Source of the DNA: Synechococcus sp. BIOS-U3-1
GTDB lineage: Bacteria > Cyanobacteriota > Cyanobacteriia > PCC-6307 > Cyanobiaceae
NCBI RefSeq assembly: GCF_014279975.1
Contig: NZ_CP047936.1
Coordinates: 2,232,001-2,296,000 of the forward strand
Reading direction: 5' to 3'
DNA length: 64,000 nt
Position 1 is the stretch's first letter. Each line of letters opens with the position of its first letter. The notes beneath the pieces are model-generated. The model was not told the origin of the DNA. It searched no databases and saw only the letters and a list, made by a program, of their open reading frames with translations. A program made the position numbers and the translations under genes. Of the stretch, positions 1 to 64,000 are shown one piece after another.

Positions 1-363
1 AGCGCTTTTTGACCTTGATTTGCTTTTGATACGCCTGAGTGCAATCATTTATATTCGCAAAAACAAACTAATTTCAAAATAAGCAGATCAAACTAGAAAA
101 GATGAGGTGGCAATACCGAGAGGGAGATTTTTGCCGAAAATCACTGAGGTCTTTCTACTAAGCGCAACAGCATGCAATTCTCCCCATCGAGCGAGTTGGC
201 GTTGGCTGGTTAAGAAACAAAAGAAAGGGTACCTCTCGGTCCTGCTGGATTCATTGCGAACTGCCAGCTCATCTGTTCAGAGATAAAAACTGTATTGCGA
301 AGCTTCGGATACAGGGGCAGCTGTTCCATCACGCGATGATCGAATGGCACTCGGCATCGATTG
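1..363. other. Intergenic, nothing recognised
   Basis: No coding frame, RNA gene or clear hairpin terminator is supported here. The only open frame, on the minus strand across 277-510, is opposite the N-terminus of the plus-strand gene at 364 and is judged a shadow. Confidence 0.5.
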
Positions 364-705
364 ATGGCTTCTAAGTTCTTCCACGTTCACCATGAGTTTC
401 GAGCTGGGAAAGCCCAGCAATGGTGGGAGGCAGCTCAGAAAGCAATGGCTCCTGGCGGAGGCTGGGATGATTCTGTCGCCAATAACTTGAAGGCTGGTTT
501 CTATAACCACTGTTTCTGCCCAGTTGGTTCAGAAGGACCTGCGTTCTGCATCTGGGAAGTGCGTGAAGGCATCACTGCTCAGCAGTTCCAGGACTTCATC
601 GATGGTCCAAACGGCGTGAACTTTGGACTTGGTGCATGGATGAATATCTGCAAGGAAATCAACGTTGAACTGGCTGGGAATCCCCCCTATCCGCGCAAGT
701 TCTGA
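364..705 (+). CDS. Conserved hypothetical protein, 113 aa
   Basis: No function is recognised. The frame can also open at a TTG at 361, but the ATG at 364 is the better start. The protein is soluble, with no signal peptide or membrane segment, and is rich in aromatic residues: QQWWEAAQKAM near residue 19, then CPVGSEGPAFCIWEVREG near 52-69 with two cysteines. It ends in a basic PYPRKF. The compact alpha/beta pattern (helix, strand, strand, helix) resembles small ferredoxin-like-fold proteins, but that is only an impression. It stands alone between gene-poor stretches, so the context gives no hint of its role. Confidence 0.7.
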   Translation: MASKFFHVHHEFRAGKAQQWWEAAQKAMAPGGGWDDSVANNLKAGFYNHCFCPVGSEGPAFCIWEVREGITAQQFQDFIDGPNGVNFGLGAWMNICKEINVELAGNPPYPRKF

Positions 706-896
706 ATAACACTGGTGAACAGGCCTAGATCACCCGAACCTTGGCCTGTTCTAAACCTCCTCTGCGCTAAGACGAGCAACCTCGTCTGGTCCCCATGCAC
801 CGAACCAAACAGCTGTTGTTGTTTTGCTGGTGCCCTGATCCCATCAGTCGTCTGCACGTCAGCGCATGACCGGCACATCATGTGCACAATTCCGGC

Positions 897-1121
897 TCAG
901 GCGGCAGCTTGCTCGGAGATATTGCGAAGGACTTTTTCTTGAAGTTGCTGGACAGCGCAAAGTGCCTCGTGGGCAGGCCACCCATGCTTGTTCATGAGCT
1001 CCTCCACCAGATAATCGGGAGAGTTTGAGATTCGAGCGTTGAGGTCAGCCACGGCCCGGTCATCACGGGCTAAAGCATCGAGTCGGAGTGATCGAAGTTT
1101 TTGAATACTTGGCTGATTCAT
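897..1121 (-). CDS. Hypothetical protein, 74 aa
   Basis: No family is recognised. I chose the ATG at 1121 (MNQPSIQKLRSL) over an in-frame ATG five codons upstream because the short extension MQSVW looks unrelated. The product is small, soluble and predicted helical: a basic N-terminal helix, a motif NSPDYLVEELMNKHGWPAHEALC near 33-55, and a helical C-terminus ending QAAA. Composition is coding-like and similar to core genes. Its neighbours are another orphan gene and, downstream on the opposite strand, the recombinase. Confidence 0.55.
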   Translation of the reverse strand: MNQPSIQKLRSLRLDALARDDRAVADLNARISNSPDYLVEELMNKHGWPAHEALCAVQQLQEKVLRNISEQAAA

Positions 1122-1347
1122 CCACACACTCTGCACGTCAACGGTGCCTGAGCGCCATCAAATGACAATCAAACCCACCTCAAGTGGGCATACCAGGAGC
1201 CGATGAGCTGTGTTCTGGGAGAGCGATGCAACCCTTCAACTCCCCATGAGTCAATTGAGAATTGAAAGTGGCTCATGTCTGATCATCACGCAAGAACCCA
1301 ACCAAGGCAGTGCTTTGCGATGACGGATACCGAACCGGTCGACGTTT

Positions 1348-1376
1348 TGTCACGCTGATGTCACGTCTTTGTCACG
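1348..1376 (+). promoter_or_regulatory. Three 11-bp-spaced TGTCACG iterons
   Basis: The heptamer TGTCACG occurs at 1348-1354, 1359-1365 and 1370-1376, exactly 11 bp apart, ending 18 bp before the recombinase start. Same-face spacing at one helical turn suggests a protein-binding array, for autoregulation or as arm-type sites of the recombinase. The function is inferred. Confidence 0.55.
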
Positions 1377-1394
1377 CAAAGCTAGAAGTGACTC

Positions 1395-2612
1395 ATGCCT
1401 AAAACAAACAACGGCGCACCCTGGGAAGCCAATTTTCGATTGATTATCAGAACAGCTCCCGGATTACAAGGCTTCACGGTGAGCAATGCGGGAACCAAGA
1501 TCCAAGTGCGCTTCAGGCCCGCTGGTGGCAAAGGCCAAGCAGCGCGCCTTCCGATGCTCTGGGAGCAAGGGAATGTCAATCAGGCCACCCTGCTGATCAA
1601 CCACGCAGCGAAAGCCCTGCTGGAGGGAAAGACCGACTCCCTTGCCACGGCGATCGCAATGAGCCAGAGCAACAGAACCATGCAGCACGGATTGGATTGG
1701 CAGGCCGTGGCCGATGGGCTCCGGGAGGCCTTGATGAATCACCGCAACGCGATCCGCGCCACGACCTGGCGTAACAACTACCAGGCCTATGTGGAAGAGG
1801 CCCTACGCCTGATCGCAGCCGGGATGGCCTCAGATGGCCACAGCCTGCTGAAGAGCACTCTGGCCAAGTGGGCAGGCATGGACCCCTCCAGCGCCGCCTG
1901 CGGCAAGGCGCTGCGCAACCTGACTGATCACGCCATTGCCAGATTCGGTGCAGACAAGTCCTGGCAGATCACCTCTGAACACATCCAGGAACTGCGAGGC
2001 AAGCCACCGAAGAAACGCCGGAAGGCCACTCTCAGCGACAGCGAGCTGATCCTCCTAATCGACGGGATCGCCAGCAGGAATCCAGGGTGGGCAAACGTGC
2101 TGCGGATCATGACCCTGTTCGGCCTACGTCCAATCGAACTCCAACATCTGACCCCCAACACACGAGAAGACGGAAGCCTGGGTGTCTGGTGCAGTCATGA
2201 GAAGAGCTGCGGCGGAAAGCAAACCCAGCAGCGCCAGCTTGAGCCCTGCTGGCTTCAGGACACCGATGGCTCAGCGATCCATTGGAACGTCATCGAACTG
2301 TTCCATACCGGCCTGCTGGAGCTCCCTTTGGGAATCGACGGTGAACCCCGGAAGCTCGACGGTCACCACTGCGAAGTATTCCTGAAACGCCAGCCTGAAT
2401 GGAAGCAACTACAGCAAGATTGCGAAAAGCGCGGAGAGTGGCTGAGGACCTATTCCTTCCGGGACACATTCAGCCTGCGGTGCCACCGACAAAAAATCGA
2501 GCTGGGTGCTATCTGCGCCGCGATGGGGCACAACATCGAAGCCCATAGCCGGGCCTATCGCTGGGAGCCAAAGCAAACAACTGCGTCCGCATTCTCATCA
2601 GCACATTTCTGA
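1395..2612 (+). CDS. Tyrosine recombinase / phage-type integrase, 405 aa
   Basis: Probable site-specific recombinase that integrates or excises a mobile segment. The C-terminal half shows the family signature: box I Arg245 in TLFGLRPIELQHL, a lysine-bearing hairpin near 270-275, box II Arg356 in YSFRDTFSLR, His379 in AAMGHN and the nucleophile Tyr388 in HSRAYRW. The usual His of the HxxR box is Tyr353 here, a substitution found in part of the family. The N-terminal ~200 residues look like an arm-binding/core-binding region. The ATG at 1395 follows an array of TGTCACG repeats. It is the only recombinase in the window and lies at the left edge of the accessory half, which fits an island integrase. 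No attachment site was identified. Confidence 0.85.
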   Translation: MPKTNNGAPWEANFRLIIRTAPGLQGFTVSNAGTKIQVRFRPAGGKGQAARLPMLWEQGNVNQATLLINHAAKALLEGKTDSLATAIAMSQSNRTMQHGLDWQAVADGLREALMNHRNAIRATTWRNNYQAYVEEALRLIAAGMASDGHSLLKSTLAKWAGMDPSSAACGKALRNLTDHAIARFGADKSWQITSEHIQELRGKPPKKRRKATLSDSELILLIDGIASRNPGWANVLRIMTLFGLRPIELQHLTPNTREDGSLGVWCSHEKSCGGKQTQQRQLEPCWLQDTDGSAIHWNVIELFHTGLLELPLGIDGEPRKLDGHHCEVFLKRQPEWKQLQQDCEKRGEWLRTYSFRDTFSLRCHRQKIELGAICAAMGHNIEAHSRAYRWEPKQTTASAFSSAHF

Positions 2613-2727
2613 TGACTGGAGCTTGGTAGAGCTGTAAGGAATGAAGTGATTGCAATTAAGAAATCATTCATTGATTAGAAGCACCAGCAGCTCATGACCC
2701 CCATACATGAATTGACGAGTGGATTAG

Positions 2728-2904
2728 ATGAAAAAAAATTCTCGGCATCCCGAAGACATCACGCACTACCTAATTCGTGCTGCAGCGGTTTTTTTCATCG
2801 TGTCTATAGCTGGAGCGACCTATTGGGTCGTTCGCGATCCGGGAAACAACATCTCGATCCCTACCGTCGAACCCATGACTCGCCAAGCAATGCCGGCACA
2901 TTGA
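2728..2904 (+). CDS. Small single-pass membrane protein, 58 aa
   Basis: The frame starts at ATG 2728 (MKKNSRHPED) and ends at TGA 2904. It has a charged N-terminus, one clear membrane helix near residues 15-35 (LIRAAAVFFIVSIAGATYWVV) and a short soluble tail VRDPGNN...PAH. An overlapping longer frame (2694-2993) has a low-complexity, cysteine- and histidine-scattered translation and looks like its shadow. The function is unknown. The protein could be a thylakoid or plasma-membrane accessory microprotein, but nothing specific supports that. Confidence 0.6.
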   Translation: MKKNSRHPEDITHYLIRAAAVFFIVSIAGATYWVVRDPGNNISIPTVEPMTRQAMPAH

Positions 2905-3031
2905 ACCCCACTCATTCAGCTGAATTGCAAGACGGAGGCCATCCCTTCCAGAGCACTGTGCAGTCCTCTAAAAGGGAAATGGAAATTCTGTAAAGGATTC
3001 GATGGCGTTGCAAGCAAGATTCAGCAATAAC

Positions 3032-4144
3032 TCACTTCAGTTGTAATTCTGGACGCACCCAGGAACCATCGAAATAGGATGTTTTGGGATTATAAATACG
3101 GAGGGTTGCATTCCACCCTGGATAAATGCTCAGGTAATTATCCTGACTGACATCACCACCAAAATTCAGCACGACCTCGCCTTGAGCATTCGTTTTCGCA
3201 AAAGCGCTATTGATGTTGTAATTTTCGCCTACTGGAAAGCCGTCCTTGTCGTAAACAGTTAAAGACCAAAACGCATTACTTCCATTAGGCACATCTTTAA
3301 GAGTGAGAGTTTGCTCTTTCTCCGAAGACGGCGTATAGAAAAGATAGACTGCACCTTCTTTCGGGAGACCACCAATACCTACTGCAACACCCATATTGTT
3401 TTGCTCTGGAGAAATATCGCTCTTTCGACCATACAAATCCTCAGACTTCACACCCTGCTGATCGCGCTGTTCATTGTAAGCAGCACGCAGTGCAAGCATT
3501 TCATCTTGATTCCAGCGATTAGGCTGAACAAATTCGCCAGGACTAGCCTGTGCAACTTTTAACCCCTTCTGCAACTCGCGAGCTTTGACGAGGTCATCTG
3601 GATCACTCATATTGACACCGGTGCGGTACGCCACCAAGGCATATCGGCTGCCAACGTTGTCCTTCGTCAACTCATATTCACCAGGAGTCTTGTAAACAGA
3701 TGTATAACCCTGATCATCCACAACCATGGCGCTTTGATAGCGACCACCTGTTTGCGGAAGCGTGATCATCGCTGGATCGTTGAGATCCAGAATCAAGAAT
3801 GAATACAGCGTGTCGAAATTAATGCGAATGACGGTTCGATCCTTGGGGTCAGCCGCTCTGCTGTCATTCCAAAGCACACCCATACCACCAGTGCAGGTTT
3901 CTTTGGCAATCTTGGCGATGTACTTGGCGAACACTGTCTGTGTTTCAGCAGCTGCGAAGGTTGCTTTGTTCACGGGAGCAACAGCATCGCTCTGAACAAC
4001 AACAGCAGGCTCAGGGCAAGAATTCGCCCCGGCCATGGATTGCGACTTTGCTGAAGAATCCGAAACAACAGAAAGCAACCCAACGCTCAGTGCTGACACA
4101 AGCCCTGCACAACGCGCAGAAAAGCCGCCAAAGTTTTGAGCCAT
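3032..4144 (-). CDS. Secreted DUF1254/DUF1214 protein, 370 aa
   Basis: The N-terminus (residues 1-33) is a signal peptide with a hydrophobic core GLVSALSVGLLSVV, so the protein is exported. Residues ~60-190 match the DUF1254 pattern (RINFDTLYSFLILDLNDPAMITLPQTGGRY, then MVVDDQGY). Residues ~255-365 match DUF1214 (NAFWSLTVYDKDGFPVGENYNINS ... LSIYPGWNATLRIYNP), a beta-rich jelly-roll-like module. Family members are periplasmic or surface proteins of unknown activity; some are annotated as cell-envelope proteins. It is monocistronic, facing away from the recombinase. Start ATG 4144 is well placed for the signal peptide. The family call is confident and the biochemical role unknown. Confidence 0.85.
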   Translation of the reverse strand: MAQNFGGFSARCAGLVSALSVGLLSVVSDSSAKSQSMAGANSCPEPAVVVQSDAVAPVNKATFAAAETQTVFAKYIAKIAKETCTGGMGVLWNDSRAADPKDRTVIRINFDTLYSFLILDLNDPAMITLPQTGGRYQSAMVVDDQGYTSVYKTPGEYELTKDNVGSRYALVAYRTGVNMSDPDDLVKARELQKGLKVAQASPGEFVQPNRWNQDEMLALRAAYNEQRDQQGVKSEDLYGRKSDISPEQNNMGVAVGIGGLPKEGAVYLFYTPSSEKEQTLTLKDVPNGSNAFWSLTVYDKDGFPVGENYNINSAFAKTNAQGEVVLNFGGDVSQDNYLSIYPGWNATLRIYNPKTSYFDGSWVRPELQLK

Positions 4145-4506
4145 GAACCTATAAATTCCTAATGACTGCCTAGCCAGATCCCAGCCTGATGCGACGTGAA
4201 TGGCTCAATGAATCCACTTCATTCGCCCTTTCAGGGGCTTTGGATTTTTGCGATCAATCCTGAACCCGAGGGCACTGGATGACTGCCCTTGTCGCCAGCG
4301 AACCTAGGGGGTAGAGGTGATCCGATCGCAATGGATTAGGAGTCGTGAAAGCCCACCGACAGCCCAAAAGTGTCAGTGGATTCCAGATAAGGCTGTAACA
4401 GGGAGGTGGGCTTGCTTCATTATTTCTTCCATGAACGTTCGGGGAGCATTGGCACAGCTGCGATTTGATTGCCCCTAGTTTCAGCATCCGACGTTCTCCG
4501 CAGCTG
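4145..4506. other. Intergenic, probable upstream region of the DUF1254 gene
   Basis: No gene is supported. A 145-codon minus-strand frame (4254-4691) has cysteine- and serine-rich noise composition and is rejected. The first ~100 bp before 4144 would hold the promoter of the secreted DUF1254 gene, but I cannot point to boxes. Confidence 0.4.
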
Positions 4507-4668
4507 ATGTCTCCCATCGACCTATCCAGTCTCAAGTGGGGAGAAGACGGAGAGTTATCCCACAATGACAACCTCACTCTGGTGGAGAGGCTGATGAGGG
4601 TTGAGGAGGAATCCAAACGATCTGACCTCAATTCCAGTCCAATCCCGCAACGGGAATCCGCTGAGTAG
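4507..4668 (+). CDS. Hypothetical small acidic protein, 53 aa
   Basis: From ATG 4507 (MSPIDLSSLKWGEDGELSH) the frame encodes a short, charged, probably helical peptide with LTLVERLMRVEEESKRSDL in the middle. There is no membrane segment or cysteine. An upstream in-frame ATG at 4465 adds a basic, unlike stretch and is less likely. No family is recognised. Confidence 0.35.
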   Translation: MSPIDLSSLKWGEDGELSHNDNLTLVERLMRVEEESKRSDLNSSPIPQRESAE

Positions 4669-4897
4669 GTATCCGCACCACGACAGGCCAAGGCAAATTT
4701 CTAGAACATCAGGAATCAATCATTTCCTGATGGCGATTCATACTGCTCACGCAGAACCAATTGGCGAATTCATCCATGAAGGTCGTCACAAACCCTTTCG
4801 CGCATTGGCTTGCCCAATAGGACCTAGCCACCGACTGGCAATCTGGAAAGAGCCAAACAAAAGAGCTGATGAGGGCTGAAATCCAGTCCCACAATCA

Positions 4898-5158
4898 TCA
4901 AAGGCCTGTTGGAGTCAGCTTCCACAGCGCCCCCTCGGGAATCTCCGGACGAGATGTCATGTCTCGGGGCTGCTCAAATGCAACACGCCATTCCGCGACC
5001 CGTGAGGGGGGATGGTCAGGATGTTCAATCCGGATACCGCCAAGAGTTGACGGAGCGCCGAACCAACCACCTCTCCAATGGGGGATCCCATGTTGACCTC
5101 CACTGAAGAACACCCAACATCTCGCTAACGATTGGTTGGCTGAAGACGTGGCTGCCAT
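4898..5158 (-). CDS. Hypothetical protein, 86 aa, coupled to upstream gene
   Basis: Its ATG (5158-5156) overlaps the TGA of the gene at 5158-5448 as TGATG, a classic translational-coupling arrangement and the main reason to accept it. The translation is rich in Trp, Pro and Arg (HWRGGWFGAPSTLGG; SRVAEWRVAFEQPRD) with no known motif. Alternative frames on both strands are also open here, so the call is tentative. Confidence 0.4.
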   Translation of the reverse strand: MAATSSANQSLARCWVFFSGGQHGIPHWRGGWFGAPSTLGGIRIEHPDHPPSRVAEWRVAFEQPRDMTSRPEIPEGALWKLTPTGL

Positions 5159-5448
5159 CAGTTTGCCTCCGCAAGAATCTTCCAGGAAATATCCTCCATC
5201 AACACGGACGGCTGACCGGCAATGGCAGCTGCTAAATCAGCTGGTTCAGACAGGTCAACCAAAATTTCTCCATTCCTACAAAGAAATTGAAGATCCGATT
5301 GATCCATATGAATCACCCGATATGCAGCAAATTTTTCTCCTGATAAAAGCTTGGCTTTTGCTCTTGCCTCTAAAAGGCTGACGTCATCGGCAATACTCAC
5401 CCAACCCTTTTCTGAAAGCCGTTGAATACAAAACATTTGCTGCATCAA
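5158..5448 (-). CDS. Hypothetical protein, 96 aa
   Basis: A soluble protein starting MMQQMFCIQRLSEKGWVS at ATG 5448 (or the next codon). It has the pattern of a short regulatory or adaptor domain: RLSEKGWVSIADDVSLLEARAKAKLLSG, then AAYRVIHMDQSDLQFL and a final helix. The VSIADDVSLLEARAKAK part recalls small proteins in which a sensed strand is followed by an amphipathic helix, but no family is assigned. It appears to form a two-gene unit with the downstream gene that starts within its stop codon. Confidence 0.6.
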   Translation of the reverse strand: MMQQMFCIQRLSEKGWVSIADDVSLLEARAKAKLLSGEKFAAYRVIHMDQSDLQFLCRNGEILVDLSEPADLAAAIAGQPSVLMEDISWKILAEAN

Positions 5449-5803
5449 TGCGATGAATGAACTCTCGACCGCTCAATCCCTTTTTGGTTGCAACTAACAG
5501 GTGAGCTTCGGGATCATTGCCTCCGCATGGCTTCAACCTTCACGACGGGTCGATCGGCGACGGCTTCCACAAAGCACCTTGAAGCACCTTTCGACCGACG
5601 ATCAAAATCGCGGGCCGGTGGACGACTCGGCTGCCACCTCAGGCCCTTAGAAGCACAATTCGCAATTCAGCTCTGAATCATCAGATCAGAAGCCATGACA
5701 GGCTTCTCTTGCCTTCCAAGCCATACGGTGTTGTTCGGCAGTACAAACGACACCTGACAATGCAACCGCAGCGACTCACAATTCATAGGTGAATCAAAAT
5801 TGA
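5449..5803. other. Intergenic, no supported gene
   Basis: A 62-codon plus frame at 5488-5676 has arginine-rich low-quality composition and no ribosome-binding sequence. A local direct repeat, AAAGCACCTTGAAGCACCTT, lies near 5573-5592. Nothing else is seen. Confidence 0.4.
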
Positions 5804-6082
5804 ATGAGCCCCACCTACCTGATCACCACTCCCGTTGAAGTCGATGTGCTCTGGAAAGTGAACGCAGATAGCGAAGAAGAGGCGATTAAGAACCTCTCAG
5901 AACACTGCAGTGAGCTGAAGAAAACACCCGACGCAATCACTGTGGGCTCGATCACAAAAGGCATTTCATACCGAGGGCTGCCTGACGAAACGCAGAGCAT
6001 CCAACAGATGTCGATCCGATTTGCTTCGGACAATCCTCGTCGATGCGTTGTCTTCGACGAAATTGACGAAGAAGAAGCCTGA
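5804..6082 (+). CDS. Hypothetical protein, 92 aa
   Basis: A soluble acidic protein starting MSPTYLITTPVEVDVLWKV at ATG 5804. The first part (residues 1-50) reads as strand, helix and strand: WKVNADSEEEAIKNLSEHC, then DAITVGSITKG. The C-terminus is very acidic (FDEIDEEEA). The pattern is reminiscent of small proteins in which a tandem strand is followed by an AEEAI helix, seen in several cyanobacterial orphans. No function is proposed. Codon use is core-like and the frame is clearly coding. Confidence 0.65.
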   Translation: MSPTYLITTPVEVDVLWKVNADSEEEAIKNLSEHCSELKKTPDAITVGSITKGISYRGLPDETQSIQQMSIRFASDNPRRCVVFDEIDEEEA

Positions 6083-6228
6083 GCGTCCTCACTGCAGGAC
6101 AACCCGATCCAACCTCAGTGGTTGATTCAGCTGCAGTCCATCCAAGCAACGCATCCCTGATTTCAATGAATCCAATTAAGACGGAACAGAAACGGGTCTT
6201 ACTTCTGCAAGGCCCGTTTCTGCAGTAA

Positions 6229-6399
6229 TCAGCCAGCTACAGCTGAAATGCTGTAAGGGGCTTCAGGAAAGCTGGTGGGCATTGGATCGAGCTTGCCTTC
6301 AGCCAATGCTTTGGCTCGAAGGTACATCTGACTTGATGTGGCCCCAGCTGCTTCCAATGCTTTGGCGACGACATCCCAATTGCGGATTTCAGTAGACAT
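6229..6399 (-). CDS. 56-aa orphan family protein, copy 1
   Basis: From ATG 6399 (MSTEIRNWDVVAKALEAAG) to the stop, this is nearly identical to the gene at 17079-17249 and more distantly related to 14603-14761. Shared landmarks are EIRNWDVVAKAxEAAGATSSQMYxRAKALAxGK, then LDPMPTS and SISAVAG at the end. The protein is helical and soluble, of unknown function. About 95 nt upstream of the start are also conserved with copy 2, including GGCGGGTTT and CCGTCACGG, so the regulatory leader was duplicated together with the gene. An in-frame ATG ten codons upstream falls inside that leader and is rejected. Confidence 0.7.
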   Translation of the reverse strand: MSTEIRNWDVVAKALEAAGATSSQMYLRAKALAEGKLDPMPTSFPEAPYSISAVAG

Positions 6400-6494
6400 T
6401 TGATTCTCAATTGAAGTTGACACAAACATCGCCAGCCAACTGACCTAACCGTGACGGTGAAACCCGCCAAGGAACCGAACACCCATAACGAGAC
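6400..6494 (-). promoter_or_regulatory. Conserved 5' leader of 56-aa family, copy 1
   Basis: Read on the minus strand, this stretch matches 16986-17078: both hold TGTTCGGT, CTTGGCGGGTTT, CCGTCACGG and GCTGGCGAT in order with the same spacing. It probably contains the promoter and 5' untranslated region. Confidence 0.5.
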
Positions 6495-6600
6495 ACTCGA
6501 AGTTAAGAGACACCTACGTCGAGCGACCTGCCCCCCGGCCGGGCGTCCTCTTTACATCCCGTTACAAACCGCTTAACATTCCAACATCGCAAGAAACAGC

Positions 6601-6696
6601 ATGTTCGGCACTTCAGACCTTCTCGTTCTGATCGGCAGTTTCGGAGCTGCGTGCTTCGCTTTGAGCCTCTACAAAGCAGCCCGTCCAGCCCACTGA
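6601..6696 (+). CDS. 31-aa single-helix microprotein, pair A member 1
   Basis: ATG 6601 to TGA 6696 encodes 31 residues beginning MFGTSDLLVLIGSFGAACF. It is essentially one membrane helix (residues ~6-23) ending in the SLYK motif and a short basic tail. The same pattern (SDLLVL, SF, ACF, YK) recurs in the genes at 6770, 21912 and 22004. The size resembles small photosystem or cytochrome b6f subunits, but the sequence matches none that I know, so a photosynthetic role is only a possibility. Confidence 0.6.
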   Translation: MFGTSDLLVLIGSFGAACFALSLYKAARPAH

Positions 6697-6769
6697 TCAA
6701 TTACATCCGACAGCCCCAGGCCGTGGGAGAAGAAATACCTGTCAGAGTATTTGTACTTATCGGCAGCTC

Positions 6770-6865
6770 ATGACTAGCGAAAATGCTCTGGTGCTGATCC
6801 TCAGCTTCTTATGTGCTTGTCTGATGGCGAGCATTTCTAAGATCTATAGCCCTGCGGAAGACTAA
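6770..6865 (+). CDS. 31-aa single-helix microprotein, pair A member 2
   Basis: ATG 6770 to TAA 6865 encodes MTSENALVLILSFLCACLM followed by ASISKIYSPAED. It has the same length as its neighbour 73 bp upstream and the same layout: a short polar start, VLxxSFxxAC in the helix, then an SIxKIY exit. It is more divergent than the other three members. The function is unknown. Confidence 0.55.
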   Translation: MTSENALVLILSFLCACLMASISKIYSPAED

Positions 6866-7225
6866 AGATCACGGGAACAAGACATTTTTTTGAAGACAGC
6901 ATTTTTTATTGCTATCAGACAAATTTTTGTTGAACTATTCAGGTGTATAAACGCGTCCCAGAAGAATTCTTGAGGCCAATTTCACTCGAAATGAATCGGT
7001 CCAATGACCTTTGCCCGCCAAAGAGATGACTTCTTTGATGAACAGTGTGTTTGCTTCTCTCTTCGTCATCTCAAAGCCTCGACTCACTTCGTGTTAATCG
7101 AGGGCATACCGAAGATTCAAGGGGTTGAGGTCAATCCTTATTAATGATGTGCCTTAAGGCGTCTCGATGGGCCTCATAACGCTCTCTCGAAATCAATAAA
7201 AGATTCAAGCGAGAGTCTCTGAGCG
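6866..7225. other. Intergenic, no supported gene
   Basis: AT-rich just after the microprotein pair, then mixed. A 23-codon plus frame at 7026-7097 (MTSLMNSVFASLFVISK) resembles a signal anchor but is too short and isolated to call. Confidence 0.35.
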
Positions 7226-7375
7226 TCAGATCAAGACGATGAGAAGTGTCCAGCCGTCTGACTTCTGCATGGCCTCCCAGGCTTCGATGGCGTTATGTCT
7301 GAGCATCCTGCGGATGACTGGTTGACCGCTGCCGCGTAGCGGTCTGGTCTCCACACCGAACCGTAGTGTGAGTTC
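7226..7375 (-). pseudogene. DUF1651 gene remnant, C-terminal half
   Basis: On the minus strand the frame reads VETRPLRGSGQPVIRRM, then LRHNAIEAWEAMQKS, almost the same as the intact DUF1651 protein encoded at 33143-33406, and stops at 7226. The N-terminal half and start are missing, and the 5' end runs into the cobalamin riboswitch. It is a truncated relic rather than a functional gene. Confidence 0.7.
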
Positions 7376-7495
7376 ACTGGTTTCAGCGGGAATCAGCCGC
7401 TGAAGGAAACGGGGAAAGAACGGTGCGAATCCGTCGCTGTCCCGCAGCTGTGAAACGTCGGCTTTCCGCCCGCGTCAGTCAGAACGCCCGCCAGG
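7363..7495 (+). promoter_or_regulatory. Cobalamin (B12) riboswitch
   Basis: The element shows the conserved core of the class: GGGGAAAGAACGGTGCGAATCC, then the B12 box GCTGTCCCGCAGCTGTGA (7436-7453) and the closing GTCAG...CCCGCC near 7478-7492. It ends about 20 bp before the ATG of the HupE-type gene, so it most likely controls translation or transcription of that gene in response to adenosylcobalamin. The boundaries are approximate. Confidence 0.9.
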
Positions 7496-7516
7496 ATTCC
7501 TCACGACGCGGATCGT

Positions 7517-8152
7517 ATGAACTACTTGTCCAAGTCCAGCCCCATGCTGCGGGCTGGTGTGATCTCCACCGCGGGATTGCTAGCCGCTTCTCTGCTCAGC
7601 CCTGCCCATGCCCATCACCCCTTCGGAATGGGAGACAGCACAAACCTCACCGCTCTACAGGGCTTGTTGAGTGGCCTCGGCCACCCGCTACTGGGACCTG
7701 ACCATCTGCTGTTCTTACTGGCCATCGCTTTGATCGGCCTACCGCGACCCCGCGCCTGGGTGCTGCCCTTGCTGGCAGCTGGTCTGAGCGGCAGTGTTCT
7801 GTCTCAATTCATTCTCCTGCCGGATGCTGTGGCTCCCTGGGCGGAGGCACTGGTGTCTCTCACTCTTGCTGCAGAAGGCTTGATGGCTCTTATCGCCATA
7901 CCTACATCTCTTTTATTCCCGTTGGTGGCTCTGCACGGTTTTTTGCTCGGGAGCACGATTGTGGGTGCCGAACCCACGCCTCTGGCGACTTATTTCCTGG
8001 GCTTGCTGATCGCTCAGGGAGCCTTGCTGCTGGTGGTCACCAGCTGGTCCAAGGCCCTGCTGAAGCGCATCGGCGCTCAGGGGCAACGGCTTAGTGCTGG
8101 TATCTGGATTGGCATTGGTATGGCGTTTGCCTGGGTAGCCCTGATCGACTGA
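7517..8152 (+). CDS. hupE: HupE/UreJ-family transporter, probable cobalt permease, 211 aa
   Basis: HupE/UreJ proteins are membrane metal permeases; in cyanobacteria members under B12 riboswitches are predicted cobalt importers. Here the protein starts with a cleavable-type signal (to about AHA at residue 34). A histidine cluster HHPFGMG follows at the new N-terminus, then the family motif LGHPLLGPDHLLFLLAIAL near residues 56-74, whose His and Asp residues are thought to bind the metal. Six or so hydrophobic segments make up the rest. The cobalamin riboswitch directly upstream strongly supports cobalt as the substrate rather than nickel. The gene has no operon partner. Confidence 0.88.
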   Translation: MNYLSKSSPMLRAGVISTAGLLAASLLSPAHAHHPFGMGDSTNLTALQGLLSGLGHPLLGPDHLLFLLAIALIGLPRPRAWVLPLLAAGLSGSVLSQFILLPDAVAPWAEALVSLTLAAEGLMALIAIPTSLLFPLVALHGFLLGSTIVGAEPTPLATYFLGLLIAQGALLLVVTSWSKALLKRIGAQGQRLSAGIWIGIGMAFAWVALID

Positions 8153-8262
8153 TCAAGAGTGTCAAACGTCTTAATGCCACTGAGGCCGAATGACTCAAGG
8201 CTGTGACATCAACCATGCGGGATGACCCCGAGTGGACCTGAAAAATCCCACAGCGACGGTGT

Positions 8263-8303
8263 TCACCAATTTGGTGGGCACCGCTTCCACCCGCCCACTG
8301 CAG
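8263..8303 (-). pseudogene. DUF1651 C-terminal scrap
   Basis: The minus strand reads AVGGWKRCPPNW then stop, the same tail as the intact DUF1651 protein (SGGWKRCQPRW). Only about 13 codons remain, fused to the terminator of the metallothionein gene. Confidence 0.5.
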
Positions 8304-8305
8304 GC

Positions 8306-8334
8306 AAACAAAAACCCCACTCGTGAGAGCGGGG
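8306..8334 (-). terminator. Rho-independent terminator of the metallothionein gene
   Basis: Read on the minus strand: CCCCGCTCTCACGAGTGGGG followed by TTTTTGTTTG. It lies 25 bp past the metallothionein stop. Confidence 0.8.
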
Positions 8335-8358
8335 CATTGAAGTATGAGGGTCAGACCA

Positions 8359-8496
8359 TCAACGGCAACCACAGATGAGACCATCCGCGCATGGTTCGCA
8401 GCAGAAGGCTTTGCCATCGCGCATCACAGCTTTTGAGACCTCGACGCTGCACTGACAGTCGGCGTTGCATTGGCACTTGATGAGATCGGTATTCAT
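8359..8496 (-). CDS. Small bacterial metallothionein (SmtA/BmtA-like), 45 aa
   Basis: Metal-buffering protein that binds Zn or other d10 metals through cysteine thiolates. From ATG 8496 the product is MNTDLIKCQCNADCQCSV, then a spacer SKAVMRDGKAF, and a second cluster CCEPCADG ... CGCR. Nine cysteines fall at residues 8, 10, 14, 16, 32, 33, 36, 42 and 44. The KCxCxxCxC start and the CxxCADG segment match cyanobacterial SmtA, but the C-terminus is shorter and the two zinc-binding histidines of SmtA are absent. A longer upstream frame exists but adds an unrelated segment. No smtB-like repressor lies nearby. It has its own terminator. Confidence 0.88.
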   Translation of the reverse strand: MNTDLIKCQCNADCQCSVEVSKAVMRDGKAFCCEPCADGLICGCR

Positions 8497-8592
8497 GGTG
8501 GTTACCGGAATGGAACAGTTCTTTTCTATACCTGATGACCGTGTCTCAACAGGGGGACAACCGACCATCGAGGTACGGCTTAACGTGCGTTT

Positions 8593-9099
8593 ATGCGTAG
8601 CCGTAAAAGCCAGAAGCCGCCGCAGCTAGAGCCCTTGCAAACTCTCTGCAGAGCGAGTCCGCGACCCGTTGCAATGCACCGCCGGGAACTGACTAGAACC
8701 CCCTGGCAAAACAGTGAAGGCTGGTGGAAGCTCACGACATCAGGTCAGCTTTGGTGGGCGCCTTTCGGTGCTCGCCGGTGGCGCAGGACACCATGGTTCG
8801 TCGCTGGCGATCAGCTGTGGCACTCAAGCCAAGCCACTAGCTCTGAAGAAACCGAATCACTGCTGGATCTGCTAGCTAAAGGGCGTCAATGGCAGCTCGA
8901 TGATCGACTTGAAAGGCGTGCTGCTGATGCCCGTCGCCGCCGGGCTCTTAAGCCAGCCCATCCTCCGAGACAGTGCTGCTGCTGTGGCTGCACGTTCATG
9001 CCCAAACGTGCGGATGCCAGGTGCTGCTCAGGTAGCTGCCGGGCAAAGCTCAGCCGACACAAAGCATCAGAAGTTTGGTGCGGTAGCGAGTGCAGTTGA
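8593..9099 (+). CDS. Hypothetical protein with C-terminal Cys-rich zinc-finger-like motif, 168 aa
   Basis: The start is ATG 8593. Residues 1-120 are basic and tryptophan-rich (SEGWWKLTTSGQLWWAPFG, RRWRRTPWFV). The C-terminus carries CCCCGCTFMPKRADARCCSGSCR (residues 128-150), an arrangement like the CxxCGxxFxPxRxDAxYCSxxCR zinc finger seen in many small bacterial DNA-associated proteins, followed by WCGSECS. This suggests zinc and perhaps nucleic-acid binding; the specific role is unknown. The start region is very basic, so an internal ATG at residue 28 (8674) is a possible alternative. Confidence 0.65.
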   Translation: MRSRKSQKPPQLEPLQTLCRASPRPVAMHRRELTRTPWQNSEGWWKLTTSGQLWWAPFGARRWRRTPWFVAGDQLWHSSQATSSEETESLLDLLAKGRQWQLDDRLERRAADARRRRALKPAHPPRQCCCCGCTFMPKRADARCCSGSCRAKLSRHKASEVWCGSECS

Positions 9100-9142
9100 C
9101 TCTCCTCCTAGACAAGGGAGGGGGGCACAGGCTTGCTGACTA

Positions 9143-9243
9143 TCACCAACTCAACTGAAATAGTCTCCAGCCAACTGATTTCAGCATCGTTTCCCATGCC
9201 TCAATCGCGTTGTACCTGAGAATCCGTCTGATCACGGGCTTAA
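9143..9243 (-). pseudogene. DUF1651 gene remnant, C-terminal half
   Basis: The minus strand reads VKPVIRRILRYNAIEAWETM, then LKSVGWRLFQLSW and a stop, homologous to the last third of the intact family member at 33143-33406. No start or N-terminal half is present. Confidence 0.65.
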
Positions 9244-9315
9244 CATTTAGAGAATGTTACTCCGCAGTTCAATAAAGATTGAATAGTCATAGTTCGCTTG
9301 TTATCCCATCAACGC

Positions 9316-9759
9316 ATGAAACGACTTGCACTCACGATTGTTTTTCTACTGACCATCCCGCTAGAGAGCCAGATATCAAGAGCCCATGACGGTCATGGAG
9401 CGGACAGTCTTGGTGTCAAAATCGAGAGACTTGCAAATTCAACAAGACAATGGGATGGAGCCCGTTTGCCGAACTATCCGCAAGGCCAACCAGAAATTAA
9501 GGTTCTAAGGATAAAAATTCCTGCAGGTGTGACTCTCCCTTGGCACTATCATCCAGTCATCAACGCAGCAGTGATACTTGATGGAACGCTAGAGCTATAT
9601 TTGCAAAATGGAACTAAGAAAAGATATGAAAGCGGAGATGCTTTGATTGAAGTCGTAAATACACTGCACTCAGGGAAAGCCGTTGGCGACAAGCACGTCA
9701 ATCTAATTGTTTTTTACGCTGGAGAAAAAGGGGAGCAAACAACTATTTTGAAAAAGTGA
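9316..9759 (+). CDS. Secreted cupin-domain protein, 147 aa
   Basis: From ATG 9316 the product begins with a signal peptide (MKRLALTIVFLLTIPLE, cleavage near SRA-HD), so it acts in the periplasm. The rest is one small cupin barrel: motif 1 is LPWHYHPVINAAVILDGTLEL with two histidines, and motif 2 is SGDALIEVVNTLHSG with the third. These residues usually coordinate a metal, and many such proteins are sugar- or metal-linked enzymes or binding proteins. A histidine-rich N-terminus (AHDGHGAD) adds possible metal binding. An upstream TTG start is less likely. It is monocistronic, with AT-richer codons than the core genes. Confidence 0.8.
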   Translation: MKRLALTIVFLLTIPLESQISRAHDGHGADSLGVKIERLANSTRQWDGARLPNYPQGQPEIKVLRIKIPAGVTLPWHYHPVINAAVILDGTLELYLQNGTKKRYESGDALIEVVNTLHSGKAVGDKHVNLIVFYAGEKGEQTTILKK

Positions 9760-9783
9760 ACTACAACACTTTTCTTTGCCCAA

Positions 9784-9885
9784 TTATAATAAGTTTTGGT
9801 CTTGAGCTATCTGCGCATTATAAAACCAGTCAACACCATTCTTTGGTGAGTGAGGTTCAACCTGTGGGCGGTCCTTATTTGGCAT
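9784..9885 (-). pseudogene. DUF1651 gene remnant, N-terminal part
   Basis: The minus frame starts MPNKDRPQVEPHSPKNGVDW, matching the N-terminus of the intact protein at 33406 (MPNKDRPLVDRHAPKNGVGW), then runs out after 33 codons. The C-terminal DUF1651 core is missing. Confidence 0.65.
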
Positions 9886-9899
9886 GCCCCCGAACTATT

Positions 9900-10280
9900 T
9901 CACATGCTTGATGCTTGACCTATTTCGTACTTCCCGCTGGGTTGGCACATCAAAACAATGAACCAGATGCCACCAATGAAAGGGACAAGGCTAATAAACA
10001 TCCACGTCCATTTTTTACCTATATCACGAAGGCGACGAACCACAATCGAGAGATTGGGGAAAGCGCTTGCCAATACATAAATAAATAATAGAGAAAAAAC
10101 GAATTGTAGTCCCTGAATATCTACCAAGCCATTGGCAGCAGCAATCCCCATCAGCACATAAACCCCGATGATGACAATCAAGTTCACGAGATAGAACCAC
10201 CAATACTCGGCTCTTGTTGCTTTACCGCCGTAGGTGAATGACTTTCTCCAAGCAATTGTGAATGCTTCTACAGGTCCCAT
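9900..10280 (-). CDS. DUF805 membrane protein, 126 aa
   Basis: DUF805 proteins are small inner-membrane proteins of unknown function. The N-terminal signature is seen: FTIAWRKSFTYGGKATRAEYWWFYLVN (residues ~7-33), then three to four membrane segments (LIVIIGVYVLMGIAAA; FVFSLLFIYVLAS; WMFISLVPFIGGIWFIVLM) and the loop VVRRLRDIGKKW between them, which is diagnostic for the family. The end is a short polar tail. Start ATG 10280 fits. It sits between two DUF1651 remnants and has no operon partner. Confidence 0.85.
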   Translation of the reverse strand: MGPVEAFTIAWRKSFTYGGKATRAEYWWFYLVNLIVIIGVYVLMGIAAANGLVDIQGLQFVFSLLFIYVLASAFPNLSIVVRRLRDIGKKWTWMFISLVPFIGGIWFIVLMCQPSGKYEIGQASSM

Positions 10281-10364
10281 GAAAAATGATGCTGTCTCCT
10301 AATGACCTGTTATAGAAGTCATCAATAGGTTTAGCCACGAATCGTTTTATTCGACATTTGGCAT

Positions 10365-10478
10365 CTAGACAGTCCAGACCTCTGGTTCGTCATTGCTCCC
10401 TTGCTCATCGTTCACCAGCTAACCCCTACCTGTCTTCGGCGAGTGTCTATCGACAAGTGGGCGGTCCGTTTTCGGCAT
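10365..10478 (-). pseudogene. DUF1651 gene remnant with a nonsense codon
   Basis: The frame starts MPKTDRPLVDRHSPKTGRG, then hits TAG where the intact protein has Trp (GVGW). The same frame continues LVNDEQG, like LVNAQQG in the intact copy, to a second stop at 10365. A single TGG to TAG change therefore explains the break, and the C-terminal core is also lost. Confidence 0.7.
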
Positions 10479-10719
10479 CAGTGGAGTCTGGCCATCATTC
10501 GAATCAGACTGGCGGCTGATTGATCTGCTGCATGGCGAATCCCTGGGGGGAGCAGCCCGATCGAGATAAATTGCTGGATTTACTAGTCGCCATGCCGACG
10601 GAGATCCTTTACGACATTCCGCGCCTAGCAACGACGCCTAGACTGGTACATAAGTACCAAGGCCTATGTCTGTTGATCATGGGGTCTAGAGCTCGCCAGA
10701 GTCAGATCGCCCGATCTTT

Positions 10720-10944
10720 TTGGATGTCGCTCCAGGGGTGACGGTCATCGTCCAGCACGACCTTCAGATCGGAGAGAAGCGTGACAAGGATTGGTGGATA
10801 GGGCAGGTGATCCACTGCGGTGGTGGTGCCCGTGACCCGAAGATCCACAACCTGTTCCAGATCAGTGATGTGGATACAGGCGTGATCCGCTGGGTCAATG
10901 CAGATCTGGTGACCCACATCCTCCCGAAGGCTCCAGGGCAATGA
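10720..10944 (+). CDS. DUF3104-like small protein, 74 aa
   Basis: The sequence from about residue 5 (VTVIVQHDLQIGEKRDKDWW, then IGQVIHCGGGARDPKIHNLF and DVDTGVIRWVNADLVTHIL) resembles the picocyanobacterial family I know as DUF3104: a short beta-rich domain, function unknown. The frame has no ATG; the most plausible start is TTG 10720, and an upstream stop lies at 10687. The plus frame at 10520-10741 overlapping its start shows no similarity to anything and may be leftover sequence. Its stop codon abuts that of the convergent SDR gene. Confidence 0.6.
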   Translation: MDVAPGVTVIVQHDLQIGEKRDKDWWIGQVIHCGGGARDPKIHNLFQISDVDTGVIRWVNADLVTHILPKAPGQ

Positions 10945-11658
10945 TCAGAATGCGCAATCAGTCGGCATAACTGCAATATCTCGAATGCAGATGTGTTGTG
11001 GCTGCTGCCAACAGAAGAGGACAATTTTTGCGAGTTCCACCGGCTCAATGAAGGTCGGATTGCCAAGCATTTCGCAGTATTCCTCAAAGCTGATCCCCAT
11101 CTTCCGATGAATCGCTGTTCGGATCAGTCCGGGCGCAAGGTTGATCACACGGACGTTGTGCTCTGCCTCTGACATGTTCATGCTCTCGCCCAACGAGCGC
11201 ACTGCGTGTTTGCATGCGTGATACACAGGTGCTCCTGGCGCAGGCTTTCGGTCACCAATAGAGCTGATATTGATGATTGTTCCACATTTGCGTTCTCGCA
11301 TACCTGGCAAAACATGGTGAATGCCATTGGTCACCCCTTTGATCATGGTGTCGACTTCCTCGTTGATCTGCTCGAAGCTGATACTGTCCAGTCCACCGAT
11401 GTGGATCATTCCTGCGTTATTGATCAGACAGCCTGTGGCCCCGTACTGACTCTCTGCTGACGCGATGGCATCCCCCAGCGCTTGGGAATCGGAGACATCG
11501 AGCTGTCTGTAGAGCACTGCCTTATTGGCCAATGCGGGATCGGCCTCCTGGTTTCTTGATATCAATAAACAGGGGTGACCGGCCGATGAAAAAGCATGTG
11601 CCAAAGCCTTCCCGATCCCTGCGCCCGCCCCTGTAATCACCACCAGTTCTGTTGTCAT
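10945..11658 (-). CDS. Short-chain dehydrogenase/reductase, 237 aa
   Basis: NAD(P)-dependent oxidoreductase of the classical SDR family; the substrate is unknown. The glycine-rich cofactor motif TGAGAGIG lies at residues 9-16, NNAG at 80-83, the catalytic Ser in INISSIGD near 132-133, and Tyr146/Lys150 in YHACK. APGLIRT follows at ~176. All catalytic residues are present and the length is normal for the family. Start ATG 11658. It is monocistronic, convergent with the small DUF3104-like gene. Confidence 0.88.
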   Translation of the reverse strand: MTTELVVITGAGAGIGKALAHAFSSAGHPCLLISRNQEADPALANKAVLYRQLDVSDSQALGDAIASAESQYGATGCLINNAGMIHIGGLDSISFEQINEEVDTMIKGVTNGIHHVLPGMRERKCGTIINISSIGDRKPAPGAPVYHACKHAVRSLGESMNMSEAEHNVRVINLAPGLIRTAIHRKMGISFEEYCEMLGNPTFIEPVELAKIVLFCWQQPQHICIRDIAVMPTDCAF

Positions 11659-11785
11659 GGCTTCGATCGACTGATTAGGTTATTCATAGCTTGGCAAGAG
11701 ATTCTTTCACTGAGTAATTAACTTTCTTTTGAAACCCACAACCTTCTAAGGGCCCATGGCAATAAAAAAACCCACACCTGGCGGC

Positions 11786-11858
11786 GCGTTGAGTAGTCGC
11801 TATCGATCTCCCGACATAAACCTCACACCAATCACGCCCCGCTATGCGCGGGGTTTTT
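11786..11858 (+). repeat. Repeat R1 (GCGTTGAGTAGTCGC) with terminator, copy 1
   Basis: The block GCGTTGAGTAGTCGC...ATCTCCCGACA, then CCTCACACCAATCACGCCCCGC and a GC hairpin with a T-run, recurs at 27552-27628 and 30665-30737. The hairpin (CCCCGC/GCGGGG, 11837-11853) looks like a Rho-independent terminator. The three copies lie beside secreted or peptide genes. Confidence 0.65.
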
Positions 11859-11865
11859 ATTGCAT

Positions 11866-11914
11866 TGGTCTTTGGGGTACATCTAAGCTCACAGCGAAGC
11901 AGAACACTTAACGA
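11866..11914 (+). promoter_or_regulatory. Shared leader of the TPR gene family, copy 1
   Basis: The stretch with GGTCTTTGGGGTACATCTAAG and GCTCACAGCGAAGCAGAAC is nearly identical before the TPR genes at 24605 and 26044. It probably holds the promoter and ribosome-binding region. Confidence 0.55.
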
Positions 11915-12541
11915 ATGCCTCGCAGGACTATTGCCATTGCTGCAGCACTGTCTGTGCTTGCTCTTGGGTCGCAGTTGAATGTCGTTCGTGCGAACCCTTT
12001 ATTTAATCAATTATTTCGTCAAGGAGCTGAAAGTTACAACTCAGGCAATTATCGAGGAGCACTTACTGCTTACACGAAGGCGATAGAAATTAATCCTAAA
12101 AGTGCTGTACTCTACGAATACCGTGGAGACGCTAATTTTCAGTTGCAAGATTACCAAGGAGCAATTGCTGATTACACGAAGGCAGTAGAGATTAATCCTC
12201 AGCTTGGTGATGTATACTTAAGTCGCTGCATTTCCAAGGCTCATTTAAAAGATTATCAAGGATCAATTTCTGATTGTACGGAATCAATCCAGATTGATCC
12301 TCAGAATGCCATTGCCTATTACAATCGTGCTTATTCCAAGGGTAAATCAAAAGACCTTCAAGGAGCAATTGCTGATTACACGACGGCAATAGAGATTGAT
12401 CCTCAGTATGCCAACGCTTATGTGGATCGTGGAATTGATAGAGAAAACATGAATGATCTTAAGGGCGCCTGTCTTGATTGGAAAAAAGCAGCTGGTCTTG
12501 GGAAAGAAAACGCTGCTGAATGGGTGAAGAAGCAGTGTTAG
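11915..12541 (+). CDS. Secreted TPR-repeat protein, copy 1, 208 aa
   Basis: Probable periplasmic scaffold protein. Residues 1-28 form a signal peptide (IAIAAALSVLALGS) nearly identical in the two paralogues at 24605 and 26044. Five 34-residue tetratricopeptide units follow, each of the form DYQGAIADYTKAIEINP; the last is the diverged capping form DLKGACLDWKKAAGLG before a conserved EWVKKQC end. Such repeats bind peptides or proteins, and the closeness of the Nif11-leader peptide genes just downstream (137 bp) suggests a link, though not a proven one. The copies differ in repeat number (5, 7 and 3 units), which indicates recent repeat gain or loss. Confidence 0.85.
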   Translation: MPRRTIAIAAALSVLALGSQLNVVRANPLFNQLFRQGAESYNSGNYRGALTAYTKAIEINPKSAVLYEYRGDANFQLQDYQGAIADYTKAVEINPQLGDVYLSRCISKAHLKDYQGSISDCTESIQIDPQNAIAYYNRAYSKGKSKDLQGAIADYTTAIEIDPQYANAYVDRGIDRENMNDLKGACLDWKKAAGLGKENAAEWVKKQC

Positions 12542-12594
12542 AGATTAGTCCTGTAATCACACGATGAGATCATCACACCTGAATTCCTCAAATA

Positions 12595-12677
12595 CCTGGC
12601 ACGATTGAGCGCAGCAAGTATTAACCAAAGACGCTGCAGCAAACCGTTGCTAAAACACTTAAAGACTCCCGTTACCT
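12595..12677 (+). promoter_or_regulatory. Shared leader of Nif11-peptide genes, copy 1
   Basis: CCTGGCACGATTGAGCGCAG, then CCAAAGACGCTGCAGCAAACC and CGTTGCTAAAACACTTAAAG occur almost unchanged before the Nif11 genes at 13044 and 25573. It is likely a promoter or 5' untranslated region. Confidence 0.55.
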
Positions 12678-12905
12678 ATGTCCCTAGAACAACTCAAAGC
12701 CTTTTTGGAAAAAGTCAAAGGTGATTCTAGCCTTCAGGAAAGACTAAAAGCTGCAAAGTCTTCTGATGAAGTTGTATCTATTGCCAAAGAGCATGGCCAT
12801 GAATTTACTGCTGATAAGATCATTCAGCTCAGTACAAAGGATCTAGAAAACGTGTCTGGAGGTATGGATACTTCCTTCTTTGACTCGGCATGTTATGAGG
12901 ATTGA
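12678..12905 (+). CDS. Nif11-leader peptide (prochlorosin-like precursor) 1, 75 aa
   Basis: Precursor of a ribosomally made peptide. Residues 1-62 are the Nif11-type leader: MSLEQLKAFLEKVKGDSSLQ, then LKAAKSSDEVVSIAKEHGHEF and the end KDLENVSGG. The double glycine is the expected cleavage site of a peptidase-containing ABC transporter. The core, MDTSFFDSACYED, has one Cys plus Ser/Thr residues, which a LanM-type synthetase could close into a lanthionine ring. No modifying enzyme lies in the window; in picocyanobacteria such precursors are often dispersed and served by one remote enzyme. First of a run of three, after the TPR gene. Confidence 0.82.
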   Translation: MSLEQLKAFLEKVKGDSSLQERLKAAKSSDEVVSIAKEHGHEFTADKIIQLSTKDLENVSGGMDTSFFDSACYED

Positions 12906-12954
12906 CAAGGTCTTTGATTGCTTCAATAGCCTTAGGTATCCCATAAGCAAGACT

Positions 12955-13043
12955 CCAATGCCTGGCAAGATTGATCGCAGTAGTTATTGACCAAAGACGC
13001 TGCAGCAGACCATTGCTATAAATATTGAACTGGCCTATCACCC
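12955..13043 (+). promoter_or_regulatory. Shared leader of Nif11-peptide genes, copy 2
   Basis: TGCCTGGCAAGATTGATCGCAG and CCAAAGACGCTGCAGCAGACC correspond to copy 1 with scattered changes, then ~25 bp to the ATG at 13044. Confidence 0.5.
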
Positions 13044-13307
13044 ATGTCACTAGAGCAACTCAAAGCATTCCTCGCCAAGGTCAACGAAGATTCCAGCCTT
13101 CAGGAGAAGCTCAAAGCAGCAAAGTCACCTGAAGATGTTGTAAGCATTGCTAAAGAACATGGTCATGACTTTGCTCTCGAACATATCAACCAGTTGACTG
13201 ACAATGAGCTTGAAGGCGTATCAGGCGGCACTGCTATTACTCCAATAATTGCTGCTACAAATGCTGCAAGCAATGCTTTGAGAGCCGCAGGCCAAAGTTG
13301 CGGTTAA
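13044..13307 (+). CDS. Nif11-leader peptide (prochlorosin-like precursor) 2, 87 aa
   Basis: The leader runs MSLEQLKAFLAKVNEDSSLQ to NELEGVSGG (residues 1-62). The core of 25 residues begins TAITPIIAATNAASNAL and ends RAAGQSCG: one Cys near the C-terminus, many Ala and Thr, and a hydrophobic centre. The leader is the same length as in the three other copies, while the core differs entirely, the classic pattern of leader-conserved, core-hypervariable peptide families. 19 bp separate it from the next member. Confidence 0.82.
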   Translation: MSLEQLKAFLAKVNEDSSLQEKLKAAKSPEDVVSIAKEHGHDFALEHINQLTDNELEGVSGGTAITPIIAATNAASNALRAAGQSCG

Positions 13308-13326
13308 GCCTTAATCAAACAAACCC

Positions 13327-13551
13327 ATGTCCCTAGAACAACTCAAAGCCTTCCTCTCCAAAGTCAAAGGTGATTCCAGCCTTCAGGAGAAGCTGAAAGC
13401 AGCTAAGTCACAAGACGATGTTGTTTCTATTGCCAAGGAGCACGGTCATGAATTCACTACTGACAAGATCAGCCAGCTCAATGAAGAAGAGCTAGAAGGC
13501 GTGGCTGGGGGTTGGAATATTGGGTTAGGCGCGGGGGGTGGAGGCACATGA
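13327..13551 (+). CDS. Nif11-leader peptide (prochlorosin-like precursor) 3, 74 aa
   Basis: The leader, MSLEQLKAFLSKVKGDSSLQ to EELEGVAGG, is closest to the copy at 25573. The core is WNIGLGAGGGGT, glycine-rich with no cysteine, so it cannot form a lanthionine; it may be degenerate, modified otherwise, or carried along. The gene ends about 60 bp before a terminator that is itself duplicated after the fourth copy. Confidence 0.8.
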   Translation: MSLEQLKAFLSKVKGDSSLQEKLKAAKSQDDVVSIAKEHGHEFTTDKISQLNEEELEGVAGGWNIGLGAGGGGT

Positions 13552-13610
13552 ATGGCGACAGGGGCGTCTTAGGCGTACTTCTTCCCCTCGGCTTCAAAAC
13601 TTACACACTC

Positions 13611-13638
13611 AAAGCCTCTGCATTGACAGGGGCTTTTT
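13611..13638 (+). terminator. Terminator after the Nif11 cluster
   Basis: AAAGCCTCTGCATTGACAGG then GGCTTTTT forms a strong hairpin with T-tail. It is repeated, with its flank CTCGGCTTCAAAACTTACAC, after the Nif11 gene at 25573. Confidence 0.8.
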
Positions 13639-13706
13639 ATTTCTTCAGTTACTTTTTAATCTCAGAAAAAGAGGTAACAGGCGCAATCAATACTTGCGCA
13701 TGATGA

Positions 13707-14051
13707 CTATTTCAAGTTAGGAAGTATCACGTTTTGAATAACTTCGTTAGCAACTTTGCCGTTGCAATAAGGACCTAAAGTAGAAGCCAAACCGACTACA
13801 GCTGCTCTGGCATTGTCCGATTCTACTGCCCATAAATAAGCAGGCCTGAGTTGAGGTTGTTCCTCAACGGTCGCTACTATTAATTCATGTGCAGTTTCTT
13901 CTGAAATAAATTCCTTAATTACGTTACATTGAGCCGTCGCAATAGTACTAATAATTGCGGCTCTATAATGCTGTTGTAGTGTTTGTGCGTGTAAAGGCAA
14001 GCCAATGTCGACGGATGCCATTACAGCGATAATCAGAAGCTTAGATTTCAT
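13707..14051 (-). CDS. Secreted hypothetical protein, 114 aa
   Basis: Start ATG 14051 gives a signal peptide MKSKLLIIAVMASVDIGLPLHA, so the mature ~92 residues are exported. The mature part is helical (QQHYRAAIISTIATAQCNVI; TAHELIVATVEEQPQLR) with two cysteines (residues ~43 and ~97) able to form a disulphide. It is AT-richer than the core genes. No family is recognised. It faces the Nif11 cluster convergently. Confidence 0.65.
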   Translation of the reverse strand: MKSKLLIIAVMASVDIGLPLHAQTLQQHYRAAIISTIATAQCNVIKEFISEETAHELIVATVEEQPQLRPAYLWAVESDNARAAVVGLASTLGPYCNGKVANEVIQNVILPNLK

Positions 14052-14070
14052 CCGAGTATTGGCGTTAGGT

Positions 14071-14229
14071 TCATTCTACGGAGTTAGCCTCTTCGACTTC
14101 TATAGCACTTAGAAGAGCTTCAATAATGTCTAGAGAACCATTCACCTGCCGGACATCCTCAAGTGCCTTTTGAAGACGCTTGAGGCGTTCTTTAGACACA
14201 ACTAGGGCGGACTCACTGAGTTCGTCCAC
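14071..14229 (-). CDS. Possible small helical protein, 52 aa
   Basis: From GTG 14229 the frame reads MDELSESALVVSKERLKRLQ, then KALEDVRQVNGSLDIIEALL and an acidic end, which looks like a coiled-coil adaptor. Its start overlaps the stop of another tiny frame (14229-14300, 23 codons, ending EEFNAIIESL) by one base, which would couple their translation. There is no ATG. The pair could be the remains of a two-gene unit. Low certainty. Confidence 0.35.
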   Translation of the reverse strand: MDELSESALVVSKERLKRLQKALEDVRQVNGSLDIIEALLSAIEVEEANSVE

Positions 14230-14602
14230 TACAGGCTCTCAATAATGGCGTTGAACTCTTCAGGTGTCTCAGCATCCATAGCCATCCGTTGTTCAGGCAC
14301 CTGTAAAGCGCACTTTTAGGGAAATTCCTTGGATCGTTGAGAAAGTGCAGACGTACACCACCGGTAGTACACGGCAGGTACTATCTGGCCATCACCACTA
14401 TTTGTGGTGGGCCGGGTGATGGGGATTATCTGGTTCGAAACGCTCCATGAGGGGGCGTTTTTTATGGCCAACTACGCCAGGCTGCATCCCCTCAAAAAAG
14501 CAAGGCAAGCCTTATCGGGCTGGTCCCGGGACGGTCATCACGACAGAAAGAAATCGCAGAAGCACTGCTTGATTTCCAGGATTAATCAACTGATTTATTC
14601 CC

Positions 14603-14761
14603 ATGGATCAAGCCGAAATCAACAACTGGATTGCCATCGCTGAAAAGATGGAAGCCAATGACGACACCAGTAGCTGGTTTTATCTGCGTGCACGAGCCAT
14701 TGCTGATGGAAAGCCTGACCCGATGCCCAACGTGTCCGAGTTGATGCCTCAGTCGTTTTAA
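14603..14761 (+). CDS. 56-aa orphan family, divergent copy 3, 52 aa
   Basis: ATG 14603 to TAA 14761 encodes MDQAEINNWIAIAEKMEAND, then SSWFYLRARAIADGKPDPMP. The pattern aligns with the genes at 6229-6399 and 17079-17249 (EIRNWDVVAKAxEAA, SSQMYxRAKALAxGKLDPMP). The C-terminus differs, and the ~90-nt leader shared by the other two copies is not evident here. The function is unknown. Confidence 0.6.
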   Translation: MDQAEINNWIAIAEKMEANDDTSSWFYLRARAIADGKPDPMPNVSELMPQSF

Positions 14762-15537
14762 GTCGAAGCAGTGCGTTTTGAGTTGAATTGGTTATGGACC
14801 TCGAAGGGCTGGGTTAATGACCCCGCATGGTGGGCTCTTTGAGTGACCGAACCTCAACTGTGTAGCAAGCCGTACGCATAAATACTCACAGACTGGTTAG
14901 ACCTGTATCAACGTCATGAGTGACGAGGCCTCGGTTCAAACGCCGGTGCCATTTTTTTGTGGCTGACAGCATTCGCGGTCAAAGACGTGAGATCGAGAAC
15001 ATGAGTTAGGGCGATAGGGATACCGCCCCCTTTCCTCTTCAAGCAACAAACGCATAAGCCTCCAACGTCGGACGGATTGGCTTCTTAGGCAATGCGCGAT
15101 TCGACCGATGGCAAGACCGCCACTGCGGGTGGAGAGTGAGGCCACGAGATCGGAGGCGTTCATGACAGACGACGGTCCAACACAGCAGATTCCAGAAGCA
15201 GACTGACTTTCTGGCCCCTGCTCCAACAGTCTCAACCATGACCTGGGTTGGTCCTTTGGTGGGCATTCCTTGTACGCCACGCCAATCGACGCTCCGCTTG
15301 CACCGCTCTAGGTGCCCCAGGAGTTCGCACCCGACACCTAGAGCCAATGGCCCCAGGGCGCCTCTAGCCAGACGCTTCGACCCCTTCCTTCCACAACAAG
15401 TGATGGGTTGAACAATGCACAAACGAGCGAGTTAGGCCGTCTTTCCAACCGGAAGGGCGGCCTTCCTCTTGGGAACTCAACGTTCTTGCCACTGAACACG
15501 AAATGATTCGGTGCTCGTTGATCCAACAGCAAGCCAT
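14762..15537. other. Gene-poor stretch before the psbA terminator
   Basis: Several minus-strand frames (14936-15280, 15039-15422, 15338-15532) overlap one another, are rich in Cys, Arg and Trp, and look like noise. A 16-codon plus frame at 14914 is too short to call. I see no RNA gene or supported protein. Confidence 0.4.
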
Positions 15538-15566
15538 CAAAAAGCCCCCTCGTGAGAGGGGGCTTT
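15538..15566 (-). terminator. psbA terminator
   Basis: On the minus strand, AAAGCCCCCTC, loop TCAC and GAGGGGGCTTT form a perfect 11-bp stem followed by TTTTTGATGG, 38 bp past the psbA stop. Confidence 0.88.
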
Positions 15567-15603
15567 CCGATTCAGTTGACCTGAATCGTTTGTTGATTCC
15601 AGA

Positions 15604-16683
15604 TCAACCGATGGCAGGTGCTTGCAGAGCCACAGGTGTGGACTCAGCAGCAGCCAGGTCGAGGGGGAAGTTGTGAGCGTTGCGCTCGTGCATGACTTCC
15701 ATGCCGAGGTTGGCGCGGTTCAGCACATCAGCCCAGGTGTTCAGGACGCGGCCCTGACCATCAAGGATGGACTGGTTGAAGTTGAAACCGTTCAGGTTGA
15801 AGGCCATGGTTGACACGCCAAGGGCGGTGAACCAGATGCCGACAACAGGCCAGGCAGCCAGGAAGAAGTGCAGGCTACGGCTGTTGTTGAACGACGCGTA
15901 TTGGAAGATCAGGCGACCGAAGTAACCGTGGGCAGCCACGATGTTGTAGGTCTCTTCTTCTTGGCCGAACTTGTAGCCGTAGTTCTGGGACTCGCTCTCG
16001 GTTGTTTCACGAACCAAGGAGGAGGTCACCAGTGAACCGTGCATGGCGGAGAACAGTGAACCACCGAAGACGCCAGCCACACCAAGCATGTGGAAGGGGT
16101 GCATCAGGATGTTGTGCTCGGCCTGGAACACCAACATGAAGTTGAAGGTGCCGGAGATGCCCAGGGGCATGCCGTCAGAGAAGGAACCCTGACCGAAGGG
16201 GTAAACCAGGAACACGGCGGAGGCAGCAGCCACAGGTGCGCTGTAAGCAACGCAGATCCAGGGGCGCATGCCGAGGCGGTAGGAGAGTTCCCACTCGCGA
16301 CCCATGTAGCAGAAGATGCCGATGAGGAAGTGGAAGACAACCAGCTGGTAAGGACCGCCGTTGTACAGCCACTCATCAAGAGAAGCAGCTTCCCAGATGG
16401 GATAGAAGTGAAGGCCGATGGCGTTCGAGGAGGGAACAACAGCACCAGAGATGATGTTGTTTCCGTAGATCAGGGAGCCAGCAACGGGCTCACGGATGCC
16501 GTCGATGTCGACGGGGGGTGCTGCGATGAACGCAACGATGAAGCAGGTGGTGGCAGCCAGCAGGGTGGGGATCATCAGCACACCGAACCAGCCCACATAG
16601 AGGCGGTTGTTGGTGGAGGTGACCCACTCGCAGAACTGCTGCCAGCCGTTAGCGCCGGAGCGCTGCTGAATGGTGGTGGTCAT
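15604..16683 (-). CDS. psbA: Photosystem II D1 protein, high-light (D1:2) form, 359 aa
   Basis: D1 is the reaction-centre subunit carrying P680, pheophytin, QB and most Mn4CaO5 ligands in the thylakoid membrane. From ATG 16683 the key residues are seen: Glu130 (MGREWELS), TyrZ 161, Asp170, Glu189, His190, His198, His215, His272, His332, Glu333, His337, Asp342 and Ala344, after which the tail [14 protein letters not shown] is removed. Glu rather than Gln at 130 marks the D1:2 isoform that marine Synechococcus express more under high light. Extending the frame upstream to 16797 would add a spurious leader. The gene is monocistronic with a strong terminator. Other psbA copies are expected elsewhere in the genome. 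Confidence 0.98.
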
Positions 16684-16985
16684 GAGAACGGGAAAGAAGC
16701 CTGTGGGTCGAAACCCGGCGGCAAGTAAAGAAAGTCGGATAACCGACCACGCCAATGTAAAGCTGTTTTGCGCAATGTGAACCATTCGTCTCGCCAAAAA
16801 CGGGACAGCAACCTTGATCGCAATGATCAGCTCAGCTAATCGTTCCTGCTATGGCCATGTGGGGTGGTTGATGAACGACCAGAAAGGGAACTTGTGCAGT
16901 CGTTGTGATTTTTGCCTGAACAACTAGATGCCAAGACCACAAATGAACATCGACCCAGTCCGATCAGGGTGGACATAGCGGGACA
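16684..16985. other. psbA upstream region
   Basis: About 300 bp between psbA and the leader of the 56-aa gene. It must hold the psbA promoter, but I cannot assign boxes with confidence. No coding frame is supported. Confidence 0.4.
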
Positions 16986-17078
16986 TTTCTCGTTTCGGAT
17001 GTTCGGTCCCTTGGCGGGTTTCTCCGTCACGGGTAGGCCAGCTTGCTGGCGATAGTTTTTATCTTCAAACGATCAGCA
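16986..17078 (+). promoter_or_regulatory. Conserved 5' leader of 56-aa family, copy 2
   Basis: Matches 6400-6494 in antisense orientation: TGTTCGGT, CTTGGCGGGTTT, CCGTCACGG and GCTGGCGAT in the same order and spacing directly before the start codon. Confidence 0.5.
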
Positions 17079-17249
17079 ATGTCAACTGAAATCCGCAATT
17101 GGGATGTTGTCGCCAAAGCGATGGAAGCAGCTGGTGCCACATCAAGTCAGATGTATATCCGCGCCAAAGCATTGGCACTGGGCAAGCTTGATCCGATGCC
17201 CACTAGCTCCCCCGAAGCTCCGTACAGCATCTCAGCTGTAGCTGGCTGA
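17079..17249 (+). CDS. 56-aa orphan family protein, copy 2
   Basis: Start MSTEIRNWDVVAKAMEAAG at ATG 17079. It differs from copy 1 (6229-6399) at about four positions (L/M, L/I, E/L, F/S), and the 5' leader is also conserved, so this is a recent duplication now separated by 11 kb. It is helical and soluble, of unknown function. The GATSSQMYIRAKALALGK segment is the most conserved across the three copies. The gene lies between psbA and a broken hli gene. Confidence 0.7.
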   Translation: MSTEIRNWDVVAKAMEAAGATSSQMYIRAKALALGKLDPMPTSSPEAPYSISAVAG

Positions 17250-17302
17250 TCACAGCAGACCCAAGCCTCACAATTGTGAGGCTCACCCACTCAATCAAAG
17301 AC

Positions 17303-17518
17303 ATGACAACTTCAACTCAAACTCGATTCGGTTTCAGCAACTTTGCTGAGACTTGAAATGGTCGTTTAGCAATGCTGGGCTTCGTCATCGGCCTTGGCAC
17401 AGAGCTGGTCACCGGCCAGGGAATTCTCGGTCAAATCGGTTTCCGACCCCGCCCAATCGGGGTCGCATTCGTGACGACTTGCCCGGCGGGTGCCCATGCC
17501 GGACTCATCATCACGTGA
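17303..17518 (+). pseudogene. High-light-inducible (hli) gene broken by a stop codon
   Basis: From ATG 17303 the frame reads MTTSTQTRFGFSNFAET, then TGA, then NGRLAMLGFVIGLGTELVTG and QGILGQIG. The segment ET(W)NGRLAMLGF is the chlorophyll-binding signature of Hli proteins; the codon that should be Trp (TGG) is TGA at 17354-17356. The usual end after GILGQIG is also lost, the frame running on ~25 codons to 17518. It is most likely an inactive relic of an hli gene close to psbA. Confidence 0.75.
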
Positions 17519-17628
17519 TCGCGTGCATCCTGTAATGCGCGCGACCACACTGTGATGTTGACCTCTTGAGCAGCCTCGTTTGGTGTTGTCGATGACCTGA
17601 TCTCCGCAATGGTGTCGTTTGCGGACAT
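17431..17628 (-). CDS. Possible small protein, distant member of the RHHNST family, 65 aa
   Basis: Start ATG 17628 (MSANDTIAEIRSSTTPNEAA). The part EVNITVWSRALQDARDH ... APAGQVVTNA aligns loosely with the protein at 23217-23411 and the relic at 17654-17815 (NIxxRLLCEGR ... AGQ). Its end overlaps the hli pseudogene on the other strand. Its function and reality are uncertain. Confidence 0.35.
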   Translation of the reverse strand: MSANDTIAEIRSSTTPNEAAQEVNITVWSRALQDARDHVMMSPAWAPAGQVVTNATPIGRGRKPI

Positions 17629-17653
17629 CTAATCAACTTTTTATTCTGTTCAA

Positions 17654-17815
17654 CTAGTTGGCTGACACGATGATCTGCCCGGCGATTATGGCGATGTCAC
17701 CGGGCTCGTCGTCTCGCGGTCTCCCCTCACAAAGCAGCCGCATTGTGATGTTGGTCATCTCGCCAGTGCTGTTGTGGTGTCGATTGCGCTGATCTGATCG
17801 ACATTTGTATTGAGC
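17654..17815 (-). pseudogene. Relic of the RHHNST small-gene family
   Basis: The minus strand reads DQRNRHHNSTGEMTNITMRL, then LCEGRPRDDEPGDIAIIAGQ, clearly related to the gene at 23217-23411, but no start codon is found in frame. Confidence 0.5.
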
Positions 17816-17994
17816 GGGTGAAAGTAGAAGCCTTAGTGGGAGCAGCTCTCATTGATGCCTGTGCACAAAACAACAGAGCGGTGATGACTCAACCTCAGAA
17901 ACGTCTTGACAAGCTCAGAAGTTGCAGATTTTGGAGTTAGTTGCATCCTCGGCGCAGTAGCACTTATTTGACCCTGAAAATCAGTGTCTTTGCA

Positions 17995-18129
17995 ATGAAT
18001 AAAAAATGGCCGTCAATTCTAGTAGTTTGCTTGAAACATGATTCGACTTTTCCTAAAGTAACCAACTTGAAGGGCTGTGAGTCAAATTTCGGTCTGCTTT
18101 ACGAATCTGCATCTGAAGCATGCCAATAG
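17995..18129 (+). CDS. Possible small protein, 44 aa
   Basis: The frame MNKKWPSILVVCLKHDSTF to EACQ has a plausible hydrophobic strand, but there is no ribosome-binding site or homologue that I recognise. An upstream TTG (17941) extends the same frame. Low certainty. Confidence 0.25.
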   Translation: MNKKWPSILVVCLKHDSTFPKVTNLKGCESNFGLLYESASEACQ

Positions 18130-18324
18130 TACGCTTCGTCATTATCAATTGCTGGTCTCTGGCCCTTGATTGGTGGAGACTTGGCAGCCTTTTAGAGCCT
18201 ATGCCTAAATTAAATGTGAAAATATAAATATTGATATGTTCGGTTATTGCTACAAATCAGTATGGTTTTCGATAGCGGATTGTTTTAAGTGTTTCTTAGT
18301 ATTAGTTATCCACTTGGATCTGTC

Positions 18325-18582
18325 ATGGCATCACGCATAAGACTTTCAACATCAGAGGAGTTTGAAATTGCAATTAGATGGGAGACGGTCCGGTCTGAAT
18401 ACTTCCGTTCAGTCGGTAATATTCAAAAGTCTGATGAATCTCTTCTGACAGTCAAAGAGCTTCGATTGCGCCTTAAGTCTGAAGGCATAGACACTAATCC
18501 TGATAAGATCACCGAAGCAGATAATCTTGATGTGGGAGATATTTCTATCACTGCAAAGCCTTCAGAGACAGTCTTTGCTTGA
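18325..18582 (+). CDS. Hypothetical protein, 85 aa
   Basis: From ATG 18325 (MASRIRLSTSEEFEIAIRWE) the frame encodes a soluble, charged protein with a helical N-terminal half and VKELRLRLKSEGIDTNPDKI in the middle. The C-terminus is acidic and beta-like (NLDVGDISITAKPSETVFA). A GTG start 36 bp upstream is possible but adds a hydrophobic, unlike segment. It is AT-rich compared with core genes, as is usual here. No family is recognised. Confidence 0.55.
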   Translation: MASRIRLSTSEEFEIAIRWETVRSEYFRSVGNIQKSDESLLTVKELRLRLKSEGIDTNPDKITEADNLDVGDISITAKPSETVFA

Positions 18583-18763
18583 TATGTCTCTGTTCACTTA
18601 AGTAAAGCATATAAGGCGGGAGTTGATCTGCAGTGCCATGGTCTTCAGCCGCCTCAACCCTAGGAGACGGGAGAATTTGGTTTATAGCTTTCTCAGAATT
18701 CTTTGTGTAAACTAAGAGATAGAGTTAATGCCAAGGAGAAATCGTCAATAACGCAATAGAGGT
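18583..18763. other. Intergenic
   Basis: No coding frame is supported. The sequence is AT-rich; no clear terminator is seen between the two convergent small genes. Confidence 0.35.
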
Positions 18764-18973
18764 CTAGGATTTTTCATCTATATGGAATTCTTTATACAAA
18801 GCCTTAGCACCATCTTCATTCATTGTGTCAACTAGCATAATGATACGGCTTTTCCACCACTTTTTGATAGGACCTGCGTCTTTTTTGATGAATGAATGAG
18901 GAGGCATATTCACAAGGTTCTCGTCGACTAAGAGACTTATAAACGATTTTTGCAAAAAAGCAAGTAGCAACAA
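18764..18973 (-). CDS. Hypothetical small protein, 69 aa
   Basis: Starts MLLLAFLQKSFISLLVDENL at ATG 18973. A moderately hydrophobic N-terminus is followed by a basic stretch (FIKKDAGPIKKWWKSR) and an acidic C-terminus (MNEDGAKALYKEFHIDEKS). It could be a peripheral membrane peptide. No homologue is known to me. AT-rich codons. Confidence 0.4.
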   Translation of the reverse strand: MLLLAFLQKSFISLLVDENLVNMPPHSFIKKDAGPIKKWWKSRIIMLVDTMNEDGAKALYKEFHIDEKS

Positions 18974-19228
18974 TCACTAGGTATTTCACACAGCAAACTC
19001 AGCTCACGTATGTGAATGGGCTCTGTCTGCATATCACAAGTTGCATTTACTTCTGGTCATCGAAATGATAGGTGTATACCACATAGACAATGTTGATGTA
19101 AGGCAACTACGGCTGAAAAGATTATTTTGCTAGGTGATCACCTGGTCTTGTGTAATTAACAATTTCCCCGTAGGCAATACATTGAGCCAGCTTTATTAAG
19201 CCCATTGTTAAAGCATTAGTTAAGGCTG

Positions 19229-19558
19229 TGACGAACGTTGCGTAAGGGTCCTGAGCTGTTGGTTCTTGAGAAGAGCTCTCTACGTGAGGTCATCACCGAG
19301 GCATGACAAGACTGTGACTATGGCTTCACTGATGACGCTGTCTCTGGGTTCACACTCAAGCTCACACGCCGTGGGACTGGTCTCGAAACGAGCTACAGCC
19401 TTCTGCCCAAGCCAGCCAAGATTACTAAGGCAGACACCGAAGCAATGGCCTAGGTGCGTGAAATGAATGTCTCCTGCCTCACCGATAGAGGTCACCCCTT
19501 TATCAAGCCTGCTGCTTCTTTCATCACTGACAGCAATGAGGAGGGTGGAGAGTTCTGA
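19229..19558 (+). pseudogene. Decayed phage-like gene with two in-frame stops
   Basis: One frame reads LVLEKSSLREVITEA, then TGA (19304), QDCDYGFTDDAVSGFTLKLT, RRGTGLETSYSLLPKPAK, AMA, then TAG, NVSCLTDRGHPFIKPAASFI and TGA (19556). The pattern (conserved KxTRKGxGLxTxYxxxPxPxK-like strand pair) resembles small single-stranded-DNA-binding-type proteins of T7-like cyanophages, though this is from memory. The frame just upstream (ALVKAVTNVA) appears shifted by one base. A terminator follows at 19639. Confidence 0.45.
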
Positions 19559-19638
19559 TAAGCGGTATGGCATTCATCAGTTCATCATCAACACTTCAAC
19601 CTTCACTGATGTGAGACTCCTCGACTGATATCGATTCA

Positions 19639-19666
19639 AGACCCGCTCTTAGAAGGCGGGTCTTTT
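19639..19666 (+). terminator. Rho-independent terminator
   Basis: AGACCCGC, loop, GCGGGTCT then TTT. It closes the decayed plus-strand gene upstream. Confidence 0.75.
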
Positions 19667-19690
19667 GTTGCCTCGAGCTTCGGGGTTTGT

Positions 19691-19873
19691 CTAGCCCTGC
19701 TCGGTGTCTTCGCAGCGGATCTCTTCAATGGAGTGGGGGTGAGCCTTGATAAAAGGAACCACCTCCATAGCCAGAATCCTTGCTTCGTACGCATCTCCGG
19801 CGTAGTAGCAGCTTTCGACTCTTCGACTACTGGACTCTCGGTGCCTAACCGTATAGCGCTTGTGACTTTTCAT
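19691..19873 (-). CDS. Hypothetical small protein, 60 aa
   Basis: From ATG 19873 (MKSHKRYTVRHRESSSRRVE) the product has a basic N-terminus and then SCYYAGDAYEARILAMEVVP, a probable strand-helix, ending with EEIRCEDTEQG. The AYEARILAME helix resembles short adaptor domains. An upstream ATG (19921) adds an acidic 16-residue segment. No family is recognised. Confidence 0.5.
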   Translation of the reverse strand: MKSHKRYTVRHRESSSRRVESCYYAGDAYEARILAMEVVPFIKAHPHSIEEIRCEDTEQG

Positions 19874-20027
19874 AGATCCAAAAGTGGATTCACCTAAAGC
19901 TTCGGCCTGATCTGGCCACATAACAGCAAAGATCTTTAATTACTTCGGGATCACTCGACTGCTTTTGAGTGGCATGCTCTCCTATGTTGTATCAAGTCCT
20001 ATCTGCTGTGAGGCAAGCGGGATTATT

Positions 20028-20062
20028 CTTGCCTTGATCTTTGGGGTATATCAGAAGACTCG
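20028..20062 (+). promoter_or_regulatory. Degenerate copy of the TPR-family leader
   Basis: CCTTGATCTTTGGGGTATATC matches the leader before the three TPR genes (ATGATCTTTGGGCTACACC). Here it precedes a pseudogene. Confidence 0.4.
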
Positions 20063-20099
20063 GGTCTAGCCTTCGATCAGAGGCACAGCCCAAATAAAA

Positions 20100-20422
20100 C
20101 AAGTCGCAGACGTCCTTCTTTTACAAGGACTAGCCAGTTGTAGCTATCCATCTCAGGTCCAGGCGAAGGAAGCCTGCGATGAATGGGCTTCCAAGAAGAA
20201 TAGATTGATTTTATCAAGGCTTACGGCGGGGCAGGAGCAAACGACTGGTTTGAACTAGATCGCAAGTGCGTGCTTGAAGGAGTCACTAACCAATGGCTAT
20301 GCTAGAAGGGAGATTTTGATGATGCTGATCGGGCAATAGCAGAATACAGGATTGAATGTGACGATACATCTAATCTACCGGCATGTTCTGATTGGAAATT
20401 TGTCAAGAATTTCCACTATTAG
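20100..20422 (+). pseudogene. Decayed secreted-protein gene
   Basis: A frame with a signal-like start (LLLQGLASCSYPSQVQA) and KEACDEWASKKNR shifts after ~40 codons. The continuation is found in another frame: FIKAYGGAGANDWFELDRKC, VLEGVTNQWLC, a TAG, then KGDFDDADRAIAEYRIECDD and FVKNFHY to TAG 20422. It thus carries one frameshift and one nonsense codon. The cysteine pattern suggests an exported protein. It lies behind a TPR-type leader. Confidence 0.5.
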
Positions 20423-20459
20423 TTTTTACTAGCCTTGAATTTTGTAGTATATCTATTAT

Positions 20460-20732
20460 TTGGCCAATAATATCTATAGGCTGTGGCTAGGTTGTATCCA
20501 ACCGGCACATCGTTCATTGATTCTGGCAGGTTCCACGGTTGGTAAAACCAAGTTTCACATTACCTGTGCGAACTCTCAAAGACAAAATATCACTGTGTCC
20601 AATATTGTAAAATGGGAGGAGGGTTGCAACGTACGCTATTGGATTTGCATCATTGGCAGAAATAAGATCTGCCAGAGGCTATGTATTGAAATCAAGAAAG
20701 GCGGACCATTCAGCCTAATTGTGGTCCAATAA
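20460..20732 (+). CDS. Doubtful small protein, 90 aa
   Basis: TTG-initiated frame reading MANNIYRLWLGCIQPAHRSL, with Cys spaced along it and no recognised motif. It could be a further relic. Confidence 0.2.
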   Translation: MANNIYRLWLGCIQPAHRSLILAGSTVGKTKFHITCANSQRQNITVSNIVKWEEGCNVRYWICIIGRNKICQRLCIEIKKGGPFSLIVVQ

Positions 20733-20762
20733 TCACTCATCAGTTAAACGACAGCCTCACTA

Positions 20763-21026
20763 TTAAAATTCTGTAAGTTCACTGATGTCGTTCTTCAGTT
20801 CTTGAATTGAAGATTTAACTGTCTCAAGCTATTTCCGGTGCTCTTCAGCTCTAGCTTCTAGTGCTTTAATTTGCTTCTCGATTTTGTTTTTCTGCATCTG
20901 CCGATAATGTGAGTCAGAGATGACATATACACGAGGTGAAAATGCATTGTTACTGTCAAAAACTGAATCAAGTGTCGGGAATGAGAACATAATTTCAATT
21001 ATTGGTGAATCTAGGCTAAAAGCCAT
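20763..21026 (-). pseudogene. Coiled-coil protein gene with one in-frame TAG
   Basis: From ATG 21026 the frame reads MAFSLDSPIIEIMFSFPTLD to KIEKQIKALEARAEEHRK, then TAG (20831-20829), then LETVKSSIQELKNDISELTE and a final stop at 20763. The heptad pattern continues across the TAG, so the ancestral product was an ~87-residue coiled-coil protein. As it stands, 65 residues would be made unless the stop is read through. Confidence 0.6.
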
Positions 21027-21054
21027 TCATTGCTGTTGATGCGGAGAACCGAAG

Positions 21055-21306
21055 CTATTGATTAGGGCTTACCTCACCCTCAATGGATACTTTATTTTTT
21101 CTAAATAGCTCCAGCATCCATACAGGCTCATCGCCAGTTAAGACGTAGGAGTTCTCTTTGTTATGGAGGACAGCGATATCTACGATGTTCCTTTGAATGT
21201 GGAACGCCCAGCGATCAGCATCCGCAAAGATTTCGTCTAAGCAAAGCTCTAGAAGGCAGGCATCAAAGAACTCTGCAGGTGACATCAGGTCTGAATCGTC
21301 GGACAT
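21055..21306 (-). CDS. Hypothetical protein, 83 aa
   Basis: Start MSDDSDLMSPAEFFDACLLE at ATG 21306. It is soluble and acidic, with an N-terminal helix (CLDEIFADADRWAFHIQRNI) and a strand pair (VDIAVLHNKENSYVLTGDEP). The EPVWMLELFRKNKV end is basic-hydrophobic. The frame is intact, unlike its neighbours. No family is recognised. Confidence 0.55.
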   Translation of the reverse strand: MSDDSDLMSPAEFFDACLLELCLDEIFADADRWAFHIQRNIVDIAVLHNKENSYVLTGDEPVWMLELFRKNKVSIEGEVSPNQ

Positions 21307-21478
21307 AGTAACAGCACAAAACGTAAAAGCTATTTTACTGTCTTCATCTTGTTAACCGCAGGCATCAGCCCATGCCTTGCTTCATTGCTATCAGGCATTC
21401 ACGATGTTATCTATAGCCTAATGAACTTTGTATTAACCAATTCAGCATGAAACAGACATGCAATAATGCGATAAATTC

Positions 21479-21866
21479 TTATTCATCTTGCTTTAGTTCG
21501 TCAACACTAAGCCTGTCTAGGTTATCAAGAGTGTTTTCAAGCAGTACCTGACCCTGTAAAGACTTGGCACTGATTGCAGCATTGTACGGTGGAATGTAGC
21601 TCCACCAATTCTCATCGTTGATCAATCAGGGCTGATGCTTTGTCTGCCTTCAGATGGTGCATGTCAACTGGCATTTCTCTTTTGCCTGGGTCCAGGCATG
21701 GCATGTTTGGACATTTATTATTAAGCTGAGCTCCACTTAATTTGGGCATATAAAGCCGTCCGTGATTCTTAAATGTGATGAAAAATATTCCTCTGCTATA
21801 CGTACTTTGGAATCCAGGCAAAACTCTCTGCCGGCTTTCGAGATAGGTTCGGTTATACGCATTCAT
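21479..21866 (-). pseudogene. Frameshifted gene, HNH-endonuclease-like
   Basis: The first part (21866-21612) runs MNAYNRTYLESRQRV to CPNMPCLDPGKREMPVDMHH, then LKADKASALIDQR and stop. A second frame starting at TTG 21625 continues the sense (INDENWWSYIPPYNAAISAK, then NLDRLSVDELKQDE to 21479). The CxxxxC ... DMHH arrangement hints at a zinc-linked HNH nuclease fold, weakly. A one-base shift near 21622 would join the two frames. Confidence 0.4.
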
Positions 21867-21911
21867 ATACCGAAACAGAGTCCCTATGGTGTTAGAAACA
21901 GCTTTACCTAA

Positions 21912-22007
21912 ATGAACACTACTGACCTTCTTGTTCTATTTGCCAGCTTTGCAACCGCTTGTTTCACTCTCAACATCTATAAGATTAATCGAACCGCTAA
22001 GCAATGA
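21912..22007 (+). CDS. 31-aa single-helix microprotein, pair B member 1
   Basis: ATG 21912 to TGA 22007 encodes MNTTDLLVLFASFATACFTL, then NIYKINRTAKQ. It is strikingly similar to the gene at 6601 (SDLLVLIGSFGAACFALSLYK). One membrane helix with a basic exit. The stop overlaps the start of the next member as ATGA, so the pair is translationally coupled. Confidence 0.65.
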   Translation: MNTTDLLVLFASFATACFTLNIYKINRTAKQ

Positions 22008-22096
22008 CAGACCAAATTACAGTTTTATTCCTTGTAAGTTTTTCAACTGCCACACTTGCCTTGAGTATCTATAAACTCAACAGAGTAGTTTATTAG
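22004..22096 (+). CDS. 30-aa single-helix microprotein, pair B member 2
   Basis: ATG 22004 to TAG 22096 encodes MTDQITVLFLVSFSTATLAL, then SIYKLNRVVY. Same plan as its partner: polar start, VLFxxSFxTA helix, xIYKxNR exit. The ATGA overlap with the upstream gene is good evidence that both are translated. The function is unknown. Confidence 0.65.
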   Translation: MTDQITVLFLVSFSTATLALSIYKLNRVVY

Positions 22097-22443
22097 TAAT
22101 CTGCTATCAGTTATTTTCTTGGCAAGGTATGGTTGTTCCGTTCATTTGCTCATTTTGATTCATAGATTGTTTAAGACACGTTGGTCGATGGCGATAGCTT
22201 AATAAGGTAGGGCCTTTCTGCATATTTAACTTCCACTAATAGAGTTTATGCTTTATTTGTAAGTTCTTTTATATAGTTTGCAATGCTCTTTGCTATTGCA
22301 AAGAACGATAGTTAAATCGGTTTTGCATTAGCTCAAAAGGGCTATAAATTTTTGACTGATTTGATTCCTTCTGCTGTCCGATTTATACTCATGCAATAAA
22401 GAATGGGTGTATGACATCAACAGGTTTTGATTATATATATTCA
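22097..22443. other. AT-rich intergenic region
   Basis: About 350 bp of AT-rich sequence with no supported frame; TATATATA-like runs occur near 22434. It contains nothing else that I can name. Confidence 0.4.
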
Positions 22444-22467
22444 GCCCTACCTCACAGCAGGTAGGGC
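22444..22467 (-). terminator. Hairpin terminator of the cyAbrB gene
   Basis: GCCCTACCT and AGGTAGGGC form a perfect 9-bp stem with a 6-nt loop, 32 bp past the stop codon. The T-tract on the minus strand is weak (TGAATATATAT). Confidence 0.65.
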
Positions 22468-22498
22468 AGTTGGTGAGATCAGGGCTTTGCACAGTCTC

Positions 22499-22864
22499 TC
22501 ACTCTTCTTTTTCTTCCTCTTCTCCAACTGGGATCAAGCGAACTGCCTTTTTGCCTAGCTTGATTTCGAATTCGTCACCAGGCTGTAGTTCAAGCATCGC
22601 TGTATAGGCTTTGCCGACCAGCAGATTGCCATTGCCTTGCACTTTTGCTGTGTAGCTAAGCGTGCGACCCCCTTTGCCCATAGCAGCAGAGCCACCTAAG
22701 TCAATGCCTTTTGCTTTGAGCAAGGCTTCATAGAAGGATGTGAAATTCACACGGTCTGAACCGTCCTTCTTCTTGGAGACGTAGCCACAAGCTGTTGCAA
22801 GATCAGTCTTTGAGACATCACCAAGGTCTTTGACTTTGGCGAGCAGTTCAGATCCAGTGAGCAT
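22499..22864 (-). CDS. cyAbrB-type transcriptional regulator, 121 aa
   Basis: Cyanobacterial AbrB-like DNA-binding proteins regulate nitrogen and carbon genes and cell status. The N-terminal part (MLTGSELLAKVKDLGDVSKT, CGYVSKKKDGSDRVNFTSFY, EALLKAKGIDLGG) is the typical cyAbrB extension. The C-terminal AbrB swapped-hairpin segment follows: LSYTAKVQGNGNLLVGKAYT, then LELQPGDEFEIKLGKKAVRL. The acidic tail EEEEKEE is normal. Start ATG 22864. The length fits. It is monocistronic with its own hairpin. Confidence 0.9.
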   Translation of the reverse strand: MLTGSELLAKVKDLGDVSKTDLATACGYVSKKKDGSDRVNFTSFYEALLKAKGIDLGGSAAMGKGGRTLSYTAKVQGNGNLLVGKAYTAMLELQPGDEFEIKLGKKAVRLIPVGEEEEKEE

Positions 22865-22918
22865 GTTGTTTTCTCTGTTACTTCATTAATGGCTCAGAAA
22901 TGATGCGTCGTCAACTGA

Positions 22919-23179
22919 TTAAGTGTGGCGATGATGGCGGCGATCAATTCGCTGCGCCAGGAACTGACTAGCTTCGTCAACCAACTGCTTTGGGTCAATC
23001 ACTTCGGGGTGAAGGCGGGAATAAACATTCAGTAGGTTGACCCTTAAGGCGTTGGTGGCTTCACCCTCTTCTTCGGGCACCAGATCAAGTAGACGACGTG
23101 CCTCTGTGATGGTCTTGATCTATTGGGAAGACGGATCCCACTCTGTCAGTTTCGGGTTCGTGCTGAATGGTTTAGTCAT
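22919..23179 (-). pseudogene. Small gene with one in-frame TAG at codon 20
   Basis: From ATG 23179: MTKPFSTNPKLTEWDPSSQ, TAG (23122-23120), then IKTITEARRLLDLVPEEEG, EATNALRVNLLNVYSRLHPE and VIDPKQLVDEASQFLAQRI to TAA 22919. The ~66 codons after the stop are clean coding sequence. The ancestral product would have been ~86 aa. The stop may be a recent nonsense mutation. Confidence 0.6.
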
Positions 23180-23216
23180 ATCAGAACCTCAATGTCTGTT
23201 CGATCTCTCCGAAAAG

Positions 23217-23411
23217 TTAATTGCGCCGCTTGGCGGCGGCTTTTTCAATCGTGTCATTCTGCCCGGCGGTGATGGAGGTATCACTGGGCTCGTCGTCACA
23301 AGGTCTCCCCTCACAAAGTAATCTCTCCGCAATGTTGGCTAACACGGCAGTGCTGTTGTGGTGCCGCTGGAGAGCTGATCGTTGTTCTGGTGACACCTGT
23401 CTGTGACTCAT
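23217..23411 (-). CDS. RHHNST-family small protein, 64 aa
   Basis: Start MSHRQVSPEQRSALQRHHNS at ATG 23411. Related to the relic at 17654-17815: RHHNST, NIxxRLLCEGRPxDDEPxD, AGQ. It is helical, with a single cysteine in the RLLCEGRP motif. The function is unknown. It has about three relatives in the window, so it is a small repeated family. Confidence 0.5.
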   Translation of the reverse strand: MSHRQVSPEQRSALQRHHNSTAVLANIAERLLCEGRPCDDEPSDTSITAGQNDTIEKAAAKRRN

Positions 23412-23433
23412 CGGTTTGCCATCGCCAGAAGGA

Positions 23434-23634
23434 TTAAGGAGTTAGGGGAGCCTCGATCGGTATTGGCGACTCAATGGGTATTTGCTTGATCTCGTCTTTG
23501 GCTGCATCTGCAGTAATGAAGCCGCCAACGATGACAACCGCCAAGCAGCTCAGGCCACCAATTACTCCCACTGCAGTGATCACAGCAGTTATGTGATCAC
23601 CTGTGTTCCCTGGACCAGTGCTTTGAACCATCAA
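23434..23634 (-). CDS. Small membrane protein, 66 aa
   Basis: The protein begins MMVQSTGPGNTGDHITAVIT, continues as one long membrane helix (AVGVIGGLSCLAVVIVGGFI, residues ~22-42), then a charged KDEIKQIP and a proline-rich tail IPIESPIPIEAPLTP. Start ATG 23634 or 23631. The layout, a single helix with a PIE/PIP repeat tail, is unusual but no family is recognised. Confidence 0.55.
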   Translation of the reverse strand: MMVQSTGPGNTGDHITAVITAVGVIGGLSCLAVVIVGGFITADAAKDEIKQIPIESPIPIEAPLTP

Positions 23635-23761
23635 GTCAATTCAACTACTTCTGTTCTGGCTGGTGCCGATCCCTGAAGCAAGAAATCATCAGATTCCCTC
23701 TTGCTGCAAGAGAAATCGGCATGTTGAAAATCGATTAGCCACTAGTCTGATAAAGCTCTCT

Positions 23762-23998
23762 CTAGGCGTGGGAGCTTTTGGCTGATCTGAGTGACAAACG
23801 GCCGCCGGAAAGTGAGTTATGCAGAAGGTCTGAGACGTAGCGCCTACCTGCTTTTTGAGCTTCTTGAATGGACTTAAAATTGCCAACAAAGTCGTAATCA
23901 GAACCGTCAATAGTTGCCGTGACTGCGTATAAGCTTTTAGTTACTTTTTGGACACTCCAGCGTAGAAAGCAGGCTGGAGTTTTTTGGGATGCATTCAT
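23762..23998 (-). CDS. Hypothetical protein, 78 aa
   Basis: The ATG at 23998 is preceded by GGAG at a good distance (GGAGACGAGCATG), so I prefer it to in-frame ATGs at 24010 and 24070. The product MNASQKTPACFLRWSVQKVT then KSLYAVTATIDGSDYDFVGN and FKSIQEAQKAGRRYVSDLLH is soluble and beta-alpha-like: short strands followed by an EAQKAGR helix. No family is recognised. Confidence 0.55.
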   Translation of the reverse strand: MNASQKTPACFLRWSVQKVTKSLYAVTATIDGSDYDFVGNFKSIQEAQKAGRRYVSDLLHNSLSGGRLSLRSAKSSHA

Positions 23999-24245
23999 GC
24001 TCGTCTCCATTTCGTGTGTCGAACTTATGCTTATCCAAATGAATAAGCGCACAGATTTATTATTTCGCAAATAGGTATTTATTTTTTGTTCGGTTTTTGG
24101 GTGTGATTGGATTGCTGCTTTGGTTCCATTGTGCTTTTGCAGAAATCAGCTAAGCGGCACTTTCTGCATGAGACCCGTGCAGGTGTTTGGCACGGGATAC
24201 GCGCTAGGTCTGCGAGATGTTCAATGCCAATGAGTATTTTCTCTT

Positions 24246-24515
24246 ATGAGTGAATTGCTAGGTAGTTTATTCGCCGACACAAATTATTTGACTTTCTTGT
24301 GCAGTGCCTCCTATAGAGCGCTCACTCGGGAGCAAAGCATGTATGAATTGAAGAAAGAACCCCTTCAGAGTTCTATCACTGAAAGATGGGATGCACTTGA
24401 TGATTATTTCGTCTGCATCACAGAATGCGATTTGAATGACAAAAATTGCATCACTAGCTGTCTTGTGACTCATTTGAATATTGATGACGGATCAGCAAGT
24501 ACCGTCGCGGCTTAG
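24246..24515 (+). CDS. Hypothetical Cys-containing protein, 89 aa
   Basis: Start MSELLGSLFADTNYLTFLCS at ATG 24246. Five cysteines, four of them in the second half (YFVCITECDLNDKNCITSCL), suggest a disulphide-bonded or metal-binding mini-domain. No obvious signal peptide. It ends 10 bp before a strong terminator. No family is recognised. Confidence 0.55.
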   Translation: MSELLGSLFADTNYLTFLCSASYRALTREQSMYELKKEPLQSSITERWDALDDYFVCITECDLNDKNCITSCLVTHLNIDDGSASTVAA

Positions 24516-24525
24516 ATCGAACATC

Positions 24526-24548
24526 CCCCGCCAAGTGCGGGGTTTTTT
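24526..24548 (+). terminator. Rho-independent terminator
   Basis: CCCCGCCAAGTGCGGGG followed by TTTTTT. The same hairpin sequence recurs at 27604 and (worn) at 26944 and 30717. Confidence 0.85.
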
Positions 24549-24552
24549 ATTG

Positions 24553-24604
24553 CCATGATCTTTGGGCTACACCTAAGCTCACAGCACAGCAGAGCACTAA
24601 ACGA
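24553..24604 (+). promoter_or_regulatory. Shared leader of the TPR gene family, copy 2
   Basis: ATGATCTTTGGGCTACACC and TAAGCTCACAGCACAGCAGA match the leaders at 11866 and 25990. Confidence 0.55.
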
Positions 24605-25435
24605 ATGTCACGCAGGACTACTGCCATTGCTGCAGCACTGTCTGTGCTTGCTCTTGGGTCGCCGTTGATTACCGCTTGCGCGAACCCTTTGGCGGATGAT
24701 TTATATGATAGTGGACAGGTAAAGTACAATCAAGGTGATTATCAAGGGGCAATTTCTGATTACAATAAGGCAATAGAGGTTAATCCTGAATACGCCAGTG
24801 CCTTCGTTAACCGTGGTGTCGCCAAGAATAAATTAGGAGATCATAAAGGAGCAATTTCTGATTACAATAAGGCAATAAAGATTAATCCTCAGAATGCCAA
24901 TGCCTACAACAATCGTGGCATTGCCAAGAGAGTGCTAAAAGATTTCCAAGGAGCAATTGATGATTACACGAAGGCGATAGAAATCAATCCCAAGTATGCC
25001 ACAGCATATTACAATCGTGGCAATATCAAGTGTGATTTGGATGATTATCAGGGAGCAATTGCTGATAACACAAAGGCGATAGAGATCAATCCCAAGTTTG
25101 CCCTTGCCTATTACAATCGAGGAAATGCCAAGTACGAGCTAGAAGATCATAAAGGAGCAATTTCTGATTACAATAAGGCAATAGAGATTAATCCTAGATA
25201 TGGCGATGCCTACGGGAACCGTGGCATCGCTAAGTCTGATTTGGATGATTATCAGGGGGCAATTGCTGATTACGATAAGGCGCTAGAGATTAATCCTCAG
25301 AATGCTTATACTTATCGAAACCGTGGTATTGCCAGAGAATTGGTGAATGATCTTCAGGGTGCCTGTTATGACTGGAGAAAAGCAGCAGATCTTGGCGAGG
25401 AAATCGCTTCTGAATGGGTTAAAGAGCAGTGTTAG
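24605..25435 (+). CDS. Secreted TPR-repeat protein, copy 2, 276 aa
   Basis: Same architecture as the gene at 11915: a near-identical signal peptide (TTAIAAALSVLALGSPLITA), then seven tetratricopeptide units (DYQGAISDYNKAIEVNP type) covering residues ~36-262, with the capping unit DLQGACYDWRKAADLG and the end EWVKEQC. Here the cleavage region reads ITAC, which would fit a lipobox, so this copy may be lipid-anchored; the other two lack the Cys. The units are more alike at the DNA level than is usual, suggesting internal duplication. A Nif11-leader peptide gene follows at 25573 as in the first cassette. Confidence 0.86.
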   Translation: MSRRTTAIAAALSVLALGSPLITACANPLADDLYDSGQVKYNQGDYQGAISDYNKAIEVNPEYASAFVNRGVAKNKLGDHKGAISDYNKAIKINPQNANAYNNRGIAKRVLKDFQGAIDDYTKAIEINPKYATAYYNRGNIKCDLDDYQGAIADNTKAIEINPKFALAYYNRGNAKYELEDHKGAISDYNKAIEINPRYGDAYGNRGIAKSDLDDYQGAIADYDKALEINPQNAYTYRNRGIARELVNDLQGACYDWRKAADLGEEIASEWVKEQC

Positions 25436-25489
25436 GGATTAGTCCTGTAATCACACGATGAGATCATCACGCCTGAATGCCTCAAATAC

Positions 25490-25572
25490 CTGGCACGATT
25501 GAGCGCAAGTAAGTATTAGCCAAAGACACTGCAGCAAACCGTTGCTAAAACACTTAAAGCCTCCCGTTACCC
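25490..25572 (+). promoter_or_regulatory. Shared leader of Nif11-peptide genes, copy 3
   Basis: CCTGGCACGATTGAGCGCAA, CCAAAGACACTGCAGCAAACC and CGTTGCTAAAACACTTAAAG match the copy at 12595 almost base for base. Confidence 0.55.
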
Positions 25573-25803
25573 ATGTCCCTAGAACAACTCAAGGCATTCC
25601 TAGAGAAGGTCAAAGGCGATTCCAATCTTCAGGAGAAGCCAAAAGCAGCTAAGTCACCTGAAGATGTTGTGGGCATTGCTAAAGAACACGGTCATGAATT
25701 CACCGCTGATAAGGTCAATCAGCTCAGTGAAGAGGAGCTGGAAGGCGTGGCTGGTGGAACTTACTGTAAACAAAGTTGGAAGGTGGAAACTTTCTACTGC
25801 TGA
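25573..25803 (+). CDS. Nif11-leader peptide (prochlorosin-like precursor) 4, 76 aa
   Basis: The leader MSLEQLKAFLEKVKGDSNLQ to EELEGVAGG is conserved apart from Leu to Pro in EKPKAAK. The core TYCKQSWKVETFYC has two cysteines, at positions 3 and 14, with Thr and Ser available, the best lanthipeptide-like core of the four: up to two thioether rings, or one disulphide. Expected processing is cleavage after GG and export. No LanM or transporter is in the window. It stands alone behind the TPR gene and before a duplicated terminator. Confidence 0.85.
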   Translation: MSLEQLKAFLEKVKGDSNLQEKPKAAKSPEDVVGIAKEHGHEFTADKVNQLSEEELEGVAGGTYCKQSWKVETFYC

Positions 25804-25881
25804 AGGAAGTCAGTAAAGATATTGTCTATACTGAGGTGGAGTGAATAACACTTTCCTCTCGGCTTCAAAACTTACACACTC

Positions 25882-25909
25882 AAAGCCTCTGCATTGACAG
25901 GGGCTTTTT
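25882..25909 (+). terminator. Terminator after Nif11 peptide 4
   Basis: AAAGCCTCTGCATTGACAGG then GGCTTTTT, identical to the hairpin at 13611-13638 together with ~25 bp upstream, so the whole cassette was duplicated. Confidence 0.8.
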
Positions 25910-25946
25910 GTTTCTTCAATCACACCTAAAAGCTCATGAATCAGCC

Positions 25947-25973
25947 TTCAATGCCTGGCACGATTGAGCGCAG
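25947..25973 (+). repeat. Orphan piece of the Nif11 leader
   Basis: CAATGCCTGGCACGATTGAG then CGCAG equals the start of the Nif11 leaders, but the next gene is a TPR gene. Confidence 0.5.
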
Positions 25974-25989
25974 TTAGAGGGTTTTTTAT

Positions 25990-26043
25990 TGCCATGATCT
26001 TTGAGGTACACCTAGGCTCATAGCGAAGCAGAACACTAAACGA
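25990..26043 (+). promoter_or_regulatory. Shared leader of the TPR gene family, copy 3
   Basis: ATGATCTTTGAGGTACACC and TAGGCTCATAGCGAAGCAGA match the copies at 11866 and 24553. Confidence 0.55.
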
Positions 26044-26928
26044 ATGTCTCGCAGAACTATTGCCATTGCTGCGGCGCTGTCCGTGCTTGCTCTTGGGTCG
26101 CCTTTGGTTATTGCAAACGCGAACCCTTTAGCGGATAATTTATTCAATAGTGGAGTAGACAAATATAAACAAGGTGATTATCAAGGAGCAATTGCTGATT
26201 ATACGAAGGCAATTGAGATTAATCCTCAGGATGTCGGTGCCTATACCAATCGTGGCATTGCAAAGAATGGATTAAAAGATTATCAAGGAGCGATTGCTGA
26301 TTATAATAAGGCACTAGAGATTAATCCGAAGGATGCCATTGCTTATAGTAATCGTGGTGCTTCCAAGGAATTGATTGGAGACCTAAAAGGTGCCTGTGAT
26401 GATTGGAGAAAAGCAGTAGATCTTGGACATCAATCTGCTGCTGAATGGGTGAAGAAGCAGTGTCAGGCATCTACATCTGCTCAGCAGATGGAATGGGAAA
26501 AAATGCTGGTTGGAGAGTCAGCAGAGGCTGATCAAGCCGCTGCAGAAGGCTATTCATTGCGGGGTGAGGGTGTTCCAGATGGAGTGCCATTCTCAATTGA
26601 AGGCAAACCGGCCCCGGATGATTTTGTTGATTCTCAATGCATTAACGAGGACGATGTGCGCGAACCATGCAAACTCAAAGTTGACCGTATTAATAAGGCG
26701 ATAGGTATTTGGACACCTCCTGGAAGGGTTTCATCAAGGCTTTCGATTTTTAAGGGCTCTTGCCTTGATGCTGGATGTGTTCTTCAGAATCCCGACTATG
26801 GATATCCAGAGGAATACAGGGGCACGACCAAGGTGGTTTCCTGGAGCGGAGAGCACGGAGGATTGCTGTTGAGACAGGATCACGGTTATGAATTTGAGGT
26901 CGTACCTCTAACACCATTCTCTTTTTAA
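26044..26928 (+). CDS. Secreted TPR protein fused to an unknown C-terminal domain, 294 aa
   Basis: The signal peptide and two full tetratricopeptide units plus the capping unit (DLKGACDDWRKAVDLG, EWVKKQC, to residue ~139) are as in the two paralogues. Instead of stopping, the frame continues ~155 residues: QASTSAQQMEWEKMLVGESA, then a mixed part with DSQCINEDDVREPCKLKVDR, TPPGRVSSRLSIFKGSCLDA and a beta-rich end (VVSWSGEHGGLLLRQDHGYE). The extension holds at least four cysteines and may be an exported domain tethered to the TPR. No family is recognised for it. No Nif11 gene follows. Confidence 0.8.
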   Translation: MSRRTIAIAAALSVLALGSPLVIANANPLADNLFNSGVDKYKQGDYQGAIADYTKAIEINPQDVGAYTNRGIAKNGLKDYQGAIADYNKALEINPKDAIAYSNRGASKELIGDLKGACDDWRKAVDLGHQSAAEWVKKQCQASTSAQQMEWEKMLVGESAEADQAAAEGYSLRGEGVPDGVPFSIEGKPAPDDFVDSQCINEDDVREPCKLKVDRINKAIGIWTPPGRVSSRLSIFKGSCLDAGCVLQNPDYGYPEEYRGTTKVVSWSGEHGGLLLRQDHGYEFEVVPLTPFSF

Positions 26929-26943
26929 AAGAAGACAGAAAAC

Positions 26944-26967
26944 ACCCTCGCCAAGTGCGGGGTTTTT
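26944..26967 (+). terminator. Terminator of the TPR fusion gene
   Basis: CCCTCGCCAAGTGCGGGG then TTTTTG; a worn version of the hairpin at 24526. Confidence 0.6.
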
Positions 26968-27034
26968 GCTGTCGGAAGCAGCGAGACCGTCTCGGTCTGG
27001 TGAAGTCAACCAATAAACGGAATAAGCAGAACTG

Positions 27035-27079
27035 ACCCAAACGGGGGAGTCAGGCGCGTGGAAGACCACCTGAATGGGT
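27035..27079 (+). repeat. Repeat R2 (ACCCAAACGGGGGAGTCAGGCG), copy 1
   Basis: ACCCAAACGGGGGAGTCAGG and GTGGAAGACCACC repeat with two changes at 28524-28568. Read as GESGGWKTT the frame resembles the DUF1651 C-terminus, so it may be a relic. Confidence 0.5.
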
Positions 27080-27153
27080 GATGTGAATCCGATTGATTCC
27101 GGAGATGGTGAAGAGGTCCAGGAGGGATGACCTCCACTCTCTAAATCAATCAA

Positions 27154-27474
27154 ATGAAACTCTTCACTTCCATCGCTGCCGCTGCGGTTATCGGCGCTTC
27201 AATGATTGTTGCTCCACCTGCTGCTGAAGCTGGCAGAAACTGCCCTGCAGGTACTAGCTATCACAAAATCAAAAGGGGCTTGTTCCTGGCAAGAAAGACC
27301 GTTGCTGAAGGTTGCTTCACTCCCTACGAGGCCGCACAGCTGAATATGCAGGCAGACCGAAACGAGAATCAAAGGAGAGCCAATGTGATGAGGAATATCA
27401 ATTCCAATCAGCACAGAAATGTCAATTGCACGACAAATGTTTACGGCAATACCGGATATACCAACTGCTACTGA
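27154..27474 (+). CDS. Secreted small hypothetical protein, 106 aa
   Basis: Start ATG 27154 gives a signal peptide (MKLFTSIAAAAVIGASMIVA, cleavage near AEA-GR). The mature ~80 residues are basic and polar, with cysteines in NCPAGTSYHKI, GCFTPYEAAQL and a C-terminal NVNCTTNVYGNTGYTNCY. The middle is asparagine/arginine-rich and probably disordered. It looks like an exported cell-envelope peptide; no family is recognised. Rep R1 with a terminator follows at 27552. Confidence 0.7.
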   Translation: MKLFTSIAAAAVIGASMIVAPPAAEAGRNCPAGTSYHKIKRGLFLARKTVAEGCFTPYEAAQLNMQADRNENQRRANVMRNINSNQHRNVNCTTNVYGNTGYTNCY

Positions 27475-27512
27475 TTAGCTCCTTGTCGGGAAGCCTGAAG
27501 CCATGACACGGG

Positions 27513-27628
27513 GCTGAGAGCTATACAAGACCCGAAAGGGAAAAGCAGGGGGCGTTGAGTAGTCGCTATCGATCTCCCGACAAAACAACCTCACACCAAT
27601 CACGCCCCGCCAAGTGCGGGGTTTTTTA
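27513..27628 (+). repeat. Repeat R1 extended copy with terminator
   Basis: GCTGAGAGCTATACAAGACCC through GCGTTGAGTAGTCGC to CCCCGCCAAGTGCGGGG (27604-27620) and a T-run. It shares ~115 bp with 30624-30737 and its last part with 11786-11858. It also serves as terminator of the gene at 27154. Confidence 0.65.
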
Positions 27629-27775
27629 ATGGCTTTGGCGTCTGCACTTAAGTCTCTTACTGGGATCTGAGCCATTCACCAGAAGCTCACCAGAACATCT
27701 TGGGGTCTGCACCAGAGCTGTGCAGGGGGGTTCACCAGAAGGGCTGTGATCTTGAAGGAGTCGAGGGGCAACACC
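27616..27775 (+). repeat. Duplicated 160-bp leader, copy 1
   Basis: Matches 29595-29755 with about ten differences. It contains four CACCAGA motifs (near 27677, 27689, 27710, 27733) and ends GTGATCTTGAAGGAGTCGAG, followed by a gene start within ~25 bp in both cases (27800 and 29792). It is probably a promoter or 5' untranslated region, copied before two unrelated peptide genes. Confidence 0.6.
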
Positions 27776-27799
27776 TCCAACCATCCACTCCAACAAGCC

Positions 27800-27973
27800 A
27801 TGTCTGTTAAATCCCTCTTCATCTACACCCTTTCCCTCACGCTGGGCATTGGCGCAGTCGCGCATGCAAAACCCCAGTTGATCGAGCTGCAACTTCAGGA
27901 GGCCGCTCAAACCGAAGAGTTGGCCAATCGCATCAGCTATGCGCCCGGCCATTGGGGACGCTTGACTGTCTGA
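27800..27973 (+). CDS. Secreted peptide, 57 aa
   Basis: From ATG 27800: a signal peptide (MSVKSLFIYTLSLTLGIGAV, cleavage near AHA-KP) and a mature ~34-residue helix (IELQLQEAAQTEELANRISY) ending APGHWGRLTV. The mature part is small enough to be an exported effector peptide or an assembly factor. An upstream in-frame start at 27746 lies within the duplicated leader and is rejected. No family is recognised. Confidence 0.6.
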   Translation: MSVKSLFIYTLSLTLGIGAVAHAKPQLIELQLQEAAQTEELANRISYAPGHWGRLTV

Positions 27974-28002
27974 TGCGGATTCACCACCCGGATCAAACCG
28001 GG

Positions 28003-28044
28003 TCACCACCTAGGAGGGCACCGCTTCCACCCGACTGATTTACG
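28003..28044 (-). pseudogene. DUF1651 C-terminal scrap
   Basis: The minus strand reads KSVGWKRCPPRW and stop, the family tail. Nothing of the rest is present. Confidence 0.5.
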
Positions 28045-28063
28045 CAACTGCACTTACGGAAAC

Positions 28064-28345
28064 TCACCACCTGGAATGATTTGTCTTTGAATTTTCTGGG
28101 AAAGTGCAATTCCTCCAGAAATAAATAAAGTCATGTATTCCACCTTTTAGAGACAACCCCAACTGTGTCAACAATGGTTTCACTGGCCTGCCTCTTGAGC
28201 GGTGAACGAAATACCCGACGACGCTGGAAACCACTCCGAACATGATGAGAGGAGACCCGCCAAACAACATCACGGGGAACAGCCACCAACGATGGCGCTT
28301 CCACATCTTTGGAGTCATGGGCACTTTTTGATAATCGGGTTGCAT
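28064..28345 (-). CDS. Small membrane protein, 93 aa
   Basis: From ATG 28345 (MQPDYQKVPMTPKMWKRHRW) the product has a basic cytoplasmic start, one hydrophobic stretch WWLFPVMLFGGSPLIMFGVV-SSVVGYF (about residues 20-45), then a basic loop HRSRGRPVKPLL and a soluble C-terminus ending KTNHSRW. An upstream ATG (28375) is possible. No family is recognised; possibly a thylakoid or plasma-membrane accessory protein. Confidence 0.5.
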   Translation of the reverse strand: MQPDYQKVPMTPKMWKRHRWWLFPVMLFGGSPLIMFGVVSSVVGYFVHRSRGRPVKPLLTQLGLSLKGGIHDFIYFWRNCTFPENSKTNHSRW

Positions 28346-28409
28346 AGGGATTGACCCCACTTTTTCTCTATTCAACTAACGCTGAAGCCTGGACTGCAGG
28401 CTTGATGAC

Positions 28410-28475
28410 TTAACAGAAAGAACAACACCAAGCCCCGCCCCAACCGGCAGCAAGTGGGCGGTCCTTGTTTGGCAT
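28410..28475 (-). pseudogene. DUF1651 N-terminal remnant
   Basis: Starts MPNKDRPLAAGWGGAWC and stops after 21 codons. The first eight residues match the intact protein (33406) exactly, as do ~15 bp upstream, then homology ends. Confidence 0.55.
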
Positions 28476-28523
28476 GACGCCACGTTGGCTAAAACGTGAC
28501 TGTTCTGCTGGCTGCAGCGGTCA

Positions 28524-28568
28524 ACCCAAACGGGGGAGTCAGGCGGGTGGAAGACCACCCGAATGGGA
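28524..28568 (+). repeat. Repeat R2, copy 2
   Basis: ACCCAAACGGGGGAGTCAGG and GTGGAAGACCACC as at 27035-27079. Confidence 0.5.
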
Positions 28569-28763
28569 TGCAAATCAGCTCTCAGATTCTTTCAAAGCCT
28601 CCTCAAATACTGAATCATTAACTTCTTTGCATATCCCAGTCATCTTTATTGAATTCGAAACATCATCATCACGACTAAGGATATTCATAGTTACTTGCAA
28701 TGCAATCACAGATGCATCTGATGTAGTTGGTCTCAATGTTCATAACAAATGTGTTTGGGAGGG

Positions 28764-29210
28764 TTATTTTGTGCCAAATCTCCCTACTTCTTCATCCCAT
28801 CTTGATGAGACAATCCCTCTACAACTACCCTCTGTCTTCGCAACCCTTAACTTAGTTGGATTTCTCCACTGGTTATGAATGGAGATTGCTCCTGGGAGAA
28901 TAAGTGGTAACGATCCTTGGCTATGAAGAGATTGGTTGCCTCTTGTGTATCTTTCATCTTGAATAATCCGATCACCTTCCACCCTTACATCAACCCACTC
29001 TGGAGAGATGTGATTTCTCAACTTCTTGTTTGTAAGATCCACCTTGAACAAGAACTGTTCCTCCATATCCTCTTCAGCGGTAATTTCCCCTGAACTAAGA
29101 TCTGAAACCTTCACATTGCTATCAGTCTTACAAATCATATAAAGGAACTCATTCGCAAACGCAGGTGGTGTGCTGAGTAATAGAAGACTTAGGAGGATTG
29201 GAAGTTTCAT
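28764..29210 (-). CDS. Secreted hypothetical protein, 148 aa
   Basis: Start ATG 29210 gives a clear signal peptide (MKLPILLSLLLLSTPPAFA-NE). The mature part has two cysteines (MICKTDSNV and EGSCRGI), a beta-rich middle (EQFLFKVDLTNKKLRNH, EWVDVRVEGDRIIQDERY) and a charged end. Similar small secreted proteins with the pattern FLYMxCxT ... VDLTNK ... GxCR occur in picocyanobacteria, but I know no function. It is adjacent to another secreted Cys protein (29229-29486), 18 bp apart, likely co-transcribed in the order 29486 then 29210. Confidence 0.7.
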   Translation of the reverse strand: MKLPILLSLLLLSTPPAFANEFLYMICKTDSNVKVSDLSSGEITAEEDMEEQFLFKVDLTNKKLRNHISPEWVDVRVEGDRIIQDERYTRGNQSLHSQGSLPLILPGAISIHNQWRNPTKLRVAKTEGSCRGIVSSRWDEEVGRFGTK

Positions 29211-29228
29211 GGGATAGGTAGCTTCGAT

Positions 29229-29486
29229 TTAATTCAATGGTGGATATTTGTCCTTGCAAATGGCCTGAAACTCATCAAAAAACTCTCTCCAATCTTGGTC
29301 TGCGTATTTAACATAGAAATAATCGCCCATACAGTCGCAATACTTTGATTTCTGAATCCTGTAGTCGTCCGGCATTTCATCGGAACCCATACACTTCTTT
29401 GTAAAGCCAACAGGAATTGGTCCGACATCAGCCAATGCAGGTGATGCCGAGAGGAGAAGAGCACTTAGGACTAATAGAGAGTTCAT
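29229..29486 (-). CDS. Secreted Cys-containing protein, 85 aa
   Basis: Signal peptide MNSLLVLSALLLSASPALA then a mature 66-residue domain with four cysteines (TKKCMGS, YCDCMGDY, AICKDK), a helix EMPDDYRIQKSKY and another DQDWREFFDEFQ. It is probably a small disulphide-bonded periplasmic domain. First gene of a two-gene unit with 28764-29210. The second open frame inside it (29234-29464) is a shadow. Confidence 0.7.
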   Translation of the reverse strand: MNSLLVLSALLLSASPALADVGPIPVGFTKKCMGSDEMPDDYRIQKSKYCDCMGDYFYVKYADQDWREFFDEFQAICKDKYPPLN

Positions 29487-29594
29487 ATACAGATGCGAGA
29501 CAGCTGAACGGTAGCAACGTCACGTGTCAGCTCAACCAGGAACAATACTCCGTACGACAGACAAGCTGCCATTACTCACATACCTCAACGAAGC

Positions 29595-29755
29595 GCGGGG
29601 TTTTTTTATGGCTTTGGTGTCTGCACTTAAGTCTCTTACTGGGATCTGAGCGGTTCACCAGAAGCTCACCAGAACATCTTGGGGTCTACACCAGAGCTGT
29701 GTAGTGGGGTTCACCAGAAGGGCTGTGATCTTGAAGGAGTCGAGGGGGCAACACC
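29595..29755 (+). repeat. Duplicated 160-bp leader, copy 2
   Basis: See copy 27616-27775. Four CACCAGA motifs again; it ends 36 bp before the first double-glycine peptide gene. Confidence 0.6.
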
Positions 29756-29791
29756 CCATAAACAACTCACACACTGAACTCCTTCAAAACA

Positions 29792-30016
29792 ATGACTACT
29801 TTCAATACTGACTACAACAACACTGAACTGCTCGATCAAGAGCTGAGCTTCGATCAACTGCAAGAAATCAATGGAGGTGTAATTCCATTCGTAGTTGGGG
29901 CAATTGCATTGGGCAAGGCTGTCGCTACAGGTATTGCAACCTTCGCTGGTTATAAGGCTGCTGAAAAAACTTATCAAGCCATTAAAAAAGCGGTTGAAAA
30001 CAAAGCAGTCGCCTAG
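29792..30016 (+). CDS. Double-glycine (class II bacteriocin-like) peptide 1, 74 aa
   Basis: The leader MTTFNTDYNNTELLDQELSF, then DQLQEINGG, ends in a canonical GG cleavage site for a peptidase-containing exporter; the ELSxxxLxEINGG form is the bacteriocin-type signal. The core (~45 residues) starts VIPFVVGAIALGKAVATGIA and is hydrophobic with Gly/Ala-rich helix and a basic tail (KKAVENKAVA), like pore-forming bacteriocins. No cysteine. No immunity or exporter gene is adjacent. First of three such genes. Confidence 0.75.
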   Translation: MTTFNTDYNNTELLDQELSFDQLQEINGGVIPFVVGAIALGKAVATGIATFAGYKAAEKTYQAIKKAVENKAVA

Positions 30017-30056
30017 TCACCATCTTTATCTTCACCTTATCATTCACTACAAAATC

Positions 30057-30278
30057 ATGAATTTCCAAAATGATTTGAACCCCGACACCTCAGAGGAACT
30101 TTCCTTAGAGGAAATGTCTGAAATCAATGCTGGCCTCGGGCCACTTATCCTCTTAGCACCATTTATTGTCGCCGCAAAAGTAGGAGCCGCAAAGGCAGCC
30201 ATTGGAGTTGTCGGAGGGCTAATTGGCTGGGGCGTCGGAGAAACAGTTTACAAACACGCTAGTGGGGAGAAAGATTAG
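30057..30278 (+). CDS. Double-glycine-like (class II bacteriocin-like) peptide 2, 73 aa
   Basis: From ATG 30057 the leader MNFQNDLNPDTSEELSLEEM, SEINAG resembles the first but ends in AG instead of GG, which may lower cleavage. The core begins LGPLILLAPFIVAAKVGAAK and continues with a glycine-zipper helix (AIGVVGGLIGWGVGETVY) and a short polar tail. It is about 40 bp after peptide 1, so the three are probably one operon. Confidence 0.65.
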   Translation: MNFQNDLNPDTSEELSLEEMSEINAGLGPLILLAPFIVAAKVGAAKAAIGVVGGLIGWGVGETVYKHASGEKD

Positions 30279-30333
30279 AGACAGAAATGTCTATCCACCA
30301 TCTCAATCAATCCAAAAAACTTTATTCAAAATC

Positions 30334-30507
30334 ATGATGACCAACTATTCTCAAAATCAAAACAATGATTATCTGGACCAGGAGTTAACTATTGAAGAAC
30401 TCCAAGAAATCTCTGGTAGCGGTTTCGCATTTGAACTTGTCAAAACATTTGGTAAGGAATTTGTGAAATGGTTTGCCAAAAAAGGCTACAACGAGGTCAA
30501 AGGCTGA
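30334..30507 (+). CDS. Double-glycine-like (class II bacteriocin-like) peptide 3, 57 aa
   Basis: The leader MMTNYSQNQNNDYLDQELTI, EELQEISGS ends in GS rather than GG; otherwise it follows the ELTIEELxEISG form. The core is short and amphipathic: GFAFELVKTFGKEFVKWFAK, then KGYNEVKG, basic and aromatic. The start is ATG 30334 or the next codon. A strong terminator follows at 30528, closing the trio. Confidence 0.65.
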   Translation: MMTNYSQNQNNDYLDQELTIEELQEISGSGFAFELVKTFGKEFVKWFAKKGYNEVKG

Positions 30508-30527
30508 ACCATACTCAGCTCACAAGT

Positions 30528-30561
30528 AAAACCTCTCGTTATTAACCTAGCGAGGGGTTTT
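30528..30561 (+). terminator. Terminator of the double-glycine peptide trio
   Basis: AAAACCTCTCG and CGAGGGGTTTT form an 11-bp stem (one mismatch) with a 12-nt loop and T-run. Confidence 0.85.
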
Positions 30562-30623
30562 GATTAGCCTAAGCCTAACTCTCGCGTGAAAACACGACGA
30601 AAACCCTCAACTAGAAACCTTAT

Positions 30624-30737
30624 AGCTGAAAGCTATACAAAACCCGATAAGGGAAAGGCAGGGGGCGTTGAGTAGTCGCTATCGATCTCCCGACAAAACA
30701 CCTCACACCAATCACGCCCCGCCAAGTGTTGGGTTTT
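30624..30737 (+). repeat. Repeat R1, extended copy
   Basis: GCTGAAAGCTATACAAAACCC through GCGTTGAGTAGTCGC to CCCCGCCAAGTGTTGGG. It matches 27513-27628 over ~115 bp; the final hairpin is worn. Confidence 0.6.
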
Positions 30738-30749
30738 CGTGAGTGAGCC

Positions 30750-31095
30750 GAAGTAACCCGAGTTACGTCGGACCCGATGTGGCTTGAGCCATGCCGGGAT
30801 TGCGTGGCTTGAGCCACGCCAAACCAGAGCCTTGAGTCATGCGTAACCCGAGTTACGCGTGAACCAGAGCCTTCAGTTGCTCGTATCCCGAGTGACGCTG
30901 GACCAGAGAGCCGAGACGTTTTGGACCCCCAGTCCGAAAGAGGCCCTTTTCGGCGCGGGGCGCAGGGTGATGAGAGCAATGCACCACGGTGTGGTGCGTT
31001 CCACTGGGTCATCACACCGTGGTGTTCGAAAGTCGGCGCACCGTGCCGAGTTAAACGCGCCACACCTCACGTCCGAAAGAGCCCCTTTTCGGACG
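30750..31095. repeat. Field of small palindromes with tetraloop-like spacers
   Basis: At least seven hairpins lie in ~345 bp: GTAAC-CCGA-GTTAC (30753-30766), TGGC-TTGA-GCCA (30780-30791), GCGTGGC-TTGA-GCCACGC (30802-30819), GCGTAAC-CCGA-GTTACGC (30841-30858), GCACCAC-GGT-GTGGTGC (30981-30997), ACACC-GT-GGTGT (31014-31025) and GTCCGAAA ... TTTCGGAC (31071-31094). Stems differ while the loop stays CCGA or TTGA in the first four, with matching base changes on both arms. No protein frame is convincing here. Confidence 0.75.
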
Positions 31096-31169
31096 CGCTG
31101 GCTGGCTAATGAGATTGGGGTGGGAATGGCGCAGATGCGCTAGTGATGGAGAGTGGTGACAATCTCTGC

Positions 31170-31568
31170 ATGAAACCCGTTTTGTTCCTCCTTGCTGCCA
31201 GCACAGTTGGGCTAAACGTTGTATTTGATGATGCTGCCCAAGCATCAAATGCAGAAAAATTCTTGATAGCACAAAGGTCTGCATTCTCTCAGCAGTGCTC
31301 ATTCAATGGTGTACAAGAAGGCTGCAATTTGCGTGAGATCAGAAGCAAGAGTGGTTCCTATGAAGGTACAACCATAATCTGGACATCTGACGGAAAGCGT
31401 GTTGACTACTATTTTCACGAGTGCAACGGGGACCACGGAGCTTCTTACTGCAAAGTAAAAATTATCGAAGACAATGGTCGCGTTACATTCGGGAAGTCAG
31501 CACATAGTGGGCGTGGAACCGTTATCACATCTTCAAGAGGTAATAAGACTTGGTACCCACCATTTTGA
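31170..31568 (+). CDS. Secreted hypothetical protein, 132 aa
   Basis: From ATG 31170 (MKPVLFLLAASTVGLNVVFD) a signal peptide is plausible (cleavage near AAQA). The mature part has four cysteines (QQCSFNG, EGCNLRE, HECNGD, YCKVK), so two disulphides are possible, and a beta-sandwich-like pattern (GTTIIWTSDGKRVDYYF, KVKIIEDNGRVTFGKSAHSG). It ends NKTWYPPF. Cyanobacterial exported proteins of this layout are common but unnamed. An in-frame ATG at 31143 is rejected since it lies before the hydrophobic segment. Confidence 0.7.
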   Translation: MKPVLFLLAASTVGLNVVFDDAAQASNAEKFLIAQRSAFSQQCSFNGVQEGCNLREIRSKSGSYEGTTIIWTSDGKRVDYYFHECNGDHGASYCKVKIIEDNGRVTFGKSAHSGRGTVITSSRGNKTWYPPF

Positions 31569-31932
31569 ATCGGAATTCCGTCCAAAGGCGGTGAGGTGGA
31601 GATGTGTTGAATGGCGGCGTCGAGAACAGGCATTTTCGGCGCAGCGGTTCCTCAAGTAGTTGGGTAAGCGGCGATTGCGAAAGGGGTTGCGCAATTGCTG
31701 TTCCGCAAGTCCTTTCGCGACAAGCTTTACCCCAAGGGGTTGGGGAAAAGACTCCACTCCCCGGTGGCTGCTTGTCCAAGTAGTTGGACAAGAGGCGATT
31801 GCGAAAGGACTTGCGGAATCGCTCAGTTGGATTCGATCGGAACGAAATCTTCTTCAGTGCCGTTACCACGCTCAGCCGCAACGGGCGCAACCAGGCAAAG
31901 CCCGGCATCATGCGCGGACTGACGACTGATCC
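31569..31932. other. Repeat- and hairpin-rich intergenic region
   Basis: No protein is supported; overlapping frames on both strands are an effect of palindromes. The stretch contains a 43-nt direct repeat (31657-31699 and 31781-31823), an 18-bp inverted repeat (31701-31718 and 31801-31818) and a perfect 9-bp hairpin CTTGTCCAA-GTAG-TTGGACAAG (31771-31792). Confidence 0.6.
31657..31823. repeat. 43-nt direct repeat with inverted repeats and 9-bp hairpin
   Basis: The direct repeat starts TAGTTGG and contains GGCGATTGCGAAAGG in both copies. The TAG in a CTTGTCC/GGACAAG hairpin is shared. Together the elements could form a larger structured element or mobile palindrome unit. Confidence 0.6.
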
Positions 31933-32868
31933 ATGCTTCGCCGCCTCTCCGCAGGACTCTTAGCTTCTGTAGTTGCCATCGCCCCAATGCCTTTGAAGGC
32001 ACAGGACGGCAGTGCAGATGATCTCGGTGATGTGATGAGCATCAGCCTCAAGGATGTGGTCAAGCCAACCCTTGGCTTTCAAGGTGCCTTGCAAGGCGCT
32101 GGCACGCCGAACCAGGCAGGCATTGGTGGATTCTTGCCACTGTCTGTTAGCGATAACAGCGTTTGGTTCCTTGATGCCCTGATCAACGCCAACTTCGCTG
32201 ACCGTGCGGGTGAGAGCAGCATTATTAATACCGACGTTGCTGGTGGAACAGTCAGCACGTCTACCCGGCTTGGTTACCGCTGGCTGAATAGTGACCGCTC
32301 TTGGATGTATGGGCTGAATGCTGGTTATGACAGCCGCTCGGTGAAATCAGGTGATGCCGATACCGGCGTCAACGTCACCAACAAGAGGACTGTCGGGTTC
32401 CAGCAGATCGCACTGAATGCAGAAGCAGTTTCGAATAGCTGGACCTTGAACGGCTATGGACTGATCCCTGTTGGTGATGTGGAGCAGAGACTCAACAGTG
32501 CCTATAACGCTGGTGCACTGAACACCTACGGCCTAGATGTTGGCTATTTCATTAGTCCACAACTTCATGCCTCTGTTGGTTACTACTACCAACACCGCGA
32601 TCAAGAAGAAGTTGATGGTTCTGGCGTACTCGGACGCTTGGCTTATGAAATGACCAGTGGAGTCACAGCAGGATTAAATATCTCCTACGACAAGGCATTT
32701 GACACAAGAGTTTCAGCTGATATTAAAGTTCGCTTTGGTGGTGCAAGCACAACAGCGAAACGCAAAGAGGTTCAACGACTACCTGTTATCAATGCCTTAA
32801 CATCAACACCAAGCAACCGAGATGTGAGGGTACACGATTCATGTGGTGCATGTGACCCTTGGGATTAA
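31933..32868 (+). CDS. Outer-membrane beta-barrel protein, inverse-autotransporter type, 311 aa
   Basis: The protein starts with a signal peptide (MLRRLSAGLLASVVAIAPMP, cleavage near KA-QD). The rest is beta-barrel: alternating strands with aromatic girdles, such as LGYRWLNSDRSWMYGLNAGY, SWTLNGYGLIPVGDVEQR, LNTYGLDVGYFISPQLHAS and VGYYYQHRDQEE. The order (FLPLS...SVWFLDALINANF, then STRLGYRWLN) is that of the intimin/invasin-like inverse-autotransporter barrel. No passenger domain follows; instead the tail HDSCGACDPWD has two cysteines. Such proteins usually display a C-terminal passenger, so this may be a solitary barrel or a truncated form. It is the last gene before a terminator at 33008. 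Confidence 0.72.
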   Translation: MLRRLSAGLLASVVAIAPMPLKAQDGSADDLGDVMSISLKDVVKPTLGFQGALQGAGTPNQAGIGGFLPLSVSDNSVWFLDALINANFADRAGESSIINTDVAGGTVSTSTRLGYRWLNSDRSWMYGLNAGYDSRSVKSGDADTGVNVTNKRTVGFQQIALNAEAVSNSWTLNGYGLIPVGDVEQRLNSAYNAGALNTYGLDVGYFISPQLHASVGYYYQHRDQEEVDGSGVLGRLAYEMTSGVTAGLNISYDKAFDTRVSADIKVRFGGASTTAKRKEVQRLPVINALTSTPSNRDVRVHDSCGACDPWD

Positions 32869-32901
32869 CAAACGAATCCTTGGTAGCAAACTAACAACCC
32901 T

Positions 32902-32979
32902 ATGAATGGTGGTCAACGAGATGTGCATTCGTGGGGTGGTACATATATGTGTGGTTGGAAGCATTGGGGTGGTAGATAA
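32902..32979 (+). CDS. Possible 25-aa Gly/Trp-rich peptide
   Basis: ATG 32902 to TAA 32979: MNGGQRDVHSWGGTYMCGWK then HWGGR. It has three Trp, eight Gly and one Cys, directly after the barrel gene and before its terminator. No ribosome-binding site. Low certainty. Confidence 0.3.
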   Translation: MNGGQRDVHSWGGTYMCGWKHWGGR

Positions 32980-33007
32980 CAACCCTGGATGCAACTTATC
33001 CCTCAAC

Positions 33008-33032
33008 GCCCCCGCCACACACGGGGCTTTTT
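33008..33032 (+). terminator. Terminator after the barrel gene
   Basis: GCCCCCGCCACACACGGGGC then TTTTTATT. Confidence 0.75.
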
Positions 33033-33074
33033 ATTGCTTCAATCTCGCCAACAATCCCACCAATCAGCCTTCAA

Positions 33075-33125
33075 TACCTGGCACAATTGACTGCAGTAGG
33101 TATTAGCCAATGACACTGCAGCAGT
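33075..33125 (+). repeat. Orphan Nif11-type leader
   Basis: ATACCTGGCACAATTGACTG, then GTATTAGCCAATGACACTGC follow the Nif11 leader pattern, but no Nif11 gene follows; the next genes are a DUF1651 gene on the other strand. Confidence 0.5.
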
Positions 33126-33142
33126 CATAGCAACGGCCTGAA

Positions 33143-33406
33143 TCACCACCTGGGCTGACAACGCTTCCACCCGCCTGACTTCTGCATGGTCTCCCAGGCT
33201 TCGATGGCGTTGTGCCTGAGCATTCGCCTGATGACTGGCTGACCACTGCCGCGTAATGGCCTGGTCTCGACGATGACCCACTGGGCGTGAGCCGTGGGTG
33301 AGTCATTCGTGAAATTGCAGACCTTCCCCTGCTGGGCGTTCACCAACCAGCCGACACCATTCTTCGGTGCATGGCGATCAACAAGTGGGCGGTCCTTGTT
33401 TGGCAT
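33143..33406 (-). CDS. DUF1651 protein, intact copy, 87 aa
   Basis: Start MPNKDRPLVDRHAPKNGVGW at ATG 33406. The core family pattern is seen: HAQWVIVETRPLRGSGQPVI, RRMLRHNAIEAWETMQKSGG, WKRCQPRW to stop. DUF1651 proteins are short, common in Synechococcus and Prochlorococcus, and of unknown function. This is the only complete copy; at least seven fragments of the same gene lie between 7.2 and 28.5 kb. The frame overlaps no other gene. Confidence 0.85.
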   Translation of the reverse strand: MPNKDRPLVDRHAPKNGVGWLVNAQQGKVCNFTNDSPTAHAQWVIVETRPLRGSGQPVIRRMLRHNAIEAWETMQKSGGWKRCQPRW

Positions 33407-33415
33407 GCCGACACG

Positions 33416-33679
33416 ATGGCGAATTCACCCGGACGGGTGATGTGGTTTCACACCCTTTCAGCAACGGTGAATGCAGATAACGCAAGGTTTCGTGTGGATG
33501 GATTTTTTTTCAAACGCCAACTCGTCAAAGCCGTTCTTCTTGGTGCAATCGCTTGGCTTGTCGCAGTCGTACCGAGCGCAGAAGCCTTTGTGGGAATTGG
33601 TTTGATCTTGCTGGGCATCTTCGCGATTTTCGACTTGAGCATCAAAGCCCTGAAAAAGAGGGGGGCTAAATCGCCTTGA
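33416..33679 (+). CDS. Small membrane protein, 87 aa
   Basis: From ATG 33416 (MANSPGRVMWFHTLSATVNA) the product has two membrane helices, LVKAVLLGAIAWLVAVVPSA (residues ~36-55) and AFVGIGLILLGIFAIFDLSI (~56-75), and a basic end ALKKRGAKSP. Hairpin topology with a positive C-terminus inside. The start is 9 bp from the divergent DUF1651 gene, so the two share a promoter region. No family is recognised. Confidence 0.6.
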   Translation: MANSPGRVMWFHTLSATVNADNARFRVDGFFFKRQLVKAVLLGAIAWLVAVVPSAEAFVGIGLILLGIFAIFDLSIKALKKRGAKSP

Positions 33680-33716
33680 TGGAGTCGGCAGACTGAGAGC
33701 GTTTGCCGCTTAGCCC

Positions 33717-33992
33717 ATGCCTGCAGTTGAGATGACCTGCCTTCAATCACTGGCGGATCTGGAGCAACTGGAGGGACCACTGATGGATTGCTTCGGCACC
33801 CGCGATCCAGAGACAACCGCCGCGGCCGTGCGACTGGTGCTGACTCACATGGCGTGGAACAGCAAGCGCCTCCTGGGAGCAATGGTGCTCGATCGGATGG
33901 ATGCCGATCTCTTGTCAACGCGAGCTGATTTCCCCGATCTTTGTCAACGCCTTGTCAACGGGGCTGATTTTGTCAACGAGGGCAATTACTGA
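33717..33992 (+). CDS. Hypothetical protein, 91 aa, with DNA-level repeats at its end
   Basis: Start MPAVEMTCLQSLADLEQLEG at ATG 33717. Soluble and helical: TRDPETTAAAVRLVLTHMAW, then NSKRLLGAMVLDRMDADLL. The last ~25 codons contain four copies of the nonamer TTGTCAACG (33912, 33941, 33952, 33970) read in different frames, so that end is likely built by DNA duplication. No family is recognised. It is the last accessory gene before the tmRNA. Confidence 0.6.
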   Translation: MPAVEMTCLQSLADLEQLEGPLMDCFGTRDPETTAAAVRLVLTHMAWNSKRLLGAMVLDRMDADLLSTRADFPDLCQRLVNGADFVNEGNY

Positions 33993-34015
33993 GATCAACT
34001 GCCCTGGAATGGTGG

Positions 34016-34035
34016 TGGGGGCCTTCCAGCCCCCG
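34016..34035 (-). terminator. Hairpin at the end of the tmRNA locus
   Basis: GGGGGC, loop TGGAAG, GCCCCC on the minus strand. There is no T-tract, so it may instead be the 3' processing hairpin of the coding piece. Confidence 0.5.
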
Positions 34036-34310
34036 TGAGTCACTTGGGTGATAAGGCTGACTTCACCCCATCTCCCTTAATAGGGTCAGGCAGCAACAGG
34101 GGCTGCTTGACGGGAGAAACGTACGATTTTGTTCGCAGTTACGGGATTTGCTCTAACCGAGCAGGCTTCAGTCACCCTCCTTATGCCCCGTCGAAACCAT
34201 TGCAGCCCCAGGAAGGGGTAATGGAGCTGAGCGGAATCGAACCGCTGTCCGAAACACTGGTGTGGATCACCTAGTCCGGTCAAGACCGAACCTTGTCATT
34301 CTGGCAGCAG
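34035..34310 (-). ncRNA. ssrA: Two-piece permuted tmRNA
   Basis: Trans-translation RNA that rescues stalled ribosomes. On the minus strand, the acceptor piece comes first (T-arm GGTTCGATTCC, then CAGCTCC at the 3' end, 34222), then a ~12-nt spacer, then the coding piece starting GGGGCTGCAATGG at 34209. GGGGCTG pairs with CAGCTCC to form the acceptor stem with one G-U. The tag reads ANKIVRFSRQAAPVAA (34136-34089) before TGA 34086. This gene permutation and tag are those of marine picocyanobacteria. CCA is not encoded. The 5' end of the acceptor piece and the 3' end of the coding piece are approximate. Confidence 0.93.
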
Positions 34311-34332
34311 TGGTGAACCGGAGCAGAGAATC

Positions 34333-35526
34333 TTGGGGAGTGAGTACCGACAGACGCCGCGACCCATTCATGGCGTCGCCGTTTTGCCCCAGGGTCTCGA
34401 AGAAATCGGCAGCCAGGAATTGCAACGACTCGGCGCCAAAGACGTCACACCATTGCGCCGTGCCGCATCGTTTCAAGCCGACATGGCCTGTCTGTACAGG
34501 CTTCACTTGCAATGCAGGCTGCCCTTCAGGTTGCTGCGGGAGGTGGCACGCTTCCGCTGTGACGGTCGGGATTCCCTCTACGACGGAGTTCAGCGGGCCC
34601 TTGACTGGGAACGATGGCTTCATCCATCCATGAGCTTTCGGGTGGATGTGACCGGAACTGCCCCAGGGCTCAATCACAGCCATTTCACTGCACTCCAGGT
34701 GAAAAATGCCTTGATTGATCATCAGCGTGATCTTTGGGGGAAGCGATCGTCTATCGATCTGGACGAACCCGATCTCTGCCTGCATGTTCACCTGCATCGT
34801 GGTGAAGCGACCCTGAGCTTGGATGGCAGCGGCGGCAGCCTCCACCGCAGGGGATACCGAGCCGCTGTGGGTATCGCTCCGCTGAAAGAGAACCTGGCCG
34901 CAGGGCTGATCACACTGACCGGTTGGGACGGAAGCACCCCTCTGACTGATCCCTGCTGCGGTTCGGGAACATTGCTCATCGAAGCCGCAGCGATGGCCCT
35001 GCAGCGATTCCCTGCTCTGCATCGCAACTTCCTGCTGGAGTCATGGGCGGATTTCGAACCGGATCTATGGGATGCAGAACAGCGAAGAGCCCAGAAACGG
35101 CAGCAGCCCGTGAACAATCCACCACGAATCCTGGGCTATGAGCAGGACTCAGAGATTGCCCAGCAGGCAAGAGACAACGTCAATGCAGCTGGGCTAAAGG
35201 ACGTGATCGAAATCGTTGAAGCCGATTTCAGGGATGCACCGGCTCCGGAGGCGGACAATGGCGTGGTGGTCTGCAATCCGCCCTATGGGGTGCGACTGGG
35301 CCATACCACTGAACTTCAAGAGCTCTACAGAGAGCTCGGATCAGTATTGAAACAAGATTACGGCGGCTGGGACCTATGGCTTCTCAGCGGAAATCGAGAA
35401 CTCACCGGAGCACTGCGCCTTAAAGCAAAGCGCAGAATTCCCGTGAATAACGGTGGATTGGATTGTCGTTGGCTGCATTACGAGCTGAACAAGCGTTCAA
35501 CGAAGCCGATCCTCCAGGAGAACTGA
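34333..35526 (+). CDS. THUMP-domain RNA guanine-N2 methyltransferase (RlmL/YpsC-like), 397 aa
   Basis: Predicted SAM-dependent N2-methyltransferase acting on rRNA. The N-terminal THUMP region is at residues ~10-165 (HGVAVLPQGLEEIGSQELQR, LCLHVHLHRGEATLSLDGSG). The catalytic domain follows: motif I DPCCGSGTLLIEAA near 215, IEIVEADFRDAP near 300, and motif IV NPPYGVRLG near 320. That NPPY motif is typical of amino-methyltransferases. The enzyme is close in length to the N-terminal half of RlmL. Start TTG 34333 is likely; no ATG fits. It lies just after the tmRNA, on the opposite strand. Confidence 0.88.
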   Translation: MGSEYRQTPRPIHGVAVLPQGLEEIGSQELQRLGAKDVTPLRRAASFQADMACLYRLHLQCRLPFRLLREVARFRCDGRDSLYDGVQRALDWERWLHPSMSFRVDVTGTAPGLNHSHFTALQVKNALIDHQRDLWGKRSSIDLDEPDLCLHVHLHRGEATLSLDGSGGSLHRRGYRAAVGIAPLKENLAAGLITLTGWDGSTPLTDPCCGSGTLLIEAAAMALQRFPALHRNFLLESWADFEPDLWDAEQRRAQKRQQPVNNPPRILGYEQDSEIAQQARDNVNAAGLKDVIEIVEADFRDAPAPEADNGVVVCNPPYGVRLGHTTELQELYRELGSVLKQDYGGWDLWLLSGNRELTGALRLKAKRRIPVNNGGLDCRWLHYELNKRSTKPILQEN

Positions 35527-35537
35527 ACGCAGGCCAT

Positions 35538-35936
35538 TCATCTACCGAGGACAGCCCGCGTGGTTCTCATCAGGCCTTCCAATGTCTGGGGCAGATAAGG
35601 CCCTTTCGCCAGCTGTCCACCAATCCGCAGGCTGAATCCTGCCACCACCAGATTAAGAATCGCCATTGCCAGCAGCGATTGGATCAACGACCAACCCCAG
35701 GATTCCAGCATCCATACCAATAGGGCTGCTTCTCCAGCCACAAGGGCCAGCAGCATCAACGTGCCCCCCATGGCCAGAAACACACCGCCACTGATCAGGC
35801 GCCGTTTCTCGCGATCCATCTCTTGCAGAGCAATACGAACATGCAGATCCATCACCGAGCCCGCAAGAGCCGTGACCCTGGCTGCAGCTCCCATCCCTCT
35901 GGAGCGCTGTTGCTCAGAACGGGGCGATTCACTCAT
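35538..35936 (-). CDS. Phage-holin-family membrane protein (DUF1469/YqjE-like), 132 aa
   Basis: Two long hydrophobic hairpins (SGGVFLAMGGTLMLLALVAG, then SLIQSLLAMAILNLVVAGFS) sit between polar ends. The layout, with an N-terminal amphipathic stretch LHVRIALQEMDREKRRLI, matches YqjE/DUF1469, found beside DUF883 proteins. It probably lies in the cytoplasmic membrane; function unknown, perhaps cell-envelope stress. It overlaps the upstream DUF883 gene by four bases, as an operon. Confidence 0.82.
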   Translation of the reverse strand: MSESPRSEQQRSRGMGAAARVTALAGSVMDLHVRIALQEMDREKRRLISGGVFLAMGGTLMLLALVAGEAALLVWMLESWGWSLIQSLLAMAILNLVVAGFSLRIGGQLAKGPYLPQTLEGLMRTTRAVLGR

Positions 35937-36373
35937 GAAGATCTCCGGCCACCGGTCAGTAGGGCACCCACCAAAATCCCTACCCCAGCCGCCACAGCCA
36001 GTGACATCAGGGGTCTTTCGCGCACGGGTTTCTCCAACTTCGGCCTGAGAGTGCGGTTGAGCTCATCGAGCAGATGCTCAAGCTGCTCCTCCAGCGGATC
36101 AAGATTGTCAGCCAAGTGGCGGGTGCGATCTCCGGCCTGATCAAGCAAATCCTCAAGCTGGGCGGTGACAAGGCTCGCAGCCCTGTCGCTTTGGGAAGAA
36201 ATCAGATGCACCACCTCATCAAAACTTCCGCGGGTGGCTTCAAGTGCTTGGTGGGTGACTTCAGGCCAAAGCTTTTGGATCTCTGGCAACAGACTCTCAA
36301 AGCGATCACGGAAGCTGTAAGCCAGATCCTGGGAGTCCGCAGACGCATCCGTTGATGAGGGAGCTGAATCCAT
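35933..36373 (-). CDS. DUF883/ElaB-YqjD-like protein, 146 aa
   Basis: A long soluble helical part (RDRFESLLPEIQKLWPEVTH, ATRGSFDEVVHLISSQ, LEDLLDQAGDRTRHLADNLD, LEHLLDELNRTLRPKL) and a C-terminal membrane helix with a glycine zipper (LAVAAGVGILVGALLTGG). ElaB/YqjD proteins associate with ribosomes at the membrane in stationary-phase cells; that role is known for the E. coli relatives, not shown here. First gene of the two-gene operon with 35538-35936. Start ATG 36373. Confidence 0.8.
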   Translation of the reverse strand: MDSAPSSTDASADSQDLAYSFRDRFESLLPEIQKLWPEVTHQALEATRGSFDEVVHLISSQSDRAASLVTAQLEDLLDQAGDRTRHLADNLDPLEEQLEHLLDELNRTLRPKLEKPVRERPLMSLAVAAGVGILVGALLTGGRRSS

Positions 36374-36428
36374 GGCGATCCTGACGGCCTACCGCAGGGT
36401 AGGGGTGGTAACTCTGAGATGACACCCA

Positions 36429-36821
36429 TTGGCGTTGGTGGGCCATCAGTTGCGCTACACCCTGTTGGAGCATTTAGGGGCCCCGGATGACCCGGACGGC
36501 TGCCACCTCGATCTGTTGCTCGAGGACGGAGACAGCTGTCGCAGCTGGCGGTTGGAGGCGATTCCGCAATTGAACGGTCCTGCGGTGCAAGCCACAGCGT
36601 TGCCCCCCCACCGACTGGTATGGCTCGATCGGGAGGCAGCTTCCGTATCCGGCAACAGGGGTTGGGCACGTCGTGTCGTGGCAGGCGCAATGCGAAGCGC
36701 CCTGCCCGCTGATCCCAATCAACCCATCCAGGTTGAGCTGGAAGGGATGGCACTGATTGGCCTGAGCGAACCGGTTGTGCTGGAAATCACAGCAGAGCGA
36801 TGCCGCATGCGCACGCCATAA
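36429..36821 (+). CDS. Conserved hypothetical protein, 130 aa
   Basis: The product MALVGHQLRYTLLEHLGAPD, DDPDGCHLDLLLEDGDSCRS, WRLEAIPQLNGPAVQATALP and PHRLVWLDREAASVSGNRGW has a beta-rich pattern with conserved-looking tryptophans. The start is TTG 36429 (or GTG/TTG slightly downstream); no ATG fits. It sits directly upstream of smc with 77 bp between, perhaps co-transcribed. The function is unknown. Confidence 0.7.
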   Translation: MALVGHQLRYTLLEHLGAPDDPDGCHLDLLLEDGDSCRSWRLEAIPQLNGPAVQATALPPHRLVWLDREAASVSGNRGWARRVVAGAMRSALPADPNQPIQVELEGMALIGLSEPVVLEITAERCRMRTP

Positions 36822-36898
36822 GACAAGTGCACCGCAAACTGCACTTGAGCTTTTGCAAGGCTCCGCTAATTTCAGACGGCTGACAGCCGTGGCCCCTG

Positions 36899-39800
36899 TT
36901 GGTACACATCAATCAGGTCGGGCTGACACAGTTCAAGTCCTTTGGGGGAGCGATGAGCATCCCCCTGGAACCCGGTTTCACGGTGGTGACCGGGCCGAAC
37001 GGTTCCGGCAAGAGCAACATTCTCGATGGAGTGCTGTTCTGTCTTGGCCTGGCCAACAGCAAAGGCATGCGAGCCGATCGCCTGCCAGATCTGGTTAATA
37101 GCAATGTGCTGAAGGCCGGCAAGTCAGCCGAAACCACGGTGAGTGTTCGTTTTGACCTAACCGAGTGGCAGCCTGACGCCGCTGAAGAAGGACTGGAGCC
37201 CCCTGAAGAGGGGCCATGGATCCGTTCCGATCAGACGGAATGGACCGTCACGCGCAAGTTGCGGGTGATGCCAGGAGGCTCTTACAGCAGCAGCTACAGC
37301 GCGGATGGAGTCCCGTGCAATCTTCAGCAGTTACAAACCCAGCTGCGCCGACTGCGTATCGACCCTGAGGGCAGCAACGTGGTGATGCAGGGGGACGTGA
37401 CCCGCATCGTTTCAATGAGCAACCGCGATCGGCGCGGCCTGATCGATGAGCTGGCCGGTGTGGCGCTTTTCGACACCCGCATTGAACAGACCCGGCGCAA
37501 ACTCGATGAGGTTCAGGAGCGCCAGGAGCGTTGCCGCATTGTTGAGCAAGAACTGCTGGCAGCGCGACAGCGGCTCGAAAAAGACTGCGCCAAAGCAAGG
37601 GCCTACCAGGAACTCAAGGAACAGCTGCAGCTCGGCCGCCGACAGGAGCTGGTGTTGGCCTTCGAAGCGGCTCAGGCTGAACGTCGACGCCTTCAGCAGC
37701 GAAAAGAACAGCTGATCGCTAAGGAAGAGCGAGATGCCCGATCGATCGAGCAGCGCGACATCAGCCTTCAGGACGCGGCGGGACGACTGCAGACCCTTCA
37801 GGACAGCGTCAAGGCCCTCGGTGAGGACCAACTGCTGAGCGTGCAGGCTGAACTGGCCGGGCTGGATCCACAAAGCCGCGAACTGGAACGGCAAGCTGGC
37901 CAGCATCAGCAGGAGGGTGAACGCCTGCAGGGACTGCGCCATCAACTGCAGGCCCGCCGCGGCCAGCTGCAGGCTGAAACCGAAGACCTGCGACTGAACG
38001 CAAACAATGGATTACTGGAGAAAGCAGAGCAGGACTGCAGAGATGCGGAAGCAGCCGTGGAGCTCTCCCGCCGGCGGCTGGGAGAGGTGGCAGGCCGCTC
38101 AGGAACCTGGCTCGAAGAGCAAAAGCAGCGCTCCGGTCAACGACAGGAACTTCAAGGTCGCGTCACACCACTTCAGGAAGAACGCCAACAGCTGCTGGAA
38201 CGACTTCGACAGGACGAAGAACGGCAGCTGGAGCTGGTACAGGAACGAGATCAAGACGGAGCCGAAGACCAGCGGGTCCAGACCCTGCTGGAACAGCTTG
38301 AGCAGGAGTGGCAGACACTGCTGAAGTCGGTCCAAAGTGGCAGAGAGCAACTTCATCAACTGCTGGAGTCCGTCGCGATTCAGCAACGCACCCGTTCCAG
38401 GCTTGAGCAGGAACAAACGCGGCTCGAGCGCGACATTGCCCGGCACGACAGCCGCCGGGAAGCTCTGCAGGAAAGCAGGGGTACTGGAGCACTGCGGCTC
38501 CTGCTCGAATCCGGCCTGGAAGGCATTCACGGCCATGTTGCGCAGCTTGGTGAGGTTGATGAACGCCATCGCCTTGCTCTCGAAGTGGCTGCCGGCGCGA
38601 GGATGGCCCAGGTGGTGGTCGACGATGACCGCATTGCTGCTCGCGCCATCGATCTGCTGAAAAGTCGGCGCGCCGGACGACTCACCTTCCTGCCGCTCAA
38701 CAAGATCAGAGCTCCTGGCGCGGGGGCTGCGGCAGCAGTTGCTCGTGGACGCAGCCCCCAAGCGGGTGCAGGTGGTGGACTGATGGGACGTGCTGTCGAC
38801 CTGATCCGCTATGAACCGATCTACGCGAACGTGTTCGCCTATGTCTTCGGTGACACTCAGGTGTTCAGCGATCTGGGCAGTGCCAGACAGTTCCTGGGCC
38901 GTTCGCGGGCCGTCACCCTCGAAGGTGAGCTGCTTGAAAAAAGTGGTGCCATGACCGGCGGAAGCTTCTCGCAACGCGGAGGCGGGCTGAGCTTTGGTGC
39001 CAGCAGTGATGGCGACGAAGCAGCTCCACTGCGCCAACGACTGCTGGAGCTCGGCGAGAGCCTGGTCGCCTGTCGGAGAGAAGAACAGAGGCTGGTGGAG
39101 GCCGTGGATCAGCAGCGGCCAACACTGCGCCAACTGGAGCAGCGCCAGGCCGCTCTGGAAGCAGAACGCCAGGCGGCGAAGCGTTCCCATGGTCCGCTGC
39201 TCGAACGCGTGCAGCAGCGTCAACGCAAACTCAACGAACTACAGCAGGCCCAGCAGAGCCATCGTCTGAGGCTTGATGAGCTGGAGGCAAGCCTGACCCC
39301 GCTGCAAAGGGAACTCAATCAGCTCAATTCCCAGGAATCCAGCGTCGAAGCCAATGGAGATGCCGAGGGCTGGCAAGCTCTGCAGCAGGATCTGGAACGG
39401 GTGGATGCCGGACTTGAGGCAGCGCGCCAGCAACGTGATGCGCTGCTGCAACAAGAGCGCGACCGTCAGCTCTCACAACAGAGACTCGGCGATCAGCAGC
39501 AGACAATTGAACGGGAGGAAACGTCGCTTCAGCAAGCGGTTCAAGCTCTCTCGGAAGCCCATGGCCAATGGCGTGAACAGCAACTGGCTTTGAAGACCCG
39601 CAGAGATGCACTGGAAACACAGCAACAAGAATTGCAAACCCGGTTCGGGGAAGAACGACGCGCCAGAGATGAAGCGGAGGCTGCCGTCGCTGAGCAGAGG
39701 CAGACCCTGCAGCAGGCCCGGTGGGAACTGGAGCGCCTCCGCGAAGAGCGCACCTCACTCGAAGAGCAACTCCGTAGTGGCGGACTCCGCTTGGAGGAGC

Positions 39801-40504
39801 TGCGGGCCACGCTCCCTGATCCACTGCCGGAGATTGCCGACGAGCTGCGTGAAAGTGGCCTGGAGAGCCTTCAGGAACGCTTGCAACAATTGCAGCTGCG
39901 CATGGAAGCCCTGGAACCGGTAAACATGCTCGCCCTAGAGGAGCTGGAAGAACTCGAACAACGCCTGGGCGACCTAGGTGAACGGTTGGATGTGCTCAGC
40001 CAAGAGCGGGAAGAACTGCTGTTGAGGATCGAAACCGTGGCCACACTTCGTCAGGAAGCCTTCATGGAAGCCTTTGAGGCGGTCGACAGCCATTTCCGCG
40101 AAATCTTCGCCAGCCTTTCTGATGGCGATGGCAAGCTTCAGCTCGACAATTCAGACGACCCTCTCGAAGGCGGCCTCACACTCGTAGCCCACCCCAAGGG
40201 CAAAGCCGTCAGGCGGCTAGCGGCCATGTCTGGTGGAGAGAAGTCGCTGACCGCGCTCAGTTTTCTGTTCGCTCTGCAGCGCTTCCGTCCCTCGCCGTTC
40301 TATGCCCTCGATGAGGTGGACAGCTTCCTGGACGGGGTCAATGTGGAACGTCTGGCGTCCCTGATTGCCCGCCAGGCCGAACAGGCTCAGTTCCTGGTGG
40401 TGAGTCACCGCCGCCCCATGATCGGAGCTTCCACACGCACCATCGGCGTCACCCAGGCCCGCGGCGCCCATACTCAAGTCGTGGGACTTCCTGATGCAGC
40501 CTGA
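36899..40504 (+). CDS. smc: Chromosome segregation protein SMC, 1201 aa
   Basis: SMC condenses and organises the chromosome with ScpA/ScpB. The N-terminal ATPase half has Walker A GPNGSGKS at residues 32-39. Two long coiled coils surround the hinge (~525-690; IHGHVAQLGEVDERHRLALE, MAQVVVDDDRIAARAIDLLK, GRAVDLIRYEPIYANVFAYV). The C-terminal head carries the signature MSGGEKSLTALSFLFALQRF and Walker B FYALDEVD, then VVSHRRPMI. Length is normal for the family. Start TTG 36899 (LVHINQVGL) is standard for an SMC start; no ATG is near. No scp gene lies next to it. Confidence 0.96.
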   Translation: MVHINQVGLTQFKSFGGAMSIPLEPGFTVVTGPNGSGKSNILDGVLFCLGLANSKGMRADRLPDLVNSNVLKAGKSAETTVSVRFDLTEWQPDAAEEGLEPPEEGPWIRSDQTEWTVTRKLRVMPGGSYSSSYSADGVPCNLQQLQTQLRRLRIDPEGSNVVMQGDVTRIVSMSNRDRRGLIDELAGVALFDTRIEQTRRKLDEVQERQERCRIVEQELLAARQRLEKDCAKARAYQELKEQLQLGRRQELVLAFEAAQAERRRLQQRKEQLIAKEERDARSIEQRDISLQDAAGRLQTLQDSVKALGEDQLLSVQAELAGLDPQSRELERQAGQHQQEGERLQGLRHQLQARRGQLQAETEDLRLNANNGLLEKAEQDCRDAEAAVELSRRRLGEVAGRSGTWLEEQKQRSGQRQELQGRVTPLQEERQQLLERLRQDEERQLELVQERDQDGAEDQRVQTLLEQLEQEWQTLLKSVQSGREQLHQLLESVAIQQRTRSRLEQEQTRLERDIARHDSRREALQESRGTGALRLLLESGLEGIHGHVAQLGEVDERHRLALEVAAGARMAQVVVDDDRIAARAIDLLKSRRAGRLTFLPLNKIRAPGAGAAAAVARGRSPQAGAGGGLMGRAVDLIRYEPIYANVFAYVFGDTQVFSDLGSARQFLGRSRAVTLEGELLEKSGAMTGGSFSQRGGGLSFGASSDGDEAAPLRQRLLELGESLVACRREEQRLVEAVDQQRPTLRQLEQRQAALEAERQAAKRSHGPLLERVQQRQRKLNELQQAQQSHRLRLDELEASLTPLQRELNQLNSQESSVEANGDAEGWQALQQDLERVDAGLEAARQQRDALLQQERDRQLSQQRLGDQQQTIEREETSLQQAVQALSEAHGQWREQQLALKTRRDALETQQQELQTRFGEERRARDEAEAAVAEQRQTLQQARWELERLREERTSLEEQLRSGGLRLEELRATLPDPLPEIADELRESGLESLQERLQQLQLRMEALEPVNMLALEELEELEQRLGDLGERLDVLSQEREELLLRIETVATLRQEAFMEAFEAVDSHFREIFASLSDGDGKLQLDNSDDPLEGGLTLVAHPKGKAVRRLAAMSGGEKSLTALSFLFALQRFRPSPFYALDEVDSFLDGVNVERLASLIARQAEQAQFLVVSHRRPMIGASTRTIGVTQARGAHTQVVGLPDAA

Positions 40505-40564
40505 ACAGCCAGCGCAGGGTCCTTGCGCCAAAATGTCACGAATCCCTCCGGCTGAGGCCCGCGG

Positions 40565-41755
40565 TTGAGCTTGTCGTCAACTCCCAATGACCCCTTAGCG
40601 AACGTGCCCAGCGACCGCCTCTGGTTGAGGTCGGAACTGATGGGTACTCAGGTGATTACTCGCGACAGCGGACGTCGGCTGGGCGTGGTGGGTGAAGTGG
40701 TCGTGGACATCGACCGCCGAGAAGTGGTGGCCTTGGGATTACGCGACAACCCGCTCACCAGGTTTCTGCCGGGCCTGCCGCGCTGGATGCCCCTCGACCG
40801 CATCCGCCAGGTGGGGGATGTGATTCTGGTCGACTCAGCCGACTCCCTGAGCGAAGGCTTTGCAGCGGATCGCTACAGCCGCATCATCAACTGCCAGGTG
40901 ATCACGGAATCTGGGCAGCAACTTGGCCGAGTACTGGGCTTCTCGTTCGACATTGAAACCGGTGAACTCACCACCCTGGTCATGGGTGCCTTGGGTGTGC
41001 CACTTCTGGGAGAAGGGGTGCTGAGCACCTGGGAGATTCCTGTCGATGAAATCGTCAGCAGCGGTGCTGACCGGATCATCGTTTACGAGGGAGCCGAAGA
41101 CAAACTTAAACAACTCAACAGTGGCTTCCTCGAAAAGCTGGGTGTGGGAGGAGCCAGCTGGGAGGAGCAAGAGAGGGAGCGCTACCGCCTCAACGTTGTG
41201 CCCGTCGAAAACCAGCTCAGTTCTGGGCAGCCAACCGAGACGGCACCACGCCAGCTCGAGGCCTCTCAAGTCGACCGGTTTGAAGCCGAACAACCGGAAC
41301 TGGAATATGTGGAGTTGGAACAGCCACGGGAACAGGACCTGCGGCGACGCCGCTACCTCGATGAGCTGCCCATGGATGAACCCGAGACCTATCGGGAGCC
41401 GGAGCGCTATCCCAGACGCGAACCTCAGCCTGAAGACCGTCGTTACCAGGCTCAGGAACAGGAGGAACGTTTCTACCGGAAAGCCGAGCCCTCCGATTAT
41501 TCAAACCCACTCAGCGAAAGGGATCCATCCAGCTACGAGGAACGTCCTCGCTACGACGGACGTCCCCGTCCAGCTTCCAGGCGCCCTGTGGAACGCCCCG
41601 GTGCGCCGCTGGATGTTGAACCGATGGAGGTTGAACCCATGGATATCGAACCCATGGAGCGTCGACCCCTGGAACTGGAGCCAAAAAGGCGCGAAACCAG
41701 AAATAATGACCGACCTGACAGGGGCTCCGCAGAGCCCGTTGAAGATCCCTGGTGA
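40565..41755 (+). CDS. Tandem PRC-barrel protein with long disordered tail, 396 aa
   Basis: Two PRC-barrel domains are seen: residues ~20-95 (SELMGTQVITRDSGRRLGVV, GEVVVDIDRREVVALGL) and ~105-185 (RIINCQVITESGQQLGRVLG, FSFDIETGELTTLVMGALGV). The remaining ~200 residues are very charged (EPERYPRREPQPEDRRYQAQ) with PMEVEPMDIEPMERRP, and are probably disordered. PRC barrels act in photosynthetic reaction-centre and RNA-processing contexts; cyanobacterial proteins of this layout are conserved but of unproven role. Start TTG 40565. Confidence 0.85.
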   Translation: MSLSSTPNDPLANVPSDRLWLRSELMGTQVITRDSGRRLGVVGEVVVDIDRREVVALGLRDNPLTRFLPGLPRWMPLDRIRQVGDVILVDSADSLSEGFAADRYSRIINCQVITESGQQLGRVLGFSFDIETGELTTLVMGALGVPLLGEGVLSTWEIPVDEIVSSGADRIIVYEGAEDKLKQLNSGFLEKLGVGGASWEEQERERYRLNVVPVENQLSSGQPTETAPRQLEASQVDRFEAEQPELEYVELEQPREQDLRRRRYLDELPMDEPETYREPERYPRREPQPEDRRYQAQEQEERFYRKAEPSDYSNPLSERDPSSYEERPRYDGRPRPASRRPVERPGAPLDVEPMEVEPMDIEPMERRPLELEPKRRETRNNDRPDRGSAEPVEDPW

Positions 41756-41782
41756 ATCAATCAGAGCAGAGCTGTCGCCCAA

Positions 41783-42208
41783 TCAGGAGTCAGCACCATT
41801 CTTGAACTGCAGGGAGGCGCTGTTGACGCAGTAGCGCTGTCCGGTAGGGGCCGGTCCATCACTGAACACGTGACCGAGGTGTGAATCGCAGCGTGCACAA
41901 ATGATTTCTCTGCGCACCATTCCATGGGTGCGATCTTCCTTCGTGACGATGGCTCCAGAGCTAACGCCCTGCCAGAAACTGGGCCACCCGGTACCGGAGT
42001 CGAATTTGGTGTCGGAACTAAACAGGGGGACGTCACAGCAGACGCAGTGATAGGTGCCGCTGTCCTTGAGGTTCCAGTAAGCACCAGTGAAGGCTCGTTC
42101 TGTACCCCCCTTGCGAGCCACCTGGAACTGCTCAGGAGTTAACTGCTGCTGCCACTCCTCAGGGGAGCGTTCAACGCGATCGCCGCCAGTGGTTGAGGGA
42201 GTGGTCAT
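41783..42208 (-). CDS. msrB: Peptide-methionine (R)-S-oxide reductase, 141 aa
   Basis: Repairs oxidised methionine. Zinc-site cysteines are in YHCVCCDVPLF and ICARCDSHLGHVF. The catalytic Cys lies in RYCVNSASLQF, and FDSGTGWPSFW is the substrate-site motif. Length and order of motifs are normal. Start ATG 42208. Convergent with the PRC-barrel gene and followed by an LpxB-like gene on the same strand, with little sign of an operon. Confidence 0.96.
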   Translation of the reverse strand: MTTPSTTGGDRVERSPEEWQQQLTPEQFQVARKGGTERAFTGAYWNLKDSGTYHCVCCDVPLFSSDTKFDSGTGWPSFWQGVSSGAIVTKEDRTHGMVRREIICARCDSHLGHVFSDGPAPTGQRYCVNSASLQFKNGADS

Positions 42209-42235
42209 GCACTGATCAGAGTTACGTGTCGAAAG

Positions 42236-43522
42236 CTAGTCGGAAAGGGCCTTTGGCAGCAGGCTCCTCACCTCTTCAGCCAGAGCAGCCACTGCTCCCG
42301 GCTGTCCCCGCAAAGCTCTGAGATCCTCGCGCTGACCCAGAAGCCGCTCAGGCTGCTGCAACCAGCCCAATGCCTCGTCTGCGATCTGCTCGGGTGTGAT
42401 GGCGCCTACACGCTCAGGCACAACCATCCGACCTGCGGAAATATTCGGCCAAGCCAGCAGACCATGGTTTCTCATCCTCCAGACGCTGAGCAGAAGACCG
42501 ATTAGTCGCCGCAGTCCAGGCAACCGGGCTAGCAGCCCCATCCAACCGTCCCAGGCCTGCATCACACCAAGATGCTGGGTGGGCACCAGCACGATCATGG
42601 GCACTCCCAGAGCTCCCAGTTCAGCCGTATTGGCTCCCACTGTGGTGAGTGCCAGGGAACATTGACTCAGCACTCCATGGGCAGGAGGGTCTTCCTGAAG
42701 ATGGATGAGTGTGCCGGCCTCGGTCAGCAGTCGCCTCCAGGGCCAGCCATCCCCAGGGGGGAGCACCTTTCTGACCCCGGCCGCATAACCATCAGCGATG
42801 CGATTGGAAGAGCCCAGGTAAAAGAGAAAATCCTCAACACTGGTGGTGGGGGCAACGGGCAAAAGAAATCGACAGCCTGGGCGTTGAACCGTTAAGCGGT
42901 CGGCGGTTTCGAACAGGAAAGGGACACCCACACTGAGTTTGGCTGGCTTGGATCCCGGCAACAGCGCCACCCACTCCCCTTGAGGCAGAGGATCGCTTGC
43001 CCTGGCATGGCTCGATAGATCCGCCATCAGATCACCAACCACCCTGCAACGCGAACGAAAGCGCTTCGGCAACTGTTGCTGAACCTCCGGCGCCATGGCC
43101 GCAATGCGGTCATTCCAACGCGGCCAACGGGCCACCCATTCGGCGTAGGTGATGTGTCGATAGCCGAGTCTTGCTGAGAGCAGCACACTCCAGAACTGAT
43201 CTCCACCGAGAAAGACCACCACTCCTCGAGCGGGCCAGTGGCCGTACCGCGCTGGATGGAGCAACAGAGACCAGAACTGAGCCGCTGGAATGATGCAATC
43301 GAACTGCTGCCAGCGACCGGCAGCCTCAGCTTCCTTACCTGTGGCGTTGGGACACGGCACCAGTACCAACCGCAGGTCGAGAGGCGAATGCCTTGCTCTG
43401 GGCCTAAGCAACAATTGCCGGTGGAGCTGTTCCGCCAGCGGGCGTACCCAGGTACTCAGCTCGCCGGGTCCGTTGGAAACGAACACCAAGGAGAGCGTTG
43501 GATCCGTGGATCGGAACGTCAA
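42236..43522 (-). CDS. LpxB-like glycosyltransferase-family protein, 428 aa
   Basis: Resembles lipid-A-disaccharide-synthase-related proteins of cyanobacteria. Landmarks are LVFVSNGPGELSTWVRPLAE (N-terminal nucleotide-binding-like motif), VVVFLGGDQFWSVLLSARLG, WVALLPGSKPAKLSVGVPFL and a C-terminal LALTTVGANTAELGALGVPM, which equals the sugar-nucleotide-binding part of GT-B folds. It probably acts in envelope glycolipid synthesis, but the substrate is unknown. Start ATG 43522 is followed directly by the tRNA-Leu gene upstream. Confidence 0.75.
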   Translation of the reverse strand: MTFRSTDPTLSLVFVSNGPGELSTWVRPLAEQLHRQLLLRPRARHSPLDLRLVLVPCPNATGKEAEAAGRWQQFDCIIPAAQFWSLLLHPARYGHWPARGVVVFLGGDQFWSVLLSARLGYRHITYAEWVARWPRWNDRIAAMAPEVQQQLPKRFRSRCRVVGDLMADLSSHARASDPLPQGEWVALLPGSKPAKLSVGVPFLFETADRLTVQRPGCRFLLPVAPTTSVEDFLFYLGSSNRIADGYAAGVRKVLPPGDGWPWRRLLTEAGTLIHLQEDPPAHGVLSQCSLALTTVGANTAELGALGVPMIVLVPTQHLGVMQAWDGWMGLLARLPGLRRLIGLLLSVWRMRNHGLLAWPNISAGRMVVPERVGAITPEQIADEALGWLQQPERLLGQREDLRALRGQPGAVAALAEEVRSLLPKALSD

Positions 43523-43551
43523 ACGAAACGGATCGGCTTATGGAAGAAAAA

Positions 43552-43633
43552 TGCGGATAGCGAGACTTGAACTCGCAAGGCCGAAGCCACACGCCCCTCA
43601 AGCGTGCGTGTCTACCAATTCCACCACATCCGC
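43552..43633 (-). tRNA. tRNA-Leu (GAG)
   Basis: Cloverleaf on the minus strand: GCGGATG acceptor pairs with TATCCGC (one G-U), D-arm GGTGGAATTGGTAGACACG, anticodon arm CACGC-TTGAGGG-GCGTG with anticodon GAG, a type II long variable arm and T-arm GCGAGTTCAAGTCTCGC. The 82-nt length and type II variable arm fit leucine. CCA is not encoded. Confidence 0.95.
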
Positions 43634-43781
43634 GTGGTCGATTTAGCCCCGCGGGCTTCATCGGGGTCTGATCATACCGGCTGGTGTGCCCGTTAATGCC
43701 CTCCTGACTCAACCAGCCGGAAACCGATCAACTCCCACGCACGGACACTGATACGATCCGCCCTGGCCTGGACTCTGCGGG

Positions 43782-45128
43782 ATGCCCATCGGCAAGGTGC
43801 TGATCGCCAACCGCGGCGAAATTGCTCTCAGAATTCTGAGAAGCTGCCGGGAGATGGGGATCGCCACGGTGGCTGTTTACAGCACCGTGGATCGCAATGC
43901 CCTCCACGTCCAGCTGGCAGATGAGGCGGTTTGCGTCGGCGAAGGGCCCAGCAACCGCAGCTATCTGAACGTTCCCAACATTCTTGCGGCAGCCACCTCC
44001 AGGGGAGCTGATGCCATTCATCCCGGCTACGGATTTCTGGCTGAAAACGACAAGTTCGCGGAAATGTGCCGCGACCACGGCCTCATCTTTGTTGGACCGT
44101 CACCCCACGCGATCCGCTCGATGGGTGATAAATCCACCGCCAAAACCACCATGCAATCGGTGGGTGTTCCCACCGTTCCCGGCAGCGAAGGGCTGCTTTC
44201 AGGAACCAAGGAAGCGGCTGAGCTGGCAGCCAGCATGGGTTACCCCGTCATGATCAAAGCCACAGCCGGTGGTGGTGGCCGGGGCATGCGCCTCGTCCAG
44301 AGCCCTGACCAACTCGACACCCTCTTCAAGGCAGCACGGGGAGAAGCCGAAGCCGCGTTCGGCAATCCCGGGCTGTACATGGAGAAATTCATCGACCGCC
44401 CTCGTCACGTCGAAGTGCAGGTGTTGGCCGATCGCCATGGCAACGTTGTTCATCTTGGTGAACGGGACTGCTCGATTCAGCGTCGCCACCAGAAGCTGCT
44501 GGAAGAAGCTCCAAGCCCTGCGCTTGACCCTGAACTGCGTCGACGCATGGGCGAAGCAGCTGTGGCTGCAGCGCGCTGCATCGATTACGAAGGCGCCGGA
44601 ACGGTCGAGTTCCTGCTGGACCGCAGCGGTGGGTTTTATTTCATGGAGATGAACACGCGCATCCAGGTGGAGCACCCTGTCACTGAAATGGTCACAGGCG
44701 TTGACCTGATCACTGAACAACTGCGCATCGCTGGAGGCGAGCCGATCAGCGTCCTTCAGGAAGATATCCAGCTGCGTGGTCATGCGATCGAATGCCGCAT
44801 CAATGCGGAGGATGCTCGCCACAACTTCCGCCCCGCGCCAGGACGGATCACGGGTTGGCTACCCCCTGGAGGTCCCGGTGTGCGCGTGGACAGTCACGTT
44901 TACACCGGTTATGACATCCCACCTTTTTACGACTCCCTGATCGGCAAGCTGATCGTTTGGGGAACGGACCGCACCCATGCGTTGTCACGCATGAAACGCG
45001 CCCTCAATGAGTGCGCCGTCACCGGGATCCCCACAACGGTCGATTTTCATCTCGAGATGATCGAGCGGCCGGAATTCATCAACGGCGACGTCCATACAAA
45101 ATTCGTCGAACAGGAAATGCTTCCCTGA
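43782..45128 (+). CDS. accC: Biotin carboxylase subunit of acetyl-CoA carboxylase, 448 aa
   Basis: Carboxylates biotin on BCCP in fatty-acid synthesis. ATP-grasp motifs are [15 protein letters not shown] near residue 159 and [24 protein letters not shown] near 228; the catalytic [19 protein letters not shown] region lies near 287. The length and all key residues fit. Start ATG 43782. Fatty-acid partner genes are elsewhere, as usual in cyanobacteria. Confidence 0.97.
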
Positions 45129-45150
45129 GCTGCACGTGAACGATCGCGGT

Positions 45151-45513
45151 TCAGGCGATGGATTGGGAACGCATCAGGATCTGTGACAGCACACCCTGCT
45201 GACCTACCAACAGCTCACGCATAAGGCTGACCAAGCCAAGCCAGATCACTGGTGTCACATCGACACCGCCAATCGGTGCCACAACACGGCGTGTGAGTGA
45301 CAGAACAGGCTCCGTAAGCCAGATCATCACAGCCCAGACCCCTGATTTCGAGTCGGCCTTCGGATACCAAGTGAGCACGATCCGCAGCAGAAACATCAGG
45401 CTCCATGCGGCCAGCAGCAAACCCAGGATCAGATGCACTGTCGGCAAGATCTGAAGCAGGGTCGGCGTCACAAAGCTCAAAGCAATGAGGTCAGCATCGT
45501 AGAAAGTCGCCAA
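45151..45513 (-). CDS. YggT-family membrane protein, 120 aa
   Basis: Three to four hydrophobic segments (LHLILGLLLAAWSLMFLLRI; TWYPKADSKSGVWAVMIWLT; VTPVIWLGLVSLMRELLVG) and the family motif EPVLSLTRRVVAPIGGVDVTP. YggT proteins take part in membrane organisation, and plant/cyanobacterial relatives affect thylakoid nucleoid placement and cytochrome maturation. No specific role is shown here. Start ATG 45513; convergent with accC. Confidence 0.85.
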   Translation of the reverse strand: MATFYDADLIALSFVTPTLLQILPTVHLILGLLLAAWSLMFLLRIVLTWYPKADSKSGVWAVMIWLTEPVLSLTRRVVAPIGGVDVTPVIWLGLVSLMRELLVGQQGVLSQILMRSQSIA

Positions 45514-45569
45514 CGATCCCTAGGATCGCTCTTGCCTTGAATCCAGGGTTTGGTTCCGGCCCGATCGCT

Positions 45570-45692
45570 ATGACTCCCTCCCTTACTAATTTCCTACTCA
45601 GCCTGGTCGCAGGTGCCGTGATCGTTGTGGTGCCTGCTTCCATCGCTCTGTTCCTCTTCAGCCAGACCGACCAGGTGGACCGAAAGCTCTGA
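45570..45692 (+). CDS. psbX: Photosystem II protein PsbX, 40 aa
   Basis: ATG 45570 to TGA 45692 encodes MTPSLTNFLLSLVAGAVIVV, then VPASIALFLFSQTDQVDRKL. This is the single-helix PSII subunit PsbX (MTPSLTNFLxSLVAG start and a SQxDxVxR exit are diagnostic), located near QB and cytochrome b559. It directly precedes ycf66, the conserved order in cyanobacteria. Only 82 bp separate the two, so probably co-transcribed. Confidence 0.95.
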   Translation: MTPSLTNFLLSLVAGAVIVVVPASIALFLFSQTDQVDRKL

Positions 45693-45773
45693 AGGGCCTG
45701 GCGCGCTTCGTAAACTTGGAGCAACTGTTCCCGGTGTCGTAGAGACCGGCGAACGCATTTCGAGGTCCTAATC

Positions 45774-46721
45774 GTGGTTAACGCCAGTCTTAATTGGGCC
45801 AGCATCGTTGGCATCGTGCTGGCCGTTGGCGGCGCAATGCTGTACTTCATGCGCAGTTTCAAGCCTGCGCTGGCCCGCGATTACGACGTTTTTTTTGCAG
45901 CCATCGGCCTGCTTTGTGGCGGAATTCTCTTCTTCCAAGGATGGAGACTCGACCCGATCCTCCAGTTCGGGCAGTTTCTGTTGGCGGGTACAACCGTGTT
46001 TTTCGCCTACGAAAGCGTTCGCCTGCGGGGGGTCTCGGCAGAGCAAGCGCGTCGCTCGGCCTACTTCGATGACGAACCGCCCCTCAAGGGACAAGCCCCC
46101 GGGATGCGCGGCGGATACGACGACTCCTACGAAAGCTTCGACGAACCTCAGCCGCTGAGACGCCGCTTTGCAGGCCAAGAATTCGACCGTAGTGAAGGCC
46201 AAGAGGATGACTTTTACCGCCCTCGCCGAAATTCCAGAGCAGCGATTCCCGAGCAAGCCGCCAGTCGACGACGCGGTCGCCCTGAAGAACCCGCGAGCTG
46301 GAGGCAGGGCAGTGAGCAAGATCGCCGCATGGCCCGCTTCGGCAATCGAGACGACGAGCGTCAAGGATCCGGTCCCAGCTTCGGTGACCGCCGCAATCAA
46401 CGAGACGATCAGCGACGCGGCAGTCGGCCCAGCGCCGCATCTGCCCGAGCGGGAGTCCCTTCAACGACATCCCCTCGTTCATCCGCAGATTCACAGGGTC
46501 CGGTGTCCCGCTCTCCTTTTATCAATCGCTCAGCAACGTCAACACCACCAGGAGTTCCCCAGGGAACACCATTCCGCCAGCCTGCTGAAGATGCTGCCTA
46601 CAGCCCCAGCCGGCGTCAACCAAGCCAAGAGTCGTCAACCACTACCCGTTCCCAAGATCCAGGACGAACCCCTCCCCGCAGCTCGCGGCCACGGGACAAC
46701 AGCTCTCGCTTCGACGACTGA
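45774..46721 (+). CDS. ycf66: Ycf66-family protein, 315 aa
   Basis: Conserved cyanobacterial and plastid protein of unknown function. The N-terminal third is membrane-bound: NWASIVGIVLAVGGAMLYFM (residues ~6-25), DVFFAAIGLLCGGILFFQGW and LQFGQFLLAGTTVFFAYESV. The C-terminal ~200 residues are charged and disordered (arginine-, proline- and serine-rich). Start GTG 45774. Follows psbX. Its stop overlaps the upstream part of the next lipoprotein gene's coding frame. Confidence 0.92.
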   Translation: MVNASLNWASIVGIVLAVGGAMLYFMRSFKPALARDYDVFFAAIGLLCGGILFFQGWRLDPILQFGQFLLAGTTVFFAYESVRLRGVSAEQARRSAYFDDEPPLKGQAPGMRGGYDDSYESFDEPQPLRRRFAGQEFDRSEGQEDDFYRPRRNSRAAIPEQAASRRRGRPEEPASWRQGSEQDRRMARFGNRDDERQGSGPSFGDRRNQRDDQRRGSRPSAASARAGVPSTTSPRSSADSQGPVSRSPFINRSATSTPPGVPQGTPFRQPAEDAAYSPSRRQPSQESSTTTRSQDPGRTPPRSSRPRDNSSRFDD

Positions 46722-46756
46722 TCCACTTCCCTGCGCTGCTACTGCTGATTGGCCTA

Positions 46757-47248
46757 TTGATGGCCGGGTGTAGCGGCAGAACTCAACGGGCTCCAGGCTC
46801 CCTTCTGCCTGAGCAGCAGCAGGAGCCAGCCCTCAGTGGAGACGGCAGCAAGCTGGCTGTGATTGTTGACCAGCGCGGCAGACCCACCGTGCAATTGAAA
46901 GACCTTCGTGGAGGCGGACGTTTGCAGCTGCGCCATCTGAACGGTCAACAGCCCCACAGCTCTCCTTCGCTGAGCTGGAATGGTCGTTATCTGGCTGTGA
47001 TCATTCAGCGCGGTAATCGTCGGCTTGTTCTGATCGAAGATCGAGTCAATGGCCGAGCCCATCCGCTTCGCCTCCCCTCAGGTCGTTACCCCGTTCGCCT
47101 GAGCCTTGCACCGGATGGGTGTCAGCTGGCCGTGCAGACAGCCGAACGAGGGCGTTGGCAGGTGGAACTGCTTGATCTAAGCGGCCTACTCGAACCCGAT
47201 CGAGGCGGCGGACTGCGCCGTTCAAACCCGGCGGAACCTCAGCCATGA
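46757..47248 (+). CDS. TolB-like lipoprotein 1, about 163 aa plus N-terminal extension
   Basis: The frame contains beta-propeller-like segments: ALSGDGSKLAVIVDQRGRPT, SPSLSWNGRYLAVIIQRGNR, RLSLAPDGCQLAVQTAERGR, the TolB-type blade pattern. The lipobox LLMAGC lies at the start, but TTG 46757/ATG 46760 alone leaves almost no signal peptide. The same frame is open upstream (CTG 46718 onward: LIHFPALLLLIGLLMAGC), overlapping the ycf66 stop, so translation likely begins there on a non-ATG codon. Its stop overlaps the start of the next gene as ATGA. Confidence 0.72.
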   Translation: MMAGCSGRTQRAPGSLLPEQQQEPALSGDGSKLAVIVDQRGRPTVQLKDLRGGGRLQLRHLNGQQPHSSPSLSWNGRYLAVIIQRGNRRLVLIEDRVNGRAHPLRLPSGRYPVRLSLAPDGCQLAVQTAERGRWQVELLDLSGLLEPDRGGGLRRSNPAEPQP

Positions 47249-47733
47249 CACCTCAATGGCCACAATTGACTGCGCTGCTGCTTGGGCTCTGCCTAATCGG
47301 CTGTGGTCCATCTGGCCTTCGCCCTGAGCGGGGCATCAGCAGTGCCTTACAACGCAGTTCCGACAGCAGGCGATGGCCGTCCATGGGCAACCGCTGGTTG
47401 GCGTCGATCGCCAGTCGAAACGGTCGGGAACGCGTCGAGCTTGTAGATCTACGCAATAGTCAGCCGGTGCCGTTACCTGGAATCAACCAGGCAGATGCGC
47501 AGCCGATCAGTGTCAGCGTCAGCGCTGATGGCAATCGCATTGCCCTGGTCCGCAGCCGTGAAGGACGCACGGAACTGATGCTCTATCGCCGTGGTGTTGG
47601 ACTCCTGCAACGCTTACCCGTGGAACCGGCCGGAGTTCCCAGGGAGGTCAGCCTGGATGGATCAGGACGTCTCCTCGCTGTACAGGTGAGCCGCCAGGGG
47701 CGATGGGAGGTGGATCTGATCCGTCTTCCTTGA
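47245..47733 (+). CDS. TolB-like lipoprotein 2, 162 aa
   Basis: ATG 47245 overlaps the preceding stop. A lipoprotein signal (QLTALLLGLCLIGC) precedes short beta-propeller blades: GNRWLASIASRNGRERVELV, ISVSVSADGNRIALVRSREG, VSLDGSGRLLAVQVSRQGRW. The blade unit (xSxDGxxLAVxxxRxGRWxVELxxL) is the same as in the gene before it, so the two are paralogues and each has only 2-3 blades, far fewer than a complete propeller. They may assemble with each other. Confidence 0.78.
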   Translation: MTPQWPQLTALLLGLCLIGCGPSGLRPERGISSALQRSSDSRRWPSMGNRWLASIASRNGRERVELVDLRNSQPVPLPGINQADAQPISVSVSADGNRIALVRSREGRTELMLYRRGVGLLQRLPVEPAGVPREVSLDGSGRLLAVQVSRQGRWEVDLIRLP

Positions 47734-47747
47734 TCAGCATTTGCCGT

Positions 47748-47957
47748 TCAGGGCACCAGACCAGCCCAGTGCAGGAAAGTGTCGTGGCTCAGCGCCTCCA
47801 CAAGCAACACCGAAACAAATCCGATCATGGCGAAACGACCATTGACGCGCTCCGCATAGCCGCTCCAGCCGAACGCAGGAACATCACTTGTCGTTGCGGA
47901 AGGTGTTTGGTCGGCAAGAGCCTCAGGCGGATTCGCTGAGTCGGTCTCGGAAGTCAT
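47748..47957 (-). CDS. High-light-inducible chlorophyll-binding protein, 69 aa
   Basis: Single-helix Lhc-like protein that protects photosystems. The chlorophyll-binding motif ERVNGRFAMIGF lies at residues ~36-47, with the helix FVSVLLVEALS following. The N-terminus is Ser/Thr/Pro-rich and disordered. Start ATG 47957. The gene is only 6 bp from the ABC transporter gene and probably shares its transcript, on the minus strand downstream of it. It is intact, unlike the hli relic at 17303. Confidence 0.93.
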   Translation of the reverse strand: MTSETDSANPPEALADQTPSATTSDVPAFGWSGYAERVNGRFAMIGFVSVLLVEALSHDTFLHWAGLVP

Positions 47958-47963
47958 CGGGGA

Positions 47964-50255
47964 TCAGACGCGGCCGAATTCATAGCCTGCCGCGGGGAGC
48001 AGACGCCATCCTCCCTTGCCATCAAGTTCGAGCACCGTGTCGTGGTACTCACGAAGGGTTGGCCTGTGACCGACACTCACGACCGACATCTCCCTCTCCA
48101 CCAACAGTTGGTAGAGATAGCGCTCGGTTCCCACATCCAGAGCGCTGGTGGCCTCATCCAGCACAACGACTTTGGGGGCGTTAAGCAACAAACGAGCAAA
48201 CGCCAACCTTTGCTGCTCGCCCAAAGAAAGCAACCTCGGCCAGTCCTGCTTCACATCAAAAGATGGATAACGATCGAGCACCGACTGAAGCTGGACTTTC
48301 TTGAGCACGGCCTGCAGGTGCTCATCGCTGAAGCGATCGCAATCAAGCGGGTAGCAGAGCTGCTCTCGCAGCGATCCCAGGGTCATATATGGACGCTGGG
48401 GAATGAACAGCAGATCTCCCACTACCGGGGTGGACACCTGACCGGTAGGGGATGCCCAGAGGCCGCTGATCACCCGCAGCAAAGATGTCTTGCCACAACC
48501 GGACGGTCCCACCACAAGCAGGCGCTGACCGCTTGAAATGCTCAGATTCAAATCTTTGGTCAGAAGGCGATCAGCGAAGGGAGTCTTCACCGCAGCGCCT
48601 TTGAGCACAATCGAATTGGCTGGGGTGACCTCTGAAAAGAAATCGCGGTATTCCTCGCGATCAACATGAGAAATATTGGATTGGAATCCTTCAAGCCGAC
48701 CAACGGAAGCGGAGAAACGTGCAAGAGACTCGATGTTGTAAACGATGAAAAACAACGAACCTTCAACCAAGTTGTAAGCGACATTCGCTTGAGCGAAACT
48801 TCCGTAATCCATTTCGCCGGCAAGTATGGGCGAAATTAAAATCAGATAGGGTATAAAATTACTCGCGTAAATACCTGATCTCTGCAACATTCGTAGCAAA
48901 GATTCCCATATAATCAGGAGATCAAAATTCTTAATAACTGTTCCCAAACGTCGCCTGACCTCTCTCGACTCTTCAGGCTCTCCTGAATAGAAGGCAATCG
49001 ATTCAGCATTGTTTCGGACATGCACCAAGCCGTATCGGAAATCAGCCTCGTAACGCAATTGACTTGAATTAATAGCCACGAGCTTGCGGCCAGCAAAAAT
49101 CATCACAGTAGAGATGATTAATGCATATCCCAAGAGAGCTAAAGTGAGCTCGCCGCTTATACTCCAGAGAATTGCAATATTGAGCGAAAAACTCAGGATT
49201 GAATCGAAAATATCAAGCGTAAACTTAAGAGCCTCTTTGGTGAAATCTTTGGTGTCATCAGCCATTCGCTGATCGGGATTATCAACATCACCACCCGAAC
49301 CTTCATTGGGATTCAGAATGTAATAAGCCCGGTCTTTGAGATAGTCAGAAATCAAGCTTTTAGTCAGCCAGTCTCTCCACACCAGACTCAGCTTGGCAGT
49401 TAAATAATACTGCAGCGTGCGAATTGGCAGGGCTGCCATGAAGCAGATTCCATAGACCCAAAGATTGCGATAACTGGCTTCTGGATTGCGTTCAATCAGC
49501 GCATTAGTTAAATCACGGGCAATAAAGGTGATCCCAGCATTAATTCCGTTAACGGACAGCAGCATCAGGATGATGACACCGAGCATCAGCCAAGGAATCC
49601 AGCGTCGCTGCCGCAGACGCGAACGGAAAGTAATGAAACAGCCGAGTCCGAATGCAAACAGTAAAAGAATGAACTGGCCCCAGCAGAGCAAACCAAACCC
49701 AAGGCTGTTCATCCAGGGTGAAAGGTCCTGGATCGAGCTTGACCACATCTGATTGAAGGGATCAATCAACCAAGAGAGCGACGCTATGGCAGCAGTCCGA
49801 CCCATCAATCCCAGCGAATAGAACACGCCTTGGACGTACCAGAACGCCAGGATTCCCAATGCCAAAACAATGCTGGGGAAATACAACCAGGCCTTGACTG
49901 GAAACCCTCGACCAACCCGCTCCACAGCAATCACAGCAATCACCGCCGCGGCCGGGAAAATAAGAATGGTGAGCTGCCCCCACGACAGCATCTCGATGAT
50001 CGGCCGTGTCCAGAGCGATGTGATCGCCCCCTGAACACCGCCTAGATATTGGGCAGTGACCTGAGGCCAGATGGCACCCAGAAAAGCCATCAGGCCAGAA
50101 ACGAGACCGAGAACCGTTGCAGCAACACAGAACAGCAGAGACAGCAGCAGCAGCGCAAACTGCCAGGCATTGCTCTCGGTGTAAGGCAGAAAATAAGGCT
50201 GAGAAAGTCTGCGCAGCCTCGTCAGCTGGGCCCGAAACGACTGCAGGGACGCCAT
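47964..50255 (-). CDS. ABC transporter, SbmA/BacA- or ABCD-like fused permease-ATPase, about 763 aa
   Basis: Six or more membrane helices occupy residues ~30-300, then a regulatory linker and a C-terminal ATP-binding domain: Walker A GPSGCGKTSLL, signature LSLGEQQRLAFAR, Walker B VVLDEATSAL, and the His switch VSVGHRP. The N-terminal layout (VDFMASLQSFRAQLTRLRRL) and a helical permease with the ATPase in one chain match the peptide/vitamin B12 uptake group (SbmA/BacA with an ATPase; YddA). The substrate is unknown. Start ATG 50255 is likely; the longer frame starts at 50267. The Hli gene follows. Confidence 0.85.
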   Translation of the reverse strand: MASLQSFRAQLTRLRRLSQPYFLPYTESNAWQFALLLLSLLFCVAATVLGLVSGLMAFLGAIWPQVTAQYLGGVQGAITSLWTRPIIEMLSWGQLTILIFPAAAVIAVIAVERVGRGFPVKAWLYFPSIVLALGILAFWYVQGVFYSLGLMGRTAAIASLSWLIDPFNQMWSSSIQDLSPWMNSLGFGLLCWGQFILLLFAFGLGCFITFRSRLRQRRWIPWLMLGVIILMLLSVNGINAGITFIARDLTNALIERNPEASYRNLWVYGICFMAALPIRTLQYYLTAKLSLVWRDWLTKSLISDYLKDRAYYILNPNEGSGGDVDNPDQRMADDTKDFTKEALKFTLDIFDSILSFSLNIAILWSISGELTLALLGYALIISTVMIFAGRKLVAINSSQLRYEADFRYGLVHVRNNAESIAFYSGEPEESREVRRRLGTVIKNFDLLIIWESLLRMLQRSGIYASNFIPYLILISPILAGEMDYGSFAQANVAYNLVEGSLFFIVYNIESLARFSASVGRLEGFQSNISHVDREEYRDFFSEVTPANSIVLKGAAVKTPFADRLLTKDLNLSISSGQRLLVVGPSGCGKTSLLRVISGLWASPTGQVSTPVVGDLLFIPQRPYMTLGSLREQLCYPLDCDRFSDEHLQAVLKKVQLQSVLDRYPSFDVKQDWPRLLSLGEQQRLAFARLLLNAPKVVVLDEATSALDVGTERYLYQLLVEREMSVVSVGHRPTLREYHDTVLELDGKGGWRLLPAAGYEFGRV

Positions 50256-50324
50256 GAAATCAACCACCTCTGTGCATTCTGGCGAGAGGTTGCTTTGGGC
50301 GGCTGTTCAGCTTTCAGCTATTGA

Positions 50325-50732
<408 letters not shown>

Positions 50733-50743
50733 TCATCATTCCA

Positions 50744-52294
50744 ATGCTGGCACGCTGCCTGAGTGCATCCCTGCTCGGATTCGACGCCATCCCTGTAACC
50801 GTCGAGGTTGATCTCGCTCCAGGATTGCCAGGCCTGCAGCTGGTGGGCTTGCCAGATACCGCCATCCAGGAATCGCGCGAACGCGTGAGGGCCGCGCTAC
50901 GCAACAGCGGGTTTCGCGGCCCGCTCGTGCGGGTGGTGGTGAACCTGGCACCTGCAGACCTGCGCAAGGAAGGTCCCGCCTTCGACCTCCCTATCGCACT
51001 CGCCTTACTGGTGGCGAGTGGACAGCTCGATGCGCCTGTTCTCAGCGGGCTCTGGTGTGCCGGGGAACTGGGACTGGATGGCAGCATCCGACCCTGCCGC
51101 GGCATCCTGGCCATCGCCTGCCAGGCCGCGCAGCAAGAGGCCCGAGCCCTTGCCGTATCGGCAGATGATGCAGCCGAGGCCTCCCTGGCATCCGGACTGT
51201 TGGTCCACAGCGCCGCAACGCTTAGAGAGCTTGTGGAGCGTCTTCGCAATGGCCAATCTGGAGCGCCTCAACGCTGCAGGCCGTTGGGGGAGGACGCTAT
51301 TGAGCAGGCCGCTCCAGCAGCTCAAGCAACCAACAGCCTTCTAAGCCTTCCTGGACAGGATCTTGCCCGTCAGGGACTCGCGATCGCTGCTGCCGGCGGC
51401 CACCACCTGCTGTTGGTAGGTCCACCTGGATGCGGCAAAACAGTTTTGGCCCATCAGTTGCCATCACTGCTTCCTCCTCTGAACAGGGAGGAAGCCCTGG
51501 AAATCACCCGCCTGCATTCGATTGCCGGACTCATCCGTGGGAAAGGGCAGCTCATCCGGCAACGACCCTTTCGAAGCCCACACCACAGCACAACAGCAGC
51601 CGCATTGCTTGGAGGGGGTGCCAATCCCCGACCGGGAGAACTCAGCCTCGCCCACGGTGGAGTGCTGTTTCTGGATGAACTCACCGAATTCCCTAGATCG
51701 GTGCTCGACCAGCTCCGCCAGCCCCTCGAGGAGGGCGTGATCTCGTTAAACAGGGCAAAAATCAGCTGCCGCTTCCCGACCCGGGTGACCCTGGTCGCGG
51801 CCGCCAATCCCTGCGCATGTGGTTGGGCAGGCGATCGTCGCTGCATCTGCAGTGAGCTAAAACGACGGCGTTACTGGGGACGGCTTTCAGGACCGCTGCT
51901 CGACCGGCTGGATCTTCAGTTAAAGCTTGAACCAGCAGAGCCCGATAGTTTGCGGCGAAGCATGGCTGAAGAGTCCCATCGACAGGATCCGACATTCAGC
52001 GCTGCCACAATCAATTGCGCCAGGGTGCGGATGCGACAGCGCAATCCTGATGGACTGACCAACCGGGAACTCAGCGCAGAGGGCTTACAGCGTCATGGAC
52101 GATTCAAGGCAGAAACCATCAGCCATTGGGAGGATGTCCTCCGCGCGCGACGTTTGAGCATGCGCAGCGGACTGCGTCTATTGCGGGTCGCCAAAACAGT
52201 GGCCGACCTACGCACCAGTGACCAAGTAACCATGGAGCACCTCGCTTCTGCACTTTGTTTCAGAAGCTTCGATGTAGCTGAGCCATGGAGCTGA
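50744..52294 (+). CDS. ComM/YifB-type Mg-chelatase-like AAA ATPase, 516 aa
   Basis: The N-terminal part has the ChlI/Lon-protease-like substrate domain: LDAIPVTVEVDLAPGLPGLQ, GELGLDGSIRPCRGILAIAC. The AAA part has Walker A GPPGCGKT (residues ~243), Walker B GGVLFLDELTEFPRSVLDQL, and the C-terminal arginine finger region. ComM acts in natural transformation as a branch-migration helicase in other bacteria; marine Synechococcus carry it too. Start ATG 50744; an upstream ATG (50696) is rejected as it adds an unlike extension. Confidence 0.92.
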   Translation: MLARCLSASLLGFDAIPVTVEVDLAPGLPGLQLVGLPDTAIQESRERVRAALRNSGFRGPLVRVVVNLAPADLRKEGPAFDLPIALALLVASGQLDAPVLSGLWCAGELGLDGSIRPCRGILAIACQAAQQEARALAVSADDAAEASLASGLLVHSAATLRELVERLRNGQSGAPQRCRPLGEDAIEQAAPAAQATNSLLSLPGQDLARQGLAIAAAGGHHLLLVGPPGCGKTVLAHQLPSLLPPLNREEALEITRLHSIAGLIRGKGQLIRQRPFRSPHHSTTAAALLGGGANPRPGELSLAHGGVLFLDELTEFPRSVLDQLRQPLEEGVISLNRAKISCRFPTRVTLVAAANPCACGWAGDRRCICSELKRRRYWGRLSGPLLDRLDLQLKLEPAEPDSLRRSMAEESHRQDPTFSAATINCARVRMRQRNPDGLTNRELSAEGLQRHGRFKAETISHWEDVLRARRLSMRSGLRLLRVAKTVADLRTSDQVTMEHLASALCFRSFDVAEPWS

Positions 52295-52303
52295 CCAGAG
52301 CCC

Positions 52304-52402
52304 ATACAACATCAGGAACAGCCCTTCATCGAGCTGACCTGGGATCATCCCGATAAGGCTGAGGACCGATGGCCGGAGGAATGGTCATCTTCTCCTCTCT
52401 GA
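52304..52402 (+). other. Open, protein-like frame without a start codon
   Basis: The frame after the YifB stop reads PIQHQEQPFIELTWDHPDKA, then EDRWPEEWSSSPL and a stop. Its composition is strongly protein-like, but no ATG, GTG or TTG begins it; ATA at 52304 is the only candidate. It could be a lost-start small gene. Confidence 0.3.
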
Positions 52403-52618
52403 GATTTCCCATCGCATGGGATAGGGATTCCGCCATCCAGGAGCAGAATGCATTGATTGAGCGACCCATGGTGTTGACTCCTCATCTCTGCCTTTAGTTT
52501 CGACAGGACAGAGCAGGAAGCCAACAGGCCGAAATACTGGTTTTCGGAACCTTCCCTAGATCGAAAACTGCATCAAACAGCTGATCGAACGTACAACAAC
52601 TCAACGAGAGAAGCTGAT
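52403..52618. other. Intergenic between the YifB frame and rpsU
   Basis: About 215 bp; no frame or RNA hairpin is convincing. Confidence 0.4.
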
Positions 52619-52789
52619 TCAGCGACGACGACGACGCTGCTGTGCTTTGCGCTTGTACTTCTCGATCGGTGTTTCGTGATGACGCAGACGCTTGAGGTCA
52701 GCGAAGATTCCAGCCTTGGAGACCTGACGCTTGAAACGACGCAACGCCGATTCGATACCTTCGTTTTCGCCGACCGTGACCTGAGTCAT
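52619..52789 (-). CDS. rpsU: 30S ribosomal protein bS21, 56 aa
   Basis: ATG 52789 to TGA 52619. [40 protein letters not shown] and [17 protein letters not shown]-type basic C-terminus are diagnostic of bS21, the small late-assembly ribosomal protein. Length fits cyanobacterial bS21. It is monocistronic here. A highly basic tail is expected. Confidence 0.97.
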
Positions 52790-52833
52790 TCAAAAAGCAA
52801 GAGATTTCCAGCGCTCTAACTTAGCAAGTGACC

Positions 52834-53451
52834 TCAAGGGGCCTTTTCAGTTTCGTCGGTGACAGCCGTCTCAGCTGCACTGCCTGAATCGGACTGCACA
52901 CCATCGCGATACACGTAGAGATGTCCAAGAGTGCGCTTTCCGTATTGACGGCGCATTAGCCGCCAGCCGGGCTCAAGCTGCAGTTGCACGAAACGGTTGC
53001 CGAAGCCTCCTGACCGAGCCACCAAAAAAGTTGGTTCCGATGGATTGCGCGTGGGCACAGCCATCAACTGCACGTCGTTTGATGACTTGATCACTGAGAG
53101 GCGATAACGCGTTCCCAGGTCGTCACCGCCGATGCGCAGCGAATAACCATTGCCGTCGATGTAGCGATTACAGATACCCGTGAAATCAAAGGTTGCCAGC
53201 AACGGATCAACCACTGCAGGAGCACTGCCACTCACCGAATAGCAGGGGCGGGCACTCGTGCGTTGCTCGTAGATATTCAGCTGGGATCGTTCGCCAGAAC
53301 CGATCGGAGCCGAGACCAGAACGAACTTGGTTTCATCCACCTCAGCGGTGGTGAACAGGGAGCCCTGAGCACGCACTGAGGACATCAGTCCTGTGACGAC
53401 AGTGGCACCGAAAACCGAGAGAGCGGCAGCGGCGATCCGGAAACGGGCCAT
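52834..53451 (-). CDS. DUF3747 secreted protein, 205 aa
   Basis: Signal peptide MARFRIAAAALSVFGATVVT (cleavage near VRA-QG). The DUF3747 domain covers the rest: FVLVSAPIGSGERSQLNIYE, ARPCYSVSGSAPAVVDPLLA, FDFTGICNRYIDGNGYSLRI, YRLSVIKSSNDVQLMAVPT and LEPGWRLMRRQYGKRTLGHL. Family members are cyanobacterial periplasmic/surface proteins; the conserved Cys pair (PCYS, GICN) is likely a disulphide. Function unknown. Start ATG 53451. Confidence 0.9.
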   Translation of the reverse strand: MARFRIAAAALSVFGATVVTGLMSSVRAQGSLFTTAEVDETKFVLVSAPIGSGERSQLNIYEQRTSARPCYSVSGSAPAVVDPLLATFDFTGICNRYIDGNGYSLRIGGDDLGTRYRLSVIKSSNDVQLMAVPTRNPSEPTFLVARSGGFGNRFVQLQLEPGWRLMRRQYGKRTLGHLYVYRDGVQSDSGSAAETAVTDETEKAP

Positions 53452-53508
53452 CGAAGCAGAAGAATGTTTCTGGATCGTAAAAGTGCCGAGGCTCTTCGGC
53501 TGCCTCGA

Positions 53509-53700
53509 TCAGGCCGGTTTGTTGAGCCGAATCGCAACTAGAAGTGACCCAACCGTGGCTGGGAGTGTCAGCCCGAGGATCCATCGGGTGACGGTGACAC
53601 CCAGATCAGGATCGCCATAAGCAAGTTCGAACACGCTTCCTGTGGCCGCAATACCGAGCACACACGCAAGGGCCAGGAACAGACCGGAGAGGGGTTTCAT
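53509..53700 (-). CDS. Small two-helix membrane protein, 63 aa
   Basis: From ATG 53700 (MKPLSGLFLALACVLGIAAT) there are two hydrophobic helices, GLFLALACVLGIAATGSVFE and ILGLTLPATVGSLLVAIRL, and the end NKPA. The upstream in-frame ATG (53748) overlaps def and is less likely. The function is unknown; similar short proteins are widespread in Synechococcus. Confidence 0.65.
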   Translation of the reverse strand: MKPLSGLFLALACVLGIAATGSVFELAYGDPDLGVTVTRWILGLTLPATVGSLLVAIRLNKPA

Positions 53701-53710
53701 CGGCATGGGA

Positions 53711-54316
53711 TCAGGGGATGGAACGCACGTCAGAAGACTGGAAGCCATGGTCCTTCAGCTCTTTGCTGAGCTCACTGGCGTCGGTCACCCGATCGACGAA
53801 CAGCACACCGGTGAGGTGATCCATTTCATGCTGAATGCAGCGAGCCATCAGGCCATCGGCCTTCATCGTGCGCGGACGACCCATCTCGTCGCGGAAACCG
53901 ACCTGCACGGCACTGGGTCTCACCACATTGAGATAAACACCAGGAATGCTCAGGCAGCCCTCCTCATAAGTGTCGAGACTTGCACTAGCCGAAACGATCT
54001 CAGGATTGATCAGCACTAGTGGCGGAGTGGTGGCATTCTCCGGATCAAGATCAATCACCAGCAGCTGCTGGTGAATTCCAACCTGAGGAGCAGCCAGGCC
54101 AATTCCCCGGGCGGTGTACATGCTGCGCAGCATGTCGCGAACTAAATCCCTCACCGACTCATCAACCTTGCCGATTCGCCGAGCATCAACCCGCAAGACC
54201 TCATCACCCATAGTGTGGATTTGAAGAGGAGGCGTGTCCAAGACCTTCTTGGGCACTGCCACCGCGGAGCTGGTCTTCTCTGCAGAACGCGCCAACTGGG
54301 CGAAGCTCCTAGCCAA
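53711..54316 (-). CDS. def: Peptide deformylase, 201 aa
   Basis: Removes the N-formyl group from nascent proteins. All three metal-site motifs are present: GIGLAAPQVG (residues ~81-90), EGCLSIPG (~128-135), QHEMDHLTGVLF (~169-180). The Cys of EGCLS and two His of HEMDH bind Fe/Zn. Start ATG 54316. Convergent with nothing; divergent from the peptidase gene, with 65 bp between. Essential housekeeping gene. Confidence 0.96.
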   Translation of the reverse strand: MARSFAQLARSAEKTSSAVAVPKKVLDTPPLQIHTMGDEVLRVDARRIGKVDESVRDLVRDMLRSMYTARGIGLAAPQVGIHQQLLVIDLDPENATTPPLVLINPEIVSASASLDTYEEGCLSIPGVYLNVVRPSAVQVGFRDEMGRPRTMKADGLMARCIQHEMDHLTGVLFVDRVTDASELSKELKDHGFQSSDVRSIP

Positions 54317-54381
54317 GGTCTCAAACTCCGTCCGATCTGTGCTGATCTTAGGCAGTCCCCTCTGAGCATCGGATCGCAGTC

Positions 54382-56304
54382 ATGAGCTGTCCCCAGCCCC
54401 TGTCCGCACGCACTGCCCTCGGACGCCAACCGGTGCTGAAAACACCAAAGATTCTGGGCAACTGGGTGCTCTGGCTGGAGCAACGACCTCAGGAGAAAGG
54501 ACGGACCACGGCACTGATCCGCCCCTGGCGTCAGACCAAAAAAGCGGCGAAAGAACTGACGGCAGCCCCCGCCAACCTGCGCTGCCGCATTCACGAATAC
54601 GGCGGCGGAGCCATGGCCATGGCCCTGATGGGAGACCAAATGCTGCTGTGCTGGATCGATGACAGCGACGGCTGTCTCTGGCAGCAGACCTGGCGTGGAT
54701 TGCGCGGTGAGGATTGCGCAGCCCTCACAGCCGAGACACCGCCGATCCGCATCAGCGCACCCGGCGCATGGAGCCTGGGAGGAGGCTTGATTGATCAGGC
54801 AAGGCTGCGATGGCTGGGAGTGATGGAGTGCAACGGCCGTGACCATCTGGTGAGCGTTGCCCTGGATCAGAGCGATCAACAACCACAGGTGCTTCACGCA
54901 GCCGATGATTTCGTCGGCTATCCGGCACTCAGCGCAGATGGAAGCCAGTTGGCCTGGGTGGAATGGCGCCAGCCCGCCATGCCCTGGGATGCCAGCGAGC
55001 TTCGATGCGCCTGCCTCACGTCAGAAGGGCAGCTGACGCAGATGCAGACGCTGGCTGGGAGCCGACCTGATGCGGAGCAAACAATCTCCGTGTTTCAGCC
55101 CCTATGGCAACCCGACGGCAGCCTGGTCGTTGCCGAAGACAGCAATGGTTGGTGGAACCTTATGCGGCTCGCCAATCCCACCAGCGGAAAGCAGAACTGG
55201 GAACGTCCATGGCCCATGCAGGCGGAAACAGCAATACCCCAGTGGGTGTTTGGCATGAGCACCTGTGCCTGGGATGGCAAGCAACTGGTGGCAGCGATTT
55301 GCTCTGAAGGTCGCTGGAAGCTGAAGCAGCTCAAAAACGACGGCACGATCGTCAGCGTGGATCAGCCCTTCGATGATCTGGCCGACCTGGATGCCGACGC
55401 AGGACGGGCCGTGGTCATCGCCAGCAACCCCTGTATCGGCCAGGGCCTGTTGGAGCTGGAGTTAGCCACCGGTGATTGGCAGCACACTCCGGCCAGCGAA
55501 GCCGCACTTCCGATCAACGCCATCAGCAGCGCCGAACCGTTGTGGTTTAAGGGCGCCGGCGGTCTGCCTACTCACGCCTGGTACTACCCGCCCCTCGGTG
55601 GAGCAAGCAGCGATGCCCCCTTGCTCGTGAAAAGCCACAGCGGACCAACCGCCATGGCTCGCCGTGGCCTAAGCCTTGGCATCCAGTTCTGGACAACCCG
55701 AGGTTGGGGGGTGGTGGATGTCAATTACGGAGGGTCCTCCGGCTTCGGGCGGGCCTACCGGGAAAGGCTGAACGGCGGCTGGGGGGTGGTGGACGTCCAA
55801 GACTGCGCCGCTGCTGCAATGGCACTTGTCGAAGCCGGCCAGGCCCATCCGCAAAAGATCGCCATCGAAGGCGGCAGCGCCGGTGGATTTACCACGCTGG
55901 CCTGCCTCTGCTTCACCGATGTATTCCAGGTAGGAGCATGCCGCTATGCCGTCAGCGACCTCACGTCTCTGGCTACGGAGACGCACCGCTTTGAAGCACG
56001 CTATCTCGACTCGCTTGTGGGGGCCTGGCCTGAGGATCGAGACCGCTATGAGCAGCGCTCACCGCTTCAGCATGCGCAATCCATTTGCTGCCCAGTGATC
56101 TTTTTCCAGGGTCTGCAGGACAAGGTGGTGGTGCCTGAGCAAACCGAACGCATGGCTGCTGCTCTCAGCAGCAAAGGCATTCCTGTCGAGGTGCAGACCT
56201 TCTCAGAGGAAGGTCATGGCTTCCGCGACAGTGACGTGAAGGTGCAGGTTCTGGAAGCAACGGAGCGTTTTTTCCGTCATCATCTCGGGCTCTCATCTGC
56301 CTGA
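54382..56304 (+). CDS. S9-family prolyl-oligopeptidase-like peptidase, 640 aa
   Basis: Serine peptidase/acylaminoacyl-peptidase. An N-terminal beta-propeller (residues ~20-380) precedes the alpha/beta-hydrolase: nucleophile motif IAIEGGSAGGFTTLACLC (~490), Asp in LQDKVVVPEQ (~580) and His in SEEGHGFRDSDV (~612). The catalytic triad is intact. Length is normal for cyanobacterial S9 proteins. Its 3' end overlaps the end of the class II aldolase gene by 25 bp, convergently. Start ATG 54382. Confidence 0.92.
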   Translation: MSCPQPLSARTALGRQPVLKTPKILGNWVLWLEQRPQEKGRTTALIRPWRQTKKAAKELTAAPANLRCRIHEYGGGAMAMALMGDQMLLCWIDDSDGCLWQQTWRGLRGEDCAALTAETPPIRISAPGAWSLGGGLIDQARLRWLGVMECNGRDHLVSVALDQSDQQPQVLHAADDFVGYPALSADGSQLAWVEWRQPAMPWDASELRCACLTSEGQLTQMQTLAGSRPDAEQTISVFQPLWQPDGSLVVAEDSNGWWNLMRLANPTSGKQNWERPWPMQAETAIPQWVFGMSTCAWDGKQLVAAICSEGRWKLKQLKNDGTIVSVDQPFDDLADLDADAGRAVVIASNPCIGQGLLELELATGDWQHTPASEAALPINAISSAEPLWFKGAGGLPTHAWYYPPLGGASSDAPLLVKSHSGPTAMARRGLSLGIQFWTTRGWGVVDVNYGGSSGFGRAYRERLNGGWGVVDVQDCAAAAMALVEAGQAHPQKIAIEGGSAGGFTTLACLCFTDVFQVGACRYAVSDLTSLATETHRFEARYLDSLVGAWPEDRDRYEQRSPLQHAQSICCPVIFFQGLQDKVVVPEQTERMAAALSSKGIPVEVQTFSEEGHGFRDSDVKVQVLEATERFFRHHLGLSSA

Positions 56305-56960
56305 CCGTAATGAAGGCCGCGGAACTGGGCATGCACGGCTTGCATCTGCTGTGCGGAAAGCAACGGAGGCTCCCCCAGCTGCAGAGCCTGCAGATACATG
56401 CGCGCCAAGGTCTCCACCTCAACCGCCACCCGCAATGCGGACTCCAGATCCTTCCCCAGCGTCACCATTCCATGCCTGGCCAGCAGGCAGGCAGTGCGTT
56501 GGGCCAAAGCATTCACCACGTTGTCGGAGAGCTCTTTCGTACCGAAAGTGGCGTAAGGAGCACAACGGATCTCATCACCGCCTGCCACCGCCACCATGTA
56601 GTGAAAGGCAGGGATGCCACGGTCATGGCAGGCCAGTGCGGTGGCATGGATGGGGTGGCAATGAAGGACTGCCATGGCTTCGGGGTGGCAGCTGAGCACA
56701 TCCGCATGCAGGCGCCATTCAGACGATGGTCGCCGCTGCTTCTGCTTCAGGGGTTGTCCACTGAGGTCCAGTGCCACCAGATCTCCAACCTCCATCTGTT
56801 CATAGGGAAGGGAGCTGGGAGTGACCAAAAGTCCTCCCTCAATCCGAACCGAGAGGTTGCCTGAAGTGCCCTGATTGAGACCTGTGCCATTCATGCGGCG
56901 TGCCACGGTCACCAGCTGATGACGCAGTGCCTGATCCGCCAAGCGATTAGCCACAGCCAT
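56280..56960 (-). CDS. Class II aldolase/adducin-family protein, 226 aa
   Basis: Zinc-dependent aldolase fold (fuculose-1-phosphate-aldolase type). Motifs: GTSGNLSVRIEGGLLVTPSS, the metal-binding HCHPIHATALACHDR and HGMVTLGKDLE, with the third His. Its start overlaps the end of mtnA by 14 bp, so they are one operon. In the known methylthioribose/5-deoxyribose DHAP shunt, such an Ald2 aldolase cleaves the 1-phosphate-ulose made by MtnA; the alternative is MtnB dehydratase, a homologue in the same fold. The adjacency favours a salvage role, but which of the two is uncertain. Confidence 0.85.
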   Translation of the reverse strand: MAVANRLADQALRHQLVTVARRMNGTGLNQGTSGNLSVRIEGGLLVTPSSLPYEQMEVGDLVALDLSGQPLKQKQRRPSSEWRLHADVLSCHPEAMAVLHCHPIHATALACHDRGIPAFHYMVAVAGGDEIRCAPYATFGTKELSDNVVNALAQRTACLLARHGMVTLGKDLESALRVAVEVETLARMYLQALQLGEPPLLSAQQMQAVHAQFRGLHYGQADESPR

Positions 56961-58059
56961 ACAAACTCTTCAGCCCCTCCTCACTGGCATCCGCGACACC
57001 CCGATCGGTAATCAGCGCAGTGACCAGACGGGCTGGGGTCACGTCAAAGGCAGGGTTGAAGCCAGTACTGCCGTTGGGTGTGAGCTGCACCTGAGCCAGA
57101 GTGCCTGCTGCTGGTCCATCGATCAGACGACCCTGAATTGCCGTGACCTCCTGGGGGGAGCGAGCTTCAATCGGGATCTCCGCCACCCCGTCATCCAGGC
57201 TCCAGTCGATGGTTGAGGCGGGGAGTGCCACATAAAAAGGCACCGCGTTGTCATAGGCCGCCAGGGCCTTCAAATAGGTCCCAATCTTGTTGCAGACATC
57301 TCCACGGCGAGTGGTGCGATCCGTTCCCACAATCACCGCATCCACTTCACCGTTCTGCATCAGGTGACCTCCCGCGTTGTCCACGATCACGGTGTGGGGA
57401 ACACCTTCTCTACCGAGCTCATAGGCCGTGAGCGATGCACCCTGGTTGCGAGGTCGGGTCTCATCCACCCAGACATGAAGATCAAGACCGGCACGACGGG
57501 CCTTGTAAATCGGCGCCAATGCCGTCCCCCAATCAACCGTGGCCAGCCAGCCAGCATTGCAGTGGGTTAACACCTGAAAAGGCTTGCTTTGGCGGGATTC
57601 TGGCCTGGCCGCCACGAGACTCTGAATGATCTCCAGGCCGTGATCGCCAATGGCTGAGCACATGGCCACATCCTCATCAGCGATCAAACCGGCTTCTTCA
57701 CGAGCAGCAGCTGCTCGTTCCAACGGAGGCAGCGGCAGCACATGATCACGCACACGCTCCAGCGCCCAGCGCAAATTCACCGCTGTGGGGCGCGTGGCAT
57801 TGAGGGCGTCAAATGCTGCCGCCAAGCCTGCATCACTGGCGTCATCCTGCAGAGCCAGCATCAGGCCGTAGGCGCCGGTCACTCCGATCAATGGAGCGCC
57901 GCGAACCACCATGTTGCTGATAGCCGCAGCCGCCTGCTCACAGCTTCTGAGGGTGCGAGTTCCGAAACAATGGGGCAACTGGGTCTGATCAATCACCCAG
58001 ACCGAGCGACCGTCCGCTTCCAGTCCGATGGTGCGCCAGGCCTGGCCGTCAATGTTCAT
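56947..58059 (-). CDS. mtnA: S-methyl-5-thioribose-1-phosphate isomerase, 370 aa
   Basis: Isomerises methylthioribose-1-phosphate to methylthioribulose-1-phosphate in methionine salvage. Motifs: VIDQTQLPHCF near the N-terminus, NLRWALERVRD, the active-site Cys in LTHCNAGWLATVDWGTAL, ETRPRNQGASLTAYELG and Asp in IVGTDRTTRRGDVCNKIGTY. The start MNIDGQAWRTI at ATG 58059 is chosen; the frame is open to 58104. Downstream, overlapping, is a class II aldolase. No mtnK, mtnC or mtnD follows. Confidence 0.93.
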   Translation of the reverse strand: MNIDGQAWRTIGLEADGRSVWVIDQTQLPHCFGTRTLRSCEQAAAAISNMVVRGAPLIGVTGAYGLMLALQDDASDAGLAAAFDALNATRPTAVNLRWALERVRDHVLPLPPLERAAAAREEAGLIADEDVAMCSAIGDHGLEIIQSLVAARPESRQSKPFQVLTHCNAGWLATVDWGTALAPIYKARRAGLDLHVWVDETRPRNQGASLTAYELGREGVPHTVIVDNAGGHLMQNGEVDAVIVGTDRTTRRGDVCNKIGTYLKALAAYDNAVPFYVALPASTIDWSLDDGVAEIPIEARSPQEVTAIQGRLIDGPAAGTLAQVQLTPNGSTGFNPAFDVTPARLVTALITDRGVADASEEGLKSLYGCG

Positions 58060-58167
58060 CCGGATCGCTTGATAGACCTCGGCCAATCTGCCTGTCCGCT
58101 TCAAAGCACCCCTTCAAGGTGCTCATTTCGTCCAGGCCATGGTCGTGACAAAAGCCATGACCATGGC

Positions 58168-59436
58168 TCAAGAATTGTCCCGGAAAAATGTGATCACGCC
58201 CTGCAGCTCATCGGCGAAGCGATCGATCTCCGCCGTCGTTGTGATGAAGCTGAGACTGGCGCGAGCTGAACCGGTGACTTGATAGTGGCGGTGCAGTGGC
58301 TGACAGCAGTGATGTCCACTGCGTATGCAGATCCCGGCAAGATCGAGCATGGCGGCGATGTCGTTCGCATGAACGCCATCCACCAAAAAAGTGGCAAGGG
58401 CACCACGACCGGGCTGTTGCTGAGGCGTTGGGCCGAGAATGCGCAGACCATCAATTCCCTGCAGGCGATTGAACAGATGCAGCGTGAGTTCCGCTTCCCA
58501 AGCGGCGATGTTCTCAAGACCGATCTGATCGAGATAGTTGAGCGCAGCACCCATACCCACTGCCTCGCCGATGGCGGGAGTGCCGGCCTCGAACTTGTAT
58601 GGAAGATCTGCCCAGGTGCTGTGATCCAGATAAACGTCCTGAATCATTTCTCCACCACCAAGGAAGGGAGGCATCGAATCCAGCAGAGCTTCTTTCGCCC
58701 AGAGGAAACCCATCCCGGTGGGGCCGCAGAGCTTGTGCGATGAACCAACAAGAAAATCAGCTTCCAAAGCGGTCACCGATGTGCGGTGGTGGGCAAGGCT
58801 CTGACAGGCATCCACCAACACCAATGCACCGGCTTCATGAGCTGCTGGGATCACCAGCTCCAAAGGATTACAACAACCAAGGGTGTTGCTGATGTGAACA
58901 AGGCTGACCAGTCGTGTGCGATCGCTGAGCTTGGCCCGGAAATCATCAAGATCCAGTTCTCCTGTTTCAGTGACCCCGACATGACGCAGAACACAACCGG
59001 TTCGCTGAGCGAGTAACTGCCAAGGCACCAGGTTGCTGTGGTGCTCCATCAACGTGAGCAGAATCTCATCCCCTTCACGCAGATTGGCGTTACCCCAACT
59101 GCGTGCCACAAGGTTGATGGCCTCTGTGGCATTGCGCGTGAACACGATCTCTTGAGGACCGGCCGCTCCAACAAAGGCGGCGGTGGTGGCTCGTGCCGCC
59201 TCAAAATCTTCGGTAGCTCTGGCACTGAGCTGGTGTGCGCCTCGATGCACATTGGCGTTGTCGCAGGCGTAATAAGCCTGAAGCGCTTCCAGAACGACTC
59301 GGGGCTTCTGACTGGTGGCGGCGTGATCGAGATAGATCAGAGGGTCGCCCTGGGACGATCGCTGATCGAGAATCGGAAAATCGGCACGGGTGCGTTCCGC
59401 TAGCGAAATTCCTGCATCACGAGAGAGTGTGGTCAT
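58168..59436 (-). CDS. sufS: Cysteine desulfurase SufS, 422 aa
   Basis: PLP-dependent enzyme that takes sulphur from cysteine for Fe-S assembly. The PLP lysine lies in LVGSSHKLCGPTGMGFLW, the cofactor pocket in VHISNTLGCCNPLELVIP, and the active-site Cys in CIRSGHHCCQPLHRHYQ. Last gene of the sufBCDS operon, overlapping sufD by four bases (ATGA). Length and order are normal. Start ATG 59436. Confidence 0.96.
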   Translation of the reverse strand: MTTLSRDAGISLAERTRADFPILDQRSSQGDPLIYLDHAATSQKPRVVLEALQAYYACDNANVHRGAHQLSARATEDFEAARATTAAFVGAAGPQEIVFTRNATEAINLVARSWGNANLREGDEILLTLMEHHSNLVPWQLLAQRTGCVLRHVGVTETGELDLDDFRAKLSDRTRLVSLVHISNTLGCCNPLELVIPAAHEAGALVLVDACQSLAHHRTSVTALEADFLVGSSHKLCGPTGMGFLWAKEALLDSMPPFLGGGEMIQDVYLDHSTWADLPYKFEAGTPAIGEAVGMGAALNYLDQIGLENIAAWEAELTLHLFNRLQGIDGLRILGPTPQQQPGRGALATFLVDGVHANDIAAMLDLAGICIRSGHHCCQPLHRHYQVTGSARASLSFITTTAEIDRFADELQGVITFFRDNS

Positions 59437-60629
59437 AGCGATCGAGAGGGGTCAGGAATCGCGCCAGAGGTCATCCAGGGCTCGGCTGATGCAGGCAGAC
59501 GATCCAGTACATCGCAACAAAAACCCTTTAGAAGCAGGGCAGCCGCCTCATCGGAGGCCACACCACGGCTGCGAAGATAGAAAAGCTCTTCCTGCTGCAG
59601 CTGACTGATCGTTGCGCCATGTGCGCACTTCACATCGTCAGCGATGATTTCCAGCTCAGGTTTGGCGTCCACGCGCGCGCGACGGGAGAGAAGCAGGCTG
59701 CGGCTGAGCTGTGACGCATCAGTTCGCTGTGCTGCTCTGGGCACCTGGATAGCGCCATTGAAAATGCTGTGGGAATGATCAGCTGCAACAGCTTTTTGCA
59801 GCTGGTCCAATTCACCCTCGGGCCCTTCGAAACGCACACTGCTGTGCGTCGCGAATTGTTCGTCAGCCGTTGTGACCGACAAACCGTGAATACCCGAATT
59901 GGCCTGACCTTCAAGTTGCAACACACGCGGTTCGAGGCGCCCGAATCGCCAACCCCGACAAACGCTTGTTAACGCGTAGTGGCTGCGCGGCTCCTGTTCG
60001 ATAGCGAGGTGCGCCATGAGCGACGCTTCGCCATTGCCACTCGCAAGAACACCGTGACCCAAACGGGCGCCAGGCCCGAGATGCACTTCAAGCACATGGC
60101 TATGAGCGCTCTGCCGTTCAGAGGATGAGTCTCCTGACGGGAAAACCTGGAGCAACTCCAGCTCCGCATTCGACTCCAGTAGCAACAGCACCCTGGTGGC
60201 GGTCAGCCCAACACCGGTGGCGAGCACAAGTTCCAGAGGAGGGACCTTGCCGCAAACGCGCAGCGCCAGGACCTGCCGGCTGTGCGCATGGTTGAACTCA
60301 ACTGGCCAAGCGTCGGCGCAGCGGCAGTGATCCAGCGTCTGACCGAGATGAAGATCCAGCTCGGTATCCGTAAGTGGGGTCAATCCGTCTGGAAGAGAGA
60401 CACCGTCTAATGGATCAGTCTGAACCCCCAGCACCAGCCGGGTCACCCCATCTGAAACCGCAGGCATCAAGAGGTCGGGGGCGTCGCTGACCTCGGGCAG
60501 CGTGGACAAGACCTCGAGGCGTTTGAGGTCGGTAAGTCGCCAGGCTTCCTGCTTACGGGTGGGTAACCCCAGACGCTGGAGGGCATCTCGTCCTCGTTCC
60601 TGAACCGGTGCCAGCACACTGCTCACCAT
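59433..60629 (-). CDS. sufD: Fe-S assembly protein SufD, 398 aa
   Basis: Scaffold subunit pairing with SufB and SufC. The beta-helix core (residues ~120-350) is seen: LELLQVFPSGD, FNGAIQVPRAAQRTDASQLS, RSLLLSRRARVDAKPELEII, ADDVKCAHGATISQLQQEEL and YLRSRGV near the end. The ADDVKCAHGATI motif is shared with SufB. Start ATG 60629, 3 bp before sufC ends. Confidence 0.95.
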   Translation of the reverse strand: MVSSVLAPVQERGRDALQRLGLPTRKQEAWRLTDLKRLEVLSTLPEVSDAPDLLMPAVSDGVTRLVLGVQTDPLDGVSLPDGLTPLTDTELDLHLGQTLDHCRCADAWPVEFNHAHSRQVLALRVCGKVPPLELVLATGVGLTATRVLLLLESNAELELLQVFPSGDSSSERQSAHSHVLEVHLGPGARLGHGVLASGNGEASLMAHLAIEQEPRSHYALTSVCRGWRFGRLEPRVLQLEGQANSGIHGLSVTTADEQFATHSSVRFEGPEGELDQLQKAVAADHSHSIFNGAIQVPRAAQRTDASQLSRSLLLSRRARVDAKPELEIIADDVKCAHGATISQLQQEELFYLRSRGVASDEAAALLLKGFCCDVLDRLPASAEPWMTSGAIPDPSRSL

Positions 60630-60631
60630 GA

Positions 60632-61420
60632 TCAGGCCACTCCCTCAGCAGCGAGCTGCTGATCAACCCAGTCGTAGCCTGTTTTCTCCAACTCGATAGC
60701 CAGATCGCGTCCGCCGGTGCGCAGAATGCGGCCTGCAGCCATCACGTGGACGTAATCAGGCGTGATTTCATCGAGTAATCGCTGGTAATGGGTGATCAAG
60801 ATCGTGGCGTTCTGCGGTCCAGAGAGCTGATTAACACCGCTGGCCACAATGCGCAGAGCGTCGATATCTAGACCTGAGTCGGTTTCATCAAGGATGGCTA
60901 CTACCGGTTCCAGCAGGGCCATCTGCAGGATTTCATTGCGCTTCTTCTCTCCACCGGAGAAGCCTTGGTTCACGCTGCGCTCAAGGAATGCAGGATCCAT
61001 CTGCACCACCTTGAGCTTCTCTTGCACGTGGTCTTCAAAGTCAAAGGTGTCGAGTTCTTCCTGACCCTGCTTTTCGCGCCGCGCATTGGTGGACACACGC
61101 AGAAATTCCAGATTACTAACGCCTGGAATCTCAACCGGATACTGGAAGCTCAGAAACACGCCGAGGCGTGCTCGCTCTTCTGCCTCCAGTTCAAAGAGGT
61201 CTTCGCCGCGATAACGGACGCTGCCGCTCGTGACCTGATAAGCGGGATGACCGGCCAGAACTTTGGAGAGGGTGCTTTTGCCACTGCCGTTACGACCCAT
61301 GATCGCGTGGATTTCACCGGCTCTGATCTGGAGATTCACGCCTTTGAGGATGGGCTTGTCCTCTACAGATGCATGCAGATCTTTGATATCGAGAAGAAGC
61401 TCAGCGTCGGGGCGAATCAC
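60632..61420 (-). CDS. sufC: Fe-S assembly ATPase SufC, 262 aa
   Basis: ABC-type ATPase powering the SufBCD scaffold. Walker [21 protein letters not shown], signature [17 protein letters not shown], Walker [21 protein letters not shown], and the His-switch [10 protein letters not shown]. The short Q-loop [14 protein letters not shown] is typical of SufC. Start ATG 61420. 54 bp separate it from sufB. Confidence 0.97.
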
Positions 61421-61474
61421 AGTTAGGGAAGAACAGGACAGATGATCGTCGGAAATTGAGCCTGAGAGGCGGGT

Positions 61475-62914
61475 TCAACCCACGGACCCTTCAAGCTTGA
61501 GGGCCAAAAGCTTGTCGGCCTCTGCGGCGAACTCCATCGGCAGTTGATTGAACACATCACGGCAGAACCCGCTCACCATCATCGAGACCGCCTCCTCAAA
61601 ACCGATGCCGCGGCTCTGTAGATAGAAGAGCTGATCTTCTGAGATGCGGCAGGTACTAGCTTCGTGCTCTACAGCAGATTCAGGCTGCTGTGAGCGGATA
61701 TAGGGATAGGTGTTGGCGGCAGCTTGATCTCCGATCAGCATCGAGTCGCACTGGCTGTAGTTGCGAGCACCTTTAGCTGCAGGTCCAATCTGCACCAACC
61801 CGCGGTAGCTATTGCTGGAATGGCCAGCACTGATGCCCTTACTGACAATGGTGGAACGGGTGCGGGCACCGATATGCACCATTTTTGTACCGGTATCGGC
61901 TTGCTGTTTGTTGTTGGTGAGGGCCACTGAATAAAATTCGCCCACAGAATCGGCTCCTTGCAGCAGACAACTGGGATATTTCCAAGTGATCGCCGAACCA
62001 GTCTCGACCTGAGTCCAGCTGATGCGGCTTCGAGCGCCACGACACTGGCCACGCTTGGTCACAAAGTTGTAAATGCCGCCGACTCCGTTTTCGTCACCTG
62101 CGTACCAGTTCTGAACGGTGGAATATTTGATCGAGGCATCGTCAAGCGTCACAAGCTCAACCACCGCGGCATGGAGCTGATTGGTGTCAAACATCGGAGC
62201 AGTACAGCCCTCGAGATAACTAACGGAAGCACCTTCTTCCGCCACAATCAGAGTGCGTTCAAACTGTCCGGTATCTCCTGAATTGATCCGGAAGTAGGTG
62301 GAAAGCTCCATTGGACATTCAACACCCTTAGGGATGAAGACGAAGGAACCATCACTGAAAACAGCAGAATTGAGCGCTGCAAAATAATTATCATTACTTG
62401 GCACCACTGAACCTAAATAGCGTTCGATCAACTCCGGATGATCTTTAACAGCTTCGGTGAAAGAGCAAAAAACAACACCATGCTCAGCTAATTTCTCTTT
62501 GTAAGTAGTTGCTATCGAAACACTGTCAAAAACGGCATCGACAGCAACATTGCTTAAACGTTTTTGCTCGCTTAGGGGGATTCCGAGCTTATCGAAAGTT
62601 TCAAGAAGCTTTGGGTCAACTTCATCAAGCGAGCTCTTTTTAATTTGCTGCTTGGGCGCTGCGTAATAAATAATCTCCTGATAATCAATCGGGTCGTAAC
62701 CCAATTCAGCCCAGTCGGGCTCTTCAAGAGTGAGCCAATGCCGAAAAGCTTTTAGACGGAAACGAAGCAGAAATTCGGGCTCTTCTTTCTTACTGGAGAT
62801 GAGCCGCACGATCTCTTCACTAAGACCCTTAGAAATCTTCTCTGTTTCGATATCGGTGACAAAACCGTATTTGTACGGCTGGCTGACAAGATCACGCGTG
62901 GAGGTAGAGGTCAT
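61475..62914 (-). CDS. sufB: Fe-S assembly scaffold SufB, 479 aa
   Basis: Core scaffold for nascent Fe-S clusters. Landmarks are [60 protein letters not shown]-type segment ([20 protein letters not shown]) and KWQYPSC-type segment [20 protein letters not shown], ending with [20 protein letters not shown]. Start ATG 62914 is preferred; TTG 62923 is in frame. First gene of sufBCDS, divergent from sufR. Confidence 0.97.
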
Positions 62915-62923
62915 GGCGCTCAA

Positions 62924-63508
62924 CCTTCGGAGGCGTGAATTGTGTGCTTGGTGAAAATTCGAAGTTTCCCATGGAAAGAGCGACTATTAGCTGTTGACTC
63001 GATCTCAACAAAATTAAGGGCAGCTGCAGGGCTCTCCCAGCTCGTTTCTCGATTGCTGACAGGGGCAGCAGACATGGCGGCGAACATTTGCAAGAGTGTC
63101 GTAGCCAGGGAGATACGAAACAAAATGGTTTCGTATTTGGAGCCTAGAGCACGGATCCATTACCCGACCATGTGACCATTGTGACGGACATCGGTTCTAG
63201 CTGGAAAACCCTGCTGGTGTGGTGCCACCAGACAGCAACGCGTCGGGGTAGCCCAAAGATGCTTTCAAATGCTGCTGTTACAGGGCAAAACCCAGTGAAA
63301 GCGTTGATTGCCATCCACGCGTTGATGCCCTTATGTCCAACCAAGGCATTCACCGCCCTGATCAAGCAACGAGAGTCAAAAGGGATTCACTTCAGCGGAC
63401 GTTGCACTGGCCGGGCCTTGTTCTGGAATCGTTCTCGACGTCTGCCCGCACATGACTCAAGGCAATTGATGCGTTCCCGTGGCATGGTGAAACAATCAAC
63501 CCGATCTC
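62924..63508. other. sufB-sufR divergent intergenic region
   Basis: About 585 bp. The plus frames at 62942-63175 and 63172-63540 have poor composition and the second overlaps sufR, so both are doubtful. The operators of SufR should lie near the sufB start, but I cannot identify them. No hairpin terminator is seen. Confidence 0.4.
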
Positions 63509-64000
63509 ATGGGCGCGTCAGCTCAGGCTCCCACTCGTGAAGCGACGCTCACTTTGCTCCTGCGGCAAGGTGAAATCAGTGCTGGCGACTTGGCCAGGGA
63601 ACTGGGAATCTCGGTGCAGGCGATGCGCCGTCATCTGCGCACCCTGGAAGAAGAAGGTCTGGTAGAGGCGAGTCCGATCACCGCTGGGCCGGGCCGGCCC
63701 TCTAACCAGTGGAGGCTCACCCAACAAGGGCATCAACATTTCCCCGATGGCAGTGACACCTTTGCGCTGAATCTGCTCGAGTCGATGGCGACAAGCCTGC
63801 CGCCCGAAACTCTGGCAACGCTGCTGGAGCGACAGGCCCATGAGAAAGCACATCAATACAGGCACCAACTCGGCGATGGGCCGCTCGAACAGCGCATCAG
63901 CGGGTTGGTGAGTCTGCGCAGCAAAGAGGGATACGTGAGCGAAATGGTTCCAGCTGAGAACGGGCGCGGATGGTGCATCAATGAATTTCATTGCTCCGTG
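63509..64000 (+). CDS. sufR: Fe-S cluster-sensing repressor SufR, partial at the window end
   Basis: DeoR/ArsR-type winged-helix repressor of the suf operon. The DNA-binding part is seen at residues 8-75: REATLTLLLRQGEISAGDLA, RELGISVQAMRRHLRTLEEE, GLVEASPITAGPGRPSNQWR. The C-terminal part reaches GRGWCINEFHCSV, the start of its cysteine cluster, where the window stops. It is divergent from sufB, the conserved cyanobacterial order. Start ATG 63509. The missing residues hold the remaining cysteine ligands. Confidence 0.93.
   Translation, partial: MGASAQAPTREATLTLLLRQGEISAGDLARELGISVQAMRRHLRTLEEEGLVEASPITAGPGRPSNQWRLTQQGHQHFPDGSDTFALNLLESMATSLPPETLATLLERQAHEKAHQYRHQLGDGPLEQRISGLVSLRSKEGYVSEMVPAENGRGWCINEFHCSV

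Follow-up and report, generated by a model that had tools for sequence, protein, structure and literature searches.

Class II lanthipeptides of the prochlorosin and synechococsin families are made by systems in which a single LanM modifies scattered precursors in trans, described in PMC10783134 as the normal state, and distance between a precursor gene and its LanM is therefore expected. In Prochlorococcus MIT9313, one LanM is reported to serve 29 precursors, and a CCG motif is given as the mark of the ProcM group of enzymes (PMC10783134). Among the related NHLP precursors, Cys-free cores next to LanM-like proteins have already been reported (PMC2887384).

Here, we describe four precursor genes with Nif11 leaders from a 64-kb stretch of a marine Synechococcus chromosome (the window; positions 2232001-2296000 of a single 2,710,834-base contig). 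These very likely encode class II lanthipeptide precursors of the prochlorosin/synechococsin type, four of ~30 on this chromosome, with a ProcM-like LanM and a C39 exporter provided in trans. The system is an ordinary and well-populated one, and two of its cores, WNIGLGAGGGGT and TYCKQSWKVETFYC, are unseen in 30 other genomes. Features are collected in Table 1.

Table 1. Precursor genes and repeated elements, in window coordinates.
Feature	Description	Position	Strand	Evidence
Repeated spacer	Upstream of precursor 1	12591-12652	+	Repeat match
Precursor 1	75 aa; leader end SGG; core MDTSFFDSACYED, one Cys	12678-12905	+	ORF, Pfam Nif11, TIGR03798
Repeated spacer	Precursors 1-2	12901-13036	+	Repeat match
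Precursor 2	87 aa; leader end SGG; core TAITPIIAATNAASNALRAAGQSCG, one Cys	13044-13307	+	ORF, Pfam Nif11, TIGR03798
Precursor 3	74 aa; leader end AGG; core WNIGLGAGGGGT, Cys-free	13327-13551	+	ORF, Pfam Nif11, TIGR03798
Terminator-like hairpin	3' of precursor 3, within repeated 3' segment	13611-13636	+	Terminator scan; repeat match 13610-13647
Repeated spacer	Upstream of precursor 4	25479-25547	+	Repeat match
Precursor 4	76 aa; leader end AGG; core TYCKQSWKVETFYC, two Cys	25573-25803	+	ORF, TIGR03798 genome search
Repeated 3' segment	Past precursor 4	25881-25974	+	Repeat match

The original prediction placed all four precursors between 12678 and 13551; three are found there, and the fourth, with core TYCKQSWKVETFYC, lies 12 kb away. 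Precursors 1, 2, and 3 matched Pfam Nif11 by hmmscan with E-values of 1.5e-19, 9.2e-19, and 2.2e-19, and scored 80.0, 80.2, and 88.9 bits against TIGR03798 (cut-off 32.3), respectively, so far beyond the cut-off that these ORFs are not chance. All four leaders exceeded the cut-off in a genome search with TIGR03798, that of precursor 4 at 84.6 bits. Leaders conserved to the GG followed by cores of differing length and composition had been predicted, and this is what we observed: the three neighboring ORFs are closely alike up to the GG, and alignment of all four yielded 39 invariant columns over ~62 leader residues, a double-Gly site immediately preceding each core, and cores that were unalignable. 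The leader is thus conserved and the core hypervariable within a single genome. Cores of precursors 1, 2, and 4 contain Cys together with Ser/Thr; that of precursor 3 (WNIGLGAGGGGT) has no Cys, as the prediction also stated, no Ser, and one Thr. For the two Cys of precursor 4, the potential ring partners are T1, S6, and T11, and new ring patterns from TYCKQSWKVETFYC are possible but speculative, the pattern itself not being readable from sequence. As precursor 3 begins 19 bases past the stop of precursor 2, these two genes are probably carried on one transcript.

A search of the genome gave a sole LanC-domain match (861208-862275), located outside the window, in agreement with the prediction that the window holds no LanM. 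This match is contained in an ORF of 1129 aa (G000:C1:858979-862365, G000 being this genome) with DUF4135 and LANC_like domains (Pfam), a score of 702.4 bits against TIGR03897 (cut-off 304), and a CCG motif within DHLCCGTFGN. Compared by sequence with proteins of solved structure, it hit LicM2 and CylM and nothing else, and the closest named LanM is that of Synechococcus sp. AG-679-A04 at 97%, in a search from which this genome's own records were possibly excluded. The genes directly upstream of LanM encode ABC, C39-ABC, HlyD-like, and OEP proteins. The adjoining C39 exporter scored 696.4, below the TIGR03796 equivalog cut-off of 853.3, and the HlyD-like protein matched weakly, under the Pfam and NCBIfam cut-offs. 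A second C39-ABC protein, encoded at ~2.03 Mb together with an HlyD protein, exceeds the TIGR03796 cut-off. The original prediction had called the precursors orphans and had set a whole-genome search for a ProcM-like LanM and a C39 transporter as its own test; both are present, the genome having one CCG-motif LanM and two C39-ABC exporters. Because these are encoded elsewhere on the same chromosome, the precursors are not orphans and belong to a known kind of system. The comparison with prochlorosins drawn at the outset was apt, as scattered precursors with one distant LanM are the usual prochlorosin/synechococsin layout. Separately, a LanM that is 49% identical in the best segment (query 48-1109) is found in Roseovarius lutimaris, an alphaproteobacterium, which suggests horizontal transfer.

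The leader family extends across the genome. TIGR03798 matched 49 stretches at E <= 0.1, of which 36 were above the cut-off alone and one more with its neighbors; the 36 include broken copies and others without a GG core. Among 33 cores of >=8 aa sampled from this genome, 30 contain Cys as well as Ser/Thr. By analogy with the published family, the precursors would be processed and exported as follows. One promiscuous ProcM-like LanM, encoded ~1.4 Mb distant, would recognize the conserved Nif11 leader, dehydrate Ser/Thr of the core, and add Cys to form (methyl)lanthionine rings, and the C39 peptidase-ABC exporter would then cut after the GG and export the core. With a single Cys each, precursors 1 and 2 could carry no more than one ring, and the two Cys of precursor 4 would allow up to two. 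Precursor 3, with no Cys and one Thr, could be dehydrated at most, a lanthionine ring being impossible.

We then examined the DNA surrounding the precursor genes. A hand-made query of spacer and 3' segment found 41 matching places in this genome, whole or partial, with 40 of 60 first-look candidates scored, and many of the matches listed adjoin precursors. Cores therefore often have a conserved leader on one side and conserved 3' DNA on the other, and by their sequences the genes look modular. Within 12500-13750, two terminator-like sites were found against a shuffle mean of 1.5, such that the hairpin alone is not above chance, and a sigma-70 scan gave a single promoter-like site, located on the minus strand, where 1.3 would be expected, which is chance level. 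Rfam at gathering threshold returned two tmRNA models and nothing else over 11000-34500, and a scan of viral contigs for phage carriage produced 497 pattern matches, with none confirmed as relatives. Window positions 32902-33124 hold a 25-codon ORF (MNGGQRDVHSWGGTYMCGWKHWGGR) without a leader, followed by a stretch that looks terminator-like by eye and a spacer copy. In this copy, 103 bases are 99% identical to the spacer upstream of the precursor at genome position 1055589-1055774, with no precursor following; the segment may be what is left of a lost array end.

TPR-repeat genes also adjoin the precursors (window 11915-12541, 24605-25435, and 26044-26928). DNA similar to them occurs near other precursors of this genome (1476077, 1478931, and 2003810), but 1080925 and 687228-688802 carry it as well, with no precursor found in the vicinity. 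We considered a 19-kb island carrying all four precursors, as in genome G017 a TPR gene directly adjoins a homologue of the 311-aa gene at window 31933-32868. This reading was dropped: the G017 pair is probably paralogous, because its matches of 83.5% and 89.7% fall under the 96.5% of LanM and the 95.0% of the stretch after LanM.

The gene following precursor 2 occurs with three different cores: WNIGLGAGGGGT in the window, GSKGGSVCEPECR at 2006865, and TDFCYVNTGG in G017. These loci are closely similar over precursor 2 and ~30 bases into the next leader, beyond which divergence is paralogue-like; 5' of precursor 2, the window copy is unlike the other two. A break exactly at the GG was considered and rejected, and we do not claim a break at the core edge, since the copies diverge already inside the next gene's leader. 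At another set of paralogues, 806884 and 2005042 match in the 3' portion of the core but not in the 5' portion, and a third, 1479780, shares DNA with them there but has an indel and a different stop.

For a broader comparison, we paired precursors by 3' flank, using 213 leader-filtered precursors in fetched stretches of four genomes. Of 37 reciprocal best pairs, 16 had a core identity of >=70%, one had 59%, and 20 had <=32%; these pairs are not independent, because several genomes carry the same core, and, as the 3' segments form a repeat family, a best match among them is no proof of orthology. For reference, LanM of G000 and G017 compared over 878 codons gave a pS of 0.110 and a dN/dS of 0.094. 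Nine G000-G017 pairs picked by core amino acids gave a dN/dS of 0.077 for the core and 0.26 for the leader, with one of two TAIT pairs excluded from both sums and the 2005042 leader excluded for its differing length. In the 15 equal-length pairs among the 16 with >=70% core identity, the values were 0.221 and 0.225, respectively. With core and leader nearly equal on re-pairing, we dropped the idea of a stronger constraint on cores than on leaders, and selection bias is suspected in the nine-pair set. Purifying selection on the kept cores would still be indicated, in a sample whose 70% threshold itself favors such a result. The core exceeded the leader in DNA similarity in 12 of 16 pairs, which is not significant (p = 0.077).

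As a conserved leader and repeated 3' DNA flank the core, homologous recombination could swap whole cores between loci. We tentatively suggest that the genes may form a recombining cassette library, in which a leader and a repeated 3' segment or spacer flank each core, cores are either kept near-identical under purifying selection or swapped at once with few intermediates, and some kept cores are Cys-free and would give non-lanthionine products. A PNAS paper of 2017 on the evolutionary radiation of prochlorosin-type lanthipeptides reportedly describes large, indel-driven core changes. Core change by indels is also stated indirectly in PMC10783134, and the module pattern is in line with statements there on indels and recombination in the prochlorosin/synechococsin family; the words "terminator," "upstream," and "flanking" occur nowhere in the main text of that paper.

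Individual cores differ in how widely they recur. Core DNA of precursor 3 with a short following stretch had no match longer than 19-20 bases elsewhere in the 31 genomes surveyed, and the same was true of precursor 4. A 44-base stretch that contains the precursor 1 core has a 98% identical counterpart in G024; there, the leader and the precursor 1-like core are one base out of frame with each other. The precursor 2 core has a one-residue variant at G000:C1:2006582 and an identical copy in G017. These patterns bear on a possible but less likely alternative, in which decay is under way in some of the four, chiefly the Cys-free precursor 3, so that their cores have drifted or been truncated and yield no useful product. 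Broken relatives do exist in this genome, with internal stops at 814856, 989711, and 820182 and a fragment at 1726734, and the restriction of the precursor 3 core DNA to a single place would fit decay, as would the presence of Cys in the cores of the same-position genes that follow the two further copies of precursor 2. All four leaders, however, are open, end in GG, and share the invariant columns described above. Cys-free cores form a minority class, 13 of 208 in a sample of cores >=8 aa from four genomes, that includes a proline-rich core, FVPPPPPPGPG...NNSPVNFAD, found after a normal leader both in this genome (G000:C1:1041570) and in G008. As this core is kept in two species, in copies that differ in repeat length, absence of Cys alone does not signify decay.

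We next consider how the preferred reading, that of lanthipeptide precursors served in trans by the distant LanM, fares across the genus. Our survey covered 31 genomes, several of them incomplete, with a leader threshold of E <= 1e-12. The 12 genomes with a LanC-domain match had 32, 21, 2, >=135, 16, 39, 9, 29, 27, 19, 15, and >=98 strong Nif11 leaders, where the counts for G008 (at least 135) and G028 (at least 98) are lower bounds with 135 candidates scored in each; the 19 LanC-negative genomes had 0-3. Precursor number therefore tracks the LanC-domain protein across the genus, with the exception of G006, which has a LanC-domain protein and only two strong leaders. G008 (3.3 Mb) has two LanC-domain proteins beside its leaders; the highest precursor count given in PMC10783134 is 83, obtained by counting methods that differ from ours. 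This relationship, together with the presence of a CCG-motif LanM, makes it very improbable that the four are true LanM orphans served, like some Nif11 leaders, by a different class of enzyme (TOMM/YcaO or other). TOMM machinery is indeed reported beside Nif11 leaders (PMC2887384), and YcaO-syncA clusters are described in Synechococcus (PMC10783134). Of the non-precursor ORFs near the precursor genes that were compared with Pfam, none matched YcaO. That the ORFs are ordinary Nif11 proteins and not RiPP precursors is hardly credible: some Nif11-domain ORFs of this genome do lack a GG and core (1606558 and 2226368), but all four studied here have both and score 79-89 bits against TIGR03798.

Collectively, these data add four members to a published family and remove the claim that they are orphans. 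Should it hold in further genomes, the modular pattern would help to explain the origin of new cores in picocyanobacteria, and the kept cores would be the natural candidates for tests of function, the function of the family being described as not known (PMC10783134). Among described systems, the NHLP/N11P precursor families share a long leader up to the GG and a hypervariable core after it (PMC2887384), though NHLP leaders resemble nitrile hydratase, whereas those here are Nif11. The prochlorosins (ProcA/ProcM) of Prochlorococcus MIT9313 have the same architecture under a different genus name, and the best segment shows 50% identity to the LanM of Prochlorococcus sp. MIT 0701. The synechococsins (SyncA/SyncM) of marine Synechococcus likewise combine a Nif11 leader ending in GG and a short hypervariable core with scattered and tandem genes, a distant CCG-motif LanM, and a C39 exporter adjoining LanM. 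The system described here does not differ from them in kind, and is set apart by its four core sequences and by a precursor 3 without Cys.
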